Source: Planctomycetia bacterium (lineage in GTDB: Bacteria; Planctomycetota; Phycisphaerae; Phycisphaerales; SM1A02). Taken from it: a DNA stretch of 52,438 bases. The translations under genes and the position numbers were made by a program. Positions 1 through 52,438 of this stretch are shown in pieces; positions within the stretch are counted from its first letter, which is position 1; every line of letters begins with the position of its first letter. The DNA lies in assembly GCA_005790605.1 (NCBI GenBank), contig SXUI01000052.1, positions 1 to 52,438 on the forward strand, given 5' to 3'. A model generated the notes under the pieces. It was not told where the DNA came from. It saw nothing but the letters and a program-made list of their open reading frames with translations, and did no database searches.

Positions 1-572
1 TCATCGATGAACTTCATCGCAAGGTCCGTGCACACTTCAACGGAGAATCCGTCCGACGAATGCCGCTCTCCCTTCTCGTTGATGAAGTCAATCTTCTTCG
101 TGCTCCAGCCACCCGACAGATTGCCGACGAATCTCGTGAAACCGTTGTTCCAAGGGAGCGACTCGCCCCGCTCTCCCAAATGCCATTTCCCGATGAGTGC
201 CGTCGTGTAACCGCGCCTCTGAAGCACAGACGGCCAAGTCGGCACCGCGCGCGCGATGCCCTTCGTCTTGGCCTGCTCCGGAGTCAGCCAGTCCGTGAAA
301 CCAACTTCCGTGCCCAAGCGCCCCGTCAGATAGGCGGCGCGGCTTGGCGAACAGACTGGCGTGTGAACAAACGCGTGTGTGAACCGAACACCCTGCGCGG
401 CGAGGCGATCGATGTTTGGCGTCGGCAACTCTCGACCGCCATAGCAGCCGAGCGTCCAAAGCGCCTGATCATCGGTCACGATGGCCACGAGATTCTGCGG
501 CCGCGCTTCACCTGCGTGAACACTCAGCGCCATCGCCAACGAACAGATGGCGACGATCCAACGATGAACCAT
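1..572 (-). CDS. Sulfatase (arylsulfatase family), 3' end beyond window
   Basis: Hydrolyses a sulfate ester, probably on a polysaccharide, after export. The visible 190 residues start with a short hydrophobic signal peptide. They continue with the metal-binding DDQ motif (about residues 34-36) and the CSPSR signature (residues 74-78), whose cysteine is normally matured to formylglycine, then GKWHLG further on. These are family hallmarks of type I sulfatases. The start is set by GGAGG at 580-584, seven bases before ATG at 572; the in-frame ATG at 578 sits too close to that ribosome site. It lies 69 bp downstream of the fucosidase on the same strand, so the two are probably co-transcribed. The C-terminal part, including the remaining metal ligands, is outside the window, so substrate class cannot be told. 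Confidence 0.93.
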   Translation of the reverse strand, partial: MVHRWIVAICSLAMALSVHAGEARPQNLVAIVTDDQALWTLGCYGGRELPTPNIDRLAAQGVRFTHAFVHTPVCSPSRAAYLTGRLGTEVGFTDWLTPEQAKTKGIARAVPTWPSVLQRRGYTTALIGKWHLGERGESLPWNNGFTRFVGNLSGGWSTKKIDFINEKGERHSSDGFSVEVCTDLAMKFID

Positions 573-641
573 GCTCATACCTCCAATGTGTCGCGCATGC
601 TGCGTCGCAGAATCGAAACTAGACCAAGGTCGCCGCAATCC

Positions 642-2471
642 CTACCGCTTCATGGCTCGCAATGTGACCGACCGCACATTCGCGACAGCCTCGCCAGGTT
701 TCGTCGATGCGCGTAACACGAGCGAGTGCGCGCCAGCGCCTAGTTTCAGGTGTCCAAGCGAGAGGACCTGATATCTCTGCCAGCCTCCAGTTGGCGGCAC
801 CGTGAACTCCATGTTTCCCGCAGGTGCTTCGAGCTGCACCTTCGCACCAGCGGAAGCGACGGCGCACGCAACTTCAACCTCTACGGAGTACTCCCCTGCC
901 TGACTTGCGTCGATGCCAATCGGAAAACTGGCGGTCGCACTTGGATCAAGCCAGTAGCCGAGGTTGTACTGCACATCTTCGACCGCGCCGACTTGTTCAA
1001 TGCGAAGCGATGGACCTGTGATCGTCGCATCGTGCGGCCCAAGCACCGCGACTCCATCACGCGTCGGGAAGACCATCGGCGCAAGCGGCGATACCTCGCT
1101 CTCAAGTTCGAGTTTGACAATCGAACAACCAAAGTCACTCGTACGCGCAGGAAGTTGCACTTCGAGGCGCTCTCGCCCCTTCGTCGCGGCGGTGAACAGG
1201 ACTTCGTCGTCACGACCGAGCAGCCGCGCGGACTTCACTCCACCGCGCATCGGAACATAGAGCAGTCCATCGGTTGGCCACTCAAACACCATGAGGTACA
1301 GCGTCCCGGGCTTCTGCGTTGCGCGACCCCACGGCAAACGCGCGAAAGGACTCGCCGTCGTGCCGTAGATCGCTTCAGCGTTCACACTCATCCAATCGCC
1401 AACACCCCGAAGTCTCTCAGCGGCCGCTTCAGGAACATTTCCATGCGCATCCGGTCCAATGTTGAGCAGAAGGTTGCCTCCCTTCGACACGACATCACAA
1501 AGGAGCTGGACGACCGTTGCAGTGTCCTTCCAACCCTTGTCATGCGCGCTGAATCCATAGGACTCGTTCAGCGTGTGATTGACTTCCCAATCCATCCCCG
1601 GAAGTCCCGTCGGAGGCACATACTTTTCAGGCGTGCCGTAGTCGCCATTCTTGTTCTCCAGCCCCTGAAAAAGTCGGTTGTTCACGACGATGCTTGGCTG
1701 CTTCGTGCGAAGCGTCTCAAGCAACTGCGTCGCCCCCCACGCTTCCCCTTGGCGTTCATGATCGGAGTAGTCAAACCAGATCGTGCACAGCGGTCCGTAG
1801 TTCGAAAGAAGTTCATTCACATGACCCCGAACATAGGCGATGTATGTTGCATGTTCTCGCTTGCGATCCGTCTTTGGGTACGCGGGCAACGCCATCGGAT
1901 ATGCATCAGGGTGCTGCCAATCGAGAAGGGAATAGTAGAACCCCGGCCGCACACCGCGCGAGCGCATCGATTCCGCAAACTCGCGCGCGAGATCGCGACC
2001 ATTCGGCGAGATGTTCGTGCATTGGGTGATCGGATTCGCAAGCGAGTACGGTTCGCGCGAATTGAAGAGCGTAAACCCATCATGATGCTTCGAGGTCATG
2101 ATCGCGTAGCGCATGCCCGCCGACTTCGCGAGATCTGCGATCGCGTCCGTCGCGCCAACATCAGGCGTGAAGAGCGGCTTCATCGTCCTCGCGTATTCGT
2201 CGCATGGAACGGCCGCCCAATGTTGAATCCACTCAGCGTAGTGCTGCGGGTAGATCTTGCCGTTCCAACTTCCTCCCGCCCCAGAGTAGAGCCCCCAGTG
2301 AATAAACATGCCGAATCGGGCATCCCGCCACCACGCCATGCGTTCGTCGCGGTTGGCAACCCACCGGGATAACTCCTCTCGCTCATCCGCAGGCGATGCT
2401 GCGAGTCCGCACTCCACCGAGTTCGAAGCCAGAAGCAGACTCACACACATCGACGCAGTGAACTTGTTCAT
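642..2471 (-). CDS. Alpha-L-fucosidase, glycoside hydrolase family 29
   Basis: Predicted exported enzyme releasing terminal L-fucose. An N-terminal signal peptide (about residues 1-25) is followed by the GH29 catalytic barrel: RFGMFIHWG (about 52-60), SKHHDGF (about 127-133) and WFDYS, whose Asp (about 234) matches the GH29 nucleophile. Family knowledge says GH29 is a retaining enzyme. Roughly the last 150 residues form a beta-rich region that could be a carbohydrate-binding or C-terminal sandwich domain. Length 609 aa is typical for GH29 with an accessory domain. It sits between a small lipoprotein gene (56 bp upstream) and a sulfatase gene (69 bp downstream), all on the minus strand, which fits breakdown of sulfated fucose-containing glycans. 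Glycan identity is inference. Confidence 0.93.
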   Translation of the reverse strand: MNKFTASMCVSLLLASNSVECGLAASPADEREELSRWVANRDERMAWWRDARFGMFIHWGLYSGAGGSWNGKIYPQHYAEWIQHWAAVPCDEYARTMKPLFTPDVGATDAIADLAKSAGMRYAIMTSKHHDGFTLFNSREPYSLANPITQCTNISPNGRDLAREFAESMRSRGVRPGFYYSLLDWQHPDAYPMALPAYPKTDRKREHATYIAYVRGHVNELLSNYGPLCTIWFDYSDHERQGEAWGATQLLETLRTKQPSIVVNNRLFQGLENKNGDYGTPEKYVPPTGLPGMDWEVNHTLNESYGFSAHDKGWKDTATVVQLLCDVVSKGGNLLLNIGPDAHGNVPEAAAERLRGVGDWMSVNAEAIYGTTASPFARLPWGRATQKPGTLYLMVFEWPTDGLLYVPMRGGVKSARLLGRDDEVLFTAATKGRERLEVQLPARTSDFGCSIVKLELESEVSPLAPMVFPTRDGVAVLGPHDATITGPSLRIEQVGAVEDVQYNLGYWLDPSATASFPIGIDASQAGEYSVEVEVACAVASAGAKVQLEAPAGNMEFTVPPTGGWQRYQVLSLGHLKLGAGAHSLVLRASTKPGEAVANVRSVTLRAMKR

Positions 2472-2527
2472 GTGATCAACATATCGCCTGCGATGCGCGC
2501 GCGCAGTGCCAGAGGCGCGTGGACCCG

Positions 2528-2938
2528 CTACTTCGTATAGACGAACAACATTCCCTCGTTATTCATCGTGAAGGTCGATCCCTCCACACTGCCAATCGTC
2601 ATCCCCGCACCCTTCCATCGCATCGTCAGCGTCGCACCTTCCTGCGTGTAAGTTGCACTGACTTCGCGTGCAACCTCTCTGCCCGTGGGCGGCACGAACA
2701 CGGTCGTTGTTCGACATGTCCCATCGGCATCGATCGTGAAACTCCCCGATCGCACCTCGAGCTTTGCGCCATCATGTGAGACATCTGCTGGGACGGGCTT
2801 CCCGTCAACAGACACCAATGCGTAATGACCGACAGCGCTTACAGTTGGAGCGTTATGCATCGCATTACATGCCCCAAGCATGATCATGGAAGCTATGCCG
2901 AACCAACAAGACTTCGCCAGTTTCAGTTTCGTTGTCAT
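2528..2938 (-). CDS. Small predicted lipoprotein, unknown function
   Basis: 136 residues. The N-terminus has basic residues, a hydrophobic stretch and the lipobox LGAC with Cys at residue 24, so it is probably a lipoprotein. The mature part is a small beta-rich domain with alternating hydrophobic strands (YALVSVDGKPVP, SFTIDADGTCRTT, ATLTMRWKGAGMTIG), resembling the lipocalin-like folds of many small lipoproteins, but I do not recognise a named family. It starts the minus-strand run toward the fucosidase and sulfatase and may share their transcript. Confidence 0.75.
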   Translation of the reverse strand: MTTKLKLAKSCWFGIASMIMLGACNAMHNAPTVSAVGHYALVSVDGKPVPADVSHDGAKLEVRSGSFTIDADGTCRTTTVFVPPTGREVAREVSATYTQEGATLTMRWKGAGMTIGSVEGSTFTMNNEGMLFVYTK

Positions 2939-3186
2939 AGGTGGTACTCCGAAGGAATTGAGGTGTATCGCGCGTTGCGTAAGACGGTCGCTTGAAGCAT
3001 AGGTGCGTCACTGATCCGCGAATCGTCGCAACGGGTTCAATGGCATCACGGCTGAATTGGCTGGAATCGACGCAGCGCTCTTGCATGCCTACACTCCACG
3101 CAGAACGAGGGATCGAGATTGACCTACGCGATGCGGCGCGGGCTTTGATCGCCTCAAGGAACGACTTCACAATCGGAGGATGAACG

Positions 3187-3645
3187 ATGACGATGGCATT
3201 GTGTTTGCGATGTGGCGAGATGAAGTTCGGAGCGTTCTGTGCCTGCCCAACATGCGGAGTAGCGTCGACGGGAAATCCCCAACTCGACATACGGTTCAGC
3301 GACCACCACTTTGATTCCACTTCGCTCAGCGAGCTCGGATTGGTCGTGAAGGCCATCTGCGACGCAACCACAGATCCTGAGATGCGGCATTGGGCATTCC
3401 TCTCCTACTGTTCAACCAATCATCCAAGCATCTTGAAGGTCTCGCTCACTCCAGACTGGCAAGCCTCGACAGATTCGCTTCTCGCTTCGTTGCGCCTTCC
3501 ACAAGTGACGCTACGACCATCACGGCAATCCCTGCGAAACCGAGCTCCTCTGCCGGAGGGGAGCGACGGCGGACGCGCACTGCTCGACTACTTCAAGAGT
3601 CTCCCCGCGACACGCGAGCTGTTGAAGGACACGGACATCGAGTAA
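3187..3645 (+). CDS. Zinc-ribbon hypothetical protein
   Basis: 152 residues with an N-terminal Cys cluster: C6-x2-C9 and C20-x2-C23 plus an extra C18, a likely zinc ribbon. The rest shows no recognised domain; the middle part is helical and the C-terminal third is Arg/Pro-rich before an acidic end. The start is supported by GGAGG at 3175-3179, seven bases before ATG at 3187. It is transcribed divergently from the lipoprotein gene and convergently with the DUF3891 gene. Function unknown. Confidence 0.75.
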   Translation: MTMALCLRCGEMKFGAFCACPTCGVASTGNPQLDIRFSDHHFDSTSLSELGLVVKAICDATTDPEMRHWAFLSYCSTNHPSILKVSLTPDWQASTDSLLASLRLPQVTLRPSRQSLRNRAPLPEGSDGGRALLDYFKSLPATRELLKDTDIE

Positions 3646-3679
3646 AGGCTAGGTTCCGAGCGACTCATTCGCCCGCGGT

Positions 3680-4591
3680 TCAAGCCACAAAAGTGAACTC
3701 GATCATTTCCTTCTGCAATGCGTGCCACGAAGCGTAGAAGTGCGATGGGCACTTGGCCGGAAGTTGCACCGTGCGCGCGGGAAGCATCACCGGAAGTGGC
3801 TCGACATCAAACGGATAAGGATCAAAGCGCACGCGGCGACCTCCCATTGGCGTGACCTTGATGGTCTGTCGATCGTTCCAGGCACGACGAGGCACTTGGT
3901 GCAACTCAAATGCGTCGTCGCCTATGCCGCGCGCGATTCCTGCCGCAGGCGGCATGAGTGCAGAACAGAGCCAGAGCGAAATCCCATCACACAATTGCAT
4001 CAGTCGTTGCAACGGTTGAAGAGTTTCAGGAACGGCCCATGCGGCGGTATGGGAATCGCGCTTGAGAAGTTCGATGCAGCGCACTTGAACGAGTTCAAGT
4101 TCCTTCATGAATGCGAGCGTCCCTTCAAGGCTGCTCGACGCGAACTTATCGGGAATCGACTTCCAGTAGAGCGGGTGCGTGAAAGCTGGGTCCGACTTCT
4201 CAAGCGCGCGAGGAGCGTAGAACAAGTAGCCGTGACTACTGATCAAGAGTCGCAGAAGCGGATGCGAGGGAAATCGCGAGAGTCCAAGCCGAAATCGTTG
4301 CATCGACGCCTGCTGGTTCTGAAGCGCCTCAACGAGGCCGGCGGGATACCCGTCATCGATCGACAGTTCTGGCGTCGCCTCCCACTCCCACCAACCGTTG
4401 TCATGCTCGGCGATTGCGAGCACGCACTCGGCGCGAAGCCGCTCGGAGTCGATGACTGGAGTCGGCGAGAGGTAGTGGCCCGGTCGTGCGAACTCGCGAT
4501 TCCCCCAATGCGCGGCGAAGTAGCCCGCGAGATGGCTGTGATCGGTCTGGCTCACGAGCCAAAGCGTGTTGTCTTGAGTCGTCTTGAGCAT
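3680..4591 (-). CDS. DUF3891 family protein
   Basis: 303 residues matching, from memory, the DUF3891 pattern: an N-terminal SQTDHSHLAGYFAAHWG stretch (about residues 14-30), then IAEHDNGWWEWE (about 60-71), giving conserved His and Asp residues like those of a diverged HD-type metal site. No signal peptide or membrane segment is visible, so it should be cytoplasmic. Biochemical activity of the family is not established. It converges with the zinc-ribbon gene (35 bp between stops). Confidence 0.75.
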   Translation of the reverse strand: MLKTTQDNTLWLVSQTDHSHLAGYFAAHWGNREFARPGHYLSPTPVIDSERLRAECVLAIAEHDNGWWEWEATPELSIDDGYPAGLVEALQNQQASMQRFRLGLSRFPSHPLLRLLISSHGYLFYAPRALEKSDPAFTHPLYWKSIPDKFASSSLEGTLAFMKELELVQVRCIELLKRDSHTAAWAVPETLQPLQRLMQLCDGISLWLCSALMPPAAGIARGIGDDAFELHQVPRRAWNDRQTIKVTPMGGRRVRFDPYPFDVEPLPVMLPARTVQLPAKCPSHFYASWHALQKEMIEFTFVA

Positions 4592-4913
4592 GCGCCTCGA
4601 ACGGTGAGAAAGGCTCCGCCAGTCGTAGAATCCAACGCGCCGACGCTGCGAGCGGGTCAGCGCTTGAGCACGATAACGCAGAGCCTCGGCGCCTCGTCAT
4701 TTGGCGCTCCCTACTAAGCACGAGGTAACTGCCGCACGAATCGCGCCTTTCCACACATTTTGTCTGAATCTGGAAACTCACCCATGGCTAAACGCGCGAC
4801 TGTGGCAGAATGCCAATTCGCGCGTGCGGCCTCGCACAGCGTTGAATGGCAGCGGCGATGGTGGCGGTGATGGACTGGATGAGGTGAACAGCGAACACGA
4901 GAGGTGGATGACG
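4592..4913. other. Gene-free stretch, 322 bp
   Basis: Lies between the divergent DUF3891 and RCC1 genes and must carry both promoters. I see no convincing -35/-10 pair, hairpin or conserved RNA. The open frames crossing it lack plausible protein features. Confidence 0.5.
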
Positions 4914-4935
4914 ATGCATCGAGGACTCAAGTCGC

Positions 4936-7179
4936 GTGTGTGGAACTGGATGTCAGCGTGCTCTCGCACGGCGCGGTGCGGTGCGGTGCGGTGCGGTTCG
5001 GTGCGGTGCGGTGCGGTGCGGTGGCGATACTCGAAATCAAACTGATGGTTGCGCGAGATCAGCACGCGCGGCACTTCTAAGAGCAACCTTCTGCGCCGTT
5101 GCGCTGTTGAGCGCGAGCCCGGTTCACGCGGATACACAAGTCGTGTGTTGGGGACAAGCACTTGGACAATGCGATCCACCAATCGGGCTCACGGAAGTCG
5201 TACGCATTGCTGGTGGCGGAAACCATACCGTCGCGCTTCGACAGGACGGAACGGTAGTTTGCTGGGGGCTCAATCACTACGGACAGTGTGATGTGCCCGA
5301 AAGGGTTTTCGGAATCATCGAAGTTTCAGCGAGCCAGGCGCATACTGCTGCGTTGCGCGCTGATGGCAGCGTGATGTGTTGGGGTAACAATTCAGAGGGC
5401 CAATGTGACATCCCTGCAGGACTCGCAAGTGTCGCGCAAATCAGCGCCGGTGGTTCGCACATAGTCGCGCTCAAGAATGACACCGCCATCGTGTGTTGGG
5501 GCGGTAACACGCTCGGCCAGTGCGATATCCCAAAGATGGTTCAGAGCGTGTCAGCCATCGCGGCCGGTGGTGGTCACACAATGGTCGTGTTGCACAATGG
5601 AATCGTCGCGTGTTGGGGCTACAACTACTACGGACAGTCCGCGGCTCCGCCTGGGGTCGGGCTCTCCAAAACGGTCGCTGCGGGTCACTTTCACAGCGTT
5701 GCGCTCGGACTGAACGGAGAGATTCATTGCTGGGGCTCCAACGAGTACGGCCAATGTAATGCTCCGCCACCCGGTGAAGACATTGTTCGTATAGCCGCGA
5801 GCGGCTTCCACACCGTCGCGCTTCGTAGTAATGGCACGATCGCGTCGTGGGGAGACAATCAGTATGGGCAAGGGACTCCCCCGCAGCCACTTGGAACCGT
5901 AACGGTTCTGGATGCGGGATTCTTCCACACCGTCGCCCTCGTCTGCACTACTCCGACGACCTCCCGCACTTCAGGCAACCTCGGCGCGGTTGGATCCGGT
6001 TCGCCGCGCGAGTTTGCGTTCGACAGCCTCGCCTCCGCTGCGGGCTCTGTCGATCTCACCATCCGCTCGCGCGCGGACCTCAATCTCGCAACGGAGTTTC
6101 TTACCGTTCGACTGAACGGCGGGGCGTACAGCACGATCTTTGTCGACTCTGGCAACGACTGCCCAGCTACTCCCGATGAGATCGTCCTAAGTCTCACCGC
6201 CAAGCAGTTCAACGCGATGATTGCACCAACAGGCACGCTCCTTGTGCGACTTGAAGCGCCCTCAGGTGTCAACGCATCGCAATGTGTCGACGGCTACTGC
6301 GAAATCGCCCTGAACTACGAATCGGTGGCCGTCGACTGCAACAGCAACGGAGTTGAAGACTCGTGCGAGGCCTTAAATCCGTCGAACGATTGCAACAGCA
6401 ACGGCGTGCCTGATGACTGCGATATCACGACCGGCGACTCCTTCGACATCAACACCGATGGCACGCCAGACGAGTGTGAGTTCGACTGCAACAGCAACGA
6501 TCTCCCCGACAGCTACGAGCTTTCGCAAGGCATGGCACCCGACTGCAACAACAACGGCAAGATCGACTCCTGCGACATTGCGAGAGGTACCGCCCTCGAC
6601 TGCAATGCGAATGCAATACCCGACGCGTGCGAGGTCGCGAACGGCAGTTCACCCGATTGCAACACAAACTCGATTCCGGATTCCTGTGACATCGCGTCTG
6701 GCACGAGCACTGACATCGACGCCAATGGGATTCCGGATTCCTGTCAGGTCGACTGCAACAACAACTCGCAGCCAGACTCCTATGAAATCGCCACGAACCC
6801 AGCACTTGATTGCAATGCCAACGCACTGCTCGATACTTGCGAAATCGCGAGCAACCCTGCACTCGATTGCGATCACAGTGGAACGCTCGACGCGTGCGAA
6901 TTGACCCCGCCTGACGCAGACTGCAACAGCAACGGCGAACTCGACGCCTGCGAAATCGCGGAGGGCGCGCAAGACAAAGATGCCGACGGCCGACTCGACA
7001 CCTGTGAGATCGCACTCGGCGACTTTGACCTTGATGGCGCAATCAGCGCAGCCGACCTTGCGGATCTCCTGAGTCTGTGGGGCTTCCCCAACCCACCCTA
7101 CGGAGACCTCAACAACGACGGCGCGATCGGAGGCGCCGACCTCGCGATCCTTCTCGACCGCTGGGGGCCGCTTCCCTGA
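4936..7179 (+). CDS. RCC1-like protein 1 with DCN repeats and dockerin-like tail
   Basis: Predicted exported protein. After a signal-like segment (basic ARSARAALLR, then AVALLSASPVHA) come seven RCC1-type repeats (each near CWGxNxxGQCxxP), enough for a seven-bladed propeller. A beta domain follows, then about 13 units of the DCNxNGxxDxCE type, similar to calcium-binding thrombospondin-3 repeats, then a two-handed dockerin-like end (GDFDLDG..., GDLNNDG...ADLAILLDRWG). The start is a problem: this frame has no ATG before the signal segment, only GTG codons (4936, 4981, 5011). The best ribosome site (AGAGG at 4900-4904) serves ATG 4914, which is in another frame and reaches a stop at 5045 after passing through a 5-bp repeat. 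One extra repeat unit would join them. Role unknown; surface display or matrix binding is inference. Confidence 0.8.
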   Translation: MCGTGCQRALARRGAVRCGAVRCGAVRCGGDTRNQTDGCARSARAALLRATFCAVALLSASPVHADTQVVCWGQALGQCDPPIGLTEVVRIAGGGNHTVALRQDGTVVCWGLNHYGQCDVPERVFGIIEVSASQAHTAALRADGSVMCWGNNSEGQCDIPAGLASVAQISAGGSHIVALKNDTAIVCWGGNTLGQCDIPKMVQSVSAIAAGGGHTMVVLHNGIVACWGYNYYGQSAAPPGVGLSKTVAAGHFHSVALGLNGEIHCWGSNEYGQCNAPPPGEDIVRIAASGFHTVALRSNGTIASWGDNQYGQGTPPQPLGTVTVLDAGFFHTVALVCTTPTTSRTSGNLGAVGSGSPREFAFDSLASAAGSVDLTIRSRADLNLATEFLTVRLNGGAYSTIFVDSGNDCPATPDEIVLSLTAKQFNAMIAPTGTLLVRLEAPSGVNASQCVDGYCEIALNYESVAVDCNSNGVEDSCEALNPSNDCNSNGVPDDCDITTGDSFDINTDGTPDECEFDCNSNDLPDSYELSQGMAPDCNNNGKIDSCDIARGTALDCNANAIPDACEVANGSSPDCNTNSIPDSCDIASGTSTDIDANGIPDSCQVDCNNNSQPDSYEIATNPALDCNANALLDTCEIASNPALDCDHSGTLDACELTPPDADCNSNGELDACEIAEGAQDKDADGRLDTCEIALGDFDLDGAISAADLADLLSLWGFPNPPYGDLNNDGAIGGADLAILLDRWGPLP
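4976..5020 (+). repeat. Pentanucleotide tandem repeat (GTGCG)9, fifth unit GTTCG
   Basis: Nine 5-bp units run from 4976 to 5020; the fifth (4996-5000) is GTTCG. The unit length is not a multiple of three, so gain or loss of a unit changes the reading frame. It lies between ATG 4914, which has a good ribosome site, and the signal-peptide region of RCC1-like protein 1. Confidence 0.95.
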
Positions 7180-7262
7180 TGCGTTGAGGCGCGAGTGCGT
7201 CGCTTTCTTGATCGCAAGGCTCAAGCGAGCGGGAGCGCCTCCCCACGCGACTTCGTCGATGG

Positions 7263-7823
7263 CTACTGCAGACCACGGACATGAAGGAGTTCCGCCGAAA
7301 TCCCAAGCCGCTGCGCCCACTCCTCGAGATATTGCCAATCCAGCGACGCAACGCCTTGGACAGCAATCATGGAGCGGATGTCGCGGAGGTGTTTCGATGA
7401 ACGGCCTTCACGAAAGAACTCGAGTTTCTTGAGTATCACATCCTCCGGGGACGCGAACGGCTCCTGTCTGCCACTAGGCATCTCGATTCGCCGTACTCGT
7501 GCGAATCGCGCTTCGTCGTGCTCGGTGCCACGCGAGATGATGATGTCTGCCTTCAATCCGGAAGACACATGAATCACATTGAACATCCCGCGCGCTCTCG
7601 CGGATGCGACTGCGGCTTCGACGCTCACATACCACTCGTCACCGCTGAATGACTTCGCGAATTCCGATGCAGTTTGCTCATCCATTCGAACAACGATGTC
7701 AATGTCATTCGTGAACCGCGGTTCACCGAAGACTGTCGAGGCGACCGATCCCGTCACGAATCGCTCGCAGCCGACGCGGTCGAGATGCTCACCCACAATT
7801 TGCAAGAGTTCCGTGAGTTCCAT
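7263..7823 (-). CDS. Nucleotidyltransferase-fold protein
   Basis: 186 residues. The N-terminal half contains the nucleotidyltransferase core: FVTGSVASTVFGEPR followed by FTNDIDIVV, giving a GS...DID arrangement, with a further Asp in KADIIISR. This resembles the MNT/AbiEii-type and DUF6036-type families that include antitoxins and toxins; catalytic activity is not proven. The gene begins with a TAATG overlap with the stop of the upstream 111-aa gene, so the two are translationally coupled. No signal peptide; cytoplasmic. Confidence 0.82.
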   Translation of the reverse strand: MELTELLQIVGEHLDRVGCERFVTGSVASTVFGEPRFTNDIDIVVRMDEQTASEFAKSFSGDEWYVSVEAAVASARARGMFNVIHVSSGLKADIIISRGTEHDEARFARVRRIEMPSGRQEPFASPEDVILKKLEFFREGRSSKHLRDIRSMIAVQGVASLDWQYLEEWAQRLGISAELLHVRGLQ

Positions 7824-8158
7824 TACTCCCCTTCACGCTGCTCCCACTGACCTGCCATGCGCCGCGCTGTCTCAGCGGTAACCAGCGCCTCCGACCATTC
7901 GGGATGCTGGGACACCACGCCAGCGCGCACGAGCACGACAGCCGAACCCCAGAACGCATCGAGCGAGAGAAGCTTGGCGCGCGCCGACCGGCCGCGCAGT
8001 ATCTCGAGCATCGCGGCGTCGCAACGATCATTGCTTGGGTGCGAATAGCTCGGATCATCCATATTGACAGCATAGCGAGCCAGAATCATCTCTTGACCAC
8101 TCTTGATCCTCTCGCGCTCCAGTCCGCAGATCAAACGAATGAGCGGGTTTGATCGCAC
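7823..8158 (-). CDS. Hypothetical protein coupled to nucleotidyltransferase gene
   Basis: 111 residues, mostly helical, with no recognised domain. Its stop overlaps the start of the nucleotidyltransferase gene by one base (TAATG). Small-protein plus nucleotidyltransferase pairs are often toxin-antitoxin or regulatory modules, but this protein shows no HEPN motif (R-x4-6-H) that I can point to. The start at 8158 is the longest option; a shorter start at an internal Met (about residue 24 or 33) cannot be excluded. Confidence 0.6.
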   Translation of the reverse strand: MRSNPLIRLICGLERERIKSGQEMILARYAVNMDDPSYSHPSNDRCDAAMLEILRGRSARAKLLSLDAFWGSAVVLVRAGVVSQHPEWSEALVTAETARRMAGQWEQREGE

Positions 8159-8474
8159 CCAAGCGAAGGAGCACTCACTCCGTGTCGTGTTTGCGTTCTA
8201 CGACAGCGAAGAAATCGATCTACGAATGGGTGCGCGTCTCGCCACGCAGGCGGGGCTCCGGGCAGAGGTTCTCTAACCCAAAAATCTTCCCGCGCCGCAT
8301 GCCGCTCGCAGTCGCTGCCCGGGCCTGGCGAGGCGGGCGCTTCCACGCGTCCGCAAACAATCATCGGCTGCCCTACGCACTGATGGCGTGATGCAACGCG
8401 ATGCCTTGATCTCAAACGCGTCGCTGGGGTCGTGTGCCAACTCATTGAGCCGCATGCCACGCGAGCACGCCCCC
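8159..8474. other. Gene-free stretch, 316 bp
   Basis: Between the end of the SAM synthetase gene and the start of the 111-aa gene, both on the minus strand. Open frames here have compositions typical of shadows. I see no tRNA cloverleaf and no clear terminator. Confidence 0.5.
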
Positions 8475-9644
8475 TTACATCGCCACTGGCGAGGTCGAGA
8501 GCTGCCTCATCGTCGTGCGATCTCCGTCGTACTCCTTCAGTTTGCTCTCTTCTGTCCAATGCCCCCAGCGCGCGACTTCCACGAGGTCCTTTCCTTCAAG
8601 CCAACGCGCGCGGCTTGCGAGTCGGAGATCAACGCTCGCGGCGAGTTGACGCGCGTCGAGCCGGATGCGGTTCTCCGCTTCGATTCGTACAACTCGAAAC
8701 AGAGTCTCACCAGGGCAGATCCCGAGTGTCACGAATGCCTCTCTGCACCCATGCCGTTCAATTGCTTTCACGGCAAGTTCACGCGCGATCAACGGACCTG
8801 CGCGATCGACTTTCCAAAAGTCCTTTCCGCTCATCGCGCCACCACCGATCGGGACCCGCGGTCCATAGAAGTCCACGACGAGTTTTTTCCCCGAGAGTCC
8901 ATTGTCACTCATCGGCCCGCCGACTCCCGTCCAACCATTGCCATTGACGTGCATCGGGACACTTGGAGCATGTGAGAAGCCAGGAACCCGCTGCGCAAAC
9001 ACATCGAGCGCGCGCTGCATTGCGACGCGCAGTTGATACGCGCCTCCCGTCGAACACGCTTCCCCGAGTTGCTCGACCGAAACAGACAGCGCGTCAAGTT
9101 CCCAACGCCGTGCATCAGGCGACTCACGGACAAAGACGATCACCTTCCCATCCTGCCCGAAGCTGGACGAATCAGTTCGAACGAACGCGTGCAGCGCCTT
9201 CGCAAGATGTCGAGCAAGCGCGTGTTCCACAGGAAGGCAGCTCGTTCCAGGTGAACTACACGCATATCCCGTCACGATCGACTGATCGTCCGAACTTGCC
9301 CGCAACTCGGACTCATTGCCTTCAAGCGGACCTCGACACAGATCGGTGACGACATGGAGGTCACTCACCCTCAATGCCGATTTCTCGCTGTACCCAGCAC
9401 TCGCAAAGACATTGTGCACCAACGACTCAACGCAAAGCTGTTCGGTGTTGGCACCTGCGATGCGTCCCGTCAGGAACACGCTCTTGCGGACGAGCGCGAC
9501 TTCAATGCCCACAAGCGCGCGTGGATCCTTGCGCCACGCCGCTTGCACAATGGAATCCGCAATCGCGTCGCTCAGTTTGTCAGGATGACCCGGCAAGACC
9601 CACTCGGCCGTTCGAAGTGTCCAATCGTCATGCTCATGTCTCAT
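8475..9644 (-). CDS. metK: Divergent S-adenosylmethionine synthetase
   Basis: Makes S-adenosylmethionine from methionine and ATP in the cytoplasm. At 389 residues it has the usual family length. Recognisable family blocks: GHPDKLSDAIADS (about 19-31; the first loop replaces the usual SESVSEGHPDK with LPGHPDK), DDQSIVTGYA (about 119-128; canonical DQGIMFGYA), a GGP...GLSGKK block, and GGGAMSGKDFWKVDR (about 267-281; canonical GGGAFSGKDPTKVDR). The core is intact but clearly diverged from housekeeping MetK. The start at 9644 is supported by GGAGG seven bases upstream and an ATGA overlap with the vWA gene. It is the last gene of a four-gene overlapping module with MoxR and vWA genes, an unusual place for metK; the housekeeping copy may lie elsewhere. 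Confidence 0.88.
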   Translation of the reverse strand: MRHEHDDWTLRTAEWVLPGHPDKLSDAIADSIVQAAWRKDPRALVGIEVALVRKSVFLTGRIAGANTEQLCVESLVHNVFASAGYSEKSALRVSDLHVVTDLCRGPLEGNESELRASSDDQSIVTGYACSSPGTSCLPVEHALARHLAKALHAFVRTDSSSFGQDGKVIVFVRESPDARRWELDALSVSVEQLGEACSTGGAYQLRVAMQRALDVFAQRVPGFSHAPSVPMHVNGNGWTGVGGPMSDNGLSGKKLVVDFYGPRVPIGGGAMSGKDFWKVDRAGPLIARELAVKAIERHGCREAFVTLGICPGETLFRVVRIEAENRIRLDARQLAASVDLRLASRARWLEGKDLVEVARWGHWTEESKLKEYDGDRTTMRQLSTSPVAM

Positions 9645-11014
9645 AGTGCATCCTCCGGAATCATGGTCCACTCATCTCCATAAGGCTCAAGGTCCGTGCG
9701 CGCTGAGCCTTGCTCAGGCATCGCGATGCCAAGCGTTACCCCTTGCATCACGGCCGAGAGGTCATTCCCGAGCGCGCCGACAAGTCCATCCGTCACAATG
9801 ACTGCCCGTTTGATCCCGTGCGCTTTCACATGCTCTGCGACGCACGCGATGCAAGTTCCCCCGGTGGATTGCAACGCGCCCGCGCGAAGAGCACCCAGTG
9901 TCACATCAGCAACCTCCGTGGAGAACAGATGGACCCTCGGGTGCACACACTCCGCGCAGTCCGCGATTGCTGCGCACAAGGGCGCGATGATGTTCTGCAT
10001 GCTGCCTGACACATCGAAGTACACATGGACCTTCCCACCGTCACCAATCGTCGCCGCCCGCAGCTGCGAATGCGTGAAATGCAAAGGCCGACTGCCGAGC
10101 GCGCGCAGGACACAGCCTCGCCGATCGATGCGGGGAATCGGCGACTCGTAGTCGCGGAGCGCAACCGAACGACGCCGGACTCGCCCGCCCACCTCCAATC
10201 GACCAATCTTGCGCAGTAGGGCGCGCAAGATGCCGCGCTTCGTCGGCTTCACCACCACTCGTACCGCGCGCAGCAGTTCGCCGATGGATCTTCCAAACAA
10301 ACGGGTGTCGCAAGGCAAACGGTCGACGATCGATTGCACAAGCTCCGTCAGTGCGGGCGCGTCCTCAAGGAGCGACGCGCCCGGATCGTCATGGTTCCCT
10401 AAAAGCAATCCCAGATCCATCTCCCGATCAAGTGCAGCGCGCTCGACCGCATCGCGCAACTCTCCATACGTGCAACCAACGGAGTACAACTTCTTATGCA
10501 GCTGCGCGAGCTCCGGGTAACCGCGCAACCCGGGGGGCGCGATGAGTTCTCCCGAAATCACCCAACCAGACGCTGGGCGCAAAAGACACTGCAGCGCGTC
10601 GTGTTCGTCATAAAGATCGCGAAACATCGCCGTGTACGCGGGCGCCGGATTCGCGTGACAGAGCATCGCGTTGATTACGGCGTCAAACACAATGTTGTCG
10701 AGCTTGGTGGCTCTCGGGAACAAGCGCGTATGCCCAAGCACGATGTGGTGCAGTTCGTGCAGCACAAGCATCATCATCTTTTCTTTCGTCGCCGCATGCC
10801 GCGCACAGAATTCTGGATTGATGCGAAGCGTCGAGTATTCGCCACAGGACACGCACGCCGTTGGAATCTCGGTCGACTCCTCGATGGAGAGGAGACGAAG
10901 CATCGCCGAGACTCCATAGTGAACCGCCGGTACGGACTGCAGCACTTGCTCAATCAACTCAGAGTTCCGCGGCACGCATGGATGAGATGGACTTCCTACT
11001 GCTATCTGATTCAT
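9641..11014 (-). CDS. Zn-peptidase plus vWA-like protein (DUF2201 type)
   Basis: 457 residues from the start chosen here (ATG 11014, with AGGAG eight bases upstream). The N-terminal half carries HELHHIVLGH (about 86-95), an HExxH zinc motif with a further His five residues on, as in the metallopeptidase-like half of DUF2201 proteins. The C-terminal half is a von Willebrand A-type domain with a DVSGS MIDAS motif (about 334-338) and a later IVTDG. vWA proteins of this kind act as partners of MoxR AAA ATPases in chaperone-like remodelling. It overlaps its upstream neighbour by ATGA and the metK gene downstream by ATGA. Protease activity and targets are unknown. Confidence 0.85.
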   Translation of the reverse strand: MNQIAVGSPSHPCVPRNSELIEQVLQSVPAVHYGVSAMLRLLSIEESTEIPTACVSCGEYSTLRINPEFCARHAATKEKMMMLVLHELHHIVLGHTRLFPRATKLDNIVFDAVINAMLCHANPAPAYTAMFRDLYDEHDALQCLLRPASGWVISGELIAPPGLRGYPELAQLHKKLYSVGCTYGELRDAVERAALDREMDLGLLLGNHDDPGASLLEDAPALTELVQSIVDRLPCDTRLFGRSIGELLRAVRVVVKPTKRGILRALLRKIGRLEVGGRVRRRSVALRDYESPIPRIDRRGCVLRALGSRPLHFTHSQLRAATIGDGGKVHVYFDVSGSMQNIIAPLCAAIADCAECVHPRVHLFSTEVADVTLGALRAGALQSTGGTCIACVAEHVKAHGIKRAVIVTDGLVGALGNDLSAVMQGVTLGIAMPEQGSARTDLEPYGDEWTMIPEDAL

Positions 11015-11514
11015 GTTGACTTCTCCTTGATTTTCCAATCGCGAGGGAGCGCAAGCGACACTTCCCGACCGAGTCGCCGCGGTGAGTACACAGGGGTTTG
11101 CGAACGAATGAATACTTTGTCGGTGCATCGCGCGAGAACCGGAAAGGTGCGGTGATAGTCATGTCGCCCTCCCTCTGCGATCTCGGTCACGATTTCGCAC
11201 GCTGAGACTGGGGCGATCAGCGGCAGCGCGTTCACAAGCGAGAGGTCCTCCGGTGCCATTTGGAGCGCTTCGCAGAATTCTCCTGCGGTAGTCACTGAGC
11301 GCAACGAGAACGCTTTGCAGAGTTCCAAGAGTTGTTCGAGGTATCGCGAGCGTGAGGTGGTGAAGTTGTTGCTCGCGCACTCCCACTTCAACCATTCCGC
11401 GCCTTGCACGAGTCGTCCCTCGCGAACGCCAATTCCTTGAGCCTTGACGGTCTTCACACCGCAATGCATGTTGTGAAGCAGCACGCTTCCAATGGGGACG
11501 TGTTCATCACGCAT
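11011..11514 (-). CDS. Unknown 167-aa protein of the MoxR/vWA module
   Basis: Start placed at ATG 11514: GAGG lies seven bases upstream and the gene overlaps the end of the MoxR gene by eight bases; earlier codons lie inside the MoxR reading frame. The product is soluble, with a short N-terminal beta region (VPIGSVLLHN...GVKTVKAQGIGV) then helices (YLEQLLELCKAF) and a basic C-terminus. I recognise no family. Its 3' end overlaps the vWA gene by ATGA. Strict conservation of position would make it an adaptor or substrate of the ATPase; that is inference. Confidence 0.72.
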   Translation of the reverse strand: MRDEHVPIGSVLLHNMHCGVKTVKAQGIGVREGRLVQGAEWLKWECASNNFTTSRSRYLEQLLELCKAFSLRSVTTAGEFCEALQMAPEDLSLVNALPLIAPVSACEIVTEIAEGGRHDYHRTFPVLARCTDKVFIRSQTPVYSPRRLGREVSLALPRDWKIKEKST

Positions 11515-13084
11515 GCGTCTTCCTCTCCAAGAGCCGCTGCGACATCGATTCGTAGTCCGACACCAAACGCCCCACTGCCTTTTCCGAAGCACACTGACCA
11601 CTACTCCACAACCTGAGGAGGAGGTTCTGAAGCGGAAGCATGACCGCCCGCGGACCACTTGGCGCGCTCGTTGCTTCGATGATCTCATTGAAGGCTCCGA
11701 TGCGAGTCACATTCCCACGCACGACTTCGTCGACTGAACAACTCACCTCGATCTCACCGACTAAGGTCCCGATTTGCTCGGCGACGGCGGGGTGCACGCG
11801 CGCCATCGACGGATGTTCGACGATCGCGGCCGCGAGAAGGTGACGCGCTCCAAGTTCACATGACGCGAGCGCATCCGCGACATACGCTGAGAGTTCGTGC
11901 CCAGCAAGTGAGTCCAATTCGAGCGCGAGGAATGCTCGGCTTACAGGATCGGACTCTTGCCCGAGGAGGCGCCGCGGGTCAGCGCGGTCGAGGGTGACTA
12001 GCCCGCAGACCCGACGGTGCAGCAATTGCAGCTTGCCCTCATCGATCGCCGCTCCCCGGGCGCGATCTGGAATCGAGTGTTTGAACGCGATCCACGCACT
12101 TTCCTCCATATTGAATTGTGCGCCAAGCGTCCAACGCGCCGCGTGCACACTCAGCACCGCATCATGGAGCATCACGCCGCGCCGAGCGGACAGATGGAGA
12201 TTGAGACTCGCTAACTCCGTCGAGAGGTGTTGGACATAGTCACAGACCCAAGGGTCAAACGCGGCAACAACAGCGGCAACGCGCTCTCGAACGAGCGTCA
12301 CCAACGCACTGATCGCGCATCGCGTCGCGACCGGAATGGGGGTGATGCGACTCCCAATGATCGCGAGGCGATCCGCTTCACTGAATGTGCGCCAATTCGG
12401 CATTTCGATCACGAATGGAAAGCGATCCGCGAGCGCGACATCGAGCGCTTCGCTGCCGAAGTACTCCGTTCCCTCCTGGCCGCTACTCGAATCACTCGCC
12501 GGCGGATTCATCGCGGCCCAGCGATACTCCAACTTCGAGAGCGGAATGCCCTGCACGCACTTTTCGTGAATGATCGGGAAGCACTTGTTTTGCAGTTCCG
12601 GACGGCAGCGCGAGATTTCATCGAGAAATACAGCCTGCGCGTCCCAGATGCTCGCCGGGGTCTGCACGAATTTCAGCGAACCGTCAGCGTCGGGGAGTGG
12701 ATATCCCACGAGGTCGTCGTAGTTCAGCAAGCTCGCGTTGTAGTGTCGAAACGAGAGACCAAGTGCCTCAGCTATGCGCGCGAGGAGAAGACTCTTCGCC
12801 GTCCCGTGTTGCCCAATGAGCAGGATTGGTGCCTTGGTTGCGAGTGCCGCAAGGATGACGGCATCGAGCCGATCGACACCGATGATGCCGAGCTCGCGCA
12901 GAAATCGGGTTGCAACGCTTGGAACCGCTCCGGAGCCCGAAGAGGATGGCGCAGGCGAAGAAGTCGAAGTCGTTGTTGCGGTCGATGTGTGGTGTGCCAT
13001 GGGACAATCCATGGCATCGAGAGCTCGCTGCATTCCGAATGCACACGATGAGGTTCGACACGCAGGTGAGCGCAAGCCAAGCAC
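11507..13084 (-). CDS. MoxR-family AAA+ ATPase
   Basis: ATP-driven remodelling protein. Walker A GQHGTAKS and Walker B VFLDEIS lie about 60 residues apart, with the MoxR-type LADRFPF stretch later. The N-terminal region before the ATPase is low complexity (Ser/Thr/Pro). Start uncertain: ATG 13000 (giving MAHHTST...) is the most economical, 13012 and 13033 are alternatives, and 13084 is the longest. None has a strong ribosome site. MoxR proteins usually act with a vWA partner, and one is encoded two genes downstream; all four genes of the module overlap end to start. The gene follows a 400-bp leader with strong inverted repeats. Confidence 0.88.
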   Translation of the reverse strand: MLGLRSPACRTSSCAFGMQRALDAMDCPMAHHTSTATTTSTSSPAPSSSGSGAVPSVATRFLRELGIIGVDRLDAVILAALATKAPILLIGQHGTAKSLLLARIAEALGLSFRHYNASLLNYDDLVGYPLPDADGSLKFVQTPASIWDAQAVFLDEISRCRPELQNKCFPIIHEKCVQGIPLSKLEYRWAAMNPPASDSSSGQEGTEYFGSEALDVALADRFPFVIEMPNWRTFSEADRLAIIGSRITPIPVATRCAISALVTLVRERVAAVVAAFDPWVCDYVQHLSTELASLNLHLSARRGVMLHDAVLSVHAARWTLGAQFNMEESAWIAFKHSIPDRARGAAIDEGKLQLLHRRVCGLVTLDRADPRRLLGQESDPVSRAFLALELDSLAGHELSAYVADALASCELGARHLLAAAIVEHPSMARVHPAVAEQIGTLVGEIEVSCSVDEVVRGNVTRIGAFNEIIEATSAPSGPRAVMLPLQNLLLRLWSSGQCASEKAVGRLVSDYESMSQRLLERKTHA

Positions 13085-13489
13085 GGCTGCGCCAAGCAGT
13101 GTCGAACATCAACATGTGCAGTTCGGAAAGGGTTCGCGTGAGCAGACTGCTCACGCGCCACGATGTTTGAGCAAGACGGTGCTCAAACACTTTGCGTCAC
13201 ACGATTTTCCTAGAAAACAAGGAACATTCGTGCAGCCGCATCGTTCCCCCTTCGGGGCTGCCTCGGCACCGTGCGCACTGCGATTGAGCAGTTGTTCGTC
13301 GGTTGCCGTTCAGACAAGAGGCTGTCTGAAACTCTTGATGCCGGAGGCGAGTATAGCACTTGCGAGTGTGCTTGTGCGAAAAACTTGCGTGAGGTGGCGC
13401 AATATCTCCTCCCCGACTCATACAACCGCTCTGTGTCTGCCAAGCGAACCCCGACGCGGGCCGCGCGCACGCGAGACTAGGATCGGGCA
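13085..13489 (-). promoter_or_regulatory. Long leader of the MoxR module with inverted repeats
   Basis: No gene seen in 405 bp. On the minus strand there is a candidate -10 TATACT (13350-13355) with a weak -35 CGCACA 17 bp upstream, which would give a leader of about 340 nt. Inside it are two perfect inverted repeats: TTCAGACA/TGTCTGAA (13309-13330, 6-nt loop) and TGTTTGAGCA/TGCTCAAACA (13164-13189, 6-nt loop). There is also a GCAGCC/GGCTGC repeat (13232-13261) enclosing CCCC-TTC-GGGG. The elements are read directly; the regulatory meaning is inference. Confidence 0.5.
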
Positions 13490-16204
13490 CTACTCACCCG
13501 ATCGAAACTGCGCACCCAAGCGGTCGCGGCTGCCTACACCGTTCAACTCAAAGATGTCCGGCGGCGAAACGAGTGCCCAGCGATCACGGTCGAGAATGCT
13601 GAGGAGTTCGATGTCAAACTCGGTTTGCAAATCCGCTCGCTCCCGCGCGATCTGTGCTTCGAGCCGTTCATCGCTCCCTGCCACTGCCGCCTGTGAGGGC
13701 ATCGCGAAGAGGATGGTGCCGTTCGAAGTGCGCGCGATGGAACTTGCCGCGAGCGCGAGTCGAGCGTCTCGCTCATTCGCCGCTCGGTCTGCCCGAAGAT
13801 ATGTATCAAGCGCCCGATCAACTGCCGCGATCTCTTCCTCACTTTTCGCTGCATGACGCGCAAGCGCCGCAGTTCGGCGGACGATTGGGTCCGTCGTCCA
13901 CTCCCGATACAGACACTGGACGAATGCGTGTTCAAGCAGCGCCCGCTGCGCCGCGCCGTGGGACAAGTCCTCGTGTGCTTCCGCGGCGTCAAGGAGTGCA
14001 CCAACGAAATCCGCAGTCGCCACTGCCGCTCGCCGCTGTGCGTCGCTGTATCCCGACGAAGAGCGAAGCTTCTGACGGTAGAACGCGGTGTCGCGGAGAC
14101 CGAGGAAGGTCGCATCCGCAGCCGCGGCAAGATCGAACGCAATCTGACGACGCGCAATTGAGTCGGACTTCATGCGAGGCGCGCACGCAACAATACTCCG
14201 CTCAACGCGAGTTTGGGTGTCAGGATCAAGTCCCGCGCCGCGCACGATAGACACCCAATCAGGATGCGCGTCAACTCCCCGCCCAAGGGAATTGGCCTTC
14301 GCGAATCCGCGACTCTCGCGTTCAATAGCGCGCGTGCATCGCGACAGCTCAATCTCGCGCCGAATTGGTTCGGGCAGTTCTCTCGCGCAAGTCAACAACG
14401 CGTGGAACAGTTCTTCGTCGCAGCTCTCAGCGGCGCGCCAAGCAGTGTCGCGCAGCACAAGTGCGTGCTGAAGCGCCTTCGTGCGTGCCGCGAGATCATT
14501 GGAGGAATTCTCAGTTTCGTCGTCCGTCCAGTAGTACTTCGAGCTGAAAGTTCGAAGGGTTCGTCGAGCGTCGGTCAACGCCGCGACAGCGTCCTCCACC
14601 TCCGTACTCCACCGCGCGTCATATGCAATCCATGCCGCGTCGCGACACGCGAGGTCAAGGGCACTCGCGAGCATCGGTGATTCAATCGTCGCGCGATCGA
14701 GGCGACTCGCGATTCCCCGCCGAATCAGACCAAAGGACGCGAGTTGTTGCGGCGTCAACTTTTCGTCTTTGAACGACACGATGTCGATGAGCGCAATTCG
14801 ATCATCGGAAGAAACCACAACGGGGTCGCCTGACGCGAGTTCCTCACGCCACGCCCCCATCGAACGGCGCTCAAGGAGCCATGCGTTGTTGCTGTCCCTG
14901 TCCGTCGCTTGAAGATTCCCAAGTTTGCCTCCTGCGGCCATGACGGTTGGAGCGAGAATCCGATCGAGTTCCGGAAGCAACGCACGCCCGCCACCCGTTC
15001 CACTGTCGAAGTCCTCGTATTGACTTTGGAGTTCCAGCAGGCTGCCCCGCGCGGGAGTTGGACTCCAGAATGTGGTGTCCTCGCGTCGGCGCGCAGCATC
15101 AAGACTGCGCTCGATGCTCTCAGTCAAGGCCTTGCGCCAGCGAGGCGCAAACTCTGCGACACTCGCTCGCGCAGGCGATCCAAGTGGAAGATCGCGGAGC
15201 GCGTCCCGTACATGACCTTCCGCGCCAAGAAGGAGATAGTTTGAACCGGTGATTGCAGGCGACAGCCGAAGCTGCAACTCGACGGCCTCTTCAGCGGACA
15301 ACACTGCGCAGATTCGACGCACGGTCGCATCCTCGTGCGAACGCACGCCGCGTCGAGCCGCGAGAAACGCTTCCCCTTCTCGCTCACAACGCGAACGCAT
15401 GTTCTCGCGCAGCCATTTCTCCTGGTCTTCAGAGAAGATGACCCCAGCAGGCGGAAGCGCGCCACCAAAGAGCTCGTCAAACGCGGCGGCGGCAGCGATC
15501 ACAAAGGCGTGATACTCGCGAAGTTCATGCCGCAACGCCGGCGCGAGAAACAACTCACGCTCGCTCAGAATCGCATCCACTTGCGTGCGCACTTCCTTCG
15601 TGAGTCCCAATCGTCCAAGCGCGTCGCGGAGTCCTGTGCGCACGCCAGTCGGCTCGCCAAGGGGAAAGGACGCCAGCAATCGGTCCGTCTCGCGGAGCAC
15701 ACGGGCGCGCGCTACTTCCGCAAGCACTTTCGTGCGAGTCGTTTCGTCCGACTCATCCGCGGCGAGGACGGCAGCAATGGAGTCGAACATCGTCCGCTCT
15801 GCCGCGTCAGCATCACTGAGCATCTGCACTTGGAGACGCACCAACTCCTTGGCTTGCGCACGAGTGGGGTCGCGCTTCAGAGCGCGCAGTTCGTCATAGA
15901 GCGTGTTCCCTGTACGCCATGCCTGGCCGCCGCTTCCCACACCCGAGGCACCATAGGAATCCACCATCTCGCGGTGCAGCGCGGATACCAACAACAACTC
16001 CTCAGCCGTTGGAGGTGGAGTAACGCACGCTTCGAGCGTGGAGGCAAGACGAGCAAGCGCGATCGGCGGCGCGACGAGATCGTCGCCTCGCGAATCAGCA
16101 GATGCCTGAAGAGCGCACGACGCCGACTTCGCAGCGAGTGAAAGCGCAAGCGAAATCGCCGTGGTCAACTTGCGCAACACCGAGCCGCTGCTCTTCGCTT
16201 TCAT
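13490..16204 (-). CDS. Large exported helical protein, unknown function
   Basis: About 904 residues from ATG 16204, chosen because it gives a basic N-terminus and hydrophobic segment (LTTAISLALSLAAKSASC) typical of a signal peptide; the longer frame upstream adds an implausible Arg-rich leader. The rest is almost entirely helical, rich in Ala, Arg and Glu, with no transmembrane segment. It includes repeated LS/LT-x-x-QQ or -EE-like pieces (LSAEEAVEL, LTPQQLASF) that faintly recall Spy/CpxP-type periplasmic proteins. I do not recognise a family. It is transcribed divergently from RCC1-like protein 2. Confidence 0.7.
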   Translation of the reverse strand: MKAKSSGSVLRKLTTAISLALSLAAKSASCALQASADSRGDDLVAPPIALARLASTLEACVTPPPTAEELLLVSALHREMVDSYGASGVGSGGQAWRTGNTLYDELRALKRDPTRAQAKELVRLQVQMLSDADAAERTMFDSIAAVLAADESDETTRTKVLAEVARARVLRETDRLLASFPLGEPTGVRTGLRDALGRLGLTKEVRTQVDAILSERELFLAPALRHELREYHAFVIAAAAAFDELFGGALPPAGVIFSEDQEKWLRENMRSRCEREGEAFLAARRGVRSHEDATVRRICAVLSAEEAVELQLRLSPAITGSNYLLLGAEGHVRDALRDLPLGSPARASVAEFAPRWRKALTESIERSLDAARRREDTTFWSPTPARGSLLELQSQYEDFDSGTGGGRALLPELDRILAPTVMAAGGKLGNLQATDRDSNNAWLLERRSMGAWREELASGDPVVVSSDDRIALIDIVSFKDEKLTPQQLASFGLIRRGIASRLDRATIESPMLASALDLACRDAAWIAYDARWSTEVEDAVAALTDARRTLRTFSSKYYWTDDETENSSNDLAARTKALQHALVLRDTAWRAAESCDEELFHALLTCARELPEPIRREIELSRCTRAIERESRGFAKANSLGRGVDAHPDWVSIVRGAGLDPDTQTRVERSIVACAPRMKSDSIARRQIAFDLAAAADATFLGLRDTAFYRQKLRSSSGYSDAQRRAAVATADFVGALLDAAEAHEDLSHGAAQRALLEHAFVQCLYREWTTDPIVRRTAALARHAAKSEEEIAAVDRALDTYLRADRAANERDARLALAASSIARTSNGTILFAMPSQAAVAGSDERLEAQIARERADLQTEFDIELLSILDRDRWALVSPPDIFELNGVGSRDRLGAQFRSGE

Positions 16205-16389
16205 AAGACACCGTGCAGTCCATACACGCTCCGAAGAAATCCTAACAGACTCGCGGGCCACAGAAGGAAGCGGCAGCAATGGAGCCCGCCCAACACGGAG
16301 CGATGCGCATCGATTCACTCGTTCAATTGCGCCCCACGCGATTCGGGAGCCCTTGCGATTGCCATAAATCGCACGGAGACTAGCTCGCA

Positions 16390-18093
16390 ATGTCAAGAAC
16401 CCGTGGCAGAATAAAGTCGCACAGCGTGAGGACGACTGTCGCGATGCCCCGACTCGATGCCCGCAACCCGGAAGGCTGGCCTACGACGATGACCGTGAAT
16501 ACACCATCTTCATGCGGAGTGATGCAAGAGCGCGCTCTGCAGTACGCGAATGGCTCCGCACACTCACTTTGGGCACGAGGCTGCTGCACACTTTTCGCCG
16601 CGGCTCTTGCGACGCTCTCCTGCGCAAGTTCGCTTCGAGGCGAGATCACCGCAGATGCCTGGGGCTCCAATGTCAACAACCAATCGACCCTTCCTCTCGG
16701 TCTCGGAGGCGTGCTTGGCCTCGCAGCAGGTGGATATCACTCCGTCGGCCTCAAGGCGAACGGCACAGTCGTGTGCTGGGGGCTGAACAATGTTGGTCAA
16801 TGCACGGTGCCCGCAAACCTTCTCAATGTGATACGCGTTGCCGCCGGAAAGTACCACAGCATCGCCATCAGAAGTAACCGCACCATCAAGTGTTGGGGAC
16901 TCAACAATGCAGGACAATGCACGATCCCCGCGGCGATTCTCCCAGTGAGTGAAGTCGACGGCGGCGACCTCCACTCTGCTGCGATCCATGGTGGCATGCA
17001 TGTCATTTGCTGGGGAGACAATTCAAGTGGTCAATCGACAGTCCCCGCCGGGCTCGGGAATGCAAGTCGAATCGCGGCCGGCTCGTTCCATACGGTCTTG
17101 CTTCAAAGCGACCGCACCGTCAAGTGCTGGGGAAGAAACGACTTCGGTCAGTGCAACATTCCCGCCGCACTCGCGGATGTCAACGACATTGACGCAGGCG
17201 GCAATCACACCGTCGTGTGTCTGCGCAATGGCACCGTTGTGGCATGGTGGCTCAACACCTCTGGTCAATGCACCGTTCCAAACGGGCTCGCGAGTGTGCG
17301 CAGGGTTTCAGCGGGAACGAGCCACACGATCGCGCTCAAGCGCGACCGCACGATTGTGAGTTGGGGATCCAACGCTTCCGGACAGAGCACACCACCGGTT
17401 GGGCAGTTGGATGTCGGCGATGTCTCTGCCGGGGGAGAGCACAACCTCGCGCTGACTTGTGCGCCGCCAACCGTGTATCGAAACTCCGGAGACCTCGGTG
17501 CCATCGGAGCGGGAACAACGCGCGAGTACACATTTGAGAATCTTCCACTCGCCGACGACACAGTGAGCGTCACTGTCCGCGCGCGCGCCGACCTCAACCT
17601 GCCGCTGGAGTTTCTCACCGTCTACCTCGATGGTCTTGCATGGGAAGACATCTTTGTGAAAAGTGGAACCGACTGCCCTCCGATTCACGACGAGATTGCT
17701 CTCCCGCTTTCATCGGCAAACTTCGGTGGATTGCTCCTCCCCGACCGAGCACTCACCGTGAAGCTCGTCGCGTCGTCGGCCGTGAGTACGGCGCAATGCG
17801 CGAATCCGTACAGTGAGATTCTGCTCGCGTACCCGCTTGGTTGGATCGACTGCAACTACAACCAGATTCACGATTCGTGCGAGGTAGACACCGGGGCTGC
17901 GGACCTCGACAACGATGGGCAGTTAGATGCTTGCGAGATGGCGGTTGGGGACTTCAATCTTGACGGCTTCGTCATTGCTGACGACCTCGCGGACCTCCTC
18001 GACAGGTGGGGTGTCGCAGACGCCGTCTATGGCGACCTCAATCTCGACGGCGTCATCGGCGGCGCAGACCTCGCGATTCTTCTCGACCGTTGA
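16390..18093 (+). CDS. RCC1-like protein 2 with shortened dockerin-like tail
   Basis: 567 residues as the longest frame; ATG 16489 or 16522 is a likelier start, since the signal-like segment (CCTLFAAALATLSCASS) begins after residue 55. Seven RCC1-type repeats (CWGLNNVGQCTVP and similar) are followed by the same middle beta domain as RCC1-like protein 1 (shared RADLNLxxEFLTV), only two DCN-type repeats, and a two-handed dockerin-like end. The final hand stops at ILLDR: where protein 1 has TGG GGG, this gene has TGA GGT, so the terminal Trp-Gly is lost. Reading on would give WGPVLN then a stop at 18109-18111. Exported; role unknown. Confidence 0.82.
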   Translation: MSRTRGRIKSHSVRTTVAMPRLDARNPEGWPTTMTVNTPSSCGVMQERALQYANGSAHSLWARGCCTLFAAALATLSCASSLRGEITADAWGSNVNNQSTLPLGLGGVLGLAAGGYHSVGLKANGTVVCWGLNNVGQCTVPANLLNVIRVAAGKYHSIAIRSNRTIKCWGLNNAGQCTIPAAILPVSEVDGGDLHSAAIHGGMHVICWGDNSSGQSTVPAGLGNASRIAAGSFHTVLLQSDRTVKCWGRNDFGQCNIPAALADVNDIDAGGNHTVVCLRNGTVVAWWLNTSGQCTVPNGLASVRRVSAGTSHTIALKRDRTIVSWGSNASGQSTPPVGQLDVGDVSAGGEHNLALTCAPPTVYRNSGDLGAIGAGTTREYTFENLPLADDTVSVTVRARADLNLPLEFLTVYLDGLAWEDIFVKSGTDCPPIHDEIALPLSSANFGGLLLPDRALTVKLVASSAVSTAQCANPYSEILLAYPLGWIDCNYNQIHDSCEVDTGAADLDNDGQLDACEMAVGDFNLDGFVIADDLADLLDRWGVADAVYGDLNLDGVIGGADLAILLDR

Positions 18094-18157
18094 GGTCCCG
18101 TGCTGAATTAGAGGCGCGAGACCTGAACCGCCGCGAGTGCGATGGAGCAGAACTCAC

Positions 18158-18229
18158 GTGGATCGCGACGGAGTGGTTCCCACACGCGACCTCGCGATTC
18201 TGCTGAACCATTGGGGAAATCTGCATTGA
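18158..18229 (+). pseudogene. Relic of a dockerin-like C-terminus
   Basis: Read from 18158, the frame gives VDRDGVVPTRDLAILLNHWG plus NLH and a stop at 18227-18229: a complete dockerin-like second hand with the usual ADLA/ILL/WG ending, but with no start or upstream coding frame. It lies 64 bp after the stop of RCC1-like protein 2 and is probably debris of a lost gene end or a duplicated tail. Confidence 0.6.
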
Positions 18230-18650
18230 TGCACTCCGCGATGCGCACGGCAGGAGCCGAGAAGCCGTGAGTGCAGGAGCACCTCAAGACCCTCTACGGA
18301 GGACGCTCGTCAAGTGCACCGAGGTCCGATCTCGCAAAGCCGTCCTGCTCGATGAACTTCGCCGGGCATCGAACGATTGCCACAAACCGATGACCTCGAG
18401 TTGCCGTTCCACCGTCGCGGGCAGTCCTTGAGTTCGCAGAGCGTTGGGCAGCGAACCCAGTACTTCGATCGTGCCGTCTACTCACGAATCGGCATCGGAT
18501 TCACGTAAACAAGTCCTTCATACCTAGCCTTATCGGAATTCAGGCTCGGTGCGACAACACGCTCGTGGCGAAACCATGACGCAAAGGCTCTGCGAACCGA
18601 ACCAACTCACGATGCACGCCATGAACTTGGACAACGCACCGAGTTCCTCT
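18230..18650. other. Gene-free stretch, 421 bp
   Basis: Between the dockerin relic and the 3' end of the kinase gene. No terminator hairpin with a T run, no RNA gene and no credible coding frame was seen. Given the relic at its edge, it may be decayed coding DNA. Confidence 0.45.
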
Positions 18651-20921
18651 CTACCACCACCGACCGGCGATCGGACCGTGCAACGCTCCCTGCCAAGCAG
18701 CCTCCAACTGCCGCGCAAACTCCGAGTCGCTTCCAAAGACTCTCGCGACATCCGCGCGCAATGCGACGAAGTCTGGTTCAACGACTCTTGCTCCCGACGC
18801 GTACCCAACTGCACATGCCGTGCACAAACGCGCTGAGAGTGTCAACAGATGATCGGCTCCAAGAGATTGCGTTCCATCTGCAATGAGTTGCCTTCCATCA
18901 GACGCAACTTCATCCCAAACCGCGGCGAGTTCGTTGTTACTCAACGACGGAGCGCCGCTTCGAGGATGCGGGCGGGATTCCACCGCGCTCGCGAGGCGGA
19001 AGAGCATGTGGCGCAGCCGGCCCGTGAGTACCACTGGATGCTGATTTCCGAGCGCTGCCTCCGCGCGTGCGAGCGCGAGGGGATAGAGCTCAAGAATTCG
19101 CACCCAATTGTTCATCTCACCTTGACGGAGATAGAACAACCACTTGATCGGATCCTGTTCATCGAGTGCCTCGACATCGCGAACGATCTCCGCCTCCAAG
19201 ATTCTGTTCGTCGACTCCGGTGGCCAGTACCGATCGCTTCCCCAAAAACGGATCTTGCAACGAATCGCCGCTGGATCGGATAGCGCCCCGGCCTGCTGAA
19301 AGCAACGAAGCGCAGCGTCCCATGCTTCACGCGACTCCGCGGTTGTGACGAGGATTTTCATTCGCGCGTCTTCCAAACACTCGCGCCTTGACAGCGCATC
19401 GCCCCGCAGCGTGTAGAGCCGACCGAGCGCGAGAAGCGCCGCGCTGTTCATGTGCGTGCGATCTGATCCAAGCGCCGCGTGCATGCGCTCAAGCGCAGCA
19501 TCCGCGAGAAGGAGCGCGGTGTCCGGTTCATCGAGCGCGATGTAGCCATCTCCAAGCACTGTCGCGATCTCAGCACTCGCAATGGGGTCGCGCGTTTCCT
19601 CCGCCATGGATTGACGCGCGGCACCTGCATCGAGCAATGCAATCACGAGCGCACGGTCACGACCCCCGACCGCCGCCCTATCGATGCCTGCGAGCAAGCC
19701 GCGCAACGCAGAGACAACTTCCGTAGTGCGCTTCGACTCAGTCTCGGCGCGCGCGGTCTGTTCGCGTGCGATCGACGCTTGCACCAACGCAACCACCGAG
19801 AAACTCATCACCAGCAGCACGCACGCCGTCGTGAACGCAACCGCCGCACGATGTCGTTTCGCCATTAGCATCATGCGCTCAAAGCGAGTCGGATTGCGCG
19901 CCGTCACTGGTGCGTGTTCAAGCCAGCGGCGCAATTCAAGCGCGAGTGCCTCCGCGGTTTGATACCGATGCTCCGGATCCGTCGCCATCGCCTTCGCAAC
20001 AACCGCTTCGAGGTCTCCGCGGAGTCGCCGCGCCATTGCTTCAACGCTCGCGAATCCGCGTCGTTGCGCGGACATCAGCAGCGCGTCCGCGTCAATGCGC
20101 GCTGCGTGAGAGATGGTTTCGGACAAGCGCGGCGACAACGAGGCATCGCGCGGATTCCGCGTCCGTGGCGCAACTCCCGAGAGAAGCTCAAGCAGCGTGA
20201 CGCCGAGCGCATGCACATCCGACCGTGTATCCGCCCAGGGCGCCGTCTGATCCAATTGCTCCGGTGACATGTACGCGGGCGTTCCAAGCCTCGACAACTC
20301 GCGCGAACGGGTGACCGCATCGGCTGCTTCGTCATCGACGGCCTTCGCGATGCCGAAGTCGATCACCTTGGGGACCAAGCCGCCATCCTCCGCGCGAACG
20401 ACGATGATGTTCCCAGGCTTGAGATCGCGGTGCACGATGCCCTGCGCATGCGCCGCCTGCACGCCATCACACACTTGCGTGAAGAGCCGCAATCGTTCAT
20501 CGATCCCTAGCCCCGCGTCATCGCAGGTTGCGGTGATCGATTCACCATCGAGAAACGGCATCGCAAACCAAGGGCGACCATCGTCCGTCACGCCAGCGTC
20601 GAGAATTGCCGCGACATTCGGATGATCGATGCGCGCCAACGCCCGTTGTTCGCGCTCGAACCGGCGTAAGATCTCGCGCGTGTCGAGGCCGCGCTTGAGA
20701 ATCTTCACCGCAACGCGTTCACTCGTTTGCGCGCTCTGCACCGCGACATGCACTTCGCCGTAACCGCCTTCGCCGATTTCCTGAAGAAGCGTGTACTGGC
20801 CGCAACGATTTCCACCATCGCGCAGCGCGTGGTCCACCTGCCCACCGAGCGACCGCAAGGACTCGTCGAGTGTCGCAAGTTCGACGGCATCCGGCTCAGC
20901 GAAGAATTCCTCTTCAAGCAT
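18651..20921 (-). CDS. Membrane Ser/Thr protein kinase (PknB type)
   Basis: 756 residues from ATG 20921, preceded by a G-rich ribosome site (AGGGGGG) that starts ten bases after the sigma-factor stop. The kinase domain is complete: GEGGYGEV loop (about 50-57), catalytic Lys in VAVKIL (about 73), HRDLKPGN (about 164-171), DFG (about 188-190) and PAYMSPEQ activation-segment end. One membrane helix (about 359-382) separates it from a helical, TPR-like C-terminal half that should lie outside the cytoplasm and may sense signals. Pairing with an ECF sigma gene in one transcript is common in planctomycetes and suggests a phosphorylation-controlled transcription switch. Confidence 0.93.
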   Translation of the reverse strand: MLEEEFFAEPDAVELATLDESLRSLGGQVDHALRDGGNRCGQYTLLQEIGEGGYGEVHVAVQSAQTSERVAVKILKRGLDTREILRRFEREQRALARIDHPNVAAILDAGVTDDGRPWFAMPFLDGESITATCDDAGLGIDERLRLFTQVCDGVQAAHAQGIVHRDLKPGNIIVVRAEDGGLVPKVIDFGIAKAVDDEAADAVTRSRELSRLGTPAYMSPEQLDQTAPWADTRSDVHALGVTLLELLSGVAPRTRNPRDASLSPRLSETISHAARIDADALLMSAQRRGFASVEAMARRLRGDLEAVVAKAMATDPEHRYQTAEALALELRRWLEHAPVTARNPTRFERMMLMAKRHRAAVAFTTACVLLVMSFSVVALVQASIAREQTARAETESKRTTEVVSALRGLLAGIDRAAVGGRDRALVIALLDAGAARQSMAEETRDPIASAEIATVLGDGYIALDEPDTALLLADAALERMHAALGSDRTHMNSAALLALGRLYTLRGDALSRRECLEDARMKILVTTAESREAWDAALRCFQQAGALSDPAAIRCKIRFWGSDRYWPPESTNRILEAEIVRDVEALDEQDPIKWLFYLRQGEMNNWVRILELYPLALARAEAALGNQHPVVLTGRLRHMLFRLASAVESRPHPRSGAPSLSNNELAAVWDEVASDGRQLIADGTQSLGADHLLTLSARLCTACAVGYASGARVVEPDFVALRADVARVFGSDSEFARQLEAAWQGALHGPIAGRWW

Positions 20922-20931
20922 GCTCGCCCCC

Positions 20932-21495
20932 CTATTGCACTTCGCGTAGCTTCCGCGCAAGCGCGCGTCTTCCCTCGTCAAGATCGCGAAACGCTGTGCG
21001 TTCACTGACACCGACTAACTCCGCAACTCGAGTAAGCGGAATGTCTGCGACCAAGTGCAGCGTGAGCACTTCCATCTGCCTTGGATACTCCGCCGCCAAT
21101 CCCTCCATCGCGGCAAGCAGCACATCGCGATCGGCGAGCGGCTCACTTGGTGCAAGCGTGCTGCCCGCTCGTCCGTTACGCCGAACATCAACTTCAATCT
21201 CAATGCCGCGATCGTCAATCGATTGCGCAAGCTGACTACTCCCGCGCTTCTTCCGTCGACGAGACTTGCCCGCGTCTGCGAGGACTCGCGCCATGAAGAC
21301 AGTTGCCAAACCGCGAAGGTGCTCTTCCGAAGCGGGCGCATCCCGTTGCTGAAGCAATCGAACCATGCAATCAGACACGAGCGAGGTTGGGCTGATGCGC
21401 TCTGGATACGCACGGTTGCGAATGGCACGAGCAGCCAGCTGACGCAAGGACGCGTAGTGCTGCTCGACCAAAGAAGTGAACATCGTTTCTGCCAT
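20932..21495 (-). CDS. ECF-type RNA polymerase sigma factor
   Basis: About 187 residues from ATG 21495. Region 2 resembles SLVEQHYASLRQLAARAIR...SPTSLVSDCMVRLL, and region 4 ends with VADIPLTRVAELVGVSERTAFRDLDEGRRAL, a helix-turn-helix typical of the planctomycete-rich Sigma70_ECF group. No anti-sigma gene is seen; instead the gene is followed after nine bases by a membrane Ser/Thr kinase. Family knowledge supports regulation of such sigma factors by partner kinases. The start lacks a strong ribosome site; the longer frame upstream runs into the LamG gene. Confidence 0.88.
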   Translation of the reverse strand: MAETMFTSLVEQHYASLRQLAARAIRNRAYPERISPTSLVSDCMVRLLQQRDAPASEEHLRGLATVFMARVLADAGKSRRRKKRGSSQLAQSIDDRGIEIEVDVRRNGRAGSTLAPSEPLADRDVLLAAMEGLAAEYPRQMEVLTLHLVADIPLTRVAELVGVSERTAFRDLDEGRRALARKLREVQ

Positions 21496-21689
21496 GCGGG
21501 AGGTCCGAGCCCACCACAGGTTACTCCGCATCGAGTCCATCGCCAATGTGCAGCGCGCTTTTCGCGCGAATGAAGGCATTGTCGCGACGAAATAAGGCTT
21601 GCGTGCCAAACGCGGTCGCGCTGAATCCCTCGTGCCCAACCCCGGAAGGCCGAGCACGAGGGTGCGTGATTGAACTTGGCACATGGCGA

Positions 21690-22598
21690 TCACGGGCAGG
21701 TACCCCATCCATCGAGCAGAATCGCGAGGTCCGCCGCATCGATGATGCCGCTGCCGTCAAGATCAGCGTTGTAGAGCCCTGACGGCGTCTGCGCCCAATT
21801 CGTGAGGATCGTTGCGAGATCGACACCGTCAACGACGCCATCCGCGATGATGTCAGCGACGCAATCGTTGGGGTAGAACGAATCATCCACAACAATTGAA
21901 GCACCACCCATGAGTGTGCCGGGATTCAAACCCGTGGAATCACTCGCGCCGCTTTCGAAAGTCCACGAAGTAACGAGTCCAGTGTGACCCTTCGTTTCGC
22001 CTGGCGCGATCTCCGTGAAGCGCATCTCTGCGATTTGCTCTTGCGTTCGTTCGACGGTCCAGATTCTAAAGTTGTCGATGGAGCCGTAGAGTTGACTCGT
22101 GGCGTAGCCTGGTTGCAGACCTACATGCAGTGGGATCTCCATGTTCTGCATCGGAGCGGTACCCGTGGCGGTCGCAATCAATCGCCCGTTCAAGAATACC
22201 TTTGCGACGCCGGCAGACTGATTGAAGGTCGCCGCGAAGTGAAACCACTCACTATGAGGGTTTGTGAATCCGGCTGGAGCGGGCACATCAATCGCAGGCC
22301 CACATAGTTCGAAAAGGTTGTCCGGTTGAACAGCTGGTCCAGAAGCCCACTGACAGTCGCCTCCTGAGTGCTTCCCAATGCGACCGTGGCTCGAAGTATT
22401 CTGAAACAGCAACCAATACTCGACCGTGATCTCCGCACTCGCCCCCAATGAAGCGGAGTGCGGCACGACCATGTAGTCACCGATCGCGGAGAGTTTCATC
22501 ACATGATTCTCAGCGGCGCTCACTGGTGCGCAGAGGGCAGTCAGTGCGATCATCGCACTCGTCGCCGAAGAATGGAAAGAATGATGAAAGCAGCGCAT
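21690..22598 (-). CDS. LamG-like exported protein with dockerin-like tail
   Basis: 302 residues from ATG 22598, set by AGGAGG seven bases upstream. A signal peptide (ending near APVSAAEN) leads into a concanavalin/LamG-type jelly roll: ITVEYWLLFQN, WFHFAATFNQSAGVAKVFLNG and LYGSIDNFRIWTVERTQEQI are hallmark strands. The C-terminus has two dockerin-like hands (DGVVDGVDLATILTNWA and DLDGSGIIDAADLAILLDGW). Likely a glycan-binding or surface protein. It lies 194 bp upstream of the ECF sigma gene on the same strand and could belong to its circuit; that is inference. Confidence 0.85.
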   Translation of the reverse strand: MRCFHHSFHSSATSAMIALTALCAPVSAAENHVMKLSAIGDYMVVPHSASLGASAEITVEYWLLFQNTSSHGRIGKHSGGDCQWASGPAVQPDNLFELCGPAIDVPAPAGFTNPHSEWFHFAATFNQSAGVAKVFLNGRLIATATGTAPMQNMEIPLHVGLQPGYATSQLYGSIDNFRIWTVERTQEQIAEMRFTEIAPGETKGHTGLVTSWTFESGASDSTGLNPGTLMGGASIVVDDSFYPNDCVADIIADGVVDGVDLATILTNWAQTPSGLYNADLDGSGIIDAADLAILLDGWGTCP

Positions 22599-22797
22599 CC
22601 GAAAACCTCCTACATGAGCGCTGAGCTCGCGCAGTGGAAACCGATCCACAATCAAGAGCCCACAAGAGGAGACGCGACGGATCCGCCGCGCGCTGACAAA
22701 GAGGCGGGCACAAACCAAGCATTTCCCATCCACCGCGCGATTTCAACATCCCAACCTCACTCCCGGGCTTGACTTCGAGAGCCCATGCTCCCCTCGC

Positions 22798-24117
22798 ATG
22801 CGGTTTCCACGCCCAATATCTCCTCGCCGATACGATCTATCCGTGCGATCCACTCTCCAATCTGCGATCTCGATAGCGGCCTCGTTTGCGGCGTCCCTCC
22901 TACTGTGCGCTCCCAGTTTCGCACAGACCTCGATCGCCGTCGAAGTCCTCTGCCCCGCGCGAGGTGACTCGTTCGCGCCGCGCCTCATGGTTGACGGCAG
23001 TGCGCTGCTTCTCTCCTGGATCGAAGCGATTCCACCGGTCGCTCCATCAGCAAAGACGACGCACCGCGTGTGTATGTCGCGATGCACTGATGGCGCGTGG
23101 AGCGATGTTGCAGTCATCGCGTCAGGCGAGAATCTCTTCGCGAATTGGGCCGACACTCCGACGGTTGTGCGCGCTACGGATGGCCGCCTGCTTGCCACAT
23201 GGCTTCGAAAGAGCGCGGAGAGCACCTACGCCTACGACGCGGTCGTTTCAGAGTCGAAGGATGACGGGAAGACTTGGGAAACACTTGGATCAATACACAG
23301 CGACGAAAAACCTGCGGAACATGGGTTCGTCAGCGGGTCCTCGTTGCATGAGCTCACGGCCTACTGCTGGCTTGATGGTCGCGCGATGGAGTTGCCCGAC
23401 GAGAGCGCGGGCGGACATGGTCATGGTGGCGGCGACATGATGCTTCGCGCCACACGCGTTGCCCCGCGGGCTGATCGTGTCTCACCGCCATCGGAGATCC
23501 TCGATGACCGCGTCTGCGAATGCTGCCCGACCGACCTTGCAATCGGCCACTTCGGACCGATCATCGTCTATCGCGATCGAGGCGAAGACGGCACGCGCGA
23601 CATTGCAGTCGTTCGATGGCTCGGTGAAGGCTGGTCAGTCCCGAAACTAGTTTCGCGCGATGGATGGATGCTCGAAGGATGCCCGGTGAATGGTCCGAGC
23701 ATCTCGGCGAACGGGAACGATGTGTTCGTGGCGTGGTGGACCGGCGAACCAGAGCATGGAGCAGTTCGCGCGGCGCGATCGAAAGATGGAGCCAGGAGTT
23801 TCAGCGAGGCATTCGATCTCGATACGGACGGGTCGCTTGGGCGCGTGGAGACCTTGCTCCTTCCGAATCGTGACGCACTCGTCTTCTGGTACGACCTCGA
23901 CGGAGCGAACGCGAAACTCGTCGGCAAGTGGCTCGCGACAAGTGGCTCGATCGGCGCCGCACACACGATCGCGCGCGTCTCTGCCGATCGTTCGAGCGGT
24001 TTCCCCCGCGCGGTGCTGCAAGACAACGATGTCTGGTTGACTTGCACAGCAGTCGACGCGAACAAGTCGCGCAGCGTGAAGCTCTATCGCGCGCCGATTG
24101 CAGCGCTGACGAAGTAA
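22798..24117 (+). CDS. Sialidase-fold exported protein
   Basis: 439 residues with an N-terminal signal peptide (SIAASFAASLLLCAPSFAQ). The mature part has repeating beta-propeller strands with BNR-like Asp-box variants (SESKDDGKTWETL, ARSKDGARSFSEAF), as in exo-alpha-sialidase-like six-bladed propellers. Two local oddities: a His/Gly-rich loop HGHGGGDMM (about 203-211) and a Cys cluster VCECCPTDL (about 237-245), which could bind a metal. Sialidase catalytic residues are not evident, so the fold assignment does not imply sialidase activity. The start may instead be GTG at 22843, nearer the signal peptide. Confidence 0.75.
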   Translation: MRFPRPISPRRYDLSVRSTLQSAISIAASFAASLLLCAPSFAQTSIAVEVLCPARGDSFAPRLMVDGSALLLSWIEAIPPVAPSAKTTHRVCMSRCTDGAWSDVAVIASGENLFANWADTPTVVRATDGRLLATWLRKSAESTYAYDAVVSESKDDGKTWETLGSIHSDEKPAEHGFVSGSSLHELTAYCWLDGRAMELPDESAGGHGHGGGDMMLRATRVAPRADRVSPPSEILDDRVCECCPTDLAIGHFGPIIVYRDRGEDGTRDIAVVRWLGEGWSVPKLVSRDGWMLEGCPVNGPSISANGNDVFVAWWTGEPEHGAVRAARSKDGARSFSEAFDLDTDGSLGRVETLLLPNRDALVFWYDLDGANAKLVGKWLATSGSIGAAHTIARVSADRSSGFPRAVLQDNDVWLTCTAVDANKSRSVKLYRAPIAALTK

Positions 24118-24331
24118 CTACTCCGCGTAGCATCGCCTCCGGCACATTCCCCATTCGATCTTCGAGCGCGAGTGTGCTGCGAGAAACAGGCGCATCGCGT
24201 GGAAGGGTTCCGTTGGATGGCACCAACTCGGAGTCAGCCTCAAGGTGAGGCGCGCTGCTCGTGCAGCATCTCGCGAAACTAGAACCGATGGCTCGCCTCC
24301 ATCTCACTGGCCTCTGCGCCAAAGGTTTTTC

Positions 24332-25036
24332 ATGTCCCAGACGCTCCTCTGTTCTCTTGCTCTTCGCCCCACGCAACGCAACTTCGTCGCGCTCGCCTTT
24401 TTCTCCGCTGTCGCGTGCATCGCATCGAGCGCCAGCGCAAACCTCTTAACGAACGCGGGATTTGAAGTTTCGTCATGGACGGGCGCGGGCAATGTGCTCG
24501 GCAACTTCCCCGGTTGGCAGGGCGTTTGGGGACCGGAAGTTGGTGTCATCACTGGACCAAGTGGCGGAGTCTCCCCTGCCGCTGGCTCAAACATGCTCGA
24601 ACTCAACGACGACGGACTGAGTTACACGCAAGCGTTTCAAACGGTGGATGTGACGAGTTTCTCCGGGCTCATCAACTCTGGCACCGCAACCGTGAACGCC
24701 AGCGCGCTCTTCAACACGGTCGGTGGGTTCACGGGCGCGCTCGCCATCGTCAATGTCTCGTTCTTCAGCGGATCCACCTACGGGTCGCTCATCAGCGCAT
24801 CTCCCAATGGCGCGCTCTTCCTCGATGCAAACCCACAGACTTGGCAATCGGCATCGACGAGCTCACTCATTCCCGTGGGCACCACTTGGATGATGTATCA
24901 AGTCGCATTCAACAACGCCTCGATGGGCGGCAATCCCGGCTTCGTGGACAACACCGATCTGACGATTACGCCAGCACCTGGCGCAATCGCCCTGCTCGGC
25001 CTCGCAGGATTCCTCGGTCGCCGCCGTCGCGACTGA
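24332..25036 (+). CDS. Exported protein with exosortase-type C-terminal tail
   Basis: 234 residues from ATG 24332, with AAAGG six bases upstream. Signal peptide ends near ASSASA. The mature part starts NLLTNAGFE and is a beta-rich domain typical of many planctomycete and cyanobacterial PEP-CTERM proteins. The end (PAPGAIALLGLAGFLGRRRRD) has a short proline/glycine motif, one hydrophobic helix and an arginine cluster: the tripartite layout of PEP-CTERM/exosortase substrates, with PAPG in place of PEP. Family knowledge predicts cleavage by an archaeosortase/exosortase-like protease; none is encoded in this window. Confidence 0.82.
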   Translation: MSQTLLCSLALRPTQRNFVALAFFSAVACIASSASANLLTNAGFEVSSWTGAGNVLGNFPGWQGVWGPEVGVITGPSGGVSPAAGSNMLELNDDGLSYTQAFQTVDVTSFSGLINSGTATVNASALFNTVGGFTGALAIVNVSFFSGSTYGSLISASPNGALFLDANPQTWQSASTSSLIPVGTTWMMYQVAFNNASMGGNPGFVDNTDLTITPAPGAIALLGLAGFLGRRRRD

Positions 25037-25050
25037 CAACGGAGGCACAC

Positions 25051-25100
25051 CACAGGTTCGCTCCACCGCGCGGGCATCTTGCGCGGTGGAGTGAACTGTG
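25051..25100 (+). terminator. Long hairpin after the exosortase-tailed gene
   Basis: An 11-bp perfect stem (CTCCACCGCGC at 25061-25071, GCGCGGTGGAG at 25081-25091, 9-nt loop) extends to about 19 pairs through one G-T pair and one bulged base (CACAG...CTGTG). It starts 15 bp after the stop codon. No T run follows, so it is an atypical terminator or an RNA-stability element. Confidence 0.5.
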
Positions 25101-26132
25101 CGTTCTGCACGCATCGCAGCGAAGACGCATCGAGTGGATACGCGATACGCTCGACGCATCGTCGCTGCGCCCACTACACCTCCAAACGAGCAACCACCCG
25201 CGAGTGCGAGGTGGATTCCATGCGTCTTTCTCTTCGCGCTGCTCTACTCGGCGTCCCCCTGGTCGCGCGCAGAGTTCGCGTTGCTCTTGGGCATCGCGCT
25301 CGCGCTCCTTGGCCTGACCGCGTGGCCGAAGCAAAGTAAAACAACCTCGAAGTGGCTGATCCAAGGCTGCGTCGTCCTTCTTGGATTTCGCCTCGACCTT
25401 GGGAAGCTGGCCGAGTCAGCGCAGGACGGGTTCTTTCTCGGGGTCGGCACGATTGTTGGCGCGATCGTGCTCGGACTCTTTCTCGGAAAACTCCTGCGCA
25501 CGAGTCGCGAGATCTCGACACTGATCACCTCCGGTACTGCGATCTGCGGCGGATCCGCGATCGTGGCGATTGGAACTTCGATCGGCGCGTCCACTTCCAA
25601 CATGGCCGTCGCAACCGGCGCGATTTTCGTGCTCAACGCGTTCGGCCTCTGGACGCTCCCGTCCATTGGACATTCGCTCGGACTCTCTGAAGTGGAGTTC
25701 GGCCAATGGGCCGGCATCGCGCTTCACGACATCGCGTCGGTCGGAGGCGCATCGAAAGAGTACGGGGCCGTGGCATTTGAGACCGCAACGATCGTGAAGC
25801 TCACGCGCGTCATCTGGATTACCCCGCTCGCGATTCTCGCGGGCCGCTTCGCCGCATCGGGAATCCAATCCTCGAATCGCTCGCCATTTCCGTGGTTCAT
25901 CCTCTGCTTCCTCGCAGCGAGCGGCGTTCGAACGCTCGTGCCGTCGATGGAATCATTCGAAAGCGAGATCGCTCAAGTCTCTGGTGTGGGGTTTCGTGCC
26001 GCGCTGTTCCTCATCGGCAGCGGCCTGACGATGCAAGCGCTTCGGGAAGTCGGTCTTCGCGCCATCACGCAAGCGACGCTGCTTTGGGTATTAGTCGCGG
26101 GCGGTTCGTTGTTCGCGATCCGAATGCTGTGA
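25098..26132 (+). CDS. YeiH/UPF0324-type membrane transporter
   Basis: 344 residues with about ten membrane helices. The family signature SGTAICGGSAIVA (about residues 144-156) and the following TSNMAVATGAIFVLN mark the YeiH family, often annotated as putative sulfate exporters; substrate is unproven. The frame opens with GTG at 25098, which lies at the end of the preceding hairpin, and has no ATG before the first helix (about residue 41), so the true start is uncertain (GTG 25134 is an alternative). The gene converges with the 155-aa membrane protein, 14 bp between stops. Confidence 0.85.
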   Translation: MRSARIAAKTHRVDTRYARRIVAAPTTPPNEQPPASARWIPCVFLFALLYSASPWSRAEFALLLGIALALLGLTAWPKQSKTTSKWLIQGCVVLLGFRLDLGKLAESAQDGFFLGVGTIVGAIVLGLFLGKLLRTSREISTLITSGTAICGGSAIVAIGTSIGASTSNMAVATGAIFVLNAFGLWTLPSIGHSLGLSEVEFGQWAGIALHDIASVGGASKEYGAVAFETATIVKLTRVIWITPLAILAGRFAASGIQSSNRSPFPWFILCFLAASGVRTLVPSMESFESEIAQVSGVGFRAALFLIGSGLTMQALREVGLRAITQATLLWVLVAGGSLFAIRML

Positions 26133-26146
26133 GGCAAGACTCGTGA

Positions 26147-26614
26147 TCAACTTGAAGTCGTGAGCACCAGGAGCGCGATGAACGCCGCGAACACCAAGCC
26201 GTTGCTGATTCCGTTTGCGAGCAACCACCAACGAAACGGACGAAGCGACGCGGGAACATTCCAGAACTTCATGAGCATCGCGGTTTCGACGCCAGTGTTG
26301 ATGATCGTCGTCAACACATACGCCACGACTAAACTTGGAGCTCCCGTGAAATCCCGGTACCCGTGCGTGAGTTGAAGATGGAGGGCGTCTTCGAGCGGGT
26401 GAAGTAACTCGCGTCCCACGAGCAGCAATGGAACTGCAAGTATGGCGGAAACGAGATTGACGGCGACGATGGCGACGAAAGTGCTCCGCCAGCTGAGTTG
26501 AAACTTCAACCGCGCAATCCACGCCTCCATCAAGAGTCCCCCACCGACGATGGGAGCGGCCCACAACGGAAAGGCCACGATGAAGACCGGATGCGTGATG
26601 TTCGCGAGAATCAT
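26147..26614 (-). CDS. Four-helix membrane protein, unknown function
   Basis: 155 residues with about four hydrophobic helices (FIVAFPLWAAPIVGGGLL; TFVAIVAVNLVSAILAVPLLL; LVVAYVLTTIINTGVETAML; WWLLANGISNGLVFAAFIALLVL). No recognised family or catalytic motif. It follows RCC1-like protein 3 on neither operon nor promoter evidence: it lies downstream of that gene on the same strand, 48 bp away. Confidence 0.75.
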   Translation of the reverse strand: MILANITHPVFIVAFPLWAAPIVGGGLLMEAWIARLKFQLSWRSTFVAIVAVNLVSAILAVPLLLVGRELLHPLEDALHLQLTHGYRDFTGAPSLVVAYVLTTIINTGVETAMLMKFWNVPASLRPFRWWLLANGISNGLVFAAFIALLVLTTSS

Positions 26615-26662
26615 GACCGTTCATTCCCATTCGTCGGAAGCATTAATCAGGATCCGAAAATG

Positions 26663-27730
26663 CTACCACTGCGACAGCAGAATCGCGAGATCCTCCCCGC
26701 CCACAGCACCATTTCCGCTGAGATCGACGCACTCAGTTCCAGCACTCCCCCACTGCGAAAGGAGCACGGCGAGATCCGCGCCATTGACCGCGCCGTCGTT
26801 GTCGAAGTCGGCATCGCATGGAGGCGCCTGCGCGATGACAAGCGTGTGTTCATTTCCCGCAGCCACCGCCGTCACTGCGCCGAGATCGCTGGGTGGATAG
26901 CACTGATCATGCGCGTTGGAACCCCAACAATGCACGCTGCCATCAAGGCGCAGTGCGACCGTGTGATACGCGCCCGCCGCGACCGCGGTAACGCCAAGGA
27001 GGTTGGGCGGAACATTGCATTGACCAAAGTCATTGAGTCCCCAGCAGTCCACGGTGCCACTCGATCGAATCGCGGCTCCATGCCAACTTCCGCTTGCGAC
27101 TGAAACCACGCCGCTGAGATTGACTGGCACACTGCATTGACCGTAGGTATTGGATCCCCATGCCTTCACGATGCCAACGGCGTTGAGCGAAACCGAATGA
27201 TGCCAACCAGCTGCAACCGCGGTGACTTGACCGAGCGTTGTAGGCACAGTGCATTGCCCCTGCGAGTTGTGGCCAAAGCACGCGACGGTCGCGCCGTTCT
27301 TGAGTGCCATCGTGTGATAGCCACCCGTTGCGATTGCCTGCACAGTGCCAATGTTCTTGGGTGGAGCGCATTGACCTTGACCATTACTTCCCCAACACAC
27401 AAGTGTGCCATTGGATCGAAGCGCAACCGAATGAAATCCGCCCGCCGCAACGCTCGTCACTTCATAGAGACCAGCAGGAGCGATGGACTGGCCTGCCGCG
27501 TTGTAGCCCCAGCACGCAACGCTTCCATCGAGCTTCACGGCTGCGGAGTGTGCGTATCCGGCGGAGATCGCGCGCACCGCACCAAGACTCGCTGGCACAT
27601 CCACTTGACCGAAGCTGTTCCAGCCGAATGCCACGACCTCGACGCTTTGCGCGGGTGCACAAACCGCCGCTCCGGCAACCGCAGCGATCGTCGCGAAGGC
27701 AATTCGTTGGGCGAGAGGCCTGTGTTTCAC
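26663..27730 (-). CDS. RCC1-like protein 3 with dockerin-like tail
   Basis: About 355 residues from GTG 27730, chosen because it gives a textbook signal peptide (basic MKHRPLAQR, then IAFATIAAVAGAAVCA, cleavage near APAQS); the longer frame upstream adds 63 unlikely residues. Seven RCC1-type repeats (from FGWNSFGQVDVP to CWGSNAHDQCYPP) form a complete propeller and are followed directly by a two-handed dockerin-like end finishing ILLSQW, one residue short of the usual WG. It lacks the middle beta domain and DCN repeats of proteins 1 and 2. A possible promoter has CATAAT just upstream (27741-27746). Exported; role unknown. Confidence 0.82.
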   Translation of the reverse strand: MKHRPLAQRIAFATIAAVAGAAVCAPAQSVEVVAFGWNSFGQVDVPASLGAVRAISAGYAHSAAVKLDGSVACWGYNAAGQSIAPAGLYEVTSVAAGGFHSVALRSNGTLVCWGSNGQGQCAPPKNIGTVQAIATGGYHTMALKNGATVACFGHNSQGQCTVPTTLGQVTAVAAGWHHSVSLNAVGIVKAWGSNTYGQCSVPVNLSGVVSVASGSWHGAAIRSSGTVDCWGLNDFGQCNVPPNLLGVTAVAAGAYHTVALRLDGSVHCWGSNAHDQCYPPSDLGAVTAVAAGNEHTLVIAQAPPCDADFDNDGAVNGADLAVLLSQWGSAGTECVDLSGNGAVGGEDLAILLSQW

Positions 27731-27871
27731 ACACACATTATGTACGAGGGTCCCACGATTCAAGCCTGAAATGCTTCGAGTTTCGGAGCGTTGCGGAGCG
27801 GAATTCGATGTTTCCTCGGCGCAGAAGGAGCTGCCGGTTGCACGGCGCGAGAATCGAGGCATAGTGTGTGC

Positions 27872-29419
27872 ATGAATCGATTGACGCTTTGGACAGGTGT
27901 GGCAGTGGCGACATTGCATTCGAGCCTCCCGACTGCTAGTGCGCAGTTCTCGTCCGATCCCGCGACGCCGATGGCCGCTCGCGCGACGCCGTTTGACGAT
28001 GTGCAGCCAAAGACTGCGCCGGCACCAGACGGATGCCGCTACATCAGTTTTTTCAGCGACTCCGGCTACGACGTGTTCATCACGAAGCTTGACACGAGTG
28101 GACTCTACGCGTGGAAGCAGGGTTCAATACTCGTCGCCGATCGCAGCGTTTCATCGACGACTGACTACGGCCTCGCAAGTGACTCCGCTGGCAATGCGTA
28201 CCTCGCCTTTGACGGCGTGAACGGCACGACTCCCGCGATCATCGTTCAACAAGTGAAAGCGAACGGGACGCTTGGATGGAAGAGCGTCGTGACTGAGAGC
28301 GCGACTGCGTACATCGCAGTTGGGCGCGTCACTGTTGCGAGTGATGGCGGCATTTGGGCGTGTCACATTCAAGACGCGACCACGCGCGTTGCGCGTTTCG
28401 ATCCGATCACGGGTGCGAAGACATTTGCTTCACCGATCACGATCTCTGAAACAGGCGCGAACCAGTTGAGCGCAGACATCCAACCGTCCAACGACGGCGG
28501 CGTCATCGTCTCGTGCGTTCGGTACACCACCTTCACGGGTGCGAAAGTGCTCCGTGCGCACAAGGTGAATCTCGACGGCACGAAACCATGGGCCGCAACG
28601 GGCACTGCAGTATTCACAACCGGATCTCTGCAGTTTGGCGCATACCCTCCATTCATCTCTGACGGCGCGGGTGGTGCGTACTTCACCTGGTACACGTCGA
28701 GCCCACTGCAGTCGTCCGTGCAACGCGTGAGCTCGGCGGGCGTGGCCATGTACGGAGCCAACGGCACAACCGTGACTTCAACGACTACCGGCTACGAGCG
28801 AGTGAGCCCGTCGAGTGTGCTTGGCGCTGATGGCAGGCTCTACACCTTCTGGTCGCAACATGTTCCAACAAGCTCGAACTATGGGATTTATGGGCAGTGC
28901 TTTGCGAAGGGTGCTCGCGTTTGGGGCAACGACGGCGTGGCCGTGCAAGCGATGAACACGACCTCCTACTCGCGCGACTTTGCGACCGCTGCGCGTGCGG
29001 GAACAGGTATCAATTGTTTCTGGGTCGACAACGCATCGGCGACACAAGGCTCGCTCCGCTGCGCAGGCCTCACGGGTACCGGCGGGATTTCATGGACGAG
29101 CGATGTCGCCACCAATGCGGGCGTGAAGTATCGACTCACGGCGACGAACACCGATGATGACGGCTCGCTTGTTGCTTGGCAGGGCGGCGTGAGCACTGGC
29201 GCGTCCGATGTGTATGTCGGCCGCATCGGTGCTGACGGAACGCTGGGTCAACCATCCGGTTTGCTCGGCGATCTCAACAGCGATGGCATCGTTGATGCTG
29301 CCGACCTCGCGATCCTTCTCGATCAATGGGGCGGTCCTGGCTCAGCCGACTTCGATGGCACAGGCACAGTCGACGCTGCAGACTTGGCAATTCTGCTGAG
29401 CGCATGGAGCCCGATCTAA
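27872..29419 (+). CDS. Exported beta-propeller-like protein with dockerin-like tail
   Basis: 515 residues from ATG 27872 (GAGG about 12 bases upstream). Signal peptide ends near PTASAQ. The body consists of repeated strands of the type DGGIWACHIQD, DGAGGAYFTWYTSS, LGADGRLYTFWSQ, suggesting a propeller, but I do not recognise a named family. The end has two dockerin-like hands (GDLNSDGIVDAADLAILLDQW, ADFDGTGTVDAADLAILLSAW). It is divergent from RCC1-like protein 3 and followed by a strong terminator. Confidence 0.8.
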   Translation: MNRLTLWTGVAVATLHSSLPTASAQFSSDPATPMAARATPFDDVQPKTAPAPDGCRYISFFSDSGYDVFITKLDTSGLYAWKQGSILVADRSVSSTTDYGLASDSAGNAYLAFDGVNGTTPAIIVQQVKANGTLGWKSVVTESATAYIAVGRVTVASDGGIWACHIQDATTRVARFDPITGAKTFASPITISETGANQLSADIQPSNDGGVIVSCVRYTTFTGAKVLRAHKVNLDGTKPWAATGTAVFTTGSLQFGAYPPFISDGAGGAYFTWYTSSPLQSSVQRVSSAGVAMYGANGTTVTSTTTGYERVSPSSVLGADGRLYTFWSQHVPTSSNYGIYGQCFAKGARVWGNDGVAVQAMNTTSYSRDFATAARAGTGINCFWVDNASATQGSLRCAGLTGTGGISWTSDVATNAGVKYRLTATNTDDDGSLVAWQGGVSTGASDVYVGRIGADGTLGQPSGLLGDLNSDGIVDAADLAILLDQWGGPGSADFDGTGTVDAADLAILLSAWSPI

Positions 29420-29447
29420 GTCCTGAGCCTCCTCACCTCATCCATGC

Positions 29448-29482
29448 ACACTCGCGTGACACTTCTTACGCGAGTGTTTTTT
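29448..29482 (+). terminator. Rho-independent terminator
   Basis: Perfect 10-bp stem ACACTCGCGT/ACGCGAGTGT with a 10-nt loop, followed by TTTTT. It ends the plus-strand dockerin gene and overlaps the last codons of the convergent YcaQ-type gene. Confidence 0.9.
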
Positions 29483-30704
29483 CGCACGCGCTCGGGAGTG
29501 CAACACGCAGTTGGAGTTGCCCCGCGAGACGCTCGCAAGCCTCGCGCGCGGCGGCGCGCGCCGCCCGCGCTGCACAACTCTTCTCTCGAAAAATACGCGA
29601 AACGCGCAGCACCCCCGCTTCGCGATCGCTCGCGAGATCGACGCGCGCGACGAGCTCCTCACCGAAGAGCACTGGCATCGTGTAGTAACCAAATCGACGC
29701 TTCGCTTCAGGCGTGAACGCCTCGAAGCGGTAGTCAAAGTTGAACAGGCCCAACAGGCGAGCGCGATCCCGAATCAAGGGATCGAAAGGCGCGAGCAGCC
29801 TCGCGGGCGTCGTAGGAACTCCCTGATTTGCTCGATCTCGCCAATCCACTGTCGCCACTCCATCAAGCGGCTTGGAATCCCCTCGCTCAAGGACAACTCG
29901 GATTACACGGCCGCTCGCTGTCGCATCAAGGCACCACGCTCGCGCCTCTTGAATCGTCACCGCATGCATGAAGTGCGAGAGTTCTCGCGCGGTTGCGCAT
30001 CCGAGACGCGCGAGCGCCGCATCGCAAGCCCAATCAATCATCGCACTTCGTGACGAGGACGAAATCGGTTCTGGATGCACTCGGACCGCGAGGTCGTACA
30101 CCTTGTCGAAGTTCTTTCGCGAGTGAATCGCGATGTCTCCCGTTCGCCAAAGATACTCAAGAGCAGCCTTCTGTGGCGACCAATCCCACCATCCTGCGCC
30201 GGCTCGCTTTGGCCGCGGAAAGTCGCGCGCCATGAGAGGTCCTCGCTCGCGAATCGCGTCTCGAACCTGCGCAATGTGCCGCTTGCCGTTTCGGCCAAGT
30301 TGGCTTTGAAACCATGCGCTCTTCCCCATCCGCTCGCGCGCGGCAACAAATCGATGGGACCACCATTGCCGCCAGTCCGAACGAATCAAACTCGCGTCGT
30401 GCGTCCAATGCTCAAACAGCAAGCGCTGCGTCTCTGTCACGTGTGCGAGCATCGATGGCGCGTACCCATCGAGCCTCGAATGCAAGATCAGGTGGTGCGC
30501 GCGTTCGACGCTGTTGATGCTGTCAACCTGCAAGAACCCCAAGCGTCGCACCAACGCGCCAACAACGTTGCGCGACGCCCTTTGCGGCGGCGTCGCGAGT
30601 GCACAGCCCAAGAGCAACAACCTCCGCGCCTCGGATTGCGAGACAGTTGCTCGCCCCCCCGCTTTCTCGGTGGCGCAGCGCGAAGACGAGCTGATTCGTG
30701 GCAT
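29466..30704 (-). CDS. YcaQ/AlkX-type DNA glycosylase (winged-helix, HTH_42)
   Basis: 412 residues. The N-terminal part contains FLQVDSINSVERAHH (about residues 57-71), including the QxD pair (Gln59, Asp61) known as the catalytic motif of YcaQ-family interstrand-crosslink DNA glycosylases. Further family blocks include LFEHWTHDASLI, a WWDWSPQKAALEYLWRTGDI winged-helix stretch, and RLLAPFDPLIRDRARLLGLFNFDYR near the C-terminus. Length agrees with the family (about 400). Cytoplasmic DNA repair of alkylation or crosslinks is the expected role. The final residues after REKSC are an Ala/Arg-rich tail. Its 3' end overlaps the convergent gene's terminator. Confidence 0.88.
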   Translation of the reverse strand: MPRISSSSRCATEKAGGRATVSQSEARRLLLLGCALATPPQRASRNVVGALVRRLGFLQVDSINSVERAHHLILHSRLDGYAPSMLAHVTETQRLLFEHWTHDASLIRSDWRQWWSHRFVAARERMGKSAWFQSQLGRNGKRHIAQVRDAIRERGPLMARDFPRPKRAGAGWWDWSPQKAALEYLWRTGDIAIHSRKNFDKVYDLAVRVHPEPISSSSRSAMIDWACDAALARLGCATARELSHFMHAVTIQEARAWCLDATASGRVIRVVLERGDSKPLDGVATVDWRDRANQGVPTTPARLLAPFDPLIRDRARLLGLFNFDYRFEAFTPEAKRRFGYYTMPVLFGEELVARVDLASDREAGVLRVSRIFREKSCAARAARAAAREACERLAGQLQLRVALPSACEKTLA

Positions 30705-30875
30705 TCCTTGCAGGCTAACCGCGCCTCGAACCCCTTTGGTTGGCGAGAAACCGCGATATCAGAAAACAACCAACCGGCTGACGACGTATCAAACTCTACG
30801 CGCGTCGCTCGACTTCCTCAAAACTGAGAGTACTCTTGTATCGCTCGCACACCCCTTGCACGCTCTGGTAACCAC

Positions 30876-32279
30876 ATGAAATCAACACACCTTCTCTCTG
30901 CCCTCGCGCTTGGATCGACCGCCATCTTCATCGGGCAACTCAATGCCACGACTGGCAACAGCCGAGGCGGCGACGGTGGAACTGCGAGCGTCGGCGCGGA
31001 TGTGATTGTCGGCGCGATTCCCAATGTTTCGAAGTACGGCTCGGTCGTCGTGAGTGGCCAGACAATCATGGCGTACTCGATCGGCACCACGAGTTGCAAT
31101 ATCGGTACCGCACCACTCGAGTGGTTTGCCTCTCCGGACAACCGCCACCCATTCATTCCAATGAATGCGTTCCGATTGAAGAACGGACGCTTTGAACAGA
31201 TCGGCATGAGTTGGGGAAAACACGGCTTCACCGCCCTTCAGCAAACGCTCTGCAGTGCGTGCACCGCGCACCCGAACGGAACCTACTTGGGTGTTGGATG
31301 CTCGGACCCGTACAGTTCAAGCCTGAACGGTAGTCAAGGCGGACTTGGCACTCGAAGCGAAGTCAACGCCGCGACCGGAACGTTCCCCGGCACATCGAAC
31401 GCTGGAATGCCTGCGGCTGCCGCGACAATCGGCCGTCGCCTCCAAGTCAACGGAAATGACTTGGATCCGGCGCTCAACACGGGCGCGCAGTATTTCTTTG
31501 AGGCGCAGTATGTGCACCAACAAGACGCGACGGTTGGAAACAAGAACAACAACGCGTCCTATCGCTCATTTACAGTCGGCGCACTCGCGAGCGGCGCGTA
31601 CACACTGACGTTGACAGGCGGAACGATCCAGCAAAAGGCTGCGATTCAAGCCTGGCCCGGACTTGACGCGAACGCAACCGTGGTTGCAGTCGACGTCGCG
31701 AATGACGGTCGCTTCTTCGTCGGATGCACCGCGAAGAACAACGGAAACGGTACTTGGCGCTATGAGTATGCCGTGCACAATCTGAACTCCGATCGATCCG
31801 CGCGCGGATTCTCTGTGCCGGTTCCCGCAGGCGTGACGATCTCGAATGTCGGGTTCCATGATGTGAACTATCACTCGGGCGATCCGTCGCTCGGAACGGA
31901 CTGGACCAATTCCAACACGGGCGGCGCGCTGACTTGGAATTGCGGAACCTATGCGTCGAGTCCCAACAACAATGCAATCCGATTCGCATCGATGTACAAC
32001 TTCTGGTTCGACGCGAACACCGCTCCAATGAACGTGAACGGATCCATCGAGTTGTTCAAGCCGGGCGGCGCTGGTGCACCCACCTCTGCGTCGGCAGCGG
32101 TCCGAGGACCGAGCGCTCCAGCCGCAGCTCCTGCTGATCTCAACGGCGACGGTGCAGTGAATGGCGCCGATCTCGCGATGCTCCTCAATAACTGGGGCGG
32201 GACGGGTTCGGGCGACATCGACGGAAATGGCACAGTCGATGGTGCTGACCTCGCAGCCCTCCTGAGCGCGTGGGGCTAA
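30876..32279 (+). CDS. Exported protein with dockerin-like tail, unknown function
   Basis: 467 residues with a signal peptide (LLSALALGSTAIFIGQLNA). The body has conserved-looking features such as DVIVGAIPNVSKYG, CNIGTAPLEWF, a CSACTAHPNG stretch and GTWRYEYAVHNLNSDRSARGFSVP, seen in planctomycete exported proteins of unknown role. A Pro/Ala/Ser linker precedes two dockerin-like hands (ADLNGDGAVNGADLAMLLNNW and DGNGTVDGADLAALLSAWG). A strong terminator follows 33 bp after the stop. Confidence 0.82.
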   Translation: MKSTHLLSALALGSTAIFIGQLNATTGNSRGGDGGTASVGADVIVGAIPNVSKYGSVVVSGQTIMAYSIGTTSCNIGTAPLEWFASPDNRHPFIPMNAFRLKNGRFEQIGMSWGKHGFTALQQTLCSACTAHPNGTYLGVGCSDPYSSSLNGSQGGLGTRSEVNAATGTFPGTSNAGMPAAAATIGRRLQVNGNDLDPALNTGAQYFFEAQYVHQQDATVGNKNNNASYRSFTVGALASGAYTLTLTGGTIQQKAAIQAWPGLDANATVVAVDVANDGRFFVGCTAKNNGNGTWRYEYAVHNLNSDRSARGFSVPVPAGVTISNVGFHDVNYHSGDPSLGTDWTNSNTGGALTWNCGTYASSPNNNAIRFASMYNFWFDANTAPMNVNGSIELFKPGGAGAPTSASAAVRGPSAPAAAPADLNGDGAVNGADLAMLLNNWGGTGSGDIDGNGTVDGADLAALLSAWG

Positions 32280-32311
32280 ACCTCCCGACTTCCTCATCTT
32301 GGATGCACACG

Positions 32312-32349
32312 CCACGCACCGATTCCCGATCGGTGCGTGGTTCTTTTTG
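32312..32349 (+). terminator. Rho-independent terminator
   Basis: Perfect 12-bp stem CCACGCACCGAT/ATCGGTGCGTGG (32312-32323 and 32329-32340), 5-nt loop, then TTCTTTTT. Ends the upstream dockerin gene. Confidence 0.93.
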
Positions 32350-32417
32350 GAAGCGTCGCTCTCAAGAAGCGCGGAAAACCGCGCCGCCTTCCGCATTCGA
32401 AGTGGGAAGAGACTCCA

Positions 32418-32442
32418 GTGCAATGTTTGTGAATCATTGCAC
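32418..32442 (+). promoter_or_regulatory. Perfect inverted repeat upstream of EF-G-like gene
   Basis: GTGCAATG (32418-32425) and CATTGCAC (32435-32442) form a perfect 8-bp inverted repeat with a 9-nt spacer, 78 bp before the EF-G-like start. Size and spacing suit a dimeric regulator site; the regulator is unknown. Confidence 0.5.
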
Positions 32443-32519
32443 GATCCTTGCATTCTGCGGCGAAAAGCGTGTCATAGGGAAGTCGCGGGCATACAACCAA
32501 CTTCGGAGGCATTTGCTTC

Positions 32520-34577
32520 ATGACGAACAACACAACAACGATGGGAATCCGGAACATTGCGCTTGTCGGTCCTGCGGGAGTCGGCAAGACATCACTCCTT
32601 GAGGCGCTGCTCTTCGAAGCAGGTGTCACAAAGAAACTCGGAACCGTGGAGCATGGAGACACGGTGGGCGATCACGATGCGATCTCCCGCGACCTCCGTC
32701 ACTCGATCGAGACGACGCTTGCATATCTCGAGGCGCATGGCGTGCATCTCAACATCATCGATACACCAGGCTCGATGGATTTCTTTGGGAAGACCATGCA
32801 CGCGATCCAAGCCGCGGACCTCGTCGTGCTCGTCGTTGATGCACGATCAACGCACGATCCTGTGCTGCGCCGAGTCGCGCGCCTCGCGGAGGAGCGGAAC
32901 TTTCCGCACATGGTCGTCGTGAACAAGATTGATCGAGAGGAAGACATGCAGCCGGTGATCGCTGCACTGCAGGAGCTCTTTGGGACCGCTTTACGCCCGA
33001 TTGATCTGCCGCAGGATCACGGTCATGCCGTGATTGACTGCTACGAAGCGGAATCTGGAACCAGCGACCTAGGCCCGGTCGCTGGTTTTCACTCCGGAGT
33101 CATCGATCAGATTGTGGAAGTCGACGAAGCACTGATGGAACGGTATCTGAGTGATGGATCGCTTCCGCCGATCCCGCTGCATGACGCGTTCGAAAAGGCG
33201 CTCCGCGAGGCGCACCTTGTTCCGCTCGCGTTCTGCTCCGCTCGTGACCGCACGGGAATCAGGCAATTGCTCGCTGATTTCATCGCGCTTGCCCCCTGCC
33301 CGACGGAAGGAAATCCGCGTCCGTTCGAACACGATGGCGACGCAGGAGCCGAATGGAAACCGCAGTCGGATCCGGCGTTGCCACTCGTCGCGCATGTCTG
33401 GAAGATCGCCGCCGATCCCTATGTCGGACGGCTCGCGAGCTTTCGTGTGCATCAGGGCACGATCGCGAAGGACATGCAGGTACACATCGACGGCCAGAAG
33501 AAACTGATTCACATCAAGCACCTCTATCGCGTGCAAGGCAAGAAGCTCACCGAGGTCGATCGACTCGCAGCGGGCGACATCGGCGTCATTTCGAAGATTG
33601 AAGAGCTTCGTTCCGGAAACATCTTGCACGATGGAAGAGTTCCCGAAGGCCTGCACATCAAGGCGATGGAGATTCCAACGCCCATGCAAGGGCTCGCGAT
33701 CGAACCCTCGATCAAGGGTGGCGAAGCGAAATTGAGCGAAGCGCTCCACAAGCTCGTGCTTGAAGATCCCGCCTTCCATGTCGAGCATGTTGCATCGACG
33801 GGAGAGACCGTCATCCGCGGCATGGGCGAGTTGCACTTACGCGTGATCGTGCGCATGCTCGCAGAACGATTCGGCGTGACGATTGAATCACGACCTCCGC
33901 GCATTCCCTATCGTGAGGCGATCACCACAAAGGCCGATGGGCACTGTCGGCACAAGAAGCAGACCGGTGGCGCGGGGCAGTTCGCTGAGGTTTTCTTGCG
34001 CATCGAGCCCATTGCGGAAGTTGACGGTGATCCGCAGGGACTCGAAATGGCCGACGAGACCTTTGGCGGAAGCGTTCCGCGACAGTTCTTTCCTGCCATT
34101 GAAAAGGGTGTGCGACAAGCGATGAGTTCTGGTGTCATCGCTGGATACCCTGTCCGCGGCATCAAGGTCAGCGTGTACGACGGCAAGACACATGCGGTCG
34201 ACAGCAAGGAAATCGCGTTTGTGTCCGCGGGGCGCAAGGCGTTTCTCGATGCGTTCAAGAAGGCGAATCCGGTCTTGATGGAACCATTTGTGGAATTGGA
34301 AATCACTGCGCCAACGGACTCGCTTGGATCAGTCGCGGCAGATCTCTCAGGTCGACGAGGCCGCATTCTTGATACGCAGTCTCTCGCCGGAGACACTTCT
34401 GTGGTGAAAGCGCAGGCGCCACTTGCCGAGGTCGCGACCTACGCCAACACCCTCAAGTCGATGACGCGCGGCACAGGTTCCTTCGTGATGGAGTACAGCC
34501 ACGACGACTTCGCGCCAGCCACGGTGCAACAGCAGCTCATCTCGGCATGGAAGCCGCATCACGATCAGGATGACTAG
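32520..34577 (+). CDS. EF-G-like translational GTPase
   Basis: 685 residues with the full EF-G domain order. GTPase motifs: GPAGVGKT (17-24), DTPGS (81-85) and NKID (135-138). The canonical catalytic His of DTPGH is Ser, and the switch I RGITI block is replaced by SRDLRHSIETT. Domain IV begins with HCRHKKQTGGAGQF, the conserved QTGG region, and the C-terminal domain V is complete (ELEITAPTDSLGSVAADLSGRRGRI). This resembles EF-G-like (EF-G2) proteins rather than housekeeping EF-G, and it is not near rpsL/rpsG/tuf. GGAGG lies ten bases before ATG 32520. Possible roles are ribosome recycling, stress or antibiotic tolerance; none is shown here. Confidence 0.9.
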   Translation: MTNNTTTMGIRNIALVGPAGVGKTSLLEALLFEAGVTKKLGTVEHGDTVGDHDAISRDLRHSIETTLAYLEAHGVHLNIIDTPGSMDFFGKTMHAIQAADLVVLVVDARSTHDPVLRRVARLAEERNFPHMVVVNKIDREEDMQPVIAALQELFGTALRPIDLPQDHGHAVIDCYEAESGTSDLGPVAGFHSGVIDQIVEVDEALMERYLSDGSLPPIPLHDAFEKALREAHLVPLAFCSARDRTGIRQLLADFIALAPCPTEGNPRPFEHDGDAGAEWKPQSDPALPLVAHVWKIAADPYVGRLASFRVHQGTIAKDMQVHIDGQKKLIHIKHLYRVQGKKLTEVDRLAAGDIGVISKIEELRSGNILHDGRVPEGLHIKAMEIPTPMQGLAIEPSIKGGEAKLSEALHKLVLEDPAFHVEHVASTGETVIRGMGELHLRVIVRMLAERFGVTIESRPPRIPYREAITTKADGHCRHKKQTGGAGQFAEVFLRIEPIAEVDGDPQGLEMADETFGGSVPRQFFPAIEKGVRQAMSSGVIAGYPVRGIKVSVYDGKTHAVDSKEIAFVSAGRKAFLDAFKKANPVLMEPFVELEITAPTDSLGSVAADLSGRRGRILDTQSLAGDTSVVKAQAPLAEVATYANTLKSMTRGTGSFVMEYSHDDFAPATVQQQLISAWKPHHDQDD

Positions 34578-34803
34578 CGAGGCACGGCTTCTGAGTCTGC
34601 GTGAATTCTGACGCAGGACTTCCCTGCGGAACGCTTGGCGCGGCCTGGCGAGAGCGGTCGCATGGAGTTTGCGTGAAAGGGGAAAATTCCTCGGGAAATG
34701 CACCTTACTTGAAACAGTTATACCTGTATCATGATTTCTATTGAACGCGATTCAAGCCGTTTGATGGCGCCCGAGCGCGACGCACCTCTCGAGACCCCTG
34801 CTC

Positions 34804-35733
34804 ATGAACCCAAGCGACGCACAGCATGCTCCCTCGCTCGCCACGCAAAGCGACTCTTCGGTTCCCTACAACCTCCATCACGCGATGCTTGATGATCGCA
34901 AGGCCCAAGCGTCCGCAGCGTACGCACTCCGCTTCGGCGAACCGGGATTCCTCGACGCAACAAAGCTCTACATCGAGCAGGTCTATGACGGCTACACCGC
35001 CGAGGATCAGTCCGTCTGGCGCGAACTCTATGAACGACAAGAGCCTCATCTTGCTGAGCACGCGAGCAAGATCTGGCTCTCTGGCGCACGCGCAATCGGC
35101 CTCACCGCGGACCGCATTCCGAATCTTGCGTCCATCAATGCAAACCTGCGACCACTGACTGGATGGCAATCTCGCGCGGTTGGAGGTTTCATCGCGGCTC
35201 GCCCGTTCTTTGCCTGTCTCGCTCGACGAGAGTTCCCTACGACTGTCGTGCTTCGTCCGCGCCGCTGTATGGACTATCTGCCGGAACCTGACATCTTCCA
35301 CGATGTTTTCGGGCATGTTCCGCTGCACGCAGATCCAGCCTTCGCTGACTTCTTGCAGGAATACGGAAGTGCTGCGCTCATCGCAGACACGCTCGAAACG
35401 GAGCGCCTCGCGCGTCTTTTCTGGTTTACGGTCGAGTTCGGCCTTATCCGTGAATCGGGTGAACTCAAGGTCTATGGCGCCGGCCTTATCAGTTCGCCCG
35501 GCGAATCAAGGCATTGTCTCACTTCTCACGAGGTCGAGCGCCGACCCTTCAACCTCGAGGAGGTCTGCGAGACGAAGTTCGAGATTGATCACTACCAGCC
35601 CACGCTGTTCGTCCTCGAATCGTTCGAACAGCTTCGCGACGCAATGCGGTCGTATGCAAACACAGTTCGAGCAGCGCACGGATCCAATGCGCCAAAGTCA
35701 GGTGCCATCCTCAGATCAGGAGCCATCGCATGA
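34804..35733 (+). CDS. phhA: Phenylalanine 4-hydroxylase
   Basis: Converts phenylalanine to tyrosine with O2 and a pterin cofactor. At 309 residues it matches bacterial single-domain enzymes. The non-haem iron ligands are visible: HDVFGH (His166, His171) and Glu211 in FWFTVEFG. No N-terminal ACT domain. It overlaps hpd by ATGA and opens the run phhA-hpd-hmgA-nrfH-nrfA. A 226-bp gap upstream probably holds its promoter. The product feeds tyrosine breakdown; the aminotransferase that links tyrosine to hydroxyphenylpyruvate is not in the window. Confidence 0.93.
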   Translation: MNPSDAQHAPSLATQSDSSVPYNLHHAMLDDRKAQASAAYALRFGEPGFLDATKLYIEQVYDGYTAEDQSVWRELYERQEPHLAEHASKIWLSGARAIGLTADRIPNLASINANLRPLTGWQSRAVGGFIAARPFFACLARREFPTTVVLRPRRCMDYLPEPDIFHDVFGHVPLHADPAFADFLQEYGSAALIADTLETERLARLFWFTVEFGLIRESGELKVYGAGLISSPGESRHCLTSHEVERRPFNLEEVCETKFEIDHYQPTLFVLESFEQLRDAMRSYANTVRAAHGSNAPKSGAILRSGAIA

Positions 35734-36914
35734 CCACGACACTCCCCATCACGAATCCTGTTCGCACAACCGATCCACTTGCGCTCGCCGATGTCGACCA
35801 TGTCCGCATGTATGTCGGCAACGCCAAACAAGCGGCCTACTTCTACGCGCACGCCTTCGGATTCCAAGTCGAACAGTTTGCTGATCTCACCACAGGCTCG
35901 CGAGAGGAAGCGTCCTACCTGCTCCGTCAGGGCAACATTCGTCTACTCCTCACAACTGGTCTCCATGCAAGCCATCCCGCATGCAACGAGGTCGCGCTGT
36001 ATGGCGATGCTGTGAAGGACATCGCATTCACCGTGCTTGACGCGACCGCCGCGTGGGAACGCGCGCTGAAGAACGGCGCCGAATCAGCGCAGTCGCCGCG
36101 TGAAACGACCGACGCCATCGGCAGCGTCACCACCGCTTCGATCAAGACCTTTGGTCACTGCGTCCACACTTTCGTCTCGCGGCGCGGCGGATACGCTCTC
36201 GGCAAGATGCGTGAAGGCGGGACCTTCATGCCGGGATTTGCGCCGACGAAGTGCTTCCCGCTGAATGCATACAACGCCGCGCGACCGTGCGGCCTGATCT
36301 GCCTCGATCACTGCGTCGGGAATGTTGGTCTCGGCGGCATGAATCAATGGGTGCAGTGGTACGCCGACATCTTGGGATTCTCTCTCTTCAAGCACTTTGA
36401 TGATCGTGACATCTCCACGGAGTATTCCGCGCTGATGTCGAAGGTGATGGACTCTGGATCGGGGCTCATCAAGATTCCGATCAACGAACCTGCAACGGGC
36501 AAGCGAAAGAGCCAAGTTCAAGAATATCTCGACTTCACGGACAACATTCCGGGCGTGCAACATCTCGCGTTCCGCTGCGAGGATGCGCTCGAAACTGTTG
36601 CCGAACTTCGTCATCGAGGCGTCGATTTCCTTCGACTTCCGGAGTCGTACTACGACCGCGTCTGGGATCGTGTCGAAGGCGAACTCCACGCGAATGTCCG
36701 CGAGGATCATGATCGCATCAAGGAACTCGGGATCCTCGTCGACGCGGATGACGAGGGATACCTCCTGCAACTCTTCACGATGCCACTGCAAGATCGACCG
36801 ACCCTCTTCCTCGAGATCATTTGCCGACGAGGCTCGCAGAGTTTTGGCAAAGGAAACTTCCGAGCTCTCTTCGAAAGTCTTGAGATTGAGCAAGCGCGCC
36901 GCGGAAACCTCTAG
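35730..36914 (+). CDS. hpd: 4-hydroxyphenylpyruvate dioxygenase
   Basis: Turns 4-hydroxyphenylpyruvate into homogentisate using O2 and Fe(II). The vicinal-oxygen-chelate fold is recognised by DHCVGNV (His194), GVQHLAFR (His278) and FLEIICR (Glu362), the iron triad. Typical C-terminal YLLQLFTMPLQDRPTLFLEII and QSFGKGNF blocks are intact. At 394 residues it has normal length. It overlaps phhA by four bases (ATGA) and lies 24 bp before hmgA. Confidence 0.96.
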   Translation: MTTTLPITNPVRTTDPLALADVDHVRMYVGNAKQAAYFYAHAFGFQVEQFADLTTGSREEASYLLRQGNIRLLLTTGLHASHPACNEVALYGDAVKDIAFTVLDATAAWERALKNGAESAQSPRETTDAIGSVTTASIKTFGHCVHTFVSRRGGYALGKMREGGTFMPGFAPTKCFPLNAYNAARPCGLICLDHCVGNVGLGGMNQWVQWYADILGFSLFKHFDDRDISTEYSALMSKVMDSGSGLIKIPINEPATGKRKSQVQEYLDFTDNIPGVQHLAFRCEDALETVAELRHRGVDFLRLPESYYDRVWDRVEGELHANVREDHDRIKELGILVDADDEGYLLQLFTMPLQDRPTLFLEIICRRGSQSFGKGNFRALFESLEIEQARRGNL

Positions 36915-36938
36915 ATCACCCTTTCATCGAGTCACGCC

Positions 36939-38189
36939 ATGCCTTACTACATGCAACGCGGGAACATCCCCACCAAGCGCCACATTCAATTCCGTCGCCC
37001 AGACGGCGCGCTCTACAGCGAGGAAGTGTTTGGAACCGAGGGGTTCTCTGGGCCCACGAGCACCCTCTACCACATCCATCCGCCGACCCAAGTCAGCGGA
37101 TGGCACGCGCTCGAGTCCACCGCGCCAAAGTACGTTGAAACAGATGTCCTCCGAATGCGCCATCTCCAATCGTGGCGAATGAGGGCAAACGGCGACCCGA
37201 TTTCCGGTCGGCGCGTGCTTCTAGGCAATGGCGATGTCGAGATGTCGCTCTGCCAGCCAGAGAAAGGCATGGACTTCCACTTCAAGAACGCGCAGGGCGA
37301 CGAGTGTCTCTTCGTTCACTTTGGCTCTGGCGTCATCCGTTCCATGTTCGGGACGCTTCGATTCCGTCCGCGTGACTTCATCGTGATTCCGCGTGGAACC
37401 ATCTACGCCATGGAGTTCGATGCGCTCGCCGACGAGGACCGACCGCAAGGCGTGACGAAAACAGAAATGCCGTTCGGAAAGTTCATCTGCTTTGAAGCTG
37501 TCAATGGCTCGCACATCACGCCACCACCGCGCTACATCTCGAAAAAGACTTCACAGTTTCTCGAGGATGCGCCCTACTGCGAGCGAGACCTCCGCGTCCC
37601 ACAAGAACCGCTTGTGTATGACGAGCGCGGCAGCTTTGAGGTGCGCATTAAAGCGCTCGGTCGCATGCACAGTTATGAGTTCGACTATCACCCACTCGAT
37701 GTCGTCGGATGGGATGGTTGCTACTACCCCTATTGTTTCAATGCAGATGAGTTTCAGCCGATCGTCGGCATGGTGCATCTCCCGCCGCCGATTCACCAAG
37801 TCTTCGAAGGTCACAACTTTGTGATCTGCGCCTTCTGTCCGCGCCCACTCGACTTCCATCCGCAAGCCATTCCGATCCCGTACAACCACTCGAACATCGA
37901 TTCCGATGAGGTCATGTACTACGTGAGCGGAGACTACAAGGCGCGCAGAGGCATCGGTGTCGGATCAATCTCATTGCATCCACTCGGCATTCCGCATGGA
38001 CCGCACCCCGGAACGATCGAGGGGTCGCTCGGGAAATCGCACACTGACGAACTCGCAGTGATGTGTGACACCTTCCGCCCATTCCTCCCCACACAAGATG
38101 CCATTGAGATGGACGACCTTGCATATCCAGAAAGCTGGAAAGGCGAGCACTTTTCTCGATTGTTGAGCACGCGAGGTTCCCCTCGCTGA
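36939..38189 (+). CDS. hmgA: Homogentisate 1,2-dioxygenase
   Basis: Opens the ring of homogentisate to maleylacetoacetate with O2. The cupin core carries YNHSNIDSDEVMYY (candidate ligands His317 and Glu324) and SISLHPLGIPHGPHPG (His347, His353), family hallmarks. 416 residues, a little shorter than human-type enzymes and like the bacterial variant group. It begins MPYYMQRG. The isomerase and hydrolase that finish the pathway are absent from the window. Its stop lies only 10 bp before nrfH. Confidence 0.92.
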   Translation: MPYYMQRGNIPTKRHIQFRRPDGALYSEEVFGTEGFSGPTSTLYHIHPPTQVSGWHALESTAPKYVETDVLRMRHLQSWRMRANGDPISGRRVLLGNGDVEMSLCQPEKGMDFHFKNAQGDECLFVHFGSGVIRSMFGTLRFRPRDFIVIPRGTIYAMEFDALADEDRPQGVTKTEMPFGKFICFEAVNGSHITPPPRYISKKTSQFLEDAPYCERDLRVPQEPLVYDERGSFEVRIKALGRMHSYEFDYHPLDVVGWDGCYYPYCFNADEFQPIVGMVHLPPPIHQVFEGHNFVICAFCPRPLDFHPQAIPIPYNHSNIDSDEVMYYVSGDYKARRGIGVGSISLHPLGIPHGPHPGTIEGSLGKSHTDELAVMCDTFRPFLPTQDAIEMDDLAYPESWKGEHFSRLLSTRGSPR

Positions 38190-38199
38190 CATCCGCGTC

Positions 38200-38673
38200 A
38201 TGCGCGTTCGGATTCTCCCAACCCTTTCACTCACCCTCGTCGGTATCGCGTTAGGTACCGTGATCTCGACTTTCGATTTCGCTGAAGGGACCTCCTATCT
38301 ACGGGATGACCCTGAGGCATGCGTGAACTGCCATGTCATGCGGCCGCAGTTTGCCTCGTGGGAGCGAGGGCGCCATCACGCAGTGGCGACATGTAACGAT
38401 TGCCACATTCCAGCTGACGGCCTCCACAAGTGGATTGCGAAATCAGCGAACGGTTGGCATCACTCGAAGGCGTTTACGCTCGGCGACTACCCTGAGATCA
38501 TCCGGATCAAAGCGCAGAATCTCGGAGTGGTCGAAGAGAACTGCGTGCGCTGTCATGGGAATCTCTTTCATCACGCGACGCCGCAAGCCGCCGCGCTTGT
38601 CATCAACGATGGGTGTGTGCGATGCCACGCGGGGGTCGCCCACGCAGCCGAGCACTCCATCGTCCCGCACTAG
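38200..38673 (+). CDS. nrfH: Cytochrome c nitrite reductase small subunit (tetrahaem quinol dehydrogenase)
   Basis: 157 residues with an N-terminal membrane anchor (LPTLSLTLVGIALGTVIS) and four haem motifs: CVNCH, CNDCH, CVRCH, CVRCH. This is the NapC/NrfH family pattern. It passes electrons from the quinone pool to NrfA on the outer face of the cytoplasmic membrane. Only 10 bp separate it from hmgA and 24 bp from nrfA. No clear ribosome site precedes ATG 38200, so translation may depend on the upstream gene. Confidence 0.94.
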   Translation: MRVRILPTLSLTLVGIALGTVISTFDFAEGTSYLRDDPEACVNCHVMRPQFASWERGRHHAVATCNDCHIPADGLHKWIAKSANGWHHSKAFTLGDYPEIIRIKAQNLGVVEENCVRCHGNLFHHATPQAAALVINDGCVRCHAGVAHAAEHSIVPH

Positions 38674-38697
38674 AAATTCCCGAACGAGGCCCACGCA

Positions 38698-40227
38698 ATG
38701 CAACTACAAAAGAATTCTGAATCACACCGCTCCATGCATACGGTCTTTCGACCCAAGCGCTCGCATCTGCTTTGGGTCGGCGTGGCGATCGTCGCCGCGA
38801 GCGCAACGGTCGTCGCGTTCGCGCTCCGTGACAACATCGCGACGCGCAAGCAAGAAGGCGCGGCTGTCGCGTTCCGGACCGTGGACCTCGATGAAACAAC
38901 CGTCGACGCTTCGATATGGGGGCGAGATTTTCCGCATCAGTTCGACAGCTACAAGCGAACGGTGGACACCGAGAGGACTCGACACGGCGGAAGCGAGGCG
39001 TACCAGAAACTCGATGAGTCCCCCGTGTGGCGTGAGATTTGGAACGGCTACGCATTCGGCATCGACTTTCGGGAGGATCGCGGACACGCGTACATGCTCG
39101 AAGACCAGCGCAACACAGAGCGTGTCAAACAGCGCAAACAACCAGGTGCGTGCTTGCATTGCCACGCGAGCGCCATTCCCGCATATCGGGCAAAGGGCAT
39201 TGCGGCGGGAGCTCCAGGGACTCCGACCGATGCCCTCACCTCGGCCACTGGACAAGCGCAATTGATGCTTGGATTCGGGGAAGTTTGCAAGATGCCATAT
39301 GCGGACGCGACCGCGCTTGTTGAACATCCAGTCGGCTGCATCGACTGCCACGATCCGAAGACGCTCGCCCTGCGCGTCACTCGCCCTGGAATGTTAGAAG
39401 GCATCGCTGCGCTTGCGAGTGGAGACGCGCCGACTCCCCACCTTCCGAGTATCACCAGATGGCGGGAGGCAGGCAAGAAGGATCATTACAACCCCAATGC
39501 GATGGCATCGCGTCAAGAGATGCGTTCACTCGTCTGCGGTCAGTGCCATGTCGAGTACTACTTCACACCAGATGCGAAACGCGTCACCTATCCATGGATG
39601 TATGGACTGAAAGTTGAGGACGCGGAGCGCTACTACAACGAGCGAAGTTTCAATGACTGGACGCACGCGATCAGTAAGGCGCCCGCGCTCAAAGCGCAAC
39701 ATCCAGAGTTCGAAATGTGGTCGCAGGGCGTGCATGCGCGCATGGGCGTGAGTTGCGCAGATTGCCACATGCCCTATGAGCGACTCGGAGCGGTAAAAGT
39801 GAGCAGCCACCATGTGCGCAGCCCACTTCTGAATGTGACGAATGCGTGTTTGAATTGCCATCCCACCGACGCGGCGGTACTCATCGAGCGAGTCGCAGTG
39901 ATCCAAGACACGACAAAGGCGCTCCTCACGCGAGCTGAGCAAGCGACCGCCGATCTCATCGCGGGCATCGCGCGCGCCGAGACGGTCGGCGCATCCCTCG
40001 ATGTGCTCACGAAGGCGCGCCAACTCCAACGCGCCGCGCAGTTCCGTCTTGACTGGGTAAGCGCGGAGAACTCGATGGGGTTCCACGCGCCCCAAGAGGC
40101 TGCGAGAATCTTGGCCGAGAGCATCGACCATGCGCGCCAAGGCTTGATGGTCCTTGGCGCGGGCGTGTCCCCCGAGGGATCAACGCCCGCTGTTTCGCCA
40201 GTGAAGGTCACACTCGCGGCAGATTGA
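38698..40227 (+). CDS. nrfA: Cytochrome c nitrite reductase, pentahaem
   Basis: Reduces nitrite to ammonium with six electrons in the periplasm. 509 residues, N-terminal anchor or signal (about 22-43), then family blocks GYAFGIDFREDRGHAYML, CGQCHVEYYF and WSQGVHARMGVSCADCHMPY, which carry the active-site Tyr and His. Five haem motifs: CLHCH (152-156), CIDCH (214-218), CGQCH (280-284), CADCH (353-357), CLNCH (384-388). The first, the active-site haem, is CxxCH where most characterised NrfA have CxxCK. GAGG lies eight bases before ATG 38698. It converges with the Rrf2 gene. Confidence 0.94.
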   Translation: MQLQKNSESHRSMHTVFRPKRSHLLWVGVAIVAASATVVAFALRDNIATRKQEGAAVAFRTVDLDETTVDASIWGRDFPHQFDSYKRTVDTERTRHGGSEAYQKLDESPVWREIWNGYAFGIDFREDRGHAYMLEDQRNTERVKQRKQPGACLHCHASAIPAYRAKGIAAGAPGTPTDALTSATGQAQLMLGFGEVCKMPYADATALVEHPVGCIDCHDPKTLALRVTRPGMLEGIAALASGDAPTPHLPSITRWREAGKKDHYNPNAMASRQEMRSLVCGQCHVEYYFTPDAKRVTYPWMYGLKVEDAERYYNERSFNDWTHAISKAPALKAQHPEFEMWSQGVHARMGVSCADCHMPYERLGAVKVSSHHVRSPLLNVTNACLNCHPTDAAVLIERVAVIQDTTKALLTRAEQATADLIAGIARAETVGASLDVLTKARQLQRAAQFRLDWVSAENSMGFHAPQEAARILAESIDHARQGLMVLGAGVSPEGSTPAVSPVKVTLAAD

Positions 40228-40270
40228 GCCTCGGACCCAACGCAATCAGCCGACGATCGTCAGCTCGTCA

Positions 40271-40792
40271 CTACTCGACGATGTGTTCGATGCCACTCCC
40301 ACCGAGCGCCCGATTTCGCGAGCAGTGTCCTCCGCAGGTTCCAGAACACATCTTTGCAAGATCGCCCACGGACTCAGAGAGCATGCCGCATCCGGCCGGC
40401 CCCGCGTCCGCCGCAACCTCTTCAAGCGAACTCTGCCCGAGCACCCGTCGAATCAACGCATAGGCGGCATCGAGGCGTCGATGCATCGGACACAAGTCGA
40501 GGTGACGCGGGTTCGCGAGTGGGCAGCGCTCGATGCGCGGGATCGGTTCGAGAGCCTCGACGACGGAAAGCATCGAGATCTCTGCGGGTTTTCGAGCAAG
40601 TGTGAATCCTCCCGTCGGCCCACGGCGGCTCTTCACGAGTCCCGCAACGACGAGGTTTCGCATCACCTTCGACATGTAACGCTCCGGAACCTGCGCGTGA
40701 GCAGCGATTACTTGCGCAGACACGGGAAGCGCGCTGTTCGCGCTCAAGAACACCATTGCGCGAAGTGCGTATTCAACGGTTTGAGAAAACAT
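40271..40792 (-). CDS. Rrf2-family transcription regulator with Cys-rich tail
   Basis: 173 residues. N-terminal winged helix typical of Rrf2 (MFSQTVEYALRAMVFLS; LVKSRRGPTGGFTLAR). Cysteines at 90 and 101 occupy the cluster-ligand region used by NsrR/IscR-type regulators for an Fe-S cluster; Cys135 is extra. Beyond the usual end, a tail adds Cys149, Cys153 and Cys157 (CSGTCGGHC), not typical of the family. It starts 15 bp after nosL ends and is probably the last gene of the nos operon. NO, O2 or Fe-S sensing and control of the neighbouring respiratory genes are inference. Confidence 0.9.
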   Translation of the reverse strand: MFSQTVEYALRAMVFLSANSALPVSAQVIAAHAQVPERYMSKVMRNLVVAGLVKSRRGPTGGFTLARKPAEISMLSVVEALEPIPRIERCPLANPRHLDLCPMHRRLDAAYALIRRVLGQSSLEEVAADAGPAGCGMLSESVGDLAKMCSGTCGGHCSRNRALGGSGIEHIVE

Positions 40793-40807
40793 AAGACACC
40801 ATTCCTT

Positions 40808-41305
40808 TCATGGCGAGTTCGGAGTTGCTTGATTCGATTGGGAGGGTGCGATTACGGGCTGCACACTTGCGTACGGGACGCGCGATCCCCCGCGACTTCG
40901 TACCACCGCATCCGCCGCGCTGCTTGACGCGCAGCACACGATGTGAAAGTCCATCGGCGTCTGTACATCCGAGCCAACGACAAAGTAACCATCGTTGACT
41001 CGCACCCAGCCGTTCCCTTCCATGGTTCCGCTCCATTCTTCGAGAATGCGAACACCAGTCGCTTGCTTCTTCCAGAGCAGCATGCACCCGACATCGTCGA
41101 AAACGGCGTGCTCGCGCCTTCCCTCACGCTCGATGAGCGCTGCGGCCGCGAAGTTCGGCGCGAGAATACTCATCCCACAGTCCGCGCAAACATCGACGCC
41201 TCCGTGCAACGCTGGAGGACCGGATGCCTCTGGATCGACACACGCCTCAATCGCGAGCACGCAGACCGACGACATCAGCAGGCGGCACATTCGTGTTGAG
41301 CTCAT
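40808..41305 (-). CDS. nosL: NosL copper-chaperone lipoprotein
   Basis: 165 residues from ATG 41305 (GGAGG eight bases upstream, ATGA overlap with nosY). Lipobox ending at Cys22 (LAIEAC), then the NosL signature CADCGMSI with Cys40, Cys43 and Met45, and FDDVGCMLLW later. Family knowledge: NosL binds Cu(I) and delivers copper to nitrous oxide reductase. Position as the last structural gene of the nos operon agrees. Confidence 0.92.
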   Translation of the reverse strand: MSSTRMCRLLMSSVCVLAIEACVDPEASGPPALHGGVDVCADCGMSILAPNFAAAALIEREGRREHAVFDDVGCMLLWKKQATGVRILEEWSGTMEGNGWVRVNDGYFVVGSDVQTPMDFHIVCCASSSAADAVVRSRGGSRVPYASVQPVIAPSQSNQATPNSP

Positions 41306-42159
41306 GGGCGTGGCCTCCGAGTGAAACAGAGCGCGGCAAGTGCAATGGGTGCGAAGCCCCACACCGACAACGATGCCGCCGCGAACCACGGCAAAGCGCG
41401 CGGGAAGTGATCTGTCGCGTACTGCCCGACCGGCCCGAGGACATCGAGCGGAATCCCACTGCCATCGAGCGACCAGATCTTGAACGCTTGCAGTGGGTTG
41501 ACCATGCACGCGACGAACAACGACTGAATCGACACCTTCCACACAATCGTTCCCGCCATAAGACCTAGATCGCTCACGAACGCAAAGAGCAGCCACGCGA
41601 AAATCGCGAGACCGGTCGCCATGCTCATCCGAGGCGAGAGCACGCTGATGAGCACGCCGACGCCCAACATCCCGACAGCCAAGAAAAGGCTCAAGCACGC
41701 AAGTTGCACCATAGAGATTGCGCGTTCGCTCGAACCCTCGAGTGAAATGACGAGGGCGCACGACCCAAAACCAAAACAGATCGAAGCAGTCAACGCCAGT
41801 GCAAGCCCGAGCCACTTCCCCGCGATGACCTCGAACCGGCTGATCGGCTGAGACAGCAGGAACGCCAACATGCCCCGCTCTCGCTCACTCGCCACGCACC
41901 CCGCTCCGGCGGTGAGCGCCATGAGCGGCACAACCAGGGTGACGAGATTTGCAAGTCCTGCGCTCGTTCGTCCAAATCCTGCAAGGCCGCCTCCTCCCGC
42001 TGTCGATGCGGAAAGAAATGACACTGCAATGCCGAGCAACATGAAGACACCCGTATGCAACAAGAACCAGCGACTGCGAAGCGACTCGCGCAGTTCACGA
42101 CGCGCGAGTGTCCACACATTCGCGCCCATGGACTCAGGCAGTGGTAGGCATCGCGACAT
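41302..42159 (-). CDS. nosY: NosY ABC-transporter permease
   Basis: 285 residues with about six membrane helices and the NosY-type stretch SERERGMLAFLLSQPISRFEVIAGKWLGL. Start at ATG 42159 is favoured by AGGAG seven bases upstream, which lies inside the end of nosF. Works with NosF and NosD in CuZ cluster assembly, moving a sulfur species or driving NosD. Overlaps nosF by 26 bases and nosL by 4. Confidence 0.92.
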   Translation of the reverse strand: MSRCLPLPESMGANVWTLARRELRESLRSRWFLLHTGVFMLLGIAVSFLSASTAGGGGLAGFGRTSAGLANLVTLVVPLMALTAGAGCVASERERGMLAFLLSQPISRFEVIAGKWLGLALALTASICFGFGSCALVISLEGSSERAISMVQLACLSLFLAVGMLGVGVLISVLSPRMSMATGLAIFAWLLFAFVSDLGLMAGTIVWKVSIQSLFVACMVNPLQAFKIWSLDGSGIPLDVLGPVGQYATDHFPRALPWFAAASLSVWGFAPIALAALCFTRRPRP

Positions 42160-42853
42160 CGTCGATCTCCTTTATCGATTTCACACACGCAAAACATGGC
42201 GCAGGCACGCACACCGAACCGTCCGCGGCACAAGCGTGAAGCGCTCCATCGACGATCCACATCGCGCGATCGGCAAGCATCGCTACTTCCTCCTTGCGAT
42301 GTGACGCGAAGACAAGCGTTCGACCCTCGCCACGAAGTTCCATGAGTAGCCGTAGAAACGACTCGCGACCCTCGATGTCGAGACTCGAAGAGAGTTCGTC
42401 GAGCAGAAGCATTGGAGGGTCGCCCAGAAGCGCAATGGCTAACGCGAGACGCTGCTTCATGCCGCCGGAAAGTGCACGGACTCGAGCTTGCGCGTGCTCC
42501 TCGAGAAGCACTGGTCGTAAGACCGCGCGAACATCGGTCGACCGCAAGCCTCGAAGCGCGGCATAAAAGCGCACCGCCTCTGACACGCGCATGTCATCCC
42601 GAAACGCCAATTCCTGCGGGACATACCCTAAGAGTCGGCGCGCCCGCTTGCCATCTGTCCGCACATCGAAGCCCCCGACGCGAATGCTTCCTCGGAAGGA
42701 GTGCACCCCCGTGATGCATTGCATCAGCGTGCTCTTCCCCGCGCCGTTCGTGCCACACAAGGCAACGGACTCACCCTCTGCAACTCGAAGGGAAACACCA
42801 CGAAGCACATGCAGAGATCCAAACGACATACGCACATCGAGAATGTCAATCAT
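42134..42853 (-). CDS. nosF: NosF ABC-transporter ATPase
   Basis: 239 residues from ATG 42853, six bases after GGAG. Walker A GTNGAGKST (about 34-42), signature LSGGMKQ (about 128-134), Walker B MLLLDE with the catalytic Glu. Forms the NosDFY complex needed for CuZ site assembly. The C-terminus carries a short Cys-rich segment (CAADGSVCVPAPCFACV) not part of the ATPase core, function unknown. Overlaps nosD by eight bases. Confidence 0.93.
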   Translation of the reverse strand: MIDILDVRMSFGSLHVLRGVSLRVAEGESVALCGTNGAGKSTLMQCITGVHSFRGSIRVGGFDVRTDGKRARRLLGYVPQELAFRDDMRVSEAVRFYAALRGLRSTDVRAVLRPVLLEEHAQARVRALSGGMKQRLALAIALLGDPPMLLLDELSSSLDIEGRESFLRLLMELRGEGRTLVFASHRKEEVAMLADRAMWIVDGALHACAADGSVCVPAPCFACVKSIKEIDDVAMPTTA

Positions 42854-44207
42854 GGCGAGCTCCAATCGCACTCACGAACGAGACACACAGCAGCACCACA
42901 GACGCGATGAGCGCTGAAGATCGAGATGTGACCGGCGCGATTGGGCGCTCACGCCCCGCAGCGAAGGTGCGATCGATCGACGGCGGTGGCATCGTCAGCG
43001 GGTACTCGTCCACAAACACCGCAGGCGGTCGAATCGCTGGCAATGCGCGCGCGACGAAATCGACTGCCTGCTCCGCGGGACTGAAACGGAAAACCGCCAA
43101 TCGCGGCTCTCGGGCGATGAGTTGACCAAAGAGCGCTGTCGGTTCATGCACCCACTCACCAACACCATCGCCGTCTTCGTCGTAACCGATGTAGTCCGAC
43201 CAGTAGTTCCCGCGCTCGGCTTCGTCAAACGCGTTGGCGTACAGGTCTCCACGCCCGAGCGGCGTCACGCTTTGCAGGTTGTCAAAGAATGCGTTGCCTG
43301 CAATCACATTGCCTTTGGAATTCGGCAACACGCTCATGGCGATGTTGTTGCACGCGATGACATTCTCGATGAGTTTGGCGTGACCAGGTCGGAAGGGCGC
43401 ATCATCCATGTAGACGCCGACGCAGTTTTCGCGAATGAGATTTCGTTCCAAGCGATAGTCGGAGACCTCCTTGAGGCCAATTCCAAATCCACTTGGACCA
43501 CGGTTGCGAGCAATCAGATTGTCACGGACATCGACGGTGTCGCTGTACATGATGTAGATGCCGACAGAATTTCCAACGAACTCGTTTCGCTCGACAACGA
43601 CTTGATGGCTATACATCAAGTGAAAACCGTAGCGGCAGTGCTCCACGCGATTGCCTCGCACCTGGACTGCTTTGGAGTACCACAACACGGCATCGCGACC
43701 GTCGTGCAGCGTGTTGTTCTCAATGAGCGTGCGATCGGATTGCCAAAGACGCAGGCCATCGCCGCGCCGCGCGATGTCCAGTGATTTTCCGCCGACGACA
43801 TTGCCGCGCAGAATGCTGTCGGGTGCGCCACGAAGGTCGATCCCAAAGAGCACATCCTCAAGCCGATTATCTTCAAGCGTCACGCGCGGAGCGAGCACGC
43901 GAATGCCGCAGTTCTCTTTATCAAGATCATCGCCCGTCGATCGCACATCAAACCCGCGCACAGTGACATCCGCGGAAGTGATCAACAGCAAGTCTCCCCG
44001 TCCATGTCCCTCAATAATCGGTCGATCCACGCCCTCGAGCGTGAGAGGCTTGTCGATCGTCACCACACCTCGGTACCGCCCCGATGGGACTCGCACTACG
44101 GCACCAGGCGCAGCGTCACGAATGAGCGCGGCGAGGTCGAGCCCACCACTCTGTGGACTCGACCCAGCCACTGCCCACAAAATCGCGACGAGGGCGCCGC
44201 TCGTCAT
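42846..44207 (-). CDS. nosD: NosD copper-site assembly protein
   Basis: 453 residues: exported right-handed beta-helix protein of the carbohydrate-binding/sugar-hydrolase repeat (CASH) type, with repeats such as VTVRGFDVRSTGD, VQVRGNRVEHCRYGFHLMYS and VVVERNEFVGNSVGIYIMYS. NosD-typical RGNYWSDYIGYDEDGDGVGEW is present. A C-terminal hydrophobic helix (SALIASVVLLCVSFVSAIGA) could anchor it. Acts in the periplasm with NosF/NosY on NosZ maturation. Starts with an ATGA overlap with the NosB-like gene. Confidence 0.94.
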   Translation of the reverse strand: MTSGALVAILWAVAGSSPQSGGLDLAALIRDAAPGAVVRVPSGRYRGVVTIDKPLTLEGVDRPIIEGHGRGDLLLITSADVTVRGFDVRSTGDDLDKENCGIRVLAPRVTLEDNRLEDVLFGIDLRGAPDSILRGNVVGGKSLDIARRGDGLRLWQSDRTLIENNTLHDGRDAVLWYSKAVQVRGNRVEHCRYGFHLMYSHQVVVERNEFVGNSVGIYIMYSDTVDVRDNLIARNRGPSGFGIGLKEVSDYRLERNLIRENCVGVYMDDAPFRPGHAKLIENVIACNNIAMSVLPNSKGNVIAGNAFFDNLQSVTPLGRGDLYANAFDEAERGNYWSDYIGYDEDGDGVGEWVHEPTALFGQLIAREPRLAVFRFSPAEQAVDFVARALPAIRPPAVFVDEYPLTMPPPSIDRTFAAGRERPIAPVTSRSSALIASVVLLCVSFVSAIGARHD

Positions 44208-44884
44208 GCTGCAGCCCTCATCGCTTCCCGCTCGCGCGCAGCCGTTTCAAAGAGCGGCTTGTATGCGCGTCGGTGGAGAAAAATCCCCGCAATGACAAGG
44301 AGTGAACTCGCGCACGCGAGCCACCAACCAGTCTCAACTCTTGCAACGGTCTTGAACTGTCCAATCTCGCCGACACCAAGCGCCGGAGACGTGAACGGCT
44401 TGACGCTTGAGGACAGCGGCGCCGAAGGGTCGAGATTCTGTCCAAAGTGATACAGCCAGAACTGCAAATCAGCGAGAAATCCCAGCGGGAAAAGCATCGC
44501 TGGGAGGACCAACAGCAGTGCCCACCGGCTGTGCACAATGGCGGCCAACTCAATGAGAAGAAACATCGCGAGCACCATCCACACCGCCGTCGCACGCTCA
44601 AAGTTCGCAGCCTCTTCCAACGGGCGCATTCCGATGTAGTGATTGAGGCCATTCACCTCTGCCACGTCCCCTGAGAGCGTATTGACATATGCAATGACGC
44701 CAAGTCCATCGGGATACTGCGGCGCCTCAAGCACCATGCTCCAGTATGGGAAAAAGACTGAGACGATGAGCAGGATGCGCGCCGCGGTCAACACAACGGT
44801 TGGGAGCGCGTAGCGGGCACCCCGCGTGAGCAACTCATCGTTGCTCACGCGGGGCCCAAACAAGCTGAACATCACGCTTGTCAC
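44204..44884 (-). CDS. nosB: NosB-like membrane protein of clade II nos clusters
   Basis: 226 residues, about five membrane helices. The GLNHYIGMRPLEEAANFER segment is characteristic, as I recall it, of the membrane protein encoded directly after clade II nosZ. It starts with GTG overlapping the nosZ stop (GTGA) and GGAGG ten bases upstream. Its function in N2O reduction is not settled; it is absent from clade I operons, so its presence supports the clade II assignment. Confidence 0.8.
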   Translation of the reverse strand: MTSVMFSLFGPRVSNDELLTRGARYALPTVVLTAARILLIVSVFFPYWSMVLEAPQYPDGLGVIAYVNTLSGDVAEVNGLNHYIGMRPLEEAANFERATAVWMVLAMFLLIELAAIVHSRWALLLVLPAMLFPLGFLADLQFWLYHFGQNLDPSAPLSSSVKPFTSPALGVGEIGQFKTVARVETGWWLACASSLLVIAGIFLHRRAYKPLFETAAREREAMRAAA

Positions 44885-46968
44885 GGCTTGGATGCCTCCG
44901 TGACCTTGACTGCGGGTTCCGATGGCTTCACGACCATGTACCCGAGCATTTCAAGATGCAGAGCAGAACAGAACTCGGTGCAATAGAAGGGATACACACC
45001 TGACTTGTCAGCCTTGAAGTGCAGCGTGGCCGACTCACCAGGCTCGAGGCTGAGGTTGATGTTGTAGCCACCGATGCAGAAACCGTGGGTCGCGTCGAGC
45101 GATTGCTCTTGGCTTGTGATGTGCATCGTGACGCTGTCGCCTTCATTCAACTCGAAGCGATCAGGCGCGAAGTGACTGCGCACCGCCGTCATGTAGACGG
45201 TGACATTGTGCCCATCACGAACCACCTTCTCCTCGCCAAGCTTCACGGCGTTGGGATCCGGTGACTGCGTTTGCGGATTCCATCCAACGGCGGGGTAGAC
45301 CGTCCATGGATGAAGCTTGTCCGCTTTGATCATCTGCGCGTAGTGCGGTTCACCGACACCGATGGGCATGTCGTACAGCACAGGCATCGTTGTGCCCGAT
45401 TTGGCAATGTCAACCAACTGGAAATTCTGCGGGAGAAGTGGACCGGTGGGGAAGAAGCGATCAAGCGACCACTTGTTCATCGCGACGAGGTAACCGCCAT
45501 CGGGCGAGACGGTGTCGCCCTCTGCCGCAACGAGGTGCCCAATGTTGTATTGGACCGGCGTCTTCGTCACGAGTTTCCATGGTTCCTCAGGATGCTTCGA
45601 TGCGTACTCTCCGCCGAGCGTCCAGCGCGCGACCGCGCTATCAAGGAAGAGTGATGTGTATGCGTAGCCTTGATTGTCGTACTGTGTGTGCAGAGGGCCA
45701 AGACCGAGCTCAACCTGCACTTCCATCACGGCATCAAAGTCGAGCACGGGAATCCCATACGCATCGCTGCTTGAGAACTTCTTCTTGGCGATTGCGTCGC
45801 GAATCTTGGTGTTGCTGTACACGGTGACATGAGGATCAAGTTTGCCGGCAACGACGATGAACTCGCCGTTGGGAGTGACATCAACGCCATGCGGACTCTT
45901 GGGCTCGGGCGCCAAGCAGAGCACGCCCTCTTCCGCCGCCTTCTTCATCTTCATGACTGGAAAGCCGTTGACCATCTCACAACCACCAGCGGCGAACACT
46001 TGCGCCGCCTTCTTCCAGTCAATGATGTGGAGGTAATCGGTGTCGCGCTGACTGCAACCTGCTTCGAAGTTCACTGCACCAATGTCGAAGCCCGGCGTGA
46101 CGCTCTCGACGCAGAAGGAGTTGAGGAAGATCAGGCCATCGCTCACCTTTTTCCCAGCATCCGCAAGATCTTGGAAGTACGGAGGAAGCTCAAGCGCGAA
46201 GGACTTCGAAGGGTCGATCCGCCCGGTTTTCCGATCGAACTTCCAGAGCGTGACCATGCCGCGATAGTTCGCCTCATAGTCCTCGACAGTCGAGTATGCG
46301 AAACCCAACGGCGTTGAGTATTGACCACCTTCCACGATGTAATCCGTGTCAGGCGTCACGAAGGATGCGCCGTGATCGCTCACGGTGAGCGGATTCTTGA
46401 CGATCTGCTTCGTTTCCATATCGCGCAAGTCAATCACTGCGAGTCGCGCATTGGCCTTGTCGCCGATGAAGAGAAACTGACCGTCGTACTCGCCACCCGT
46501 TTCGCTCAGCGCTGGGTGGTGGGTGTCGCCCCAAAGCACTTCGGACTCTCCAAAGTTGCCTTGCTCGAGCACCTCTTGACCGGCACCATATCCATAGCCC
46601 TGCCATGGCTCAGGCGTGAAGACCGCGATCGAGCGAAGCAGGCGCATGGACGGCACGCCAATCATGAACACCTGGCCGGAGTGACCACCGCTCGAAAAGA
46701 TGATGTAGTCGTCGAGCTTGCCACTCGGCAGATAGGTCTTGAGCGCTGCGGTCAGGTCCTCAACTCGAAGCCCGCGCTCGGTTGCGACCTTCTGCAAGTC
46801 TGCAGCAACCGCTGGCGTGATCTCCACTGCAGCAATCTCGGCCTCCTTGCGACGCTTTTTCTTGGTCGTGTCCTGCGCTGCGGCAGCCGGAACATCAAAC
46901 ACGAAGCTCGCGCCGACGCCAAGTGTCATGGCGAAGCTGAGCGTGAAGATTGGAACTCTGTGTCTCAC
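44881..46968 (-). CDS. nosZ: Nitrous oxide reductase, clade II (Sec-type)
   Basis: Reduces N2O to N2 in the periplasm. 695 residues, GTG start with GGAGG seven bases upstream. The N-terminus is a Sec-type signal without twin arginine (MRHRVPIFTLSFAMTLG), as in clade II. CuZ propeller ligands include GGHSG (His96) and GDTHH (148-151). The C-terminal cupredoxin has the CuA site: His628, Cys663, Cys667, His671 and Met674 in HGFCIGG and CTEFCSALHLEM. It follows a diheme cytochrome gene by 35 bp and is followed by nosB, nosD, nosF, nosY and nosL. Confidence 0.97.
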   Translation of the reverse strand: MRHRVPIFTLSFAMTLGVGASFVFDVPAAAAQDTTKKKRRKEAEIAAVEITPAVAADLQKVATERGLRVEDLTAALKTYLPSGKLDDYIIFSSGGHSGQVFMIGVPSMRLLRSIAVFTPEPWQGYGYGAGQEVLEQGNFGESEVLWGDTHHPALSETGGEYDGQFLFIGDKANARLAVIDLRDMETKQIVKNPLTVSDHGASFVTPDTDYIVEGGQYSTPLGFAYSTVEDYEANYRGMVTLWKFDRKTGRIDPSKSFALELPPYFQDLADAGKKVSDGLIFLNSFCVESVTPGFDIGAVNFEAGCSQRDTDYLHIIDWKKAAQVFAAGGCEMVNGFPVMKMKKAAEEGVLCLAPEPKSPHGVDVTPNGEFIVVAGKLDPHVTVYSNTKIRDAIAKKKFSSSDAYGIPVLDFDAVMEVQVELGLGPLHTQYDNQGYAYTSLFLDSAVARWTLGGEYASKHPEEPWKLVTKTPVQYNIGHLVAAEGDTVSPDGGYLVAMNKWSLDRFFPTGPLLPQNFQLVDIAKSGTTMPVLYDMPIGVGEPHYAQMIKADKLHPWTVYPAVGWNPQTQSPDPNAVKLGEEKVVRDGHNVTVYMTAVRSHFAPDRFELNEGDSVTMHITSQEQSLDATHGFCIGGYNINLSLEPGESATLHFKADKSGVYPFYCTEFCSALHLEMLGYMVVKPSEPAVKVTEASKP

Positions 46969-47003
46969 GAAAAATCCTCCGAATGAAAGGTGGTGCGAAT
47001 CGC

Positions 47004-47951
47004 TTACTGCTGACCCGGATGCTTCTGAAGCCAGCGCAGATAGGCGACGATCTGAAAGAGTCGATCGTCGTTCAGTGCGGGATTTCCGCCACGCGGCGGC
47101 ATATCCACTTTGGTTGTGTTCAATGGGTCACTCGTCGACCGACCCTTGCCGAGAAACGCAATGATCGCCTCATCGTCGGTCATCTGTTGGATGAAGGTGC
47201 TTGCGACGAGGTCTTTGCCGAGCTTGGGAAGACCGCGACCATCGACGCCGTGACAAGAAACGCAACTCATCGCGTACAAGCGCGCACCCATCGTGATGTC
47301 GCCTGTCTCATACTCCGGATCCTCGTAGCGCGCGTCACCGCTTTCGCCAGAGGCGCCAGCCGTGGGGAGTGCCGGCGCCATGGCCATGAGCACATCCATC
47401 ACATGTTCGGTCGTCGGGACCGGAAGCACTGGCATGCGCTCGCGATTCTGCAGTGCGCGGACATACGCAACGACATCCGTGACCTGCGCGTCGGAGAGCG
47501 TCGGGTTCCCTCCTGAAGGTGGCATCGCGATGCCTGTCGTGTTGAGTGGATCGGTCGCTTCACGACCTTTGCGAACGAAGGCGAAAAGCTCGCCGTCATC
47601 AAGTCCTCGGCAGAAGGCACTGAGCACCAGATCTTTCCCGAGTCCTGGTTGACCTCGTCCCGTTCCACCGTGGCAGGTTGCACAAGTCGAGAGAAAGAGC
47701 GCGCGACCGCGCGTTGCCTGCGCGACTTCGATCACGGGTCCTTCCACGAGTGGTAGTCCGTCAAGCGATGTGTCTCGAAGATGCCAAGCCTGCGCGGAAG
47801 TCATGAGCGTCCACGCTCCCCAGACGAGACCGACAACGAATAGCAGCGCGCCAGTCGTGAGGCCGAGTGCGAAAAGTTCAGTTGCGCCTCGCCGAAACCG
47901 AGGGTTTTCGAATCGCGAGGCCGGGTGGAGTGGAGAGCGAACTTGCGCCAT
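47004..47951 (-). CDS. Membrane-anchored diheme cytochrome c of the nos operon
   Basis: 315 residues from ATG 47951 (AGGA just upstream). One N-terminal membrane helix (FALGLTTGALLFVVGLVWGAW) then two cytochrome c domains with CATCH and CVSCH haem motifs. They are similar to each other: both contain GRG-P-LGKDLV and DPLNTT--MPP-GGNP. Each haem's axial Met lies in the MPP stretch. In other clade II clusters two separate monohaem proteins (NosC1, NosC2) fill this place; here they seem fused. Expected to carry electrons to NosZ. First gene of the nos operon. Confidence 0.88.
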   Translation of the reverse strand: MAQVRSPLHPASRFENPRFRRGATELFALGLTTGALLFVVGLVWGAWTLMTSAQAWHLRDTSLDGLPLVEGPVIEVAQATRGRALFLSTCATCHGGTGRGQPGLGKDLVLSAFCRGLDDGELFAFVRKGREATDPLNTTGIAMPPSGGNPTLSDAQVTDVVAYVRALQNRERMPVLPVPTTEHVMDVLMAMAPALPTAGASGESGDARYEDPEYETGDITMGARLYAMSCVSCHGVDGRGLPKLGKDLVASTFIQQMTDDEAIIAFLGKGRSTSDPLNTTKVDMPPRGGNPALNDDRLFQIVAYLRWLQKHPGQQ

Positions 47952-47976
47952 GTGAATTCCTGAATCTCTGAGTGAT

Positions 47977-48011
47977 AGATATTTATATCCTAAACTATGT
48001 TGGACAGTCAA
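47977..48011 (-). promoter_or_regulatory. Promoter of the nos operon with palindrome over -10
   Basis: On the minus strand: TTGACT (48011-48006), 18-bp spacer, TATAAA (47987-47982), about 30 bp before the cytochrome gene's ATG. A palindrome GGATATAAATATCT (47990-47977) covers the -10 box; it differs at 2 of 14 positions from the one over the ccoN -10 box. Confidence 0.72.
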
Positions 48012-48135
48012 GTCGGCTCCCGCGAACTCGAGCCGATGGCAACAACTGGCGTTGGAGCTTGATAACAGCGATTATTCTCGGACTATTGAACCGCCGACTT
48101 CGAAATCCCACGAGACGGCAGTTCCTCCCTTCACC

Positions 48136-49521
48136 CTAGTGTCCGCCCGTAACCCGATCGCAATCGTCAAGCGCGCTCTTCCAGCCAACGCGCCGTGGAT
48201 CACGAGCAACAATGCGAGCAATCACCACGCGCGCTTGGGAAGGTGCTCCGCTCTCGAGGAGGACGCTCGCGAGTGGCACGTCAATCTCGTCGCAGTGAAA
48301 CAGAGACCAAGTTTGCGCTAACTCGAGCTGCGCGTGCGCGAGGCTCCGATCGCCGCGCTCCCAGGATGCCACGCCATGCTGCGTGATGTGACGAACCGCG
48401 CCGGCTTGAAGGAGAAACACAGCAAGCAACGCGAGCACAGCGCAGAGCACCCAACCTGATCGCGTGATTTGTGCGCTTCGCTTGAGCGTCGCACGAGCCC
48501 AACGAACATCTCGACGCGACGCGACGCGGACTGCAATGACTGCGGACCAAGCGACCAACGCTGCGATCGCCATCGCGAGAAAAAACGGAATGGCGCCATA
48601 CAAGCCGCGCGTCACGACGAATGCACCGACACCTGCTACGAGCGCGAAGCATTCTTCCGCGAGCGAGCAGTCATAAGGCACTCCAAATCTCCCCCACTTG
48701 CGCCAACTCAGCAAGCCGCTTGGCTTCGAGAACCCGAATTCAATCGCACCCCGCGGGCACGCATCAACGCAATCAAGATCTTTCAAACACGCTGGACTCA
48801 CGACACGCCCGAAACGCGCAAGCTCTTGATGCACTCGAATGTGCGAGTTGCACGCTGCAGTGCACTTGGCGCACCCTGCACAACCGTCCGGCGATTCGAC
48901 CAACTTGATGCGCCCAATCGCCGCGCGATCGGCAACGGCGAACACGGCGCCGTAGGGGCAGACATAGGTGCAGAAGGAACGGCTTCCCATCAGGTACACA
49001 AGGACGAATCCGCAGAACACGAAGGTGATGACCGCAATCCACCATGGAGGAAGGTTGCGGAAAAAGTCCGTCGTCATGAGCGAACCAAATCCTTGCGCGT
49101 CTGTCGAGATTCGCATCGGTCCCCACGCGGCGCCTGCGTTGAAGCGCGCGACCTGCGGCCACGCGAACATGTAGAGCGCGGCCGCGACCGGCAGGAGCAG
49201 CAGCACGCGCATCCGCACAGGCTTTGGGCGAATCCCGATGCGCGCGAGCGCCCACTCCGAAAGGTCTTGGAGCGCGAGCACATGACAGCCCCACGAGCAA
49301 AAAAACCGACCGACGATGACAACGCTCACGATGATGAGCGCGATGAGTATGAATCCGGTCGTGATCACGCCATGCTCAAGCGTGAACATCGACTCATTGA
49401 GTTCTACGGGCGCGAGCGCTCTTCCCGCGAAGTACCAACAGGAGATATGCACTGCAATGAGCAAGTGCACACCGAGAAGAGTGCATGCGCGCCAACGGGA
49501 TCGACTCACTATCACTCCCAC
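48136..49521 (-). CDS. NapH/NosR-like membrane iron-sulfur protein
   Basis: Up to 461 residues; start uncertain among GTG 49521, 49515 (GTGA overlap) and 49509 (GGAG five bases upstream). About five to six membrane helices, the CSWGC and CTYVCPYG motifs of the NapH/NosR/CcoG family, then two [4Fe-4S] sites (CAGCAKCTAAC and CLKDLDCVDACP). The last 70 residues are a soluble helical tail. No FMN-binding domain of full NosR is seen. Encoded in one unit with a pentaheme cytochrome, it probably moves electrons between quinol and periplasmic haem proteins. Beside the nos operon it may serve NosZ; that is inference. Confidence 0.88.
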   Translation of the reverse strand: MGVIVSRSRWRACTLLGVHLLIAVHISCWYFAGRALAPVELNESMFTLEHGVITTGFILIALIIVSVVIVGRFFCSWGCHVLALQDLSEWALARIGIRPKPVRMRVLLLLPVAAALYMFAWPQVARFNAGAAWGPMRISTDAQGFGSLMTTDFFRNLPPWWIAVITFVFCGFVLVYLMGSRSFCTYVCPYGAVFAVADRAAIGRIKLVESPDGCAGCAKCTAACNSHIRVHQELARFGRVVSPACLKDLDCVDACPRGAIEFGFSKPSGLLSWRKWGRFGVPYDCSLAEECFALVAGVGAFVVTRGLYGAIPFFLAMAIAALVAWSAVIAVRVASRRDVRWARATLKRSAQITRSGWVLCAVLALLAVFLLQAGAVRHITQHGVASWERGDRSLAHAQLELAQTWSLFHCDEIDVPLASVLLESGAPSQARVVIARIVARDPRRVGWKSALDDCDRVTGGH

Positions 49522-51347
49522 GCTGAGAGCATCATCGCGAGATCAGCCGCATCCACGACGCCGTCCCCAGAGAGATCGGCTGCGTGATTGTGCGCGCCCC
49601 ATGCGTTGAGCATGACGGCGAGGTCCGTTCCGCCCACCACGCCGTCGCAATCGAGATCTCCGAAGACGAATCCAGAGATTGCGCTGCTGAGCGTGGCCAT
49701 GGAAATCGGCGCGCACTTGCCGGATTGCTCCCACAGGTCGTAAAGCTCTTGACCCTTTGTATTGGTGTGGTTGCCATCCCGCAGCGCCTCGATGTAATGA
49801 CGCGTCACCGTCTGGTAGTTGAGCGTGACTTCGACGCGATTCACGCCGTCCGGAATCGCGAAGGAGACATCGCTCCAATGCTGACCGTCGGCATACACGC
49901 CCGCGATCGCCGGAGCGCCAGCAGCTGCGTAGGTTTCATTGTCGAAACCTCGTGGTGGGATGCGATTGTCTTTCACGATCACATCGGCGAGCGCCATGTG
50001 CGTCGTTTCGCCCGCCGGATAGCCGGTCAATGCCGACGCATCAGGGCTCAATCCGACATGCATTTCATAGACGACTGTGGTCTCTTCATCGAGATGCGCC
50101 TGCGCCATGTCGTAGTGACCATACTCGCGCGCAAGAGTCTTCTTGCCCGAGTAGAACTTGACATTGAGCCAGATGCGCCGTCCCTCGATATGACCCGTCG
50201 GAATCTTGTGACCGCTCTCGTTGGTCACGCGAACCGTGTAGTGACCGCACTCTTGCGCTGCGCTGAGTGATGCAGCCCGTTGCAACATGTCGACTGCAGC
50301 TGCCTGCCCGGCGAGAAGCGACTTCTGGTTGACGCTTGGGTCATTCGGATACGCCATCGCAATGATCTGCAAGACCCACGCGCTTGCGCCCGCGAAGTCA
50401 TGACGGGCCAAGTCTGGATATTCAGGCCCCCACACACACGCTTGGCCGACCGCGCGTGGCATGTGGCAATCTTGGCAACTTGAAACGACGCCGCCCCCAA
50501 CGCCGCCGAAACGGCCACCCATGTCTACGCCACCTTGATTGAATGCGCTGAGTTTCCACTCCGTGTAGGTTCGCTCAAGTGGGAACTGCGTCCATGGATC
50601 ATGATTCGGCGTCGGTTCGCCGATCGCGTTGTATCGGTAGACGCCGTCTGCATCGCGCGTGATGCAGAGGTTGCCAACATCGTGGCAGGTGCCACACATG
50701 TCACCCGATTTGAAAAAATCTGATTGAATCGTCGCATGCGCTGCAAGTGGCGTGACTCGAGGACCTCTCCGCGTGCCATTCGGATCAAGCACGAACGCCG
50801 CGTTGCCGTAGTACTCAGGAACCTCAGCGAGCGCAGCGAGTACTGCGGCGTCCTCAGAAGGGCTCTCGCCCTTGACATACTGAGGATCGACCATGGCATG
50901 ACAGAAATGGCAACTCACGCCATCGGAGTCGAACGGGTCGCGCTCTGATCCATCCGGGGGCAGCGCGTGACCGGTCGGAATGGACATCGGCACATGGCAG
51001 CGCATGCAGTAGTAGCCCGCGTATGTGACATCTTGATTCGCGGTCACCATCTGCGCTTCAAACAGCGGGTCTCGACCGGCATGTGCCATCAGACTTCCAG
51101 ACCAAGTTGTGTAGGGATCCGCGGTGTTGAGCGTGAGCCCGTGACACCCCATGCAGTTGTCGCTCTGCAGCATCATGTCTTCTGTCATGTCCCCGATCTG
51201 CGTACCGGGGAGATGAAAGTCCTCCTCTGTCGTCGGGATCAATCCCCCTGCGATCAGCGTCGCGGAGCAGAGGAGGACGATGATTGCACGGCGTCGGCGC
51301 TTCTGGGGAAGGGTGGTCGGATCTACGGCTGGAGCTTCGAGGGACAC
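49512..51347 (-). CDS. Pentahaem cytochrome c with dockerin-like tail
   Basis: About 611 residues from GTG 51347, set by GGAGG seven bases upstream; the TTG at 51353 is too close to that site. N-terminal signal or anchor (AIIVLLCSATLIAGGLIP). Five haem motifs in the first half: CMGCH, CMRCH, CHFCH, CGTCH, CQDCH (about residues 65-295). A beta-rich half follows, including GHYTVRVTNESGHKIPTGH, a stretch seen in multihaem cytochromes of the c554/DUF families. The end has two dockerin-like hands (GDLDCDGVVGGTDLAVMLNAWG; GDGVVDAADLAMMLSAW). An electron-transfer protein apparently tagged like the exported glycan-related proteins; partner is the downstream membrane Fe-S protein. Confidence 0.88.
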   Translation of the reverse strand: MSLEAPAVDPTTLPQKRRRRAIIVLLCSATLIAGGLIPTTEEDFHLPGTQIGDMTEDMMLQSDNCMGCHGLTLNTADPYTTWSGSLMAHAGRDPLFEAQMVTANQDVTYAGYYCMRCHVPMSIPTGHALPPDGSERDPFDSDGVSCHFCHAMVDPQYVKGESPSEDAAVLAALAEVPEYYGNAAFVLDPNGTRRGPRVTPLAAHATIQSDFFKSGDMCGTCHDVGNLCITRDADGVYRYNAIGEPTPNHDPWTQFPLERTYTEWKLSAFNQGGVDMGGRFGGVGGGVVSSCQDCHMPRAVGQACVWGPEYPDLARHDFAGASAWVLQIIAMAYPNDPSVNQKSLLAGQAAAVDMLQRAASLSAAQECGHYTVRVTNESGHKIPTGHIEGRRIWLNVKFYSGKKTLAREYGHYDMAQAHLDEETTVVYEMHVGLSPDASALTGYPAGETTHMALADVIVKDNRIPPRGFDNETYAAAGAPAIAGVYADGQHWSDVSFAIPDGVNRVEVTLNYQTVTRHYIEALRDGNHTNTKGQELYDLWEQSGKCAPISMATLSSAISGFVFGDLDCDGVVGGTDLAVMLNAWGAHNHAADLSGDGVVDAADLAMMLSAWE

Positions 51348-51423
51348 TTGCAATCCTCCTTAGATACAGATATATGTCTCCGTTTATCGTATTACGCAAG
51401 ACGCGCCAGCACTTTTTCCCGAT

Positions 51424-51458
51424 TTGACAATTCAAACAGATCCGGATATACATATCCG
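51424..51458 (+). promoter_or_regulatory. Promoter of ccoN with 16-bp palindrome over -10
   Basis: TTGACA (51424-51429), 17-bp spacer, TATACA (51447-51452): a near-consensus sigma-70 promoter. The perfect 7-bp-arm palindrome CGGATATACATATCCG (51443-51458) covers the -10 box and would block polymerase if bound. Confidence 0.78.
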
Positions 51459-51522
51459 TATACTCTAAGAAGCCCTTGTTCTCCATTGCCGAGGGCACTG
51501 CGAACCCCTTTCGGAACAGCAC

Positions 51523-52438
51523 ATGTCGAACTCGACAACCGCCAACCCCTCCCACCCGACGCCTTCGGCGACGCCCGCGAGGCGCGTCCTTGAGCAGTTC
51601 TCCTACGACGACTCGACCTGCCGCCTCTTCCTAGGCGCCACAGTGCTCTGGGGCGTGGTTGGGCTCCTCGTTGGGGTCCTCATTGCATTGCAACTTGCCG
51701 ATCCTCGCTTCAACCTCGGACTGGAGTGGACGAGTTTCGGTCGCCTTCGACCGCTGCACACGAATGCTGTGATCTTCGCGTTCGCGGGCAACGCCGTCTT
51801 CCTCGCCGTCTACTACTCGAGTCAACGCCTTCTGAAGGCGCGAATGTTCAGCGATCTGCTCTCGCGCGTGCACTTCTGGGGATGGCAAGCCATTATCGCG
51901 TCGGCGGCGCTCACGCTTCCCTTGGGCGCCACGCAAGGCAAGGAATATGCGGAACTCGAATGGCCCATCGACGTCGCCGTCGTCTTCGTGTGGGTCGTGT
52001 TCGCTGTCAACCTCTTCGGAACAATCGCGAAACGGCGCGAGCGGCATCTCTATGTTGCGCTATGGTTCTACATCGCGACCGTGGTCGCGATCGCGGTCCT
52101 CTACATCTTTAACAACCTGGTGATTCCTGCGGGCTGGCTTCGCTCGTATTCCATCTATGCAGGAACCCAAGACGCGTTCATGCAGTGGTGGTATGGGCAT
52201 AACGCCGTCGCGTTCTTCTTGACGACGCCGTTTCTTGGCCTCATGTACTACTTTCTTCCCAAAGCCGCGGATCGGCCTGTTTTCTCGTATCGGCTGTCGA
52301 TCGTGCACTTCTGGACGATCGTGTTTCTGTATGTCTGGGCTGGTCCCCACCACCTGCATTACACCGCGCTTCCTGCGTGGGCAAGCACGCTGGGCATGCT
52401 CTTCAGCTTGATGCTCTGGATGCCTTCCTGGGGAGGCA
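51523..52438 (+). CDS. ccoN: cbb3-type cytochrome c oxidase subunit I, 3' end beyond window
   Basis: High-affinity terminal oxidase catalytic subunit. The visible 305 residues include the low-spin haem ligand region [12 protein letters not shown] (His79), the CuB ligand regions [16 protein letters not shown] (His226) and [13 protein letters not shown] (His276, His277), and about eight membrane helices, all typical of CcoN rather than CcoO or aa3 enzymes. Starts at ATG 51523, about 65 nt after the promoter's expected start point. A fused ccoNO or separate ccoO should follow outside the window. Confidence 0.95.

Follow-up and report, generated by a model that had tools for sequence, protein, structure and literature searches.

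A palindromic operator shared by nos, pentahaem cytochrome and cbb3 oxidase genes in a Planctomycetia bacterium is probably read by an Rrf2-family repressor

The 52,438-nucleotide contig analysed here (SXUI01000052.1 of the Planctomycetia bacterium assembly GCA_005790605.1; hereafter the window) carries a nos operon and the start of a cbb3 oxidase operon, and raises the question of whether one regulator controls both. As a biological sink of this greenhouse gas, clade II N2O reducers are important, yet nos switching among them outside the Proteobacteria is little described in the literature searched. The original prediction held that similar 14-base palindromes lie over the -10 boxes of the nos and cco promoters, that a single repressor is implied, and that the locally encoded Rrf2 protein is the best candidate. 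The genes concerned are:

40271..40792, minus strand: Rrf2-family regulator and candidate repressor, encoded at the end of the nos operon (PF02082, E 2.3e-29)
40808..41815, minus strand: NosL-domain protein (PF05573, E 4.4e-8)
41302..42159, minus strand: nosY-type ABC permease (PF12679)
42134..42871, minus strand: nosF-type ABC ATPase (PF00005)
42846..44207, minus strand: nosD (PF05048, E 1.9e-40)
44204..44884, minus strand: conserved ORF within the nos operon, matching no family but with homologues in many nos loci; we take its position to be nosB-like
44881..46968, minus strand: nosZ, Sec-dependent type (TIGR04246, 827.8 bits, cut-off 625), presumably clade II
47004..47951, minus strand: dihaem cytochrome c, opening the nos operon (Cytochrome_CBB3/Cytochrom_C, 2 CxxCH, ATG at 47951)
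48136..49521, minus strand: NapH-like 4Fe-4S membrane protein, fer (TIGR02163, 54.7 bits, below its cut-off)
49512..51353, minus strand: pentahaem cytochrome, mhc, with C-terminal dockerin-type domain (5 CxxCH; NF041540, 33.5 bits, cut-off 29)
51523..52437, plus strand: start of ccoN, cbb3 oxidase (PF00115, E 2.3e-70; TIGR00780, 416 bits, and NF011053, 541 bits, with neither cut-off reached, the protein being truncated by the window end)

The fer and pentahaem genes are probably one transcript. Promoters and candidate operators were placed as follows:

47968..47999, minus strand: operator S1, nos operon (core GGATATAAATATCT at 47977-47990)
47982..48011, minus strand: nos promoter, sigma70-like, read from the sequence (TTGACT 48006-48011, 18-nt spacer, TATAAA 47982-47987 inside S1)
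51359..51390, minus strand: operator S3, upstream of the pentahaem cytochrome gene (core GGAGACATATATCTGTATCT)
51424..51452, plus strand: cco promoter, sigma70-like (TTGACA 51424-51429, 17-nt spacer, TATACA 51447-51452 inside S2)
51435..51466, plus strand: operator S2, cco operon (core GGATATACATATCC at 51444-51457)

Coordinates and strands of the predicted 14-mers at nos and cco proved correct, with 12 of 14 bases identical, and the equal promoter position claimed for them was borne out, the -10 hexamer beginning at base 4 of the 14-mer in both. Self-complementary positions number 10 of 14 in the nos copy and 12 of 14 in the cco copy. Both are cores of a longer palindrome close to GATAT-N4-GATC-N4-ATATC, and the operator extends beyond the 14-mer. 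Each of the three window sites holds two 24-bp frames that overlap at an offset of 8 bp. The third, S3, had been anticipated as an AT-rich relative before the pentahaem cytochrome gene. This weaker relative, at 51362-51381 on the minus strand, lies directly 5' of the putative ribosome-binding site of that gene, and S3 is a true third site, scoring 20.8 bits with the matrix described below and having a counterpart in a related locus (L147).

Within the 3.03-Mb genome, GGATATAHATATCY was found at exactly two places, the nos and cco promoters of the window, against approximately 0.03 exact matches expected under an order-0 model. One mismatch added no further place in this genome; two mismatches added S3 and five places elsewhere (L003, L004, L006, L007 and L008), all inside ORFs and rejected as operators; the control with the pattern reversed had 0 forward matches and 1 reverse match. 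A further search, which showed an exact nos site in G061 (the genome of L018), had reversed-pattern counts of 0 and 1 for the own genome and of 0 and 0 for three other genomes. A genome scan with the 19-mer GGATATANATATCNRTATC at up to three mismatches, the kind of check proposed alongside the prediction, marked only the three promoters of the window and a single position within a DNA polymerase III alpha gene, which was rejected as an operator (reversed control, 0 and 0). S1 and S3 differ from this 19-mer by two mismatches and S2 by one.

A motif derived de novo from 34 nos upstream regions reached 22.7 bits (GATATaT.GATC.AtATATC, spacing 7-6-7). The matrix was trained solely on these regions, that of the window among them, and nos scores are therefore in-sample: 30 of the 34 scored at least 15 bits, those below being L010, L014, L016 and L094. 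The two frames scored 19.2 and 17.3 bits at S1 (part of the training set), 17.9 and 16.7 bits at S2, and 20.8 and 14.6 bits at S3. Across 1.25 Mb of related loci, from relatives that are not independent and include some fragmentary metagenome-assembled genomes, 31 matches of at least 20 bits were observed, against 0 to 2 in each of 10 column-permuted controls. At the position matching the -35, TTGA was present in 16 of the 30 nos sites from relatives (1.1 expected); this count scores the window itself as a miss, its best-scoring frame being another one. A further model, R1, was built from 26 sites, each in both directions: L011 plus the nos sites of 25 regions among the 34, with L009 (the window), L010, L012, L014, L016, L035, L036, L041 and L094 excluded. 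In the window R1 ranked only S1-S3, and no other site there reached 12 bits with the matrix or E 10 with R1; nrfHA (38200-40227), having none by either measure, was rejected as a regulon member. Run over the own genome, R1 gave no match at E 10.

Pentahaem and cco promoters lie outside the training set. With the nos-trained matrix, a site of at least 17 bits precedes 6 of 14 pentahaem orthologues (window included). To these is added the pentahaem orthologue L156: the fer homologue adjoining it (37% identical, in G081) has its own 30.1-bit site (L105). None of the 16 pentahaem paralogues scored, from 26 places found, rose above 9 bits, and the background of other upstream regions reached 17 bits in 2 of 436 cases, one being L105. 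The closest ccoN genes are also preceded by the operator. Sites of at least 17 bits were found at 8 of 29 ccoN promoters (window included, duplicate L148 dropped) and at 4 of 22 in a second set, most ccoN promoters examined having none at this threshold. G028 has nosZ and a 56% identical Rrf2, yet no cco site, and its nos region scores only 13.6 bits. In more distant relatives the cco promoter faces a different Rrf2 (28-36% identical), and three cco sites (L132, L135 and L254) face an Rrf2 of 32-35% identity instead; the DNA between ccoN and this other, cco-facing Rrf2 was inspected by eye. The occurrence of the operator before nos in relatives, and before cco in the closest ones, supports the predicted single regulator at the level of sequence.

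Linkage to rrf2 genes bears on which protein this may be. The nearest homologue of the window Rrf2 (75% identical, L179), encoded outside the nos operon, has its own 21.5-bit site starting 98 bases upstream, and a second rrf2 in L040 is preceded by a 19.4-bit site. G037, G042 and G046, order-level relatives with no nosZ match, carry a 47-50% identical Rrf2 whose gene is transcribed divergently from ccoN, and the operator lies in the intervening DNA (17.9, 22.2 and 24.9 bits). Altogether 8 of the 83 rrf2 upstream regions scored reached 17 bits, and many of the others look operon-internal, although these were not separated rigorously. Given the operator at the L179 rrf2 and in the rrf2-ccoN gap of three genomes, the local Rrf2 put forward in the original prediction is well supported as the repressor, though unproven. 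An Rrf2 matching at 1e-12 is encoded in 28 of 30 nos genomes. The only other Rrf2 of the own genome (contig 76) is 29% identical to the window Rrf2 and has 83-93% identical homologues in three genus mates, in which neither nosZ nor a window-type Rrf2 was found.

We favour, at a probability of roughly three in four, the reading that the palindromes serve as operators for a single small regulon, most likely read as repressor by the Rrf2 of the nos operon. This putative regulon would comprise the nos operon (dihaem cytochrome, nosZ, nosD, nosF, nosY, nosL and rrf2), the pentahaem and NapH-like pair, and the cbb3 oxidase operon. An Rrf2 dimer would occupy the palindrome of approximately 20-24 bp over the -10 box and block RNA polymerase, and the location of the -10 box within the palindrome supports such repression. 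NO, oxygen or redox state may alter a metal or Fe-S site (C90, H97, C101 and H104), upon which Rrf2 would release the DNA and the N2O- and low-oxygen-respiring chains would be made together. Because rrf2 sits in the nos operon, Rrf2 would also restrain its own synthesis. Control shared with a high-affinity oxygen reductase would be relevant to how such bacteria use N2O when some oxygen persists.

The operator might instead be read by another transcription factor encoded elsewhere, with Rrf2 a mere passenger of the nos cluster. G061 and G075 (the genome of L032) bear the motif without a close Rrf2: the sole Rrf2 of G061 is of the contig-76 type (75% identical to that protein and 28% to the window Rrf2, P0001), and that of G075 matches at only 36% over 89 residues. 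Gaps in the assemblies could explain the missing close Rrf2 in G061 and G075, but in L018 rrf2 is missing from its usual place, nosL being followed directly by the nrfA homologue. We consider such a factor unlikely in view of the sites at rrf2 genes outside the nos operon (L179 and L040), the site in the rrf2-ccoN intergenic DNA of three genomes lacking a nosZ match, the presence of an Rrf2 match in nearly all nos genomes, and the joint absence of nos and window-type Rrf2 from the genus mates. FNR-type control of cco was rejected on TTGACAATTCAA, which lies near cco with a spacing that we take to be unlike that of an FNR site.

Other explanations concern the nature of the conserved DNA or the effect of binding. 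Within the window alone the 14-mer at three mismatches has six matches, a number reached by 4 of 100 shuffles and so only mildly unusual, as AT-rich look-alikes would produce; the chance of such an origin is nonetheless negligible in view of the genome-wide counts and of sites conserved in related genomes outside the training set. A promoter element (sigma-factor recognition or an extended -10) would account for the overlap with TATAAA and TATACA at the right distance from TTGACA-like hexamers. It is highly improbable, however: the 20-24 bp palindrome far exceeds a -10 box in length, its frames repeat at an 8-bp offset, an ordinary -35 box is present, and the 17-bit threshold is missed by 434 of 436 other upstream regions as well as by all 16 scored pentahaem paralogues. 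That Rrf2 binds as an activator or dual regulator has a precedent in RsrR, for which a likely dual role in activation and repression is described (PMC5015018), but S1 and S2 overlap the -10 box and S3 lies immediately upstream of the start codon, all of them repressing positions, and we regard this possibility as distinctly improbable.

Rrf2 family membership of the window protein is indicated by PF02082 (102.7 bits, cut-off 30) and TIGR00738 (106.9 bits, cut-off 73.3), and the wing motif reported for Rrf2 regulators, Lx3Gx6Gx2GGx2L (PMC9338935), is present as LVVAGLVKSRRGPTGGFTL. The residues C90, H97, C101 and H104, forming the loop C-x6-H-x3-C-x2-H, are largely conserved; in 39 aligned sequences, picked by locus from 85 distinct Rrf2 homologues, the H97 position holds His in 32 and Cys in 7. 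By sequence, the closest solved structures were 6y45 and 6hsd (E 2.6e-14 and 1.2e-13), which we take to be RsrR, the [2Fe-2S] regulator of Streptomyces venezuelae. An N-terminal Glu is a ligand in RsrR, and the alignment places a Glu at the matching position of the window Rrf2. IscR, of the same family, has a Cys/His ligand loop of similar spacing, but its targets differ from the putative ones here, and its equivalog model scored 38.3 bits against an NCBIfam cut-off of 207.55. RsrR resembles the system here in having paired sites, which lie side by side between rsrR and the gene divergent from it, but the RsrR site is an 11-3-11 bp inverted repeat (PMC5015018), whereas the palindrome here is spaced 7-6-7.

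NsrR is likewise an Rrf2-family protein with an inverted-repeat operator of similar design, gATGyAT-N5-ATrCATc (PMC1274295), and in Magnetospirillum it represses nosZ among other denitrification genes (PMC11014258). The operator here is instead GATAT-rich with a centre one base longer, the window Rrf2 has two Cys and two His where ScNsrR has three invariant Cys (PMC5411485), the putative regulon includes the cbb3 oxidase, and the NsrR equivalog model scored 37.3 bits against an NCBIfam cut-off of 182. By the tests run, the window Rrf2 is neither NsrR nor IscR. Clade II nos scaffolds are enriched in Rrf2 regulators, whose role has been called difficult to predict (PMC6264515); no operator or regulon is given for them in the available part of that report. 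DNR and NnrR, of the CRP/FNR family, control nosZ with other denitrification genes through the site CTTGATnnnnATCAAG (PMC1274295), a sequence different from the shared nos/cco element.

No description of a nos/pentahaem/cbb3 regulon was found in the literature searched, including that on Rrf2 with cbb3 and that on Planctomycetota. With the protein named, the operator defined and three target promoters in hand, the question of the nos switch is now testable. It is plausible, though we hold this tentatively, that a Planctomycetota Rrf2 subfamily with the C-x6-H-x3-C-x2-H loop and its own 7-6-7 overlapping-frame operator is the dedicated switch of clade II N2O reduction, which also took over cbb3 in one lineage. 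If so, N2O and low-oxygen respiration would form one expression unit under a single metal- or cluster-based sensor. Over the 30 nos genomes, R1 reached E 1 or better in 15, at 17 places: 14 nos promoters (R1's own sources), two pentahaem-linked sites (L105 and L113) and L119. L113, unrelated at first sight, is the promoter of a pentahaem orthologue. L119, in G073, is a match at E 0.88 between two ORFs, presumably lysine-2,3-aminomutase-like and tryptophanase-like genes.

The original prediction placed two near-identical 14-mers at the promoters of the nos and cco operons and proposed a single regulator, for which the local Rrf2 protein was the candidate. The features concerned are:

47977-47990, minus strand: core of S1, the operator copy at the nos operon
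51444-51457, plus strand: core of S2, the copy at the cco operon
40271-40792, minus strand: rrf2, last gene of the nos operon, candidate repressor

Both 14-mers were found as described, with two bases different, and they share one promoter position: the -10 hexamer starts at palindrome base 4 in the sigma70-like promoters of the nos operon (TTGACT-18-TATAAA) and ccoN (TTGACA-17-TATACA) alike. Across the whole 3,034,408-base genome, exact GGATATAHATATCY occurs only at these two promoters (0.03 exact matches expected genome-wide, order-0 model), and no one-mismatch copies were observed elsewhere. Five two-mismatch places elsewhere all lie within ORFs, and a reversed-pattern control allowing up to two mismatches gave 0 and 1 matches. 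Because the operator overlaps the -10 box, the arrangement argues for repression by occlusion. Of the 30 nos sites that score at least 15 bits, 16 have TTGA in the -35 position, versus 1.1 expected.

The 14-mer is only part of the actual element, a longer operator with three copies. Our own EM motif search, with random-stretch starts independent of the finding, was run on 34 regions that precede the first nos gene, one of them from the window, and yielded a 24-bp palindrome, t.GATATaT.GATC.AtATATC.a; 30 of these 34 regions, which are also the training set, score at least 15 bits. Within the window only three places reach 12 bits, namely S1 (19.2), S2 (17.9) and S3 (20.8), the last before the pentahaem cytochrome gene, and each comprises two overlapping frames offset by 8 bp. 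In 60 random windows of order 1 a single match scored 17 bits or higher; the maximum was 19.7. The 19-mer GGATATANATATCNRTATC, searched genome-wide with up to 3 mismatches, recovered S1-S3 and one place inside a DNA polymerase III alpha gene, as did a shifted 19-mer, so at this sensitivity the regulon of this genome appears small, comprising nos, cco and the pentahaem/NapH-like pair. A search of the same genome with R1, a motif model from 26 sites in both directions, gave no match. The nrfH and nrfA genes (window 38200-40227), convergent to rrf2, have no operator copy in the matrix and R1 scans of the window.

Loci of related genomes beyond the training set were scored with the same matrix. 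Among pentahaem loci at least 52% identical and with upstream DNA present, 6 of 14 reach 17 bits (window included; duplicate L148 and cut-off L162 removed), and none of the 16 scored paralogues (at most 44% identity; 26 places found) reaches 9 bits. In genome G081 no site precedes the pentahaem orthologue (L156) itself; a 37% homologue of the NapH-like gene lies at most about 0.5 kb upstream of it and is preceded by a 30.1-bit site (L105). This is one of only two sites of at least 17 bits among 436 other upstream regions (mechanical ORFs in related loci, target genes excluded). For ccoN, 8 of 29 loci reach 17 bits (loci from the window and from 26 nos genomes, those of the 30 in which ccoN occurs), including 4 of the 6 other loci at least 81% identical. 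Among the closest relatives, a 19-mer search at 3-mismatch stringency placed sites in the genome of L020 before nos, each of three ccoN copies, rrf2 and the pentahaem gene, besides three additional matches; in the genome of L019 it gave two sites between ccoN and nos. In two Rhodothermus MAGs (L058, L061) the nos-linked rrf2 is preceded by GGATAAATGTATCT/C, weak matches of 13.0 and 13.4 bits, a hint that this type of operator could predate Planctomycetota.

The proposal of one regulator, with the local Rrf2 as candidate, is well supported by this genome comparison, and Rrf2 most likely controls a small regulon of three operator sites. Its frame begins 15 bases past the end of nosL, many planctomycete loci likewise encode a homologue downstream of nosL, and an Rrf2 match at 1e-12 is present in 28 of the 30 genomes in which related nos loci occur. 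The nearest found (75% identical), in the L020 genome, lies outside the nos operon on a contig that also carries a ccoN copy, with its own GGATATACATATCG in a 24-mer starting 98 bases upstream (21.5 bits); a second rrf2 at L040 is likewise preceded by a site, of 19.4 bits, that begins 39 bases upstream. Altogether 17 bits are reached in 8 of the 83 regions scored upstream of rrf2 genes; many of the other genes appear to follow nosL, which would make a separate promoter unnecessary. Among 60 relatives, 4 of 22 ccoN loci reach 17 bits (G037, G042, G046, G058). In the first three, a 47-50% identical Rrf2 is divergent from ccoN with the operator between (17.9, 22.2 and 24.9 bits, respectively), and no nosZ match was found at 1e-50; in G058 the Rrf2 adjoining ccoN is just 35% identical. 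The three genus mates (G001-G003) had no match for nosZ, ccoN or the window Rrf2, as if the respiratory block (window 40271-52438) had been gained or lost together; they carry an Rrf2 83-93% identical to the present genome's second Rrf2, encoded on contig 76, which shares 29% identity with the nos-linked one.

Several observations, the lack of an R1 match in the present genome among them, count against this assignment. G061 (genome of L018) retains an exact nos site, its only site at 3-mismatch stringency, and its sole Rrf2 is of the contig-76 type; in its nos cluster nosL is followed by an nrfA homologue, with no rrf2 between. No close Rrf2 was found in G075. Incompleteness of these MAGs is a possible explanation, as is regulator loss or a different reader. 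The operator is missing from most of the distant ccoN promoters and from that of G028, a genome with nosZ and a 56% identical Rrf2, and the cco sites at L132, L135 and L254 lie opposite an Rrf2 of 32-35% identity. In 17 loci of distant relatives (L122-L145, L241, L246, L251, L254) ccoN faces another Rrf2, 28-36% identical to the window's, and the operator between them is mostly absent, so that cco seems to be served by one of two Rrf2 types, depending on the lineage.

In its design the operator is similar to the inverted repeat of NsrR, gATGyAT-N5-ATrCATc (PMC1274295). Published work reports nosZ repression by NsrR in Magnetospirillum (PMC11014258) and enrichment of Rrf2 genes in clade II nos clusters (PMC6264515); searches of open-access papers turned up no account of the present operator or its regulon. 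NCBIfam cut-offs rejected NsrR, IscR, RirA and CymR as identities for the window Rrf2, which lacks the three-cysteine set of NsrR. Among solved structures the best matches are 6y45 and 6hsd, both of RsrR. In an alignment of 39 of 85 Rrf2 homologues, C90 (39/39), C101 (39/39), H104 (38/39), E7 (35/39) and H97 (32/39) are conserved, with Cys replacing H97 in seven (the cco-facing Rrf2s and those of other phyla); judged from sequence, these residues plausibly form a metal or Fe-S site. Signals could include NO, oxygen or redox state, and copper, the metal common to NosZ and cbb3 oxidase, would be a further candidate.

The window Rrf2 and that of L179 (L020 genome) have an additional cysteine-rich tail (e.g. 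CSGTCGGHC), absent in the other 37 aligned homologues. Between cco and rrf2, L179 also contains a NapH-like gene remnant (586-1407; 42% over 219 residues), the first part of which contains a repeated DNA unit reading CVDVCPT in one frame. The window's pentahaem cytochrome (49512-51353) carries a dockerin-type domain, an apparently unusual pairing.
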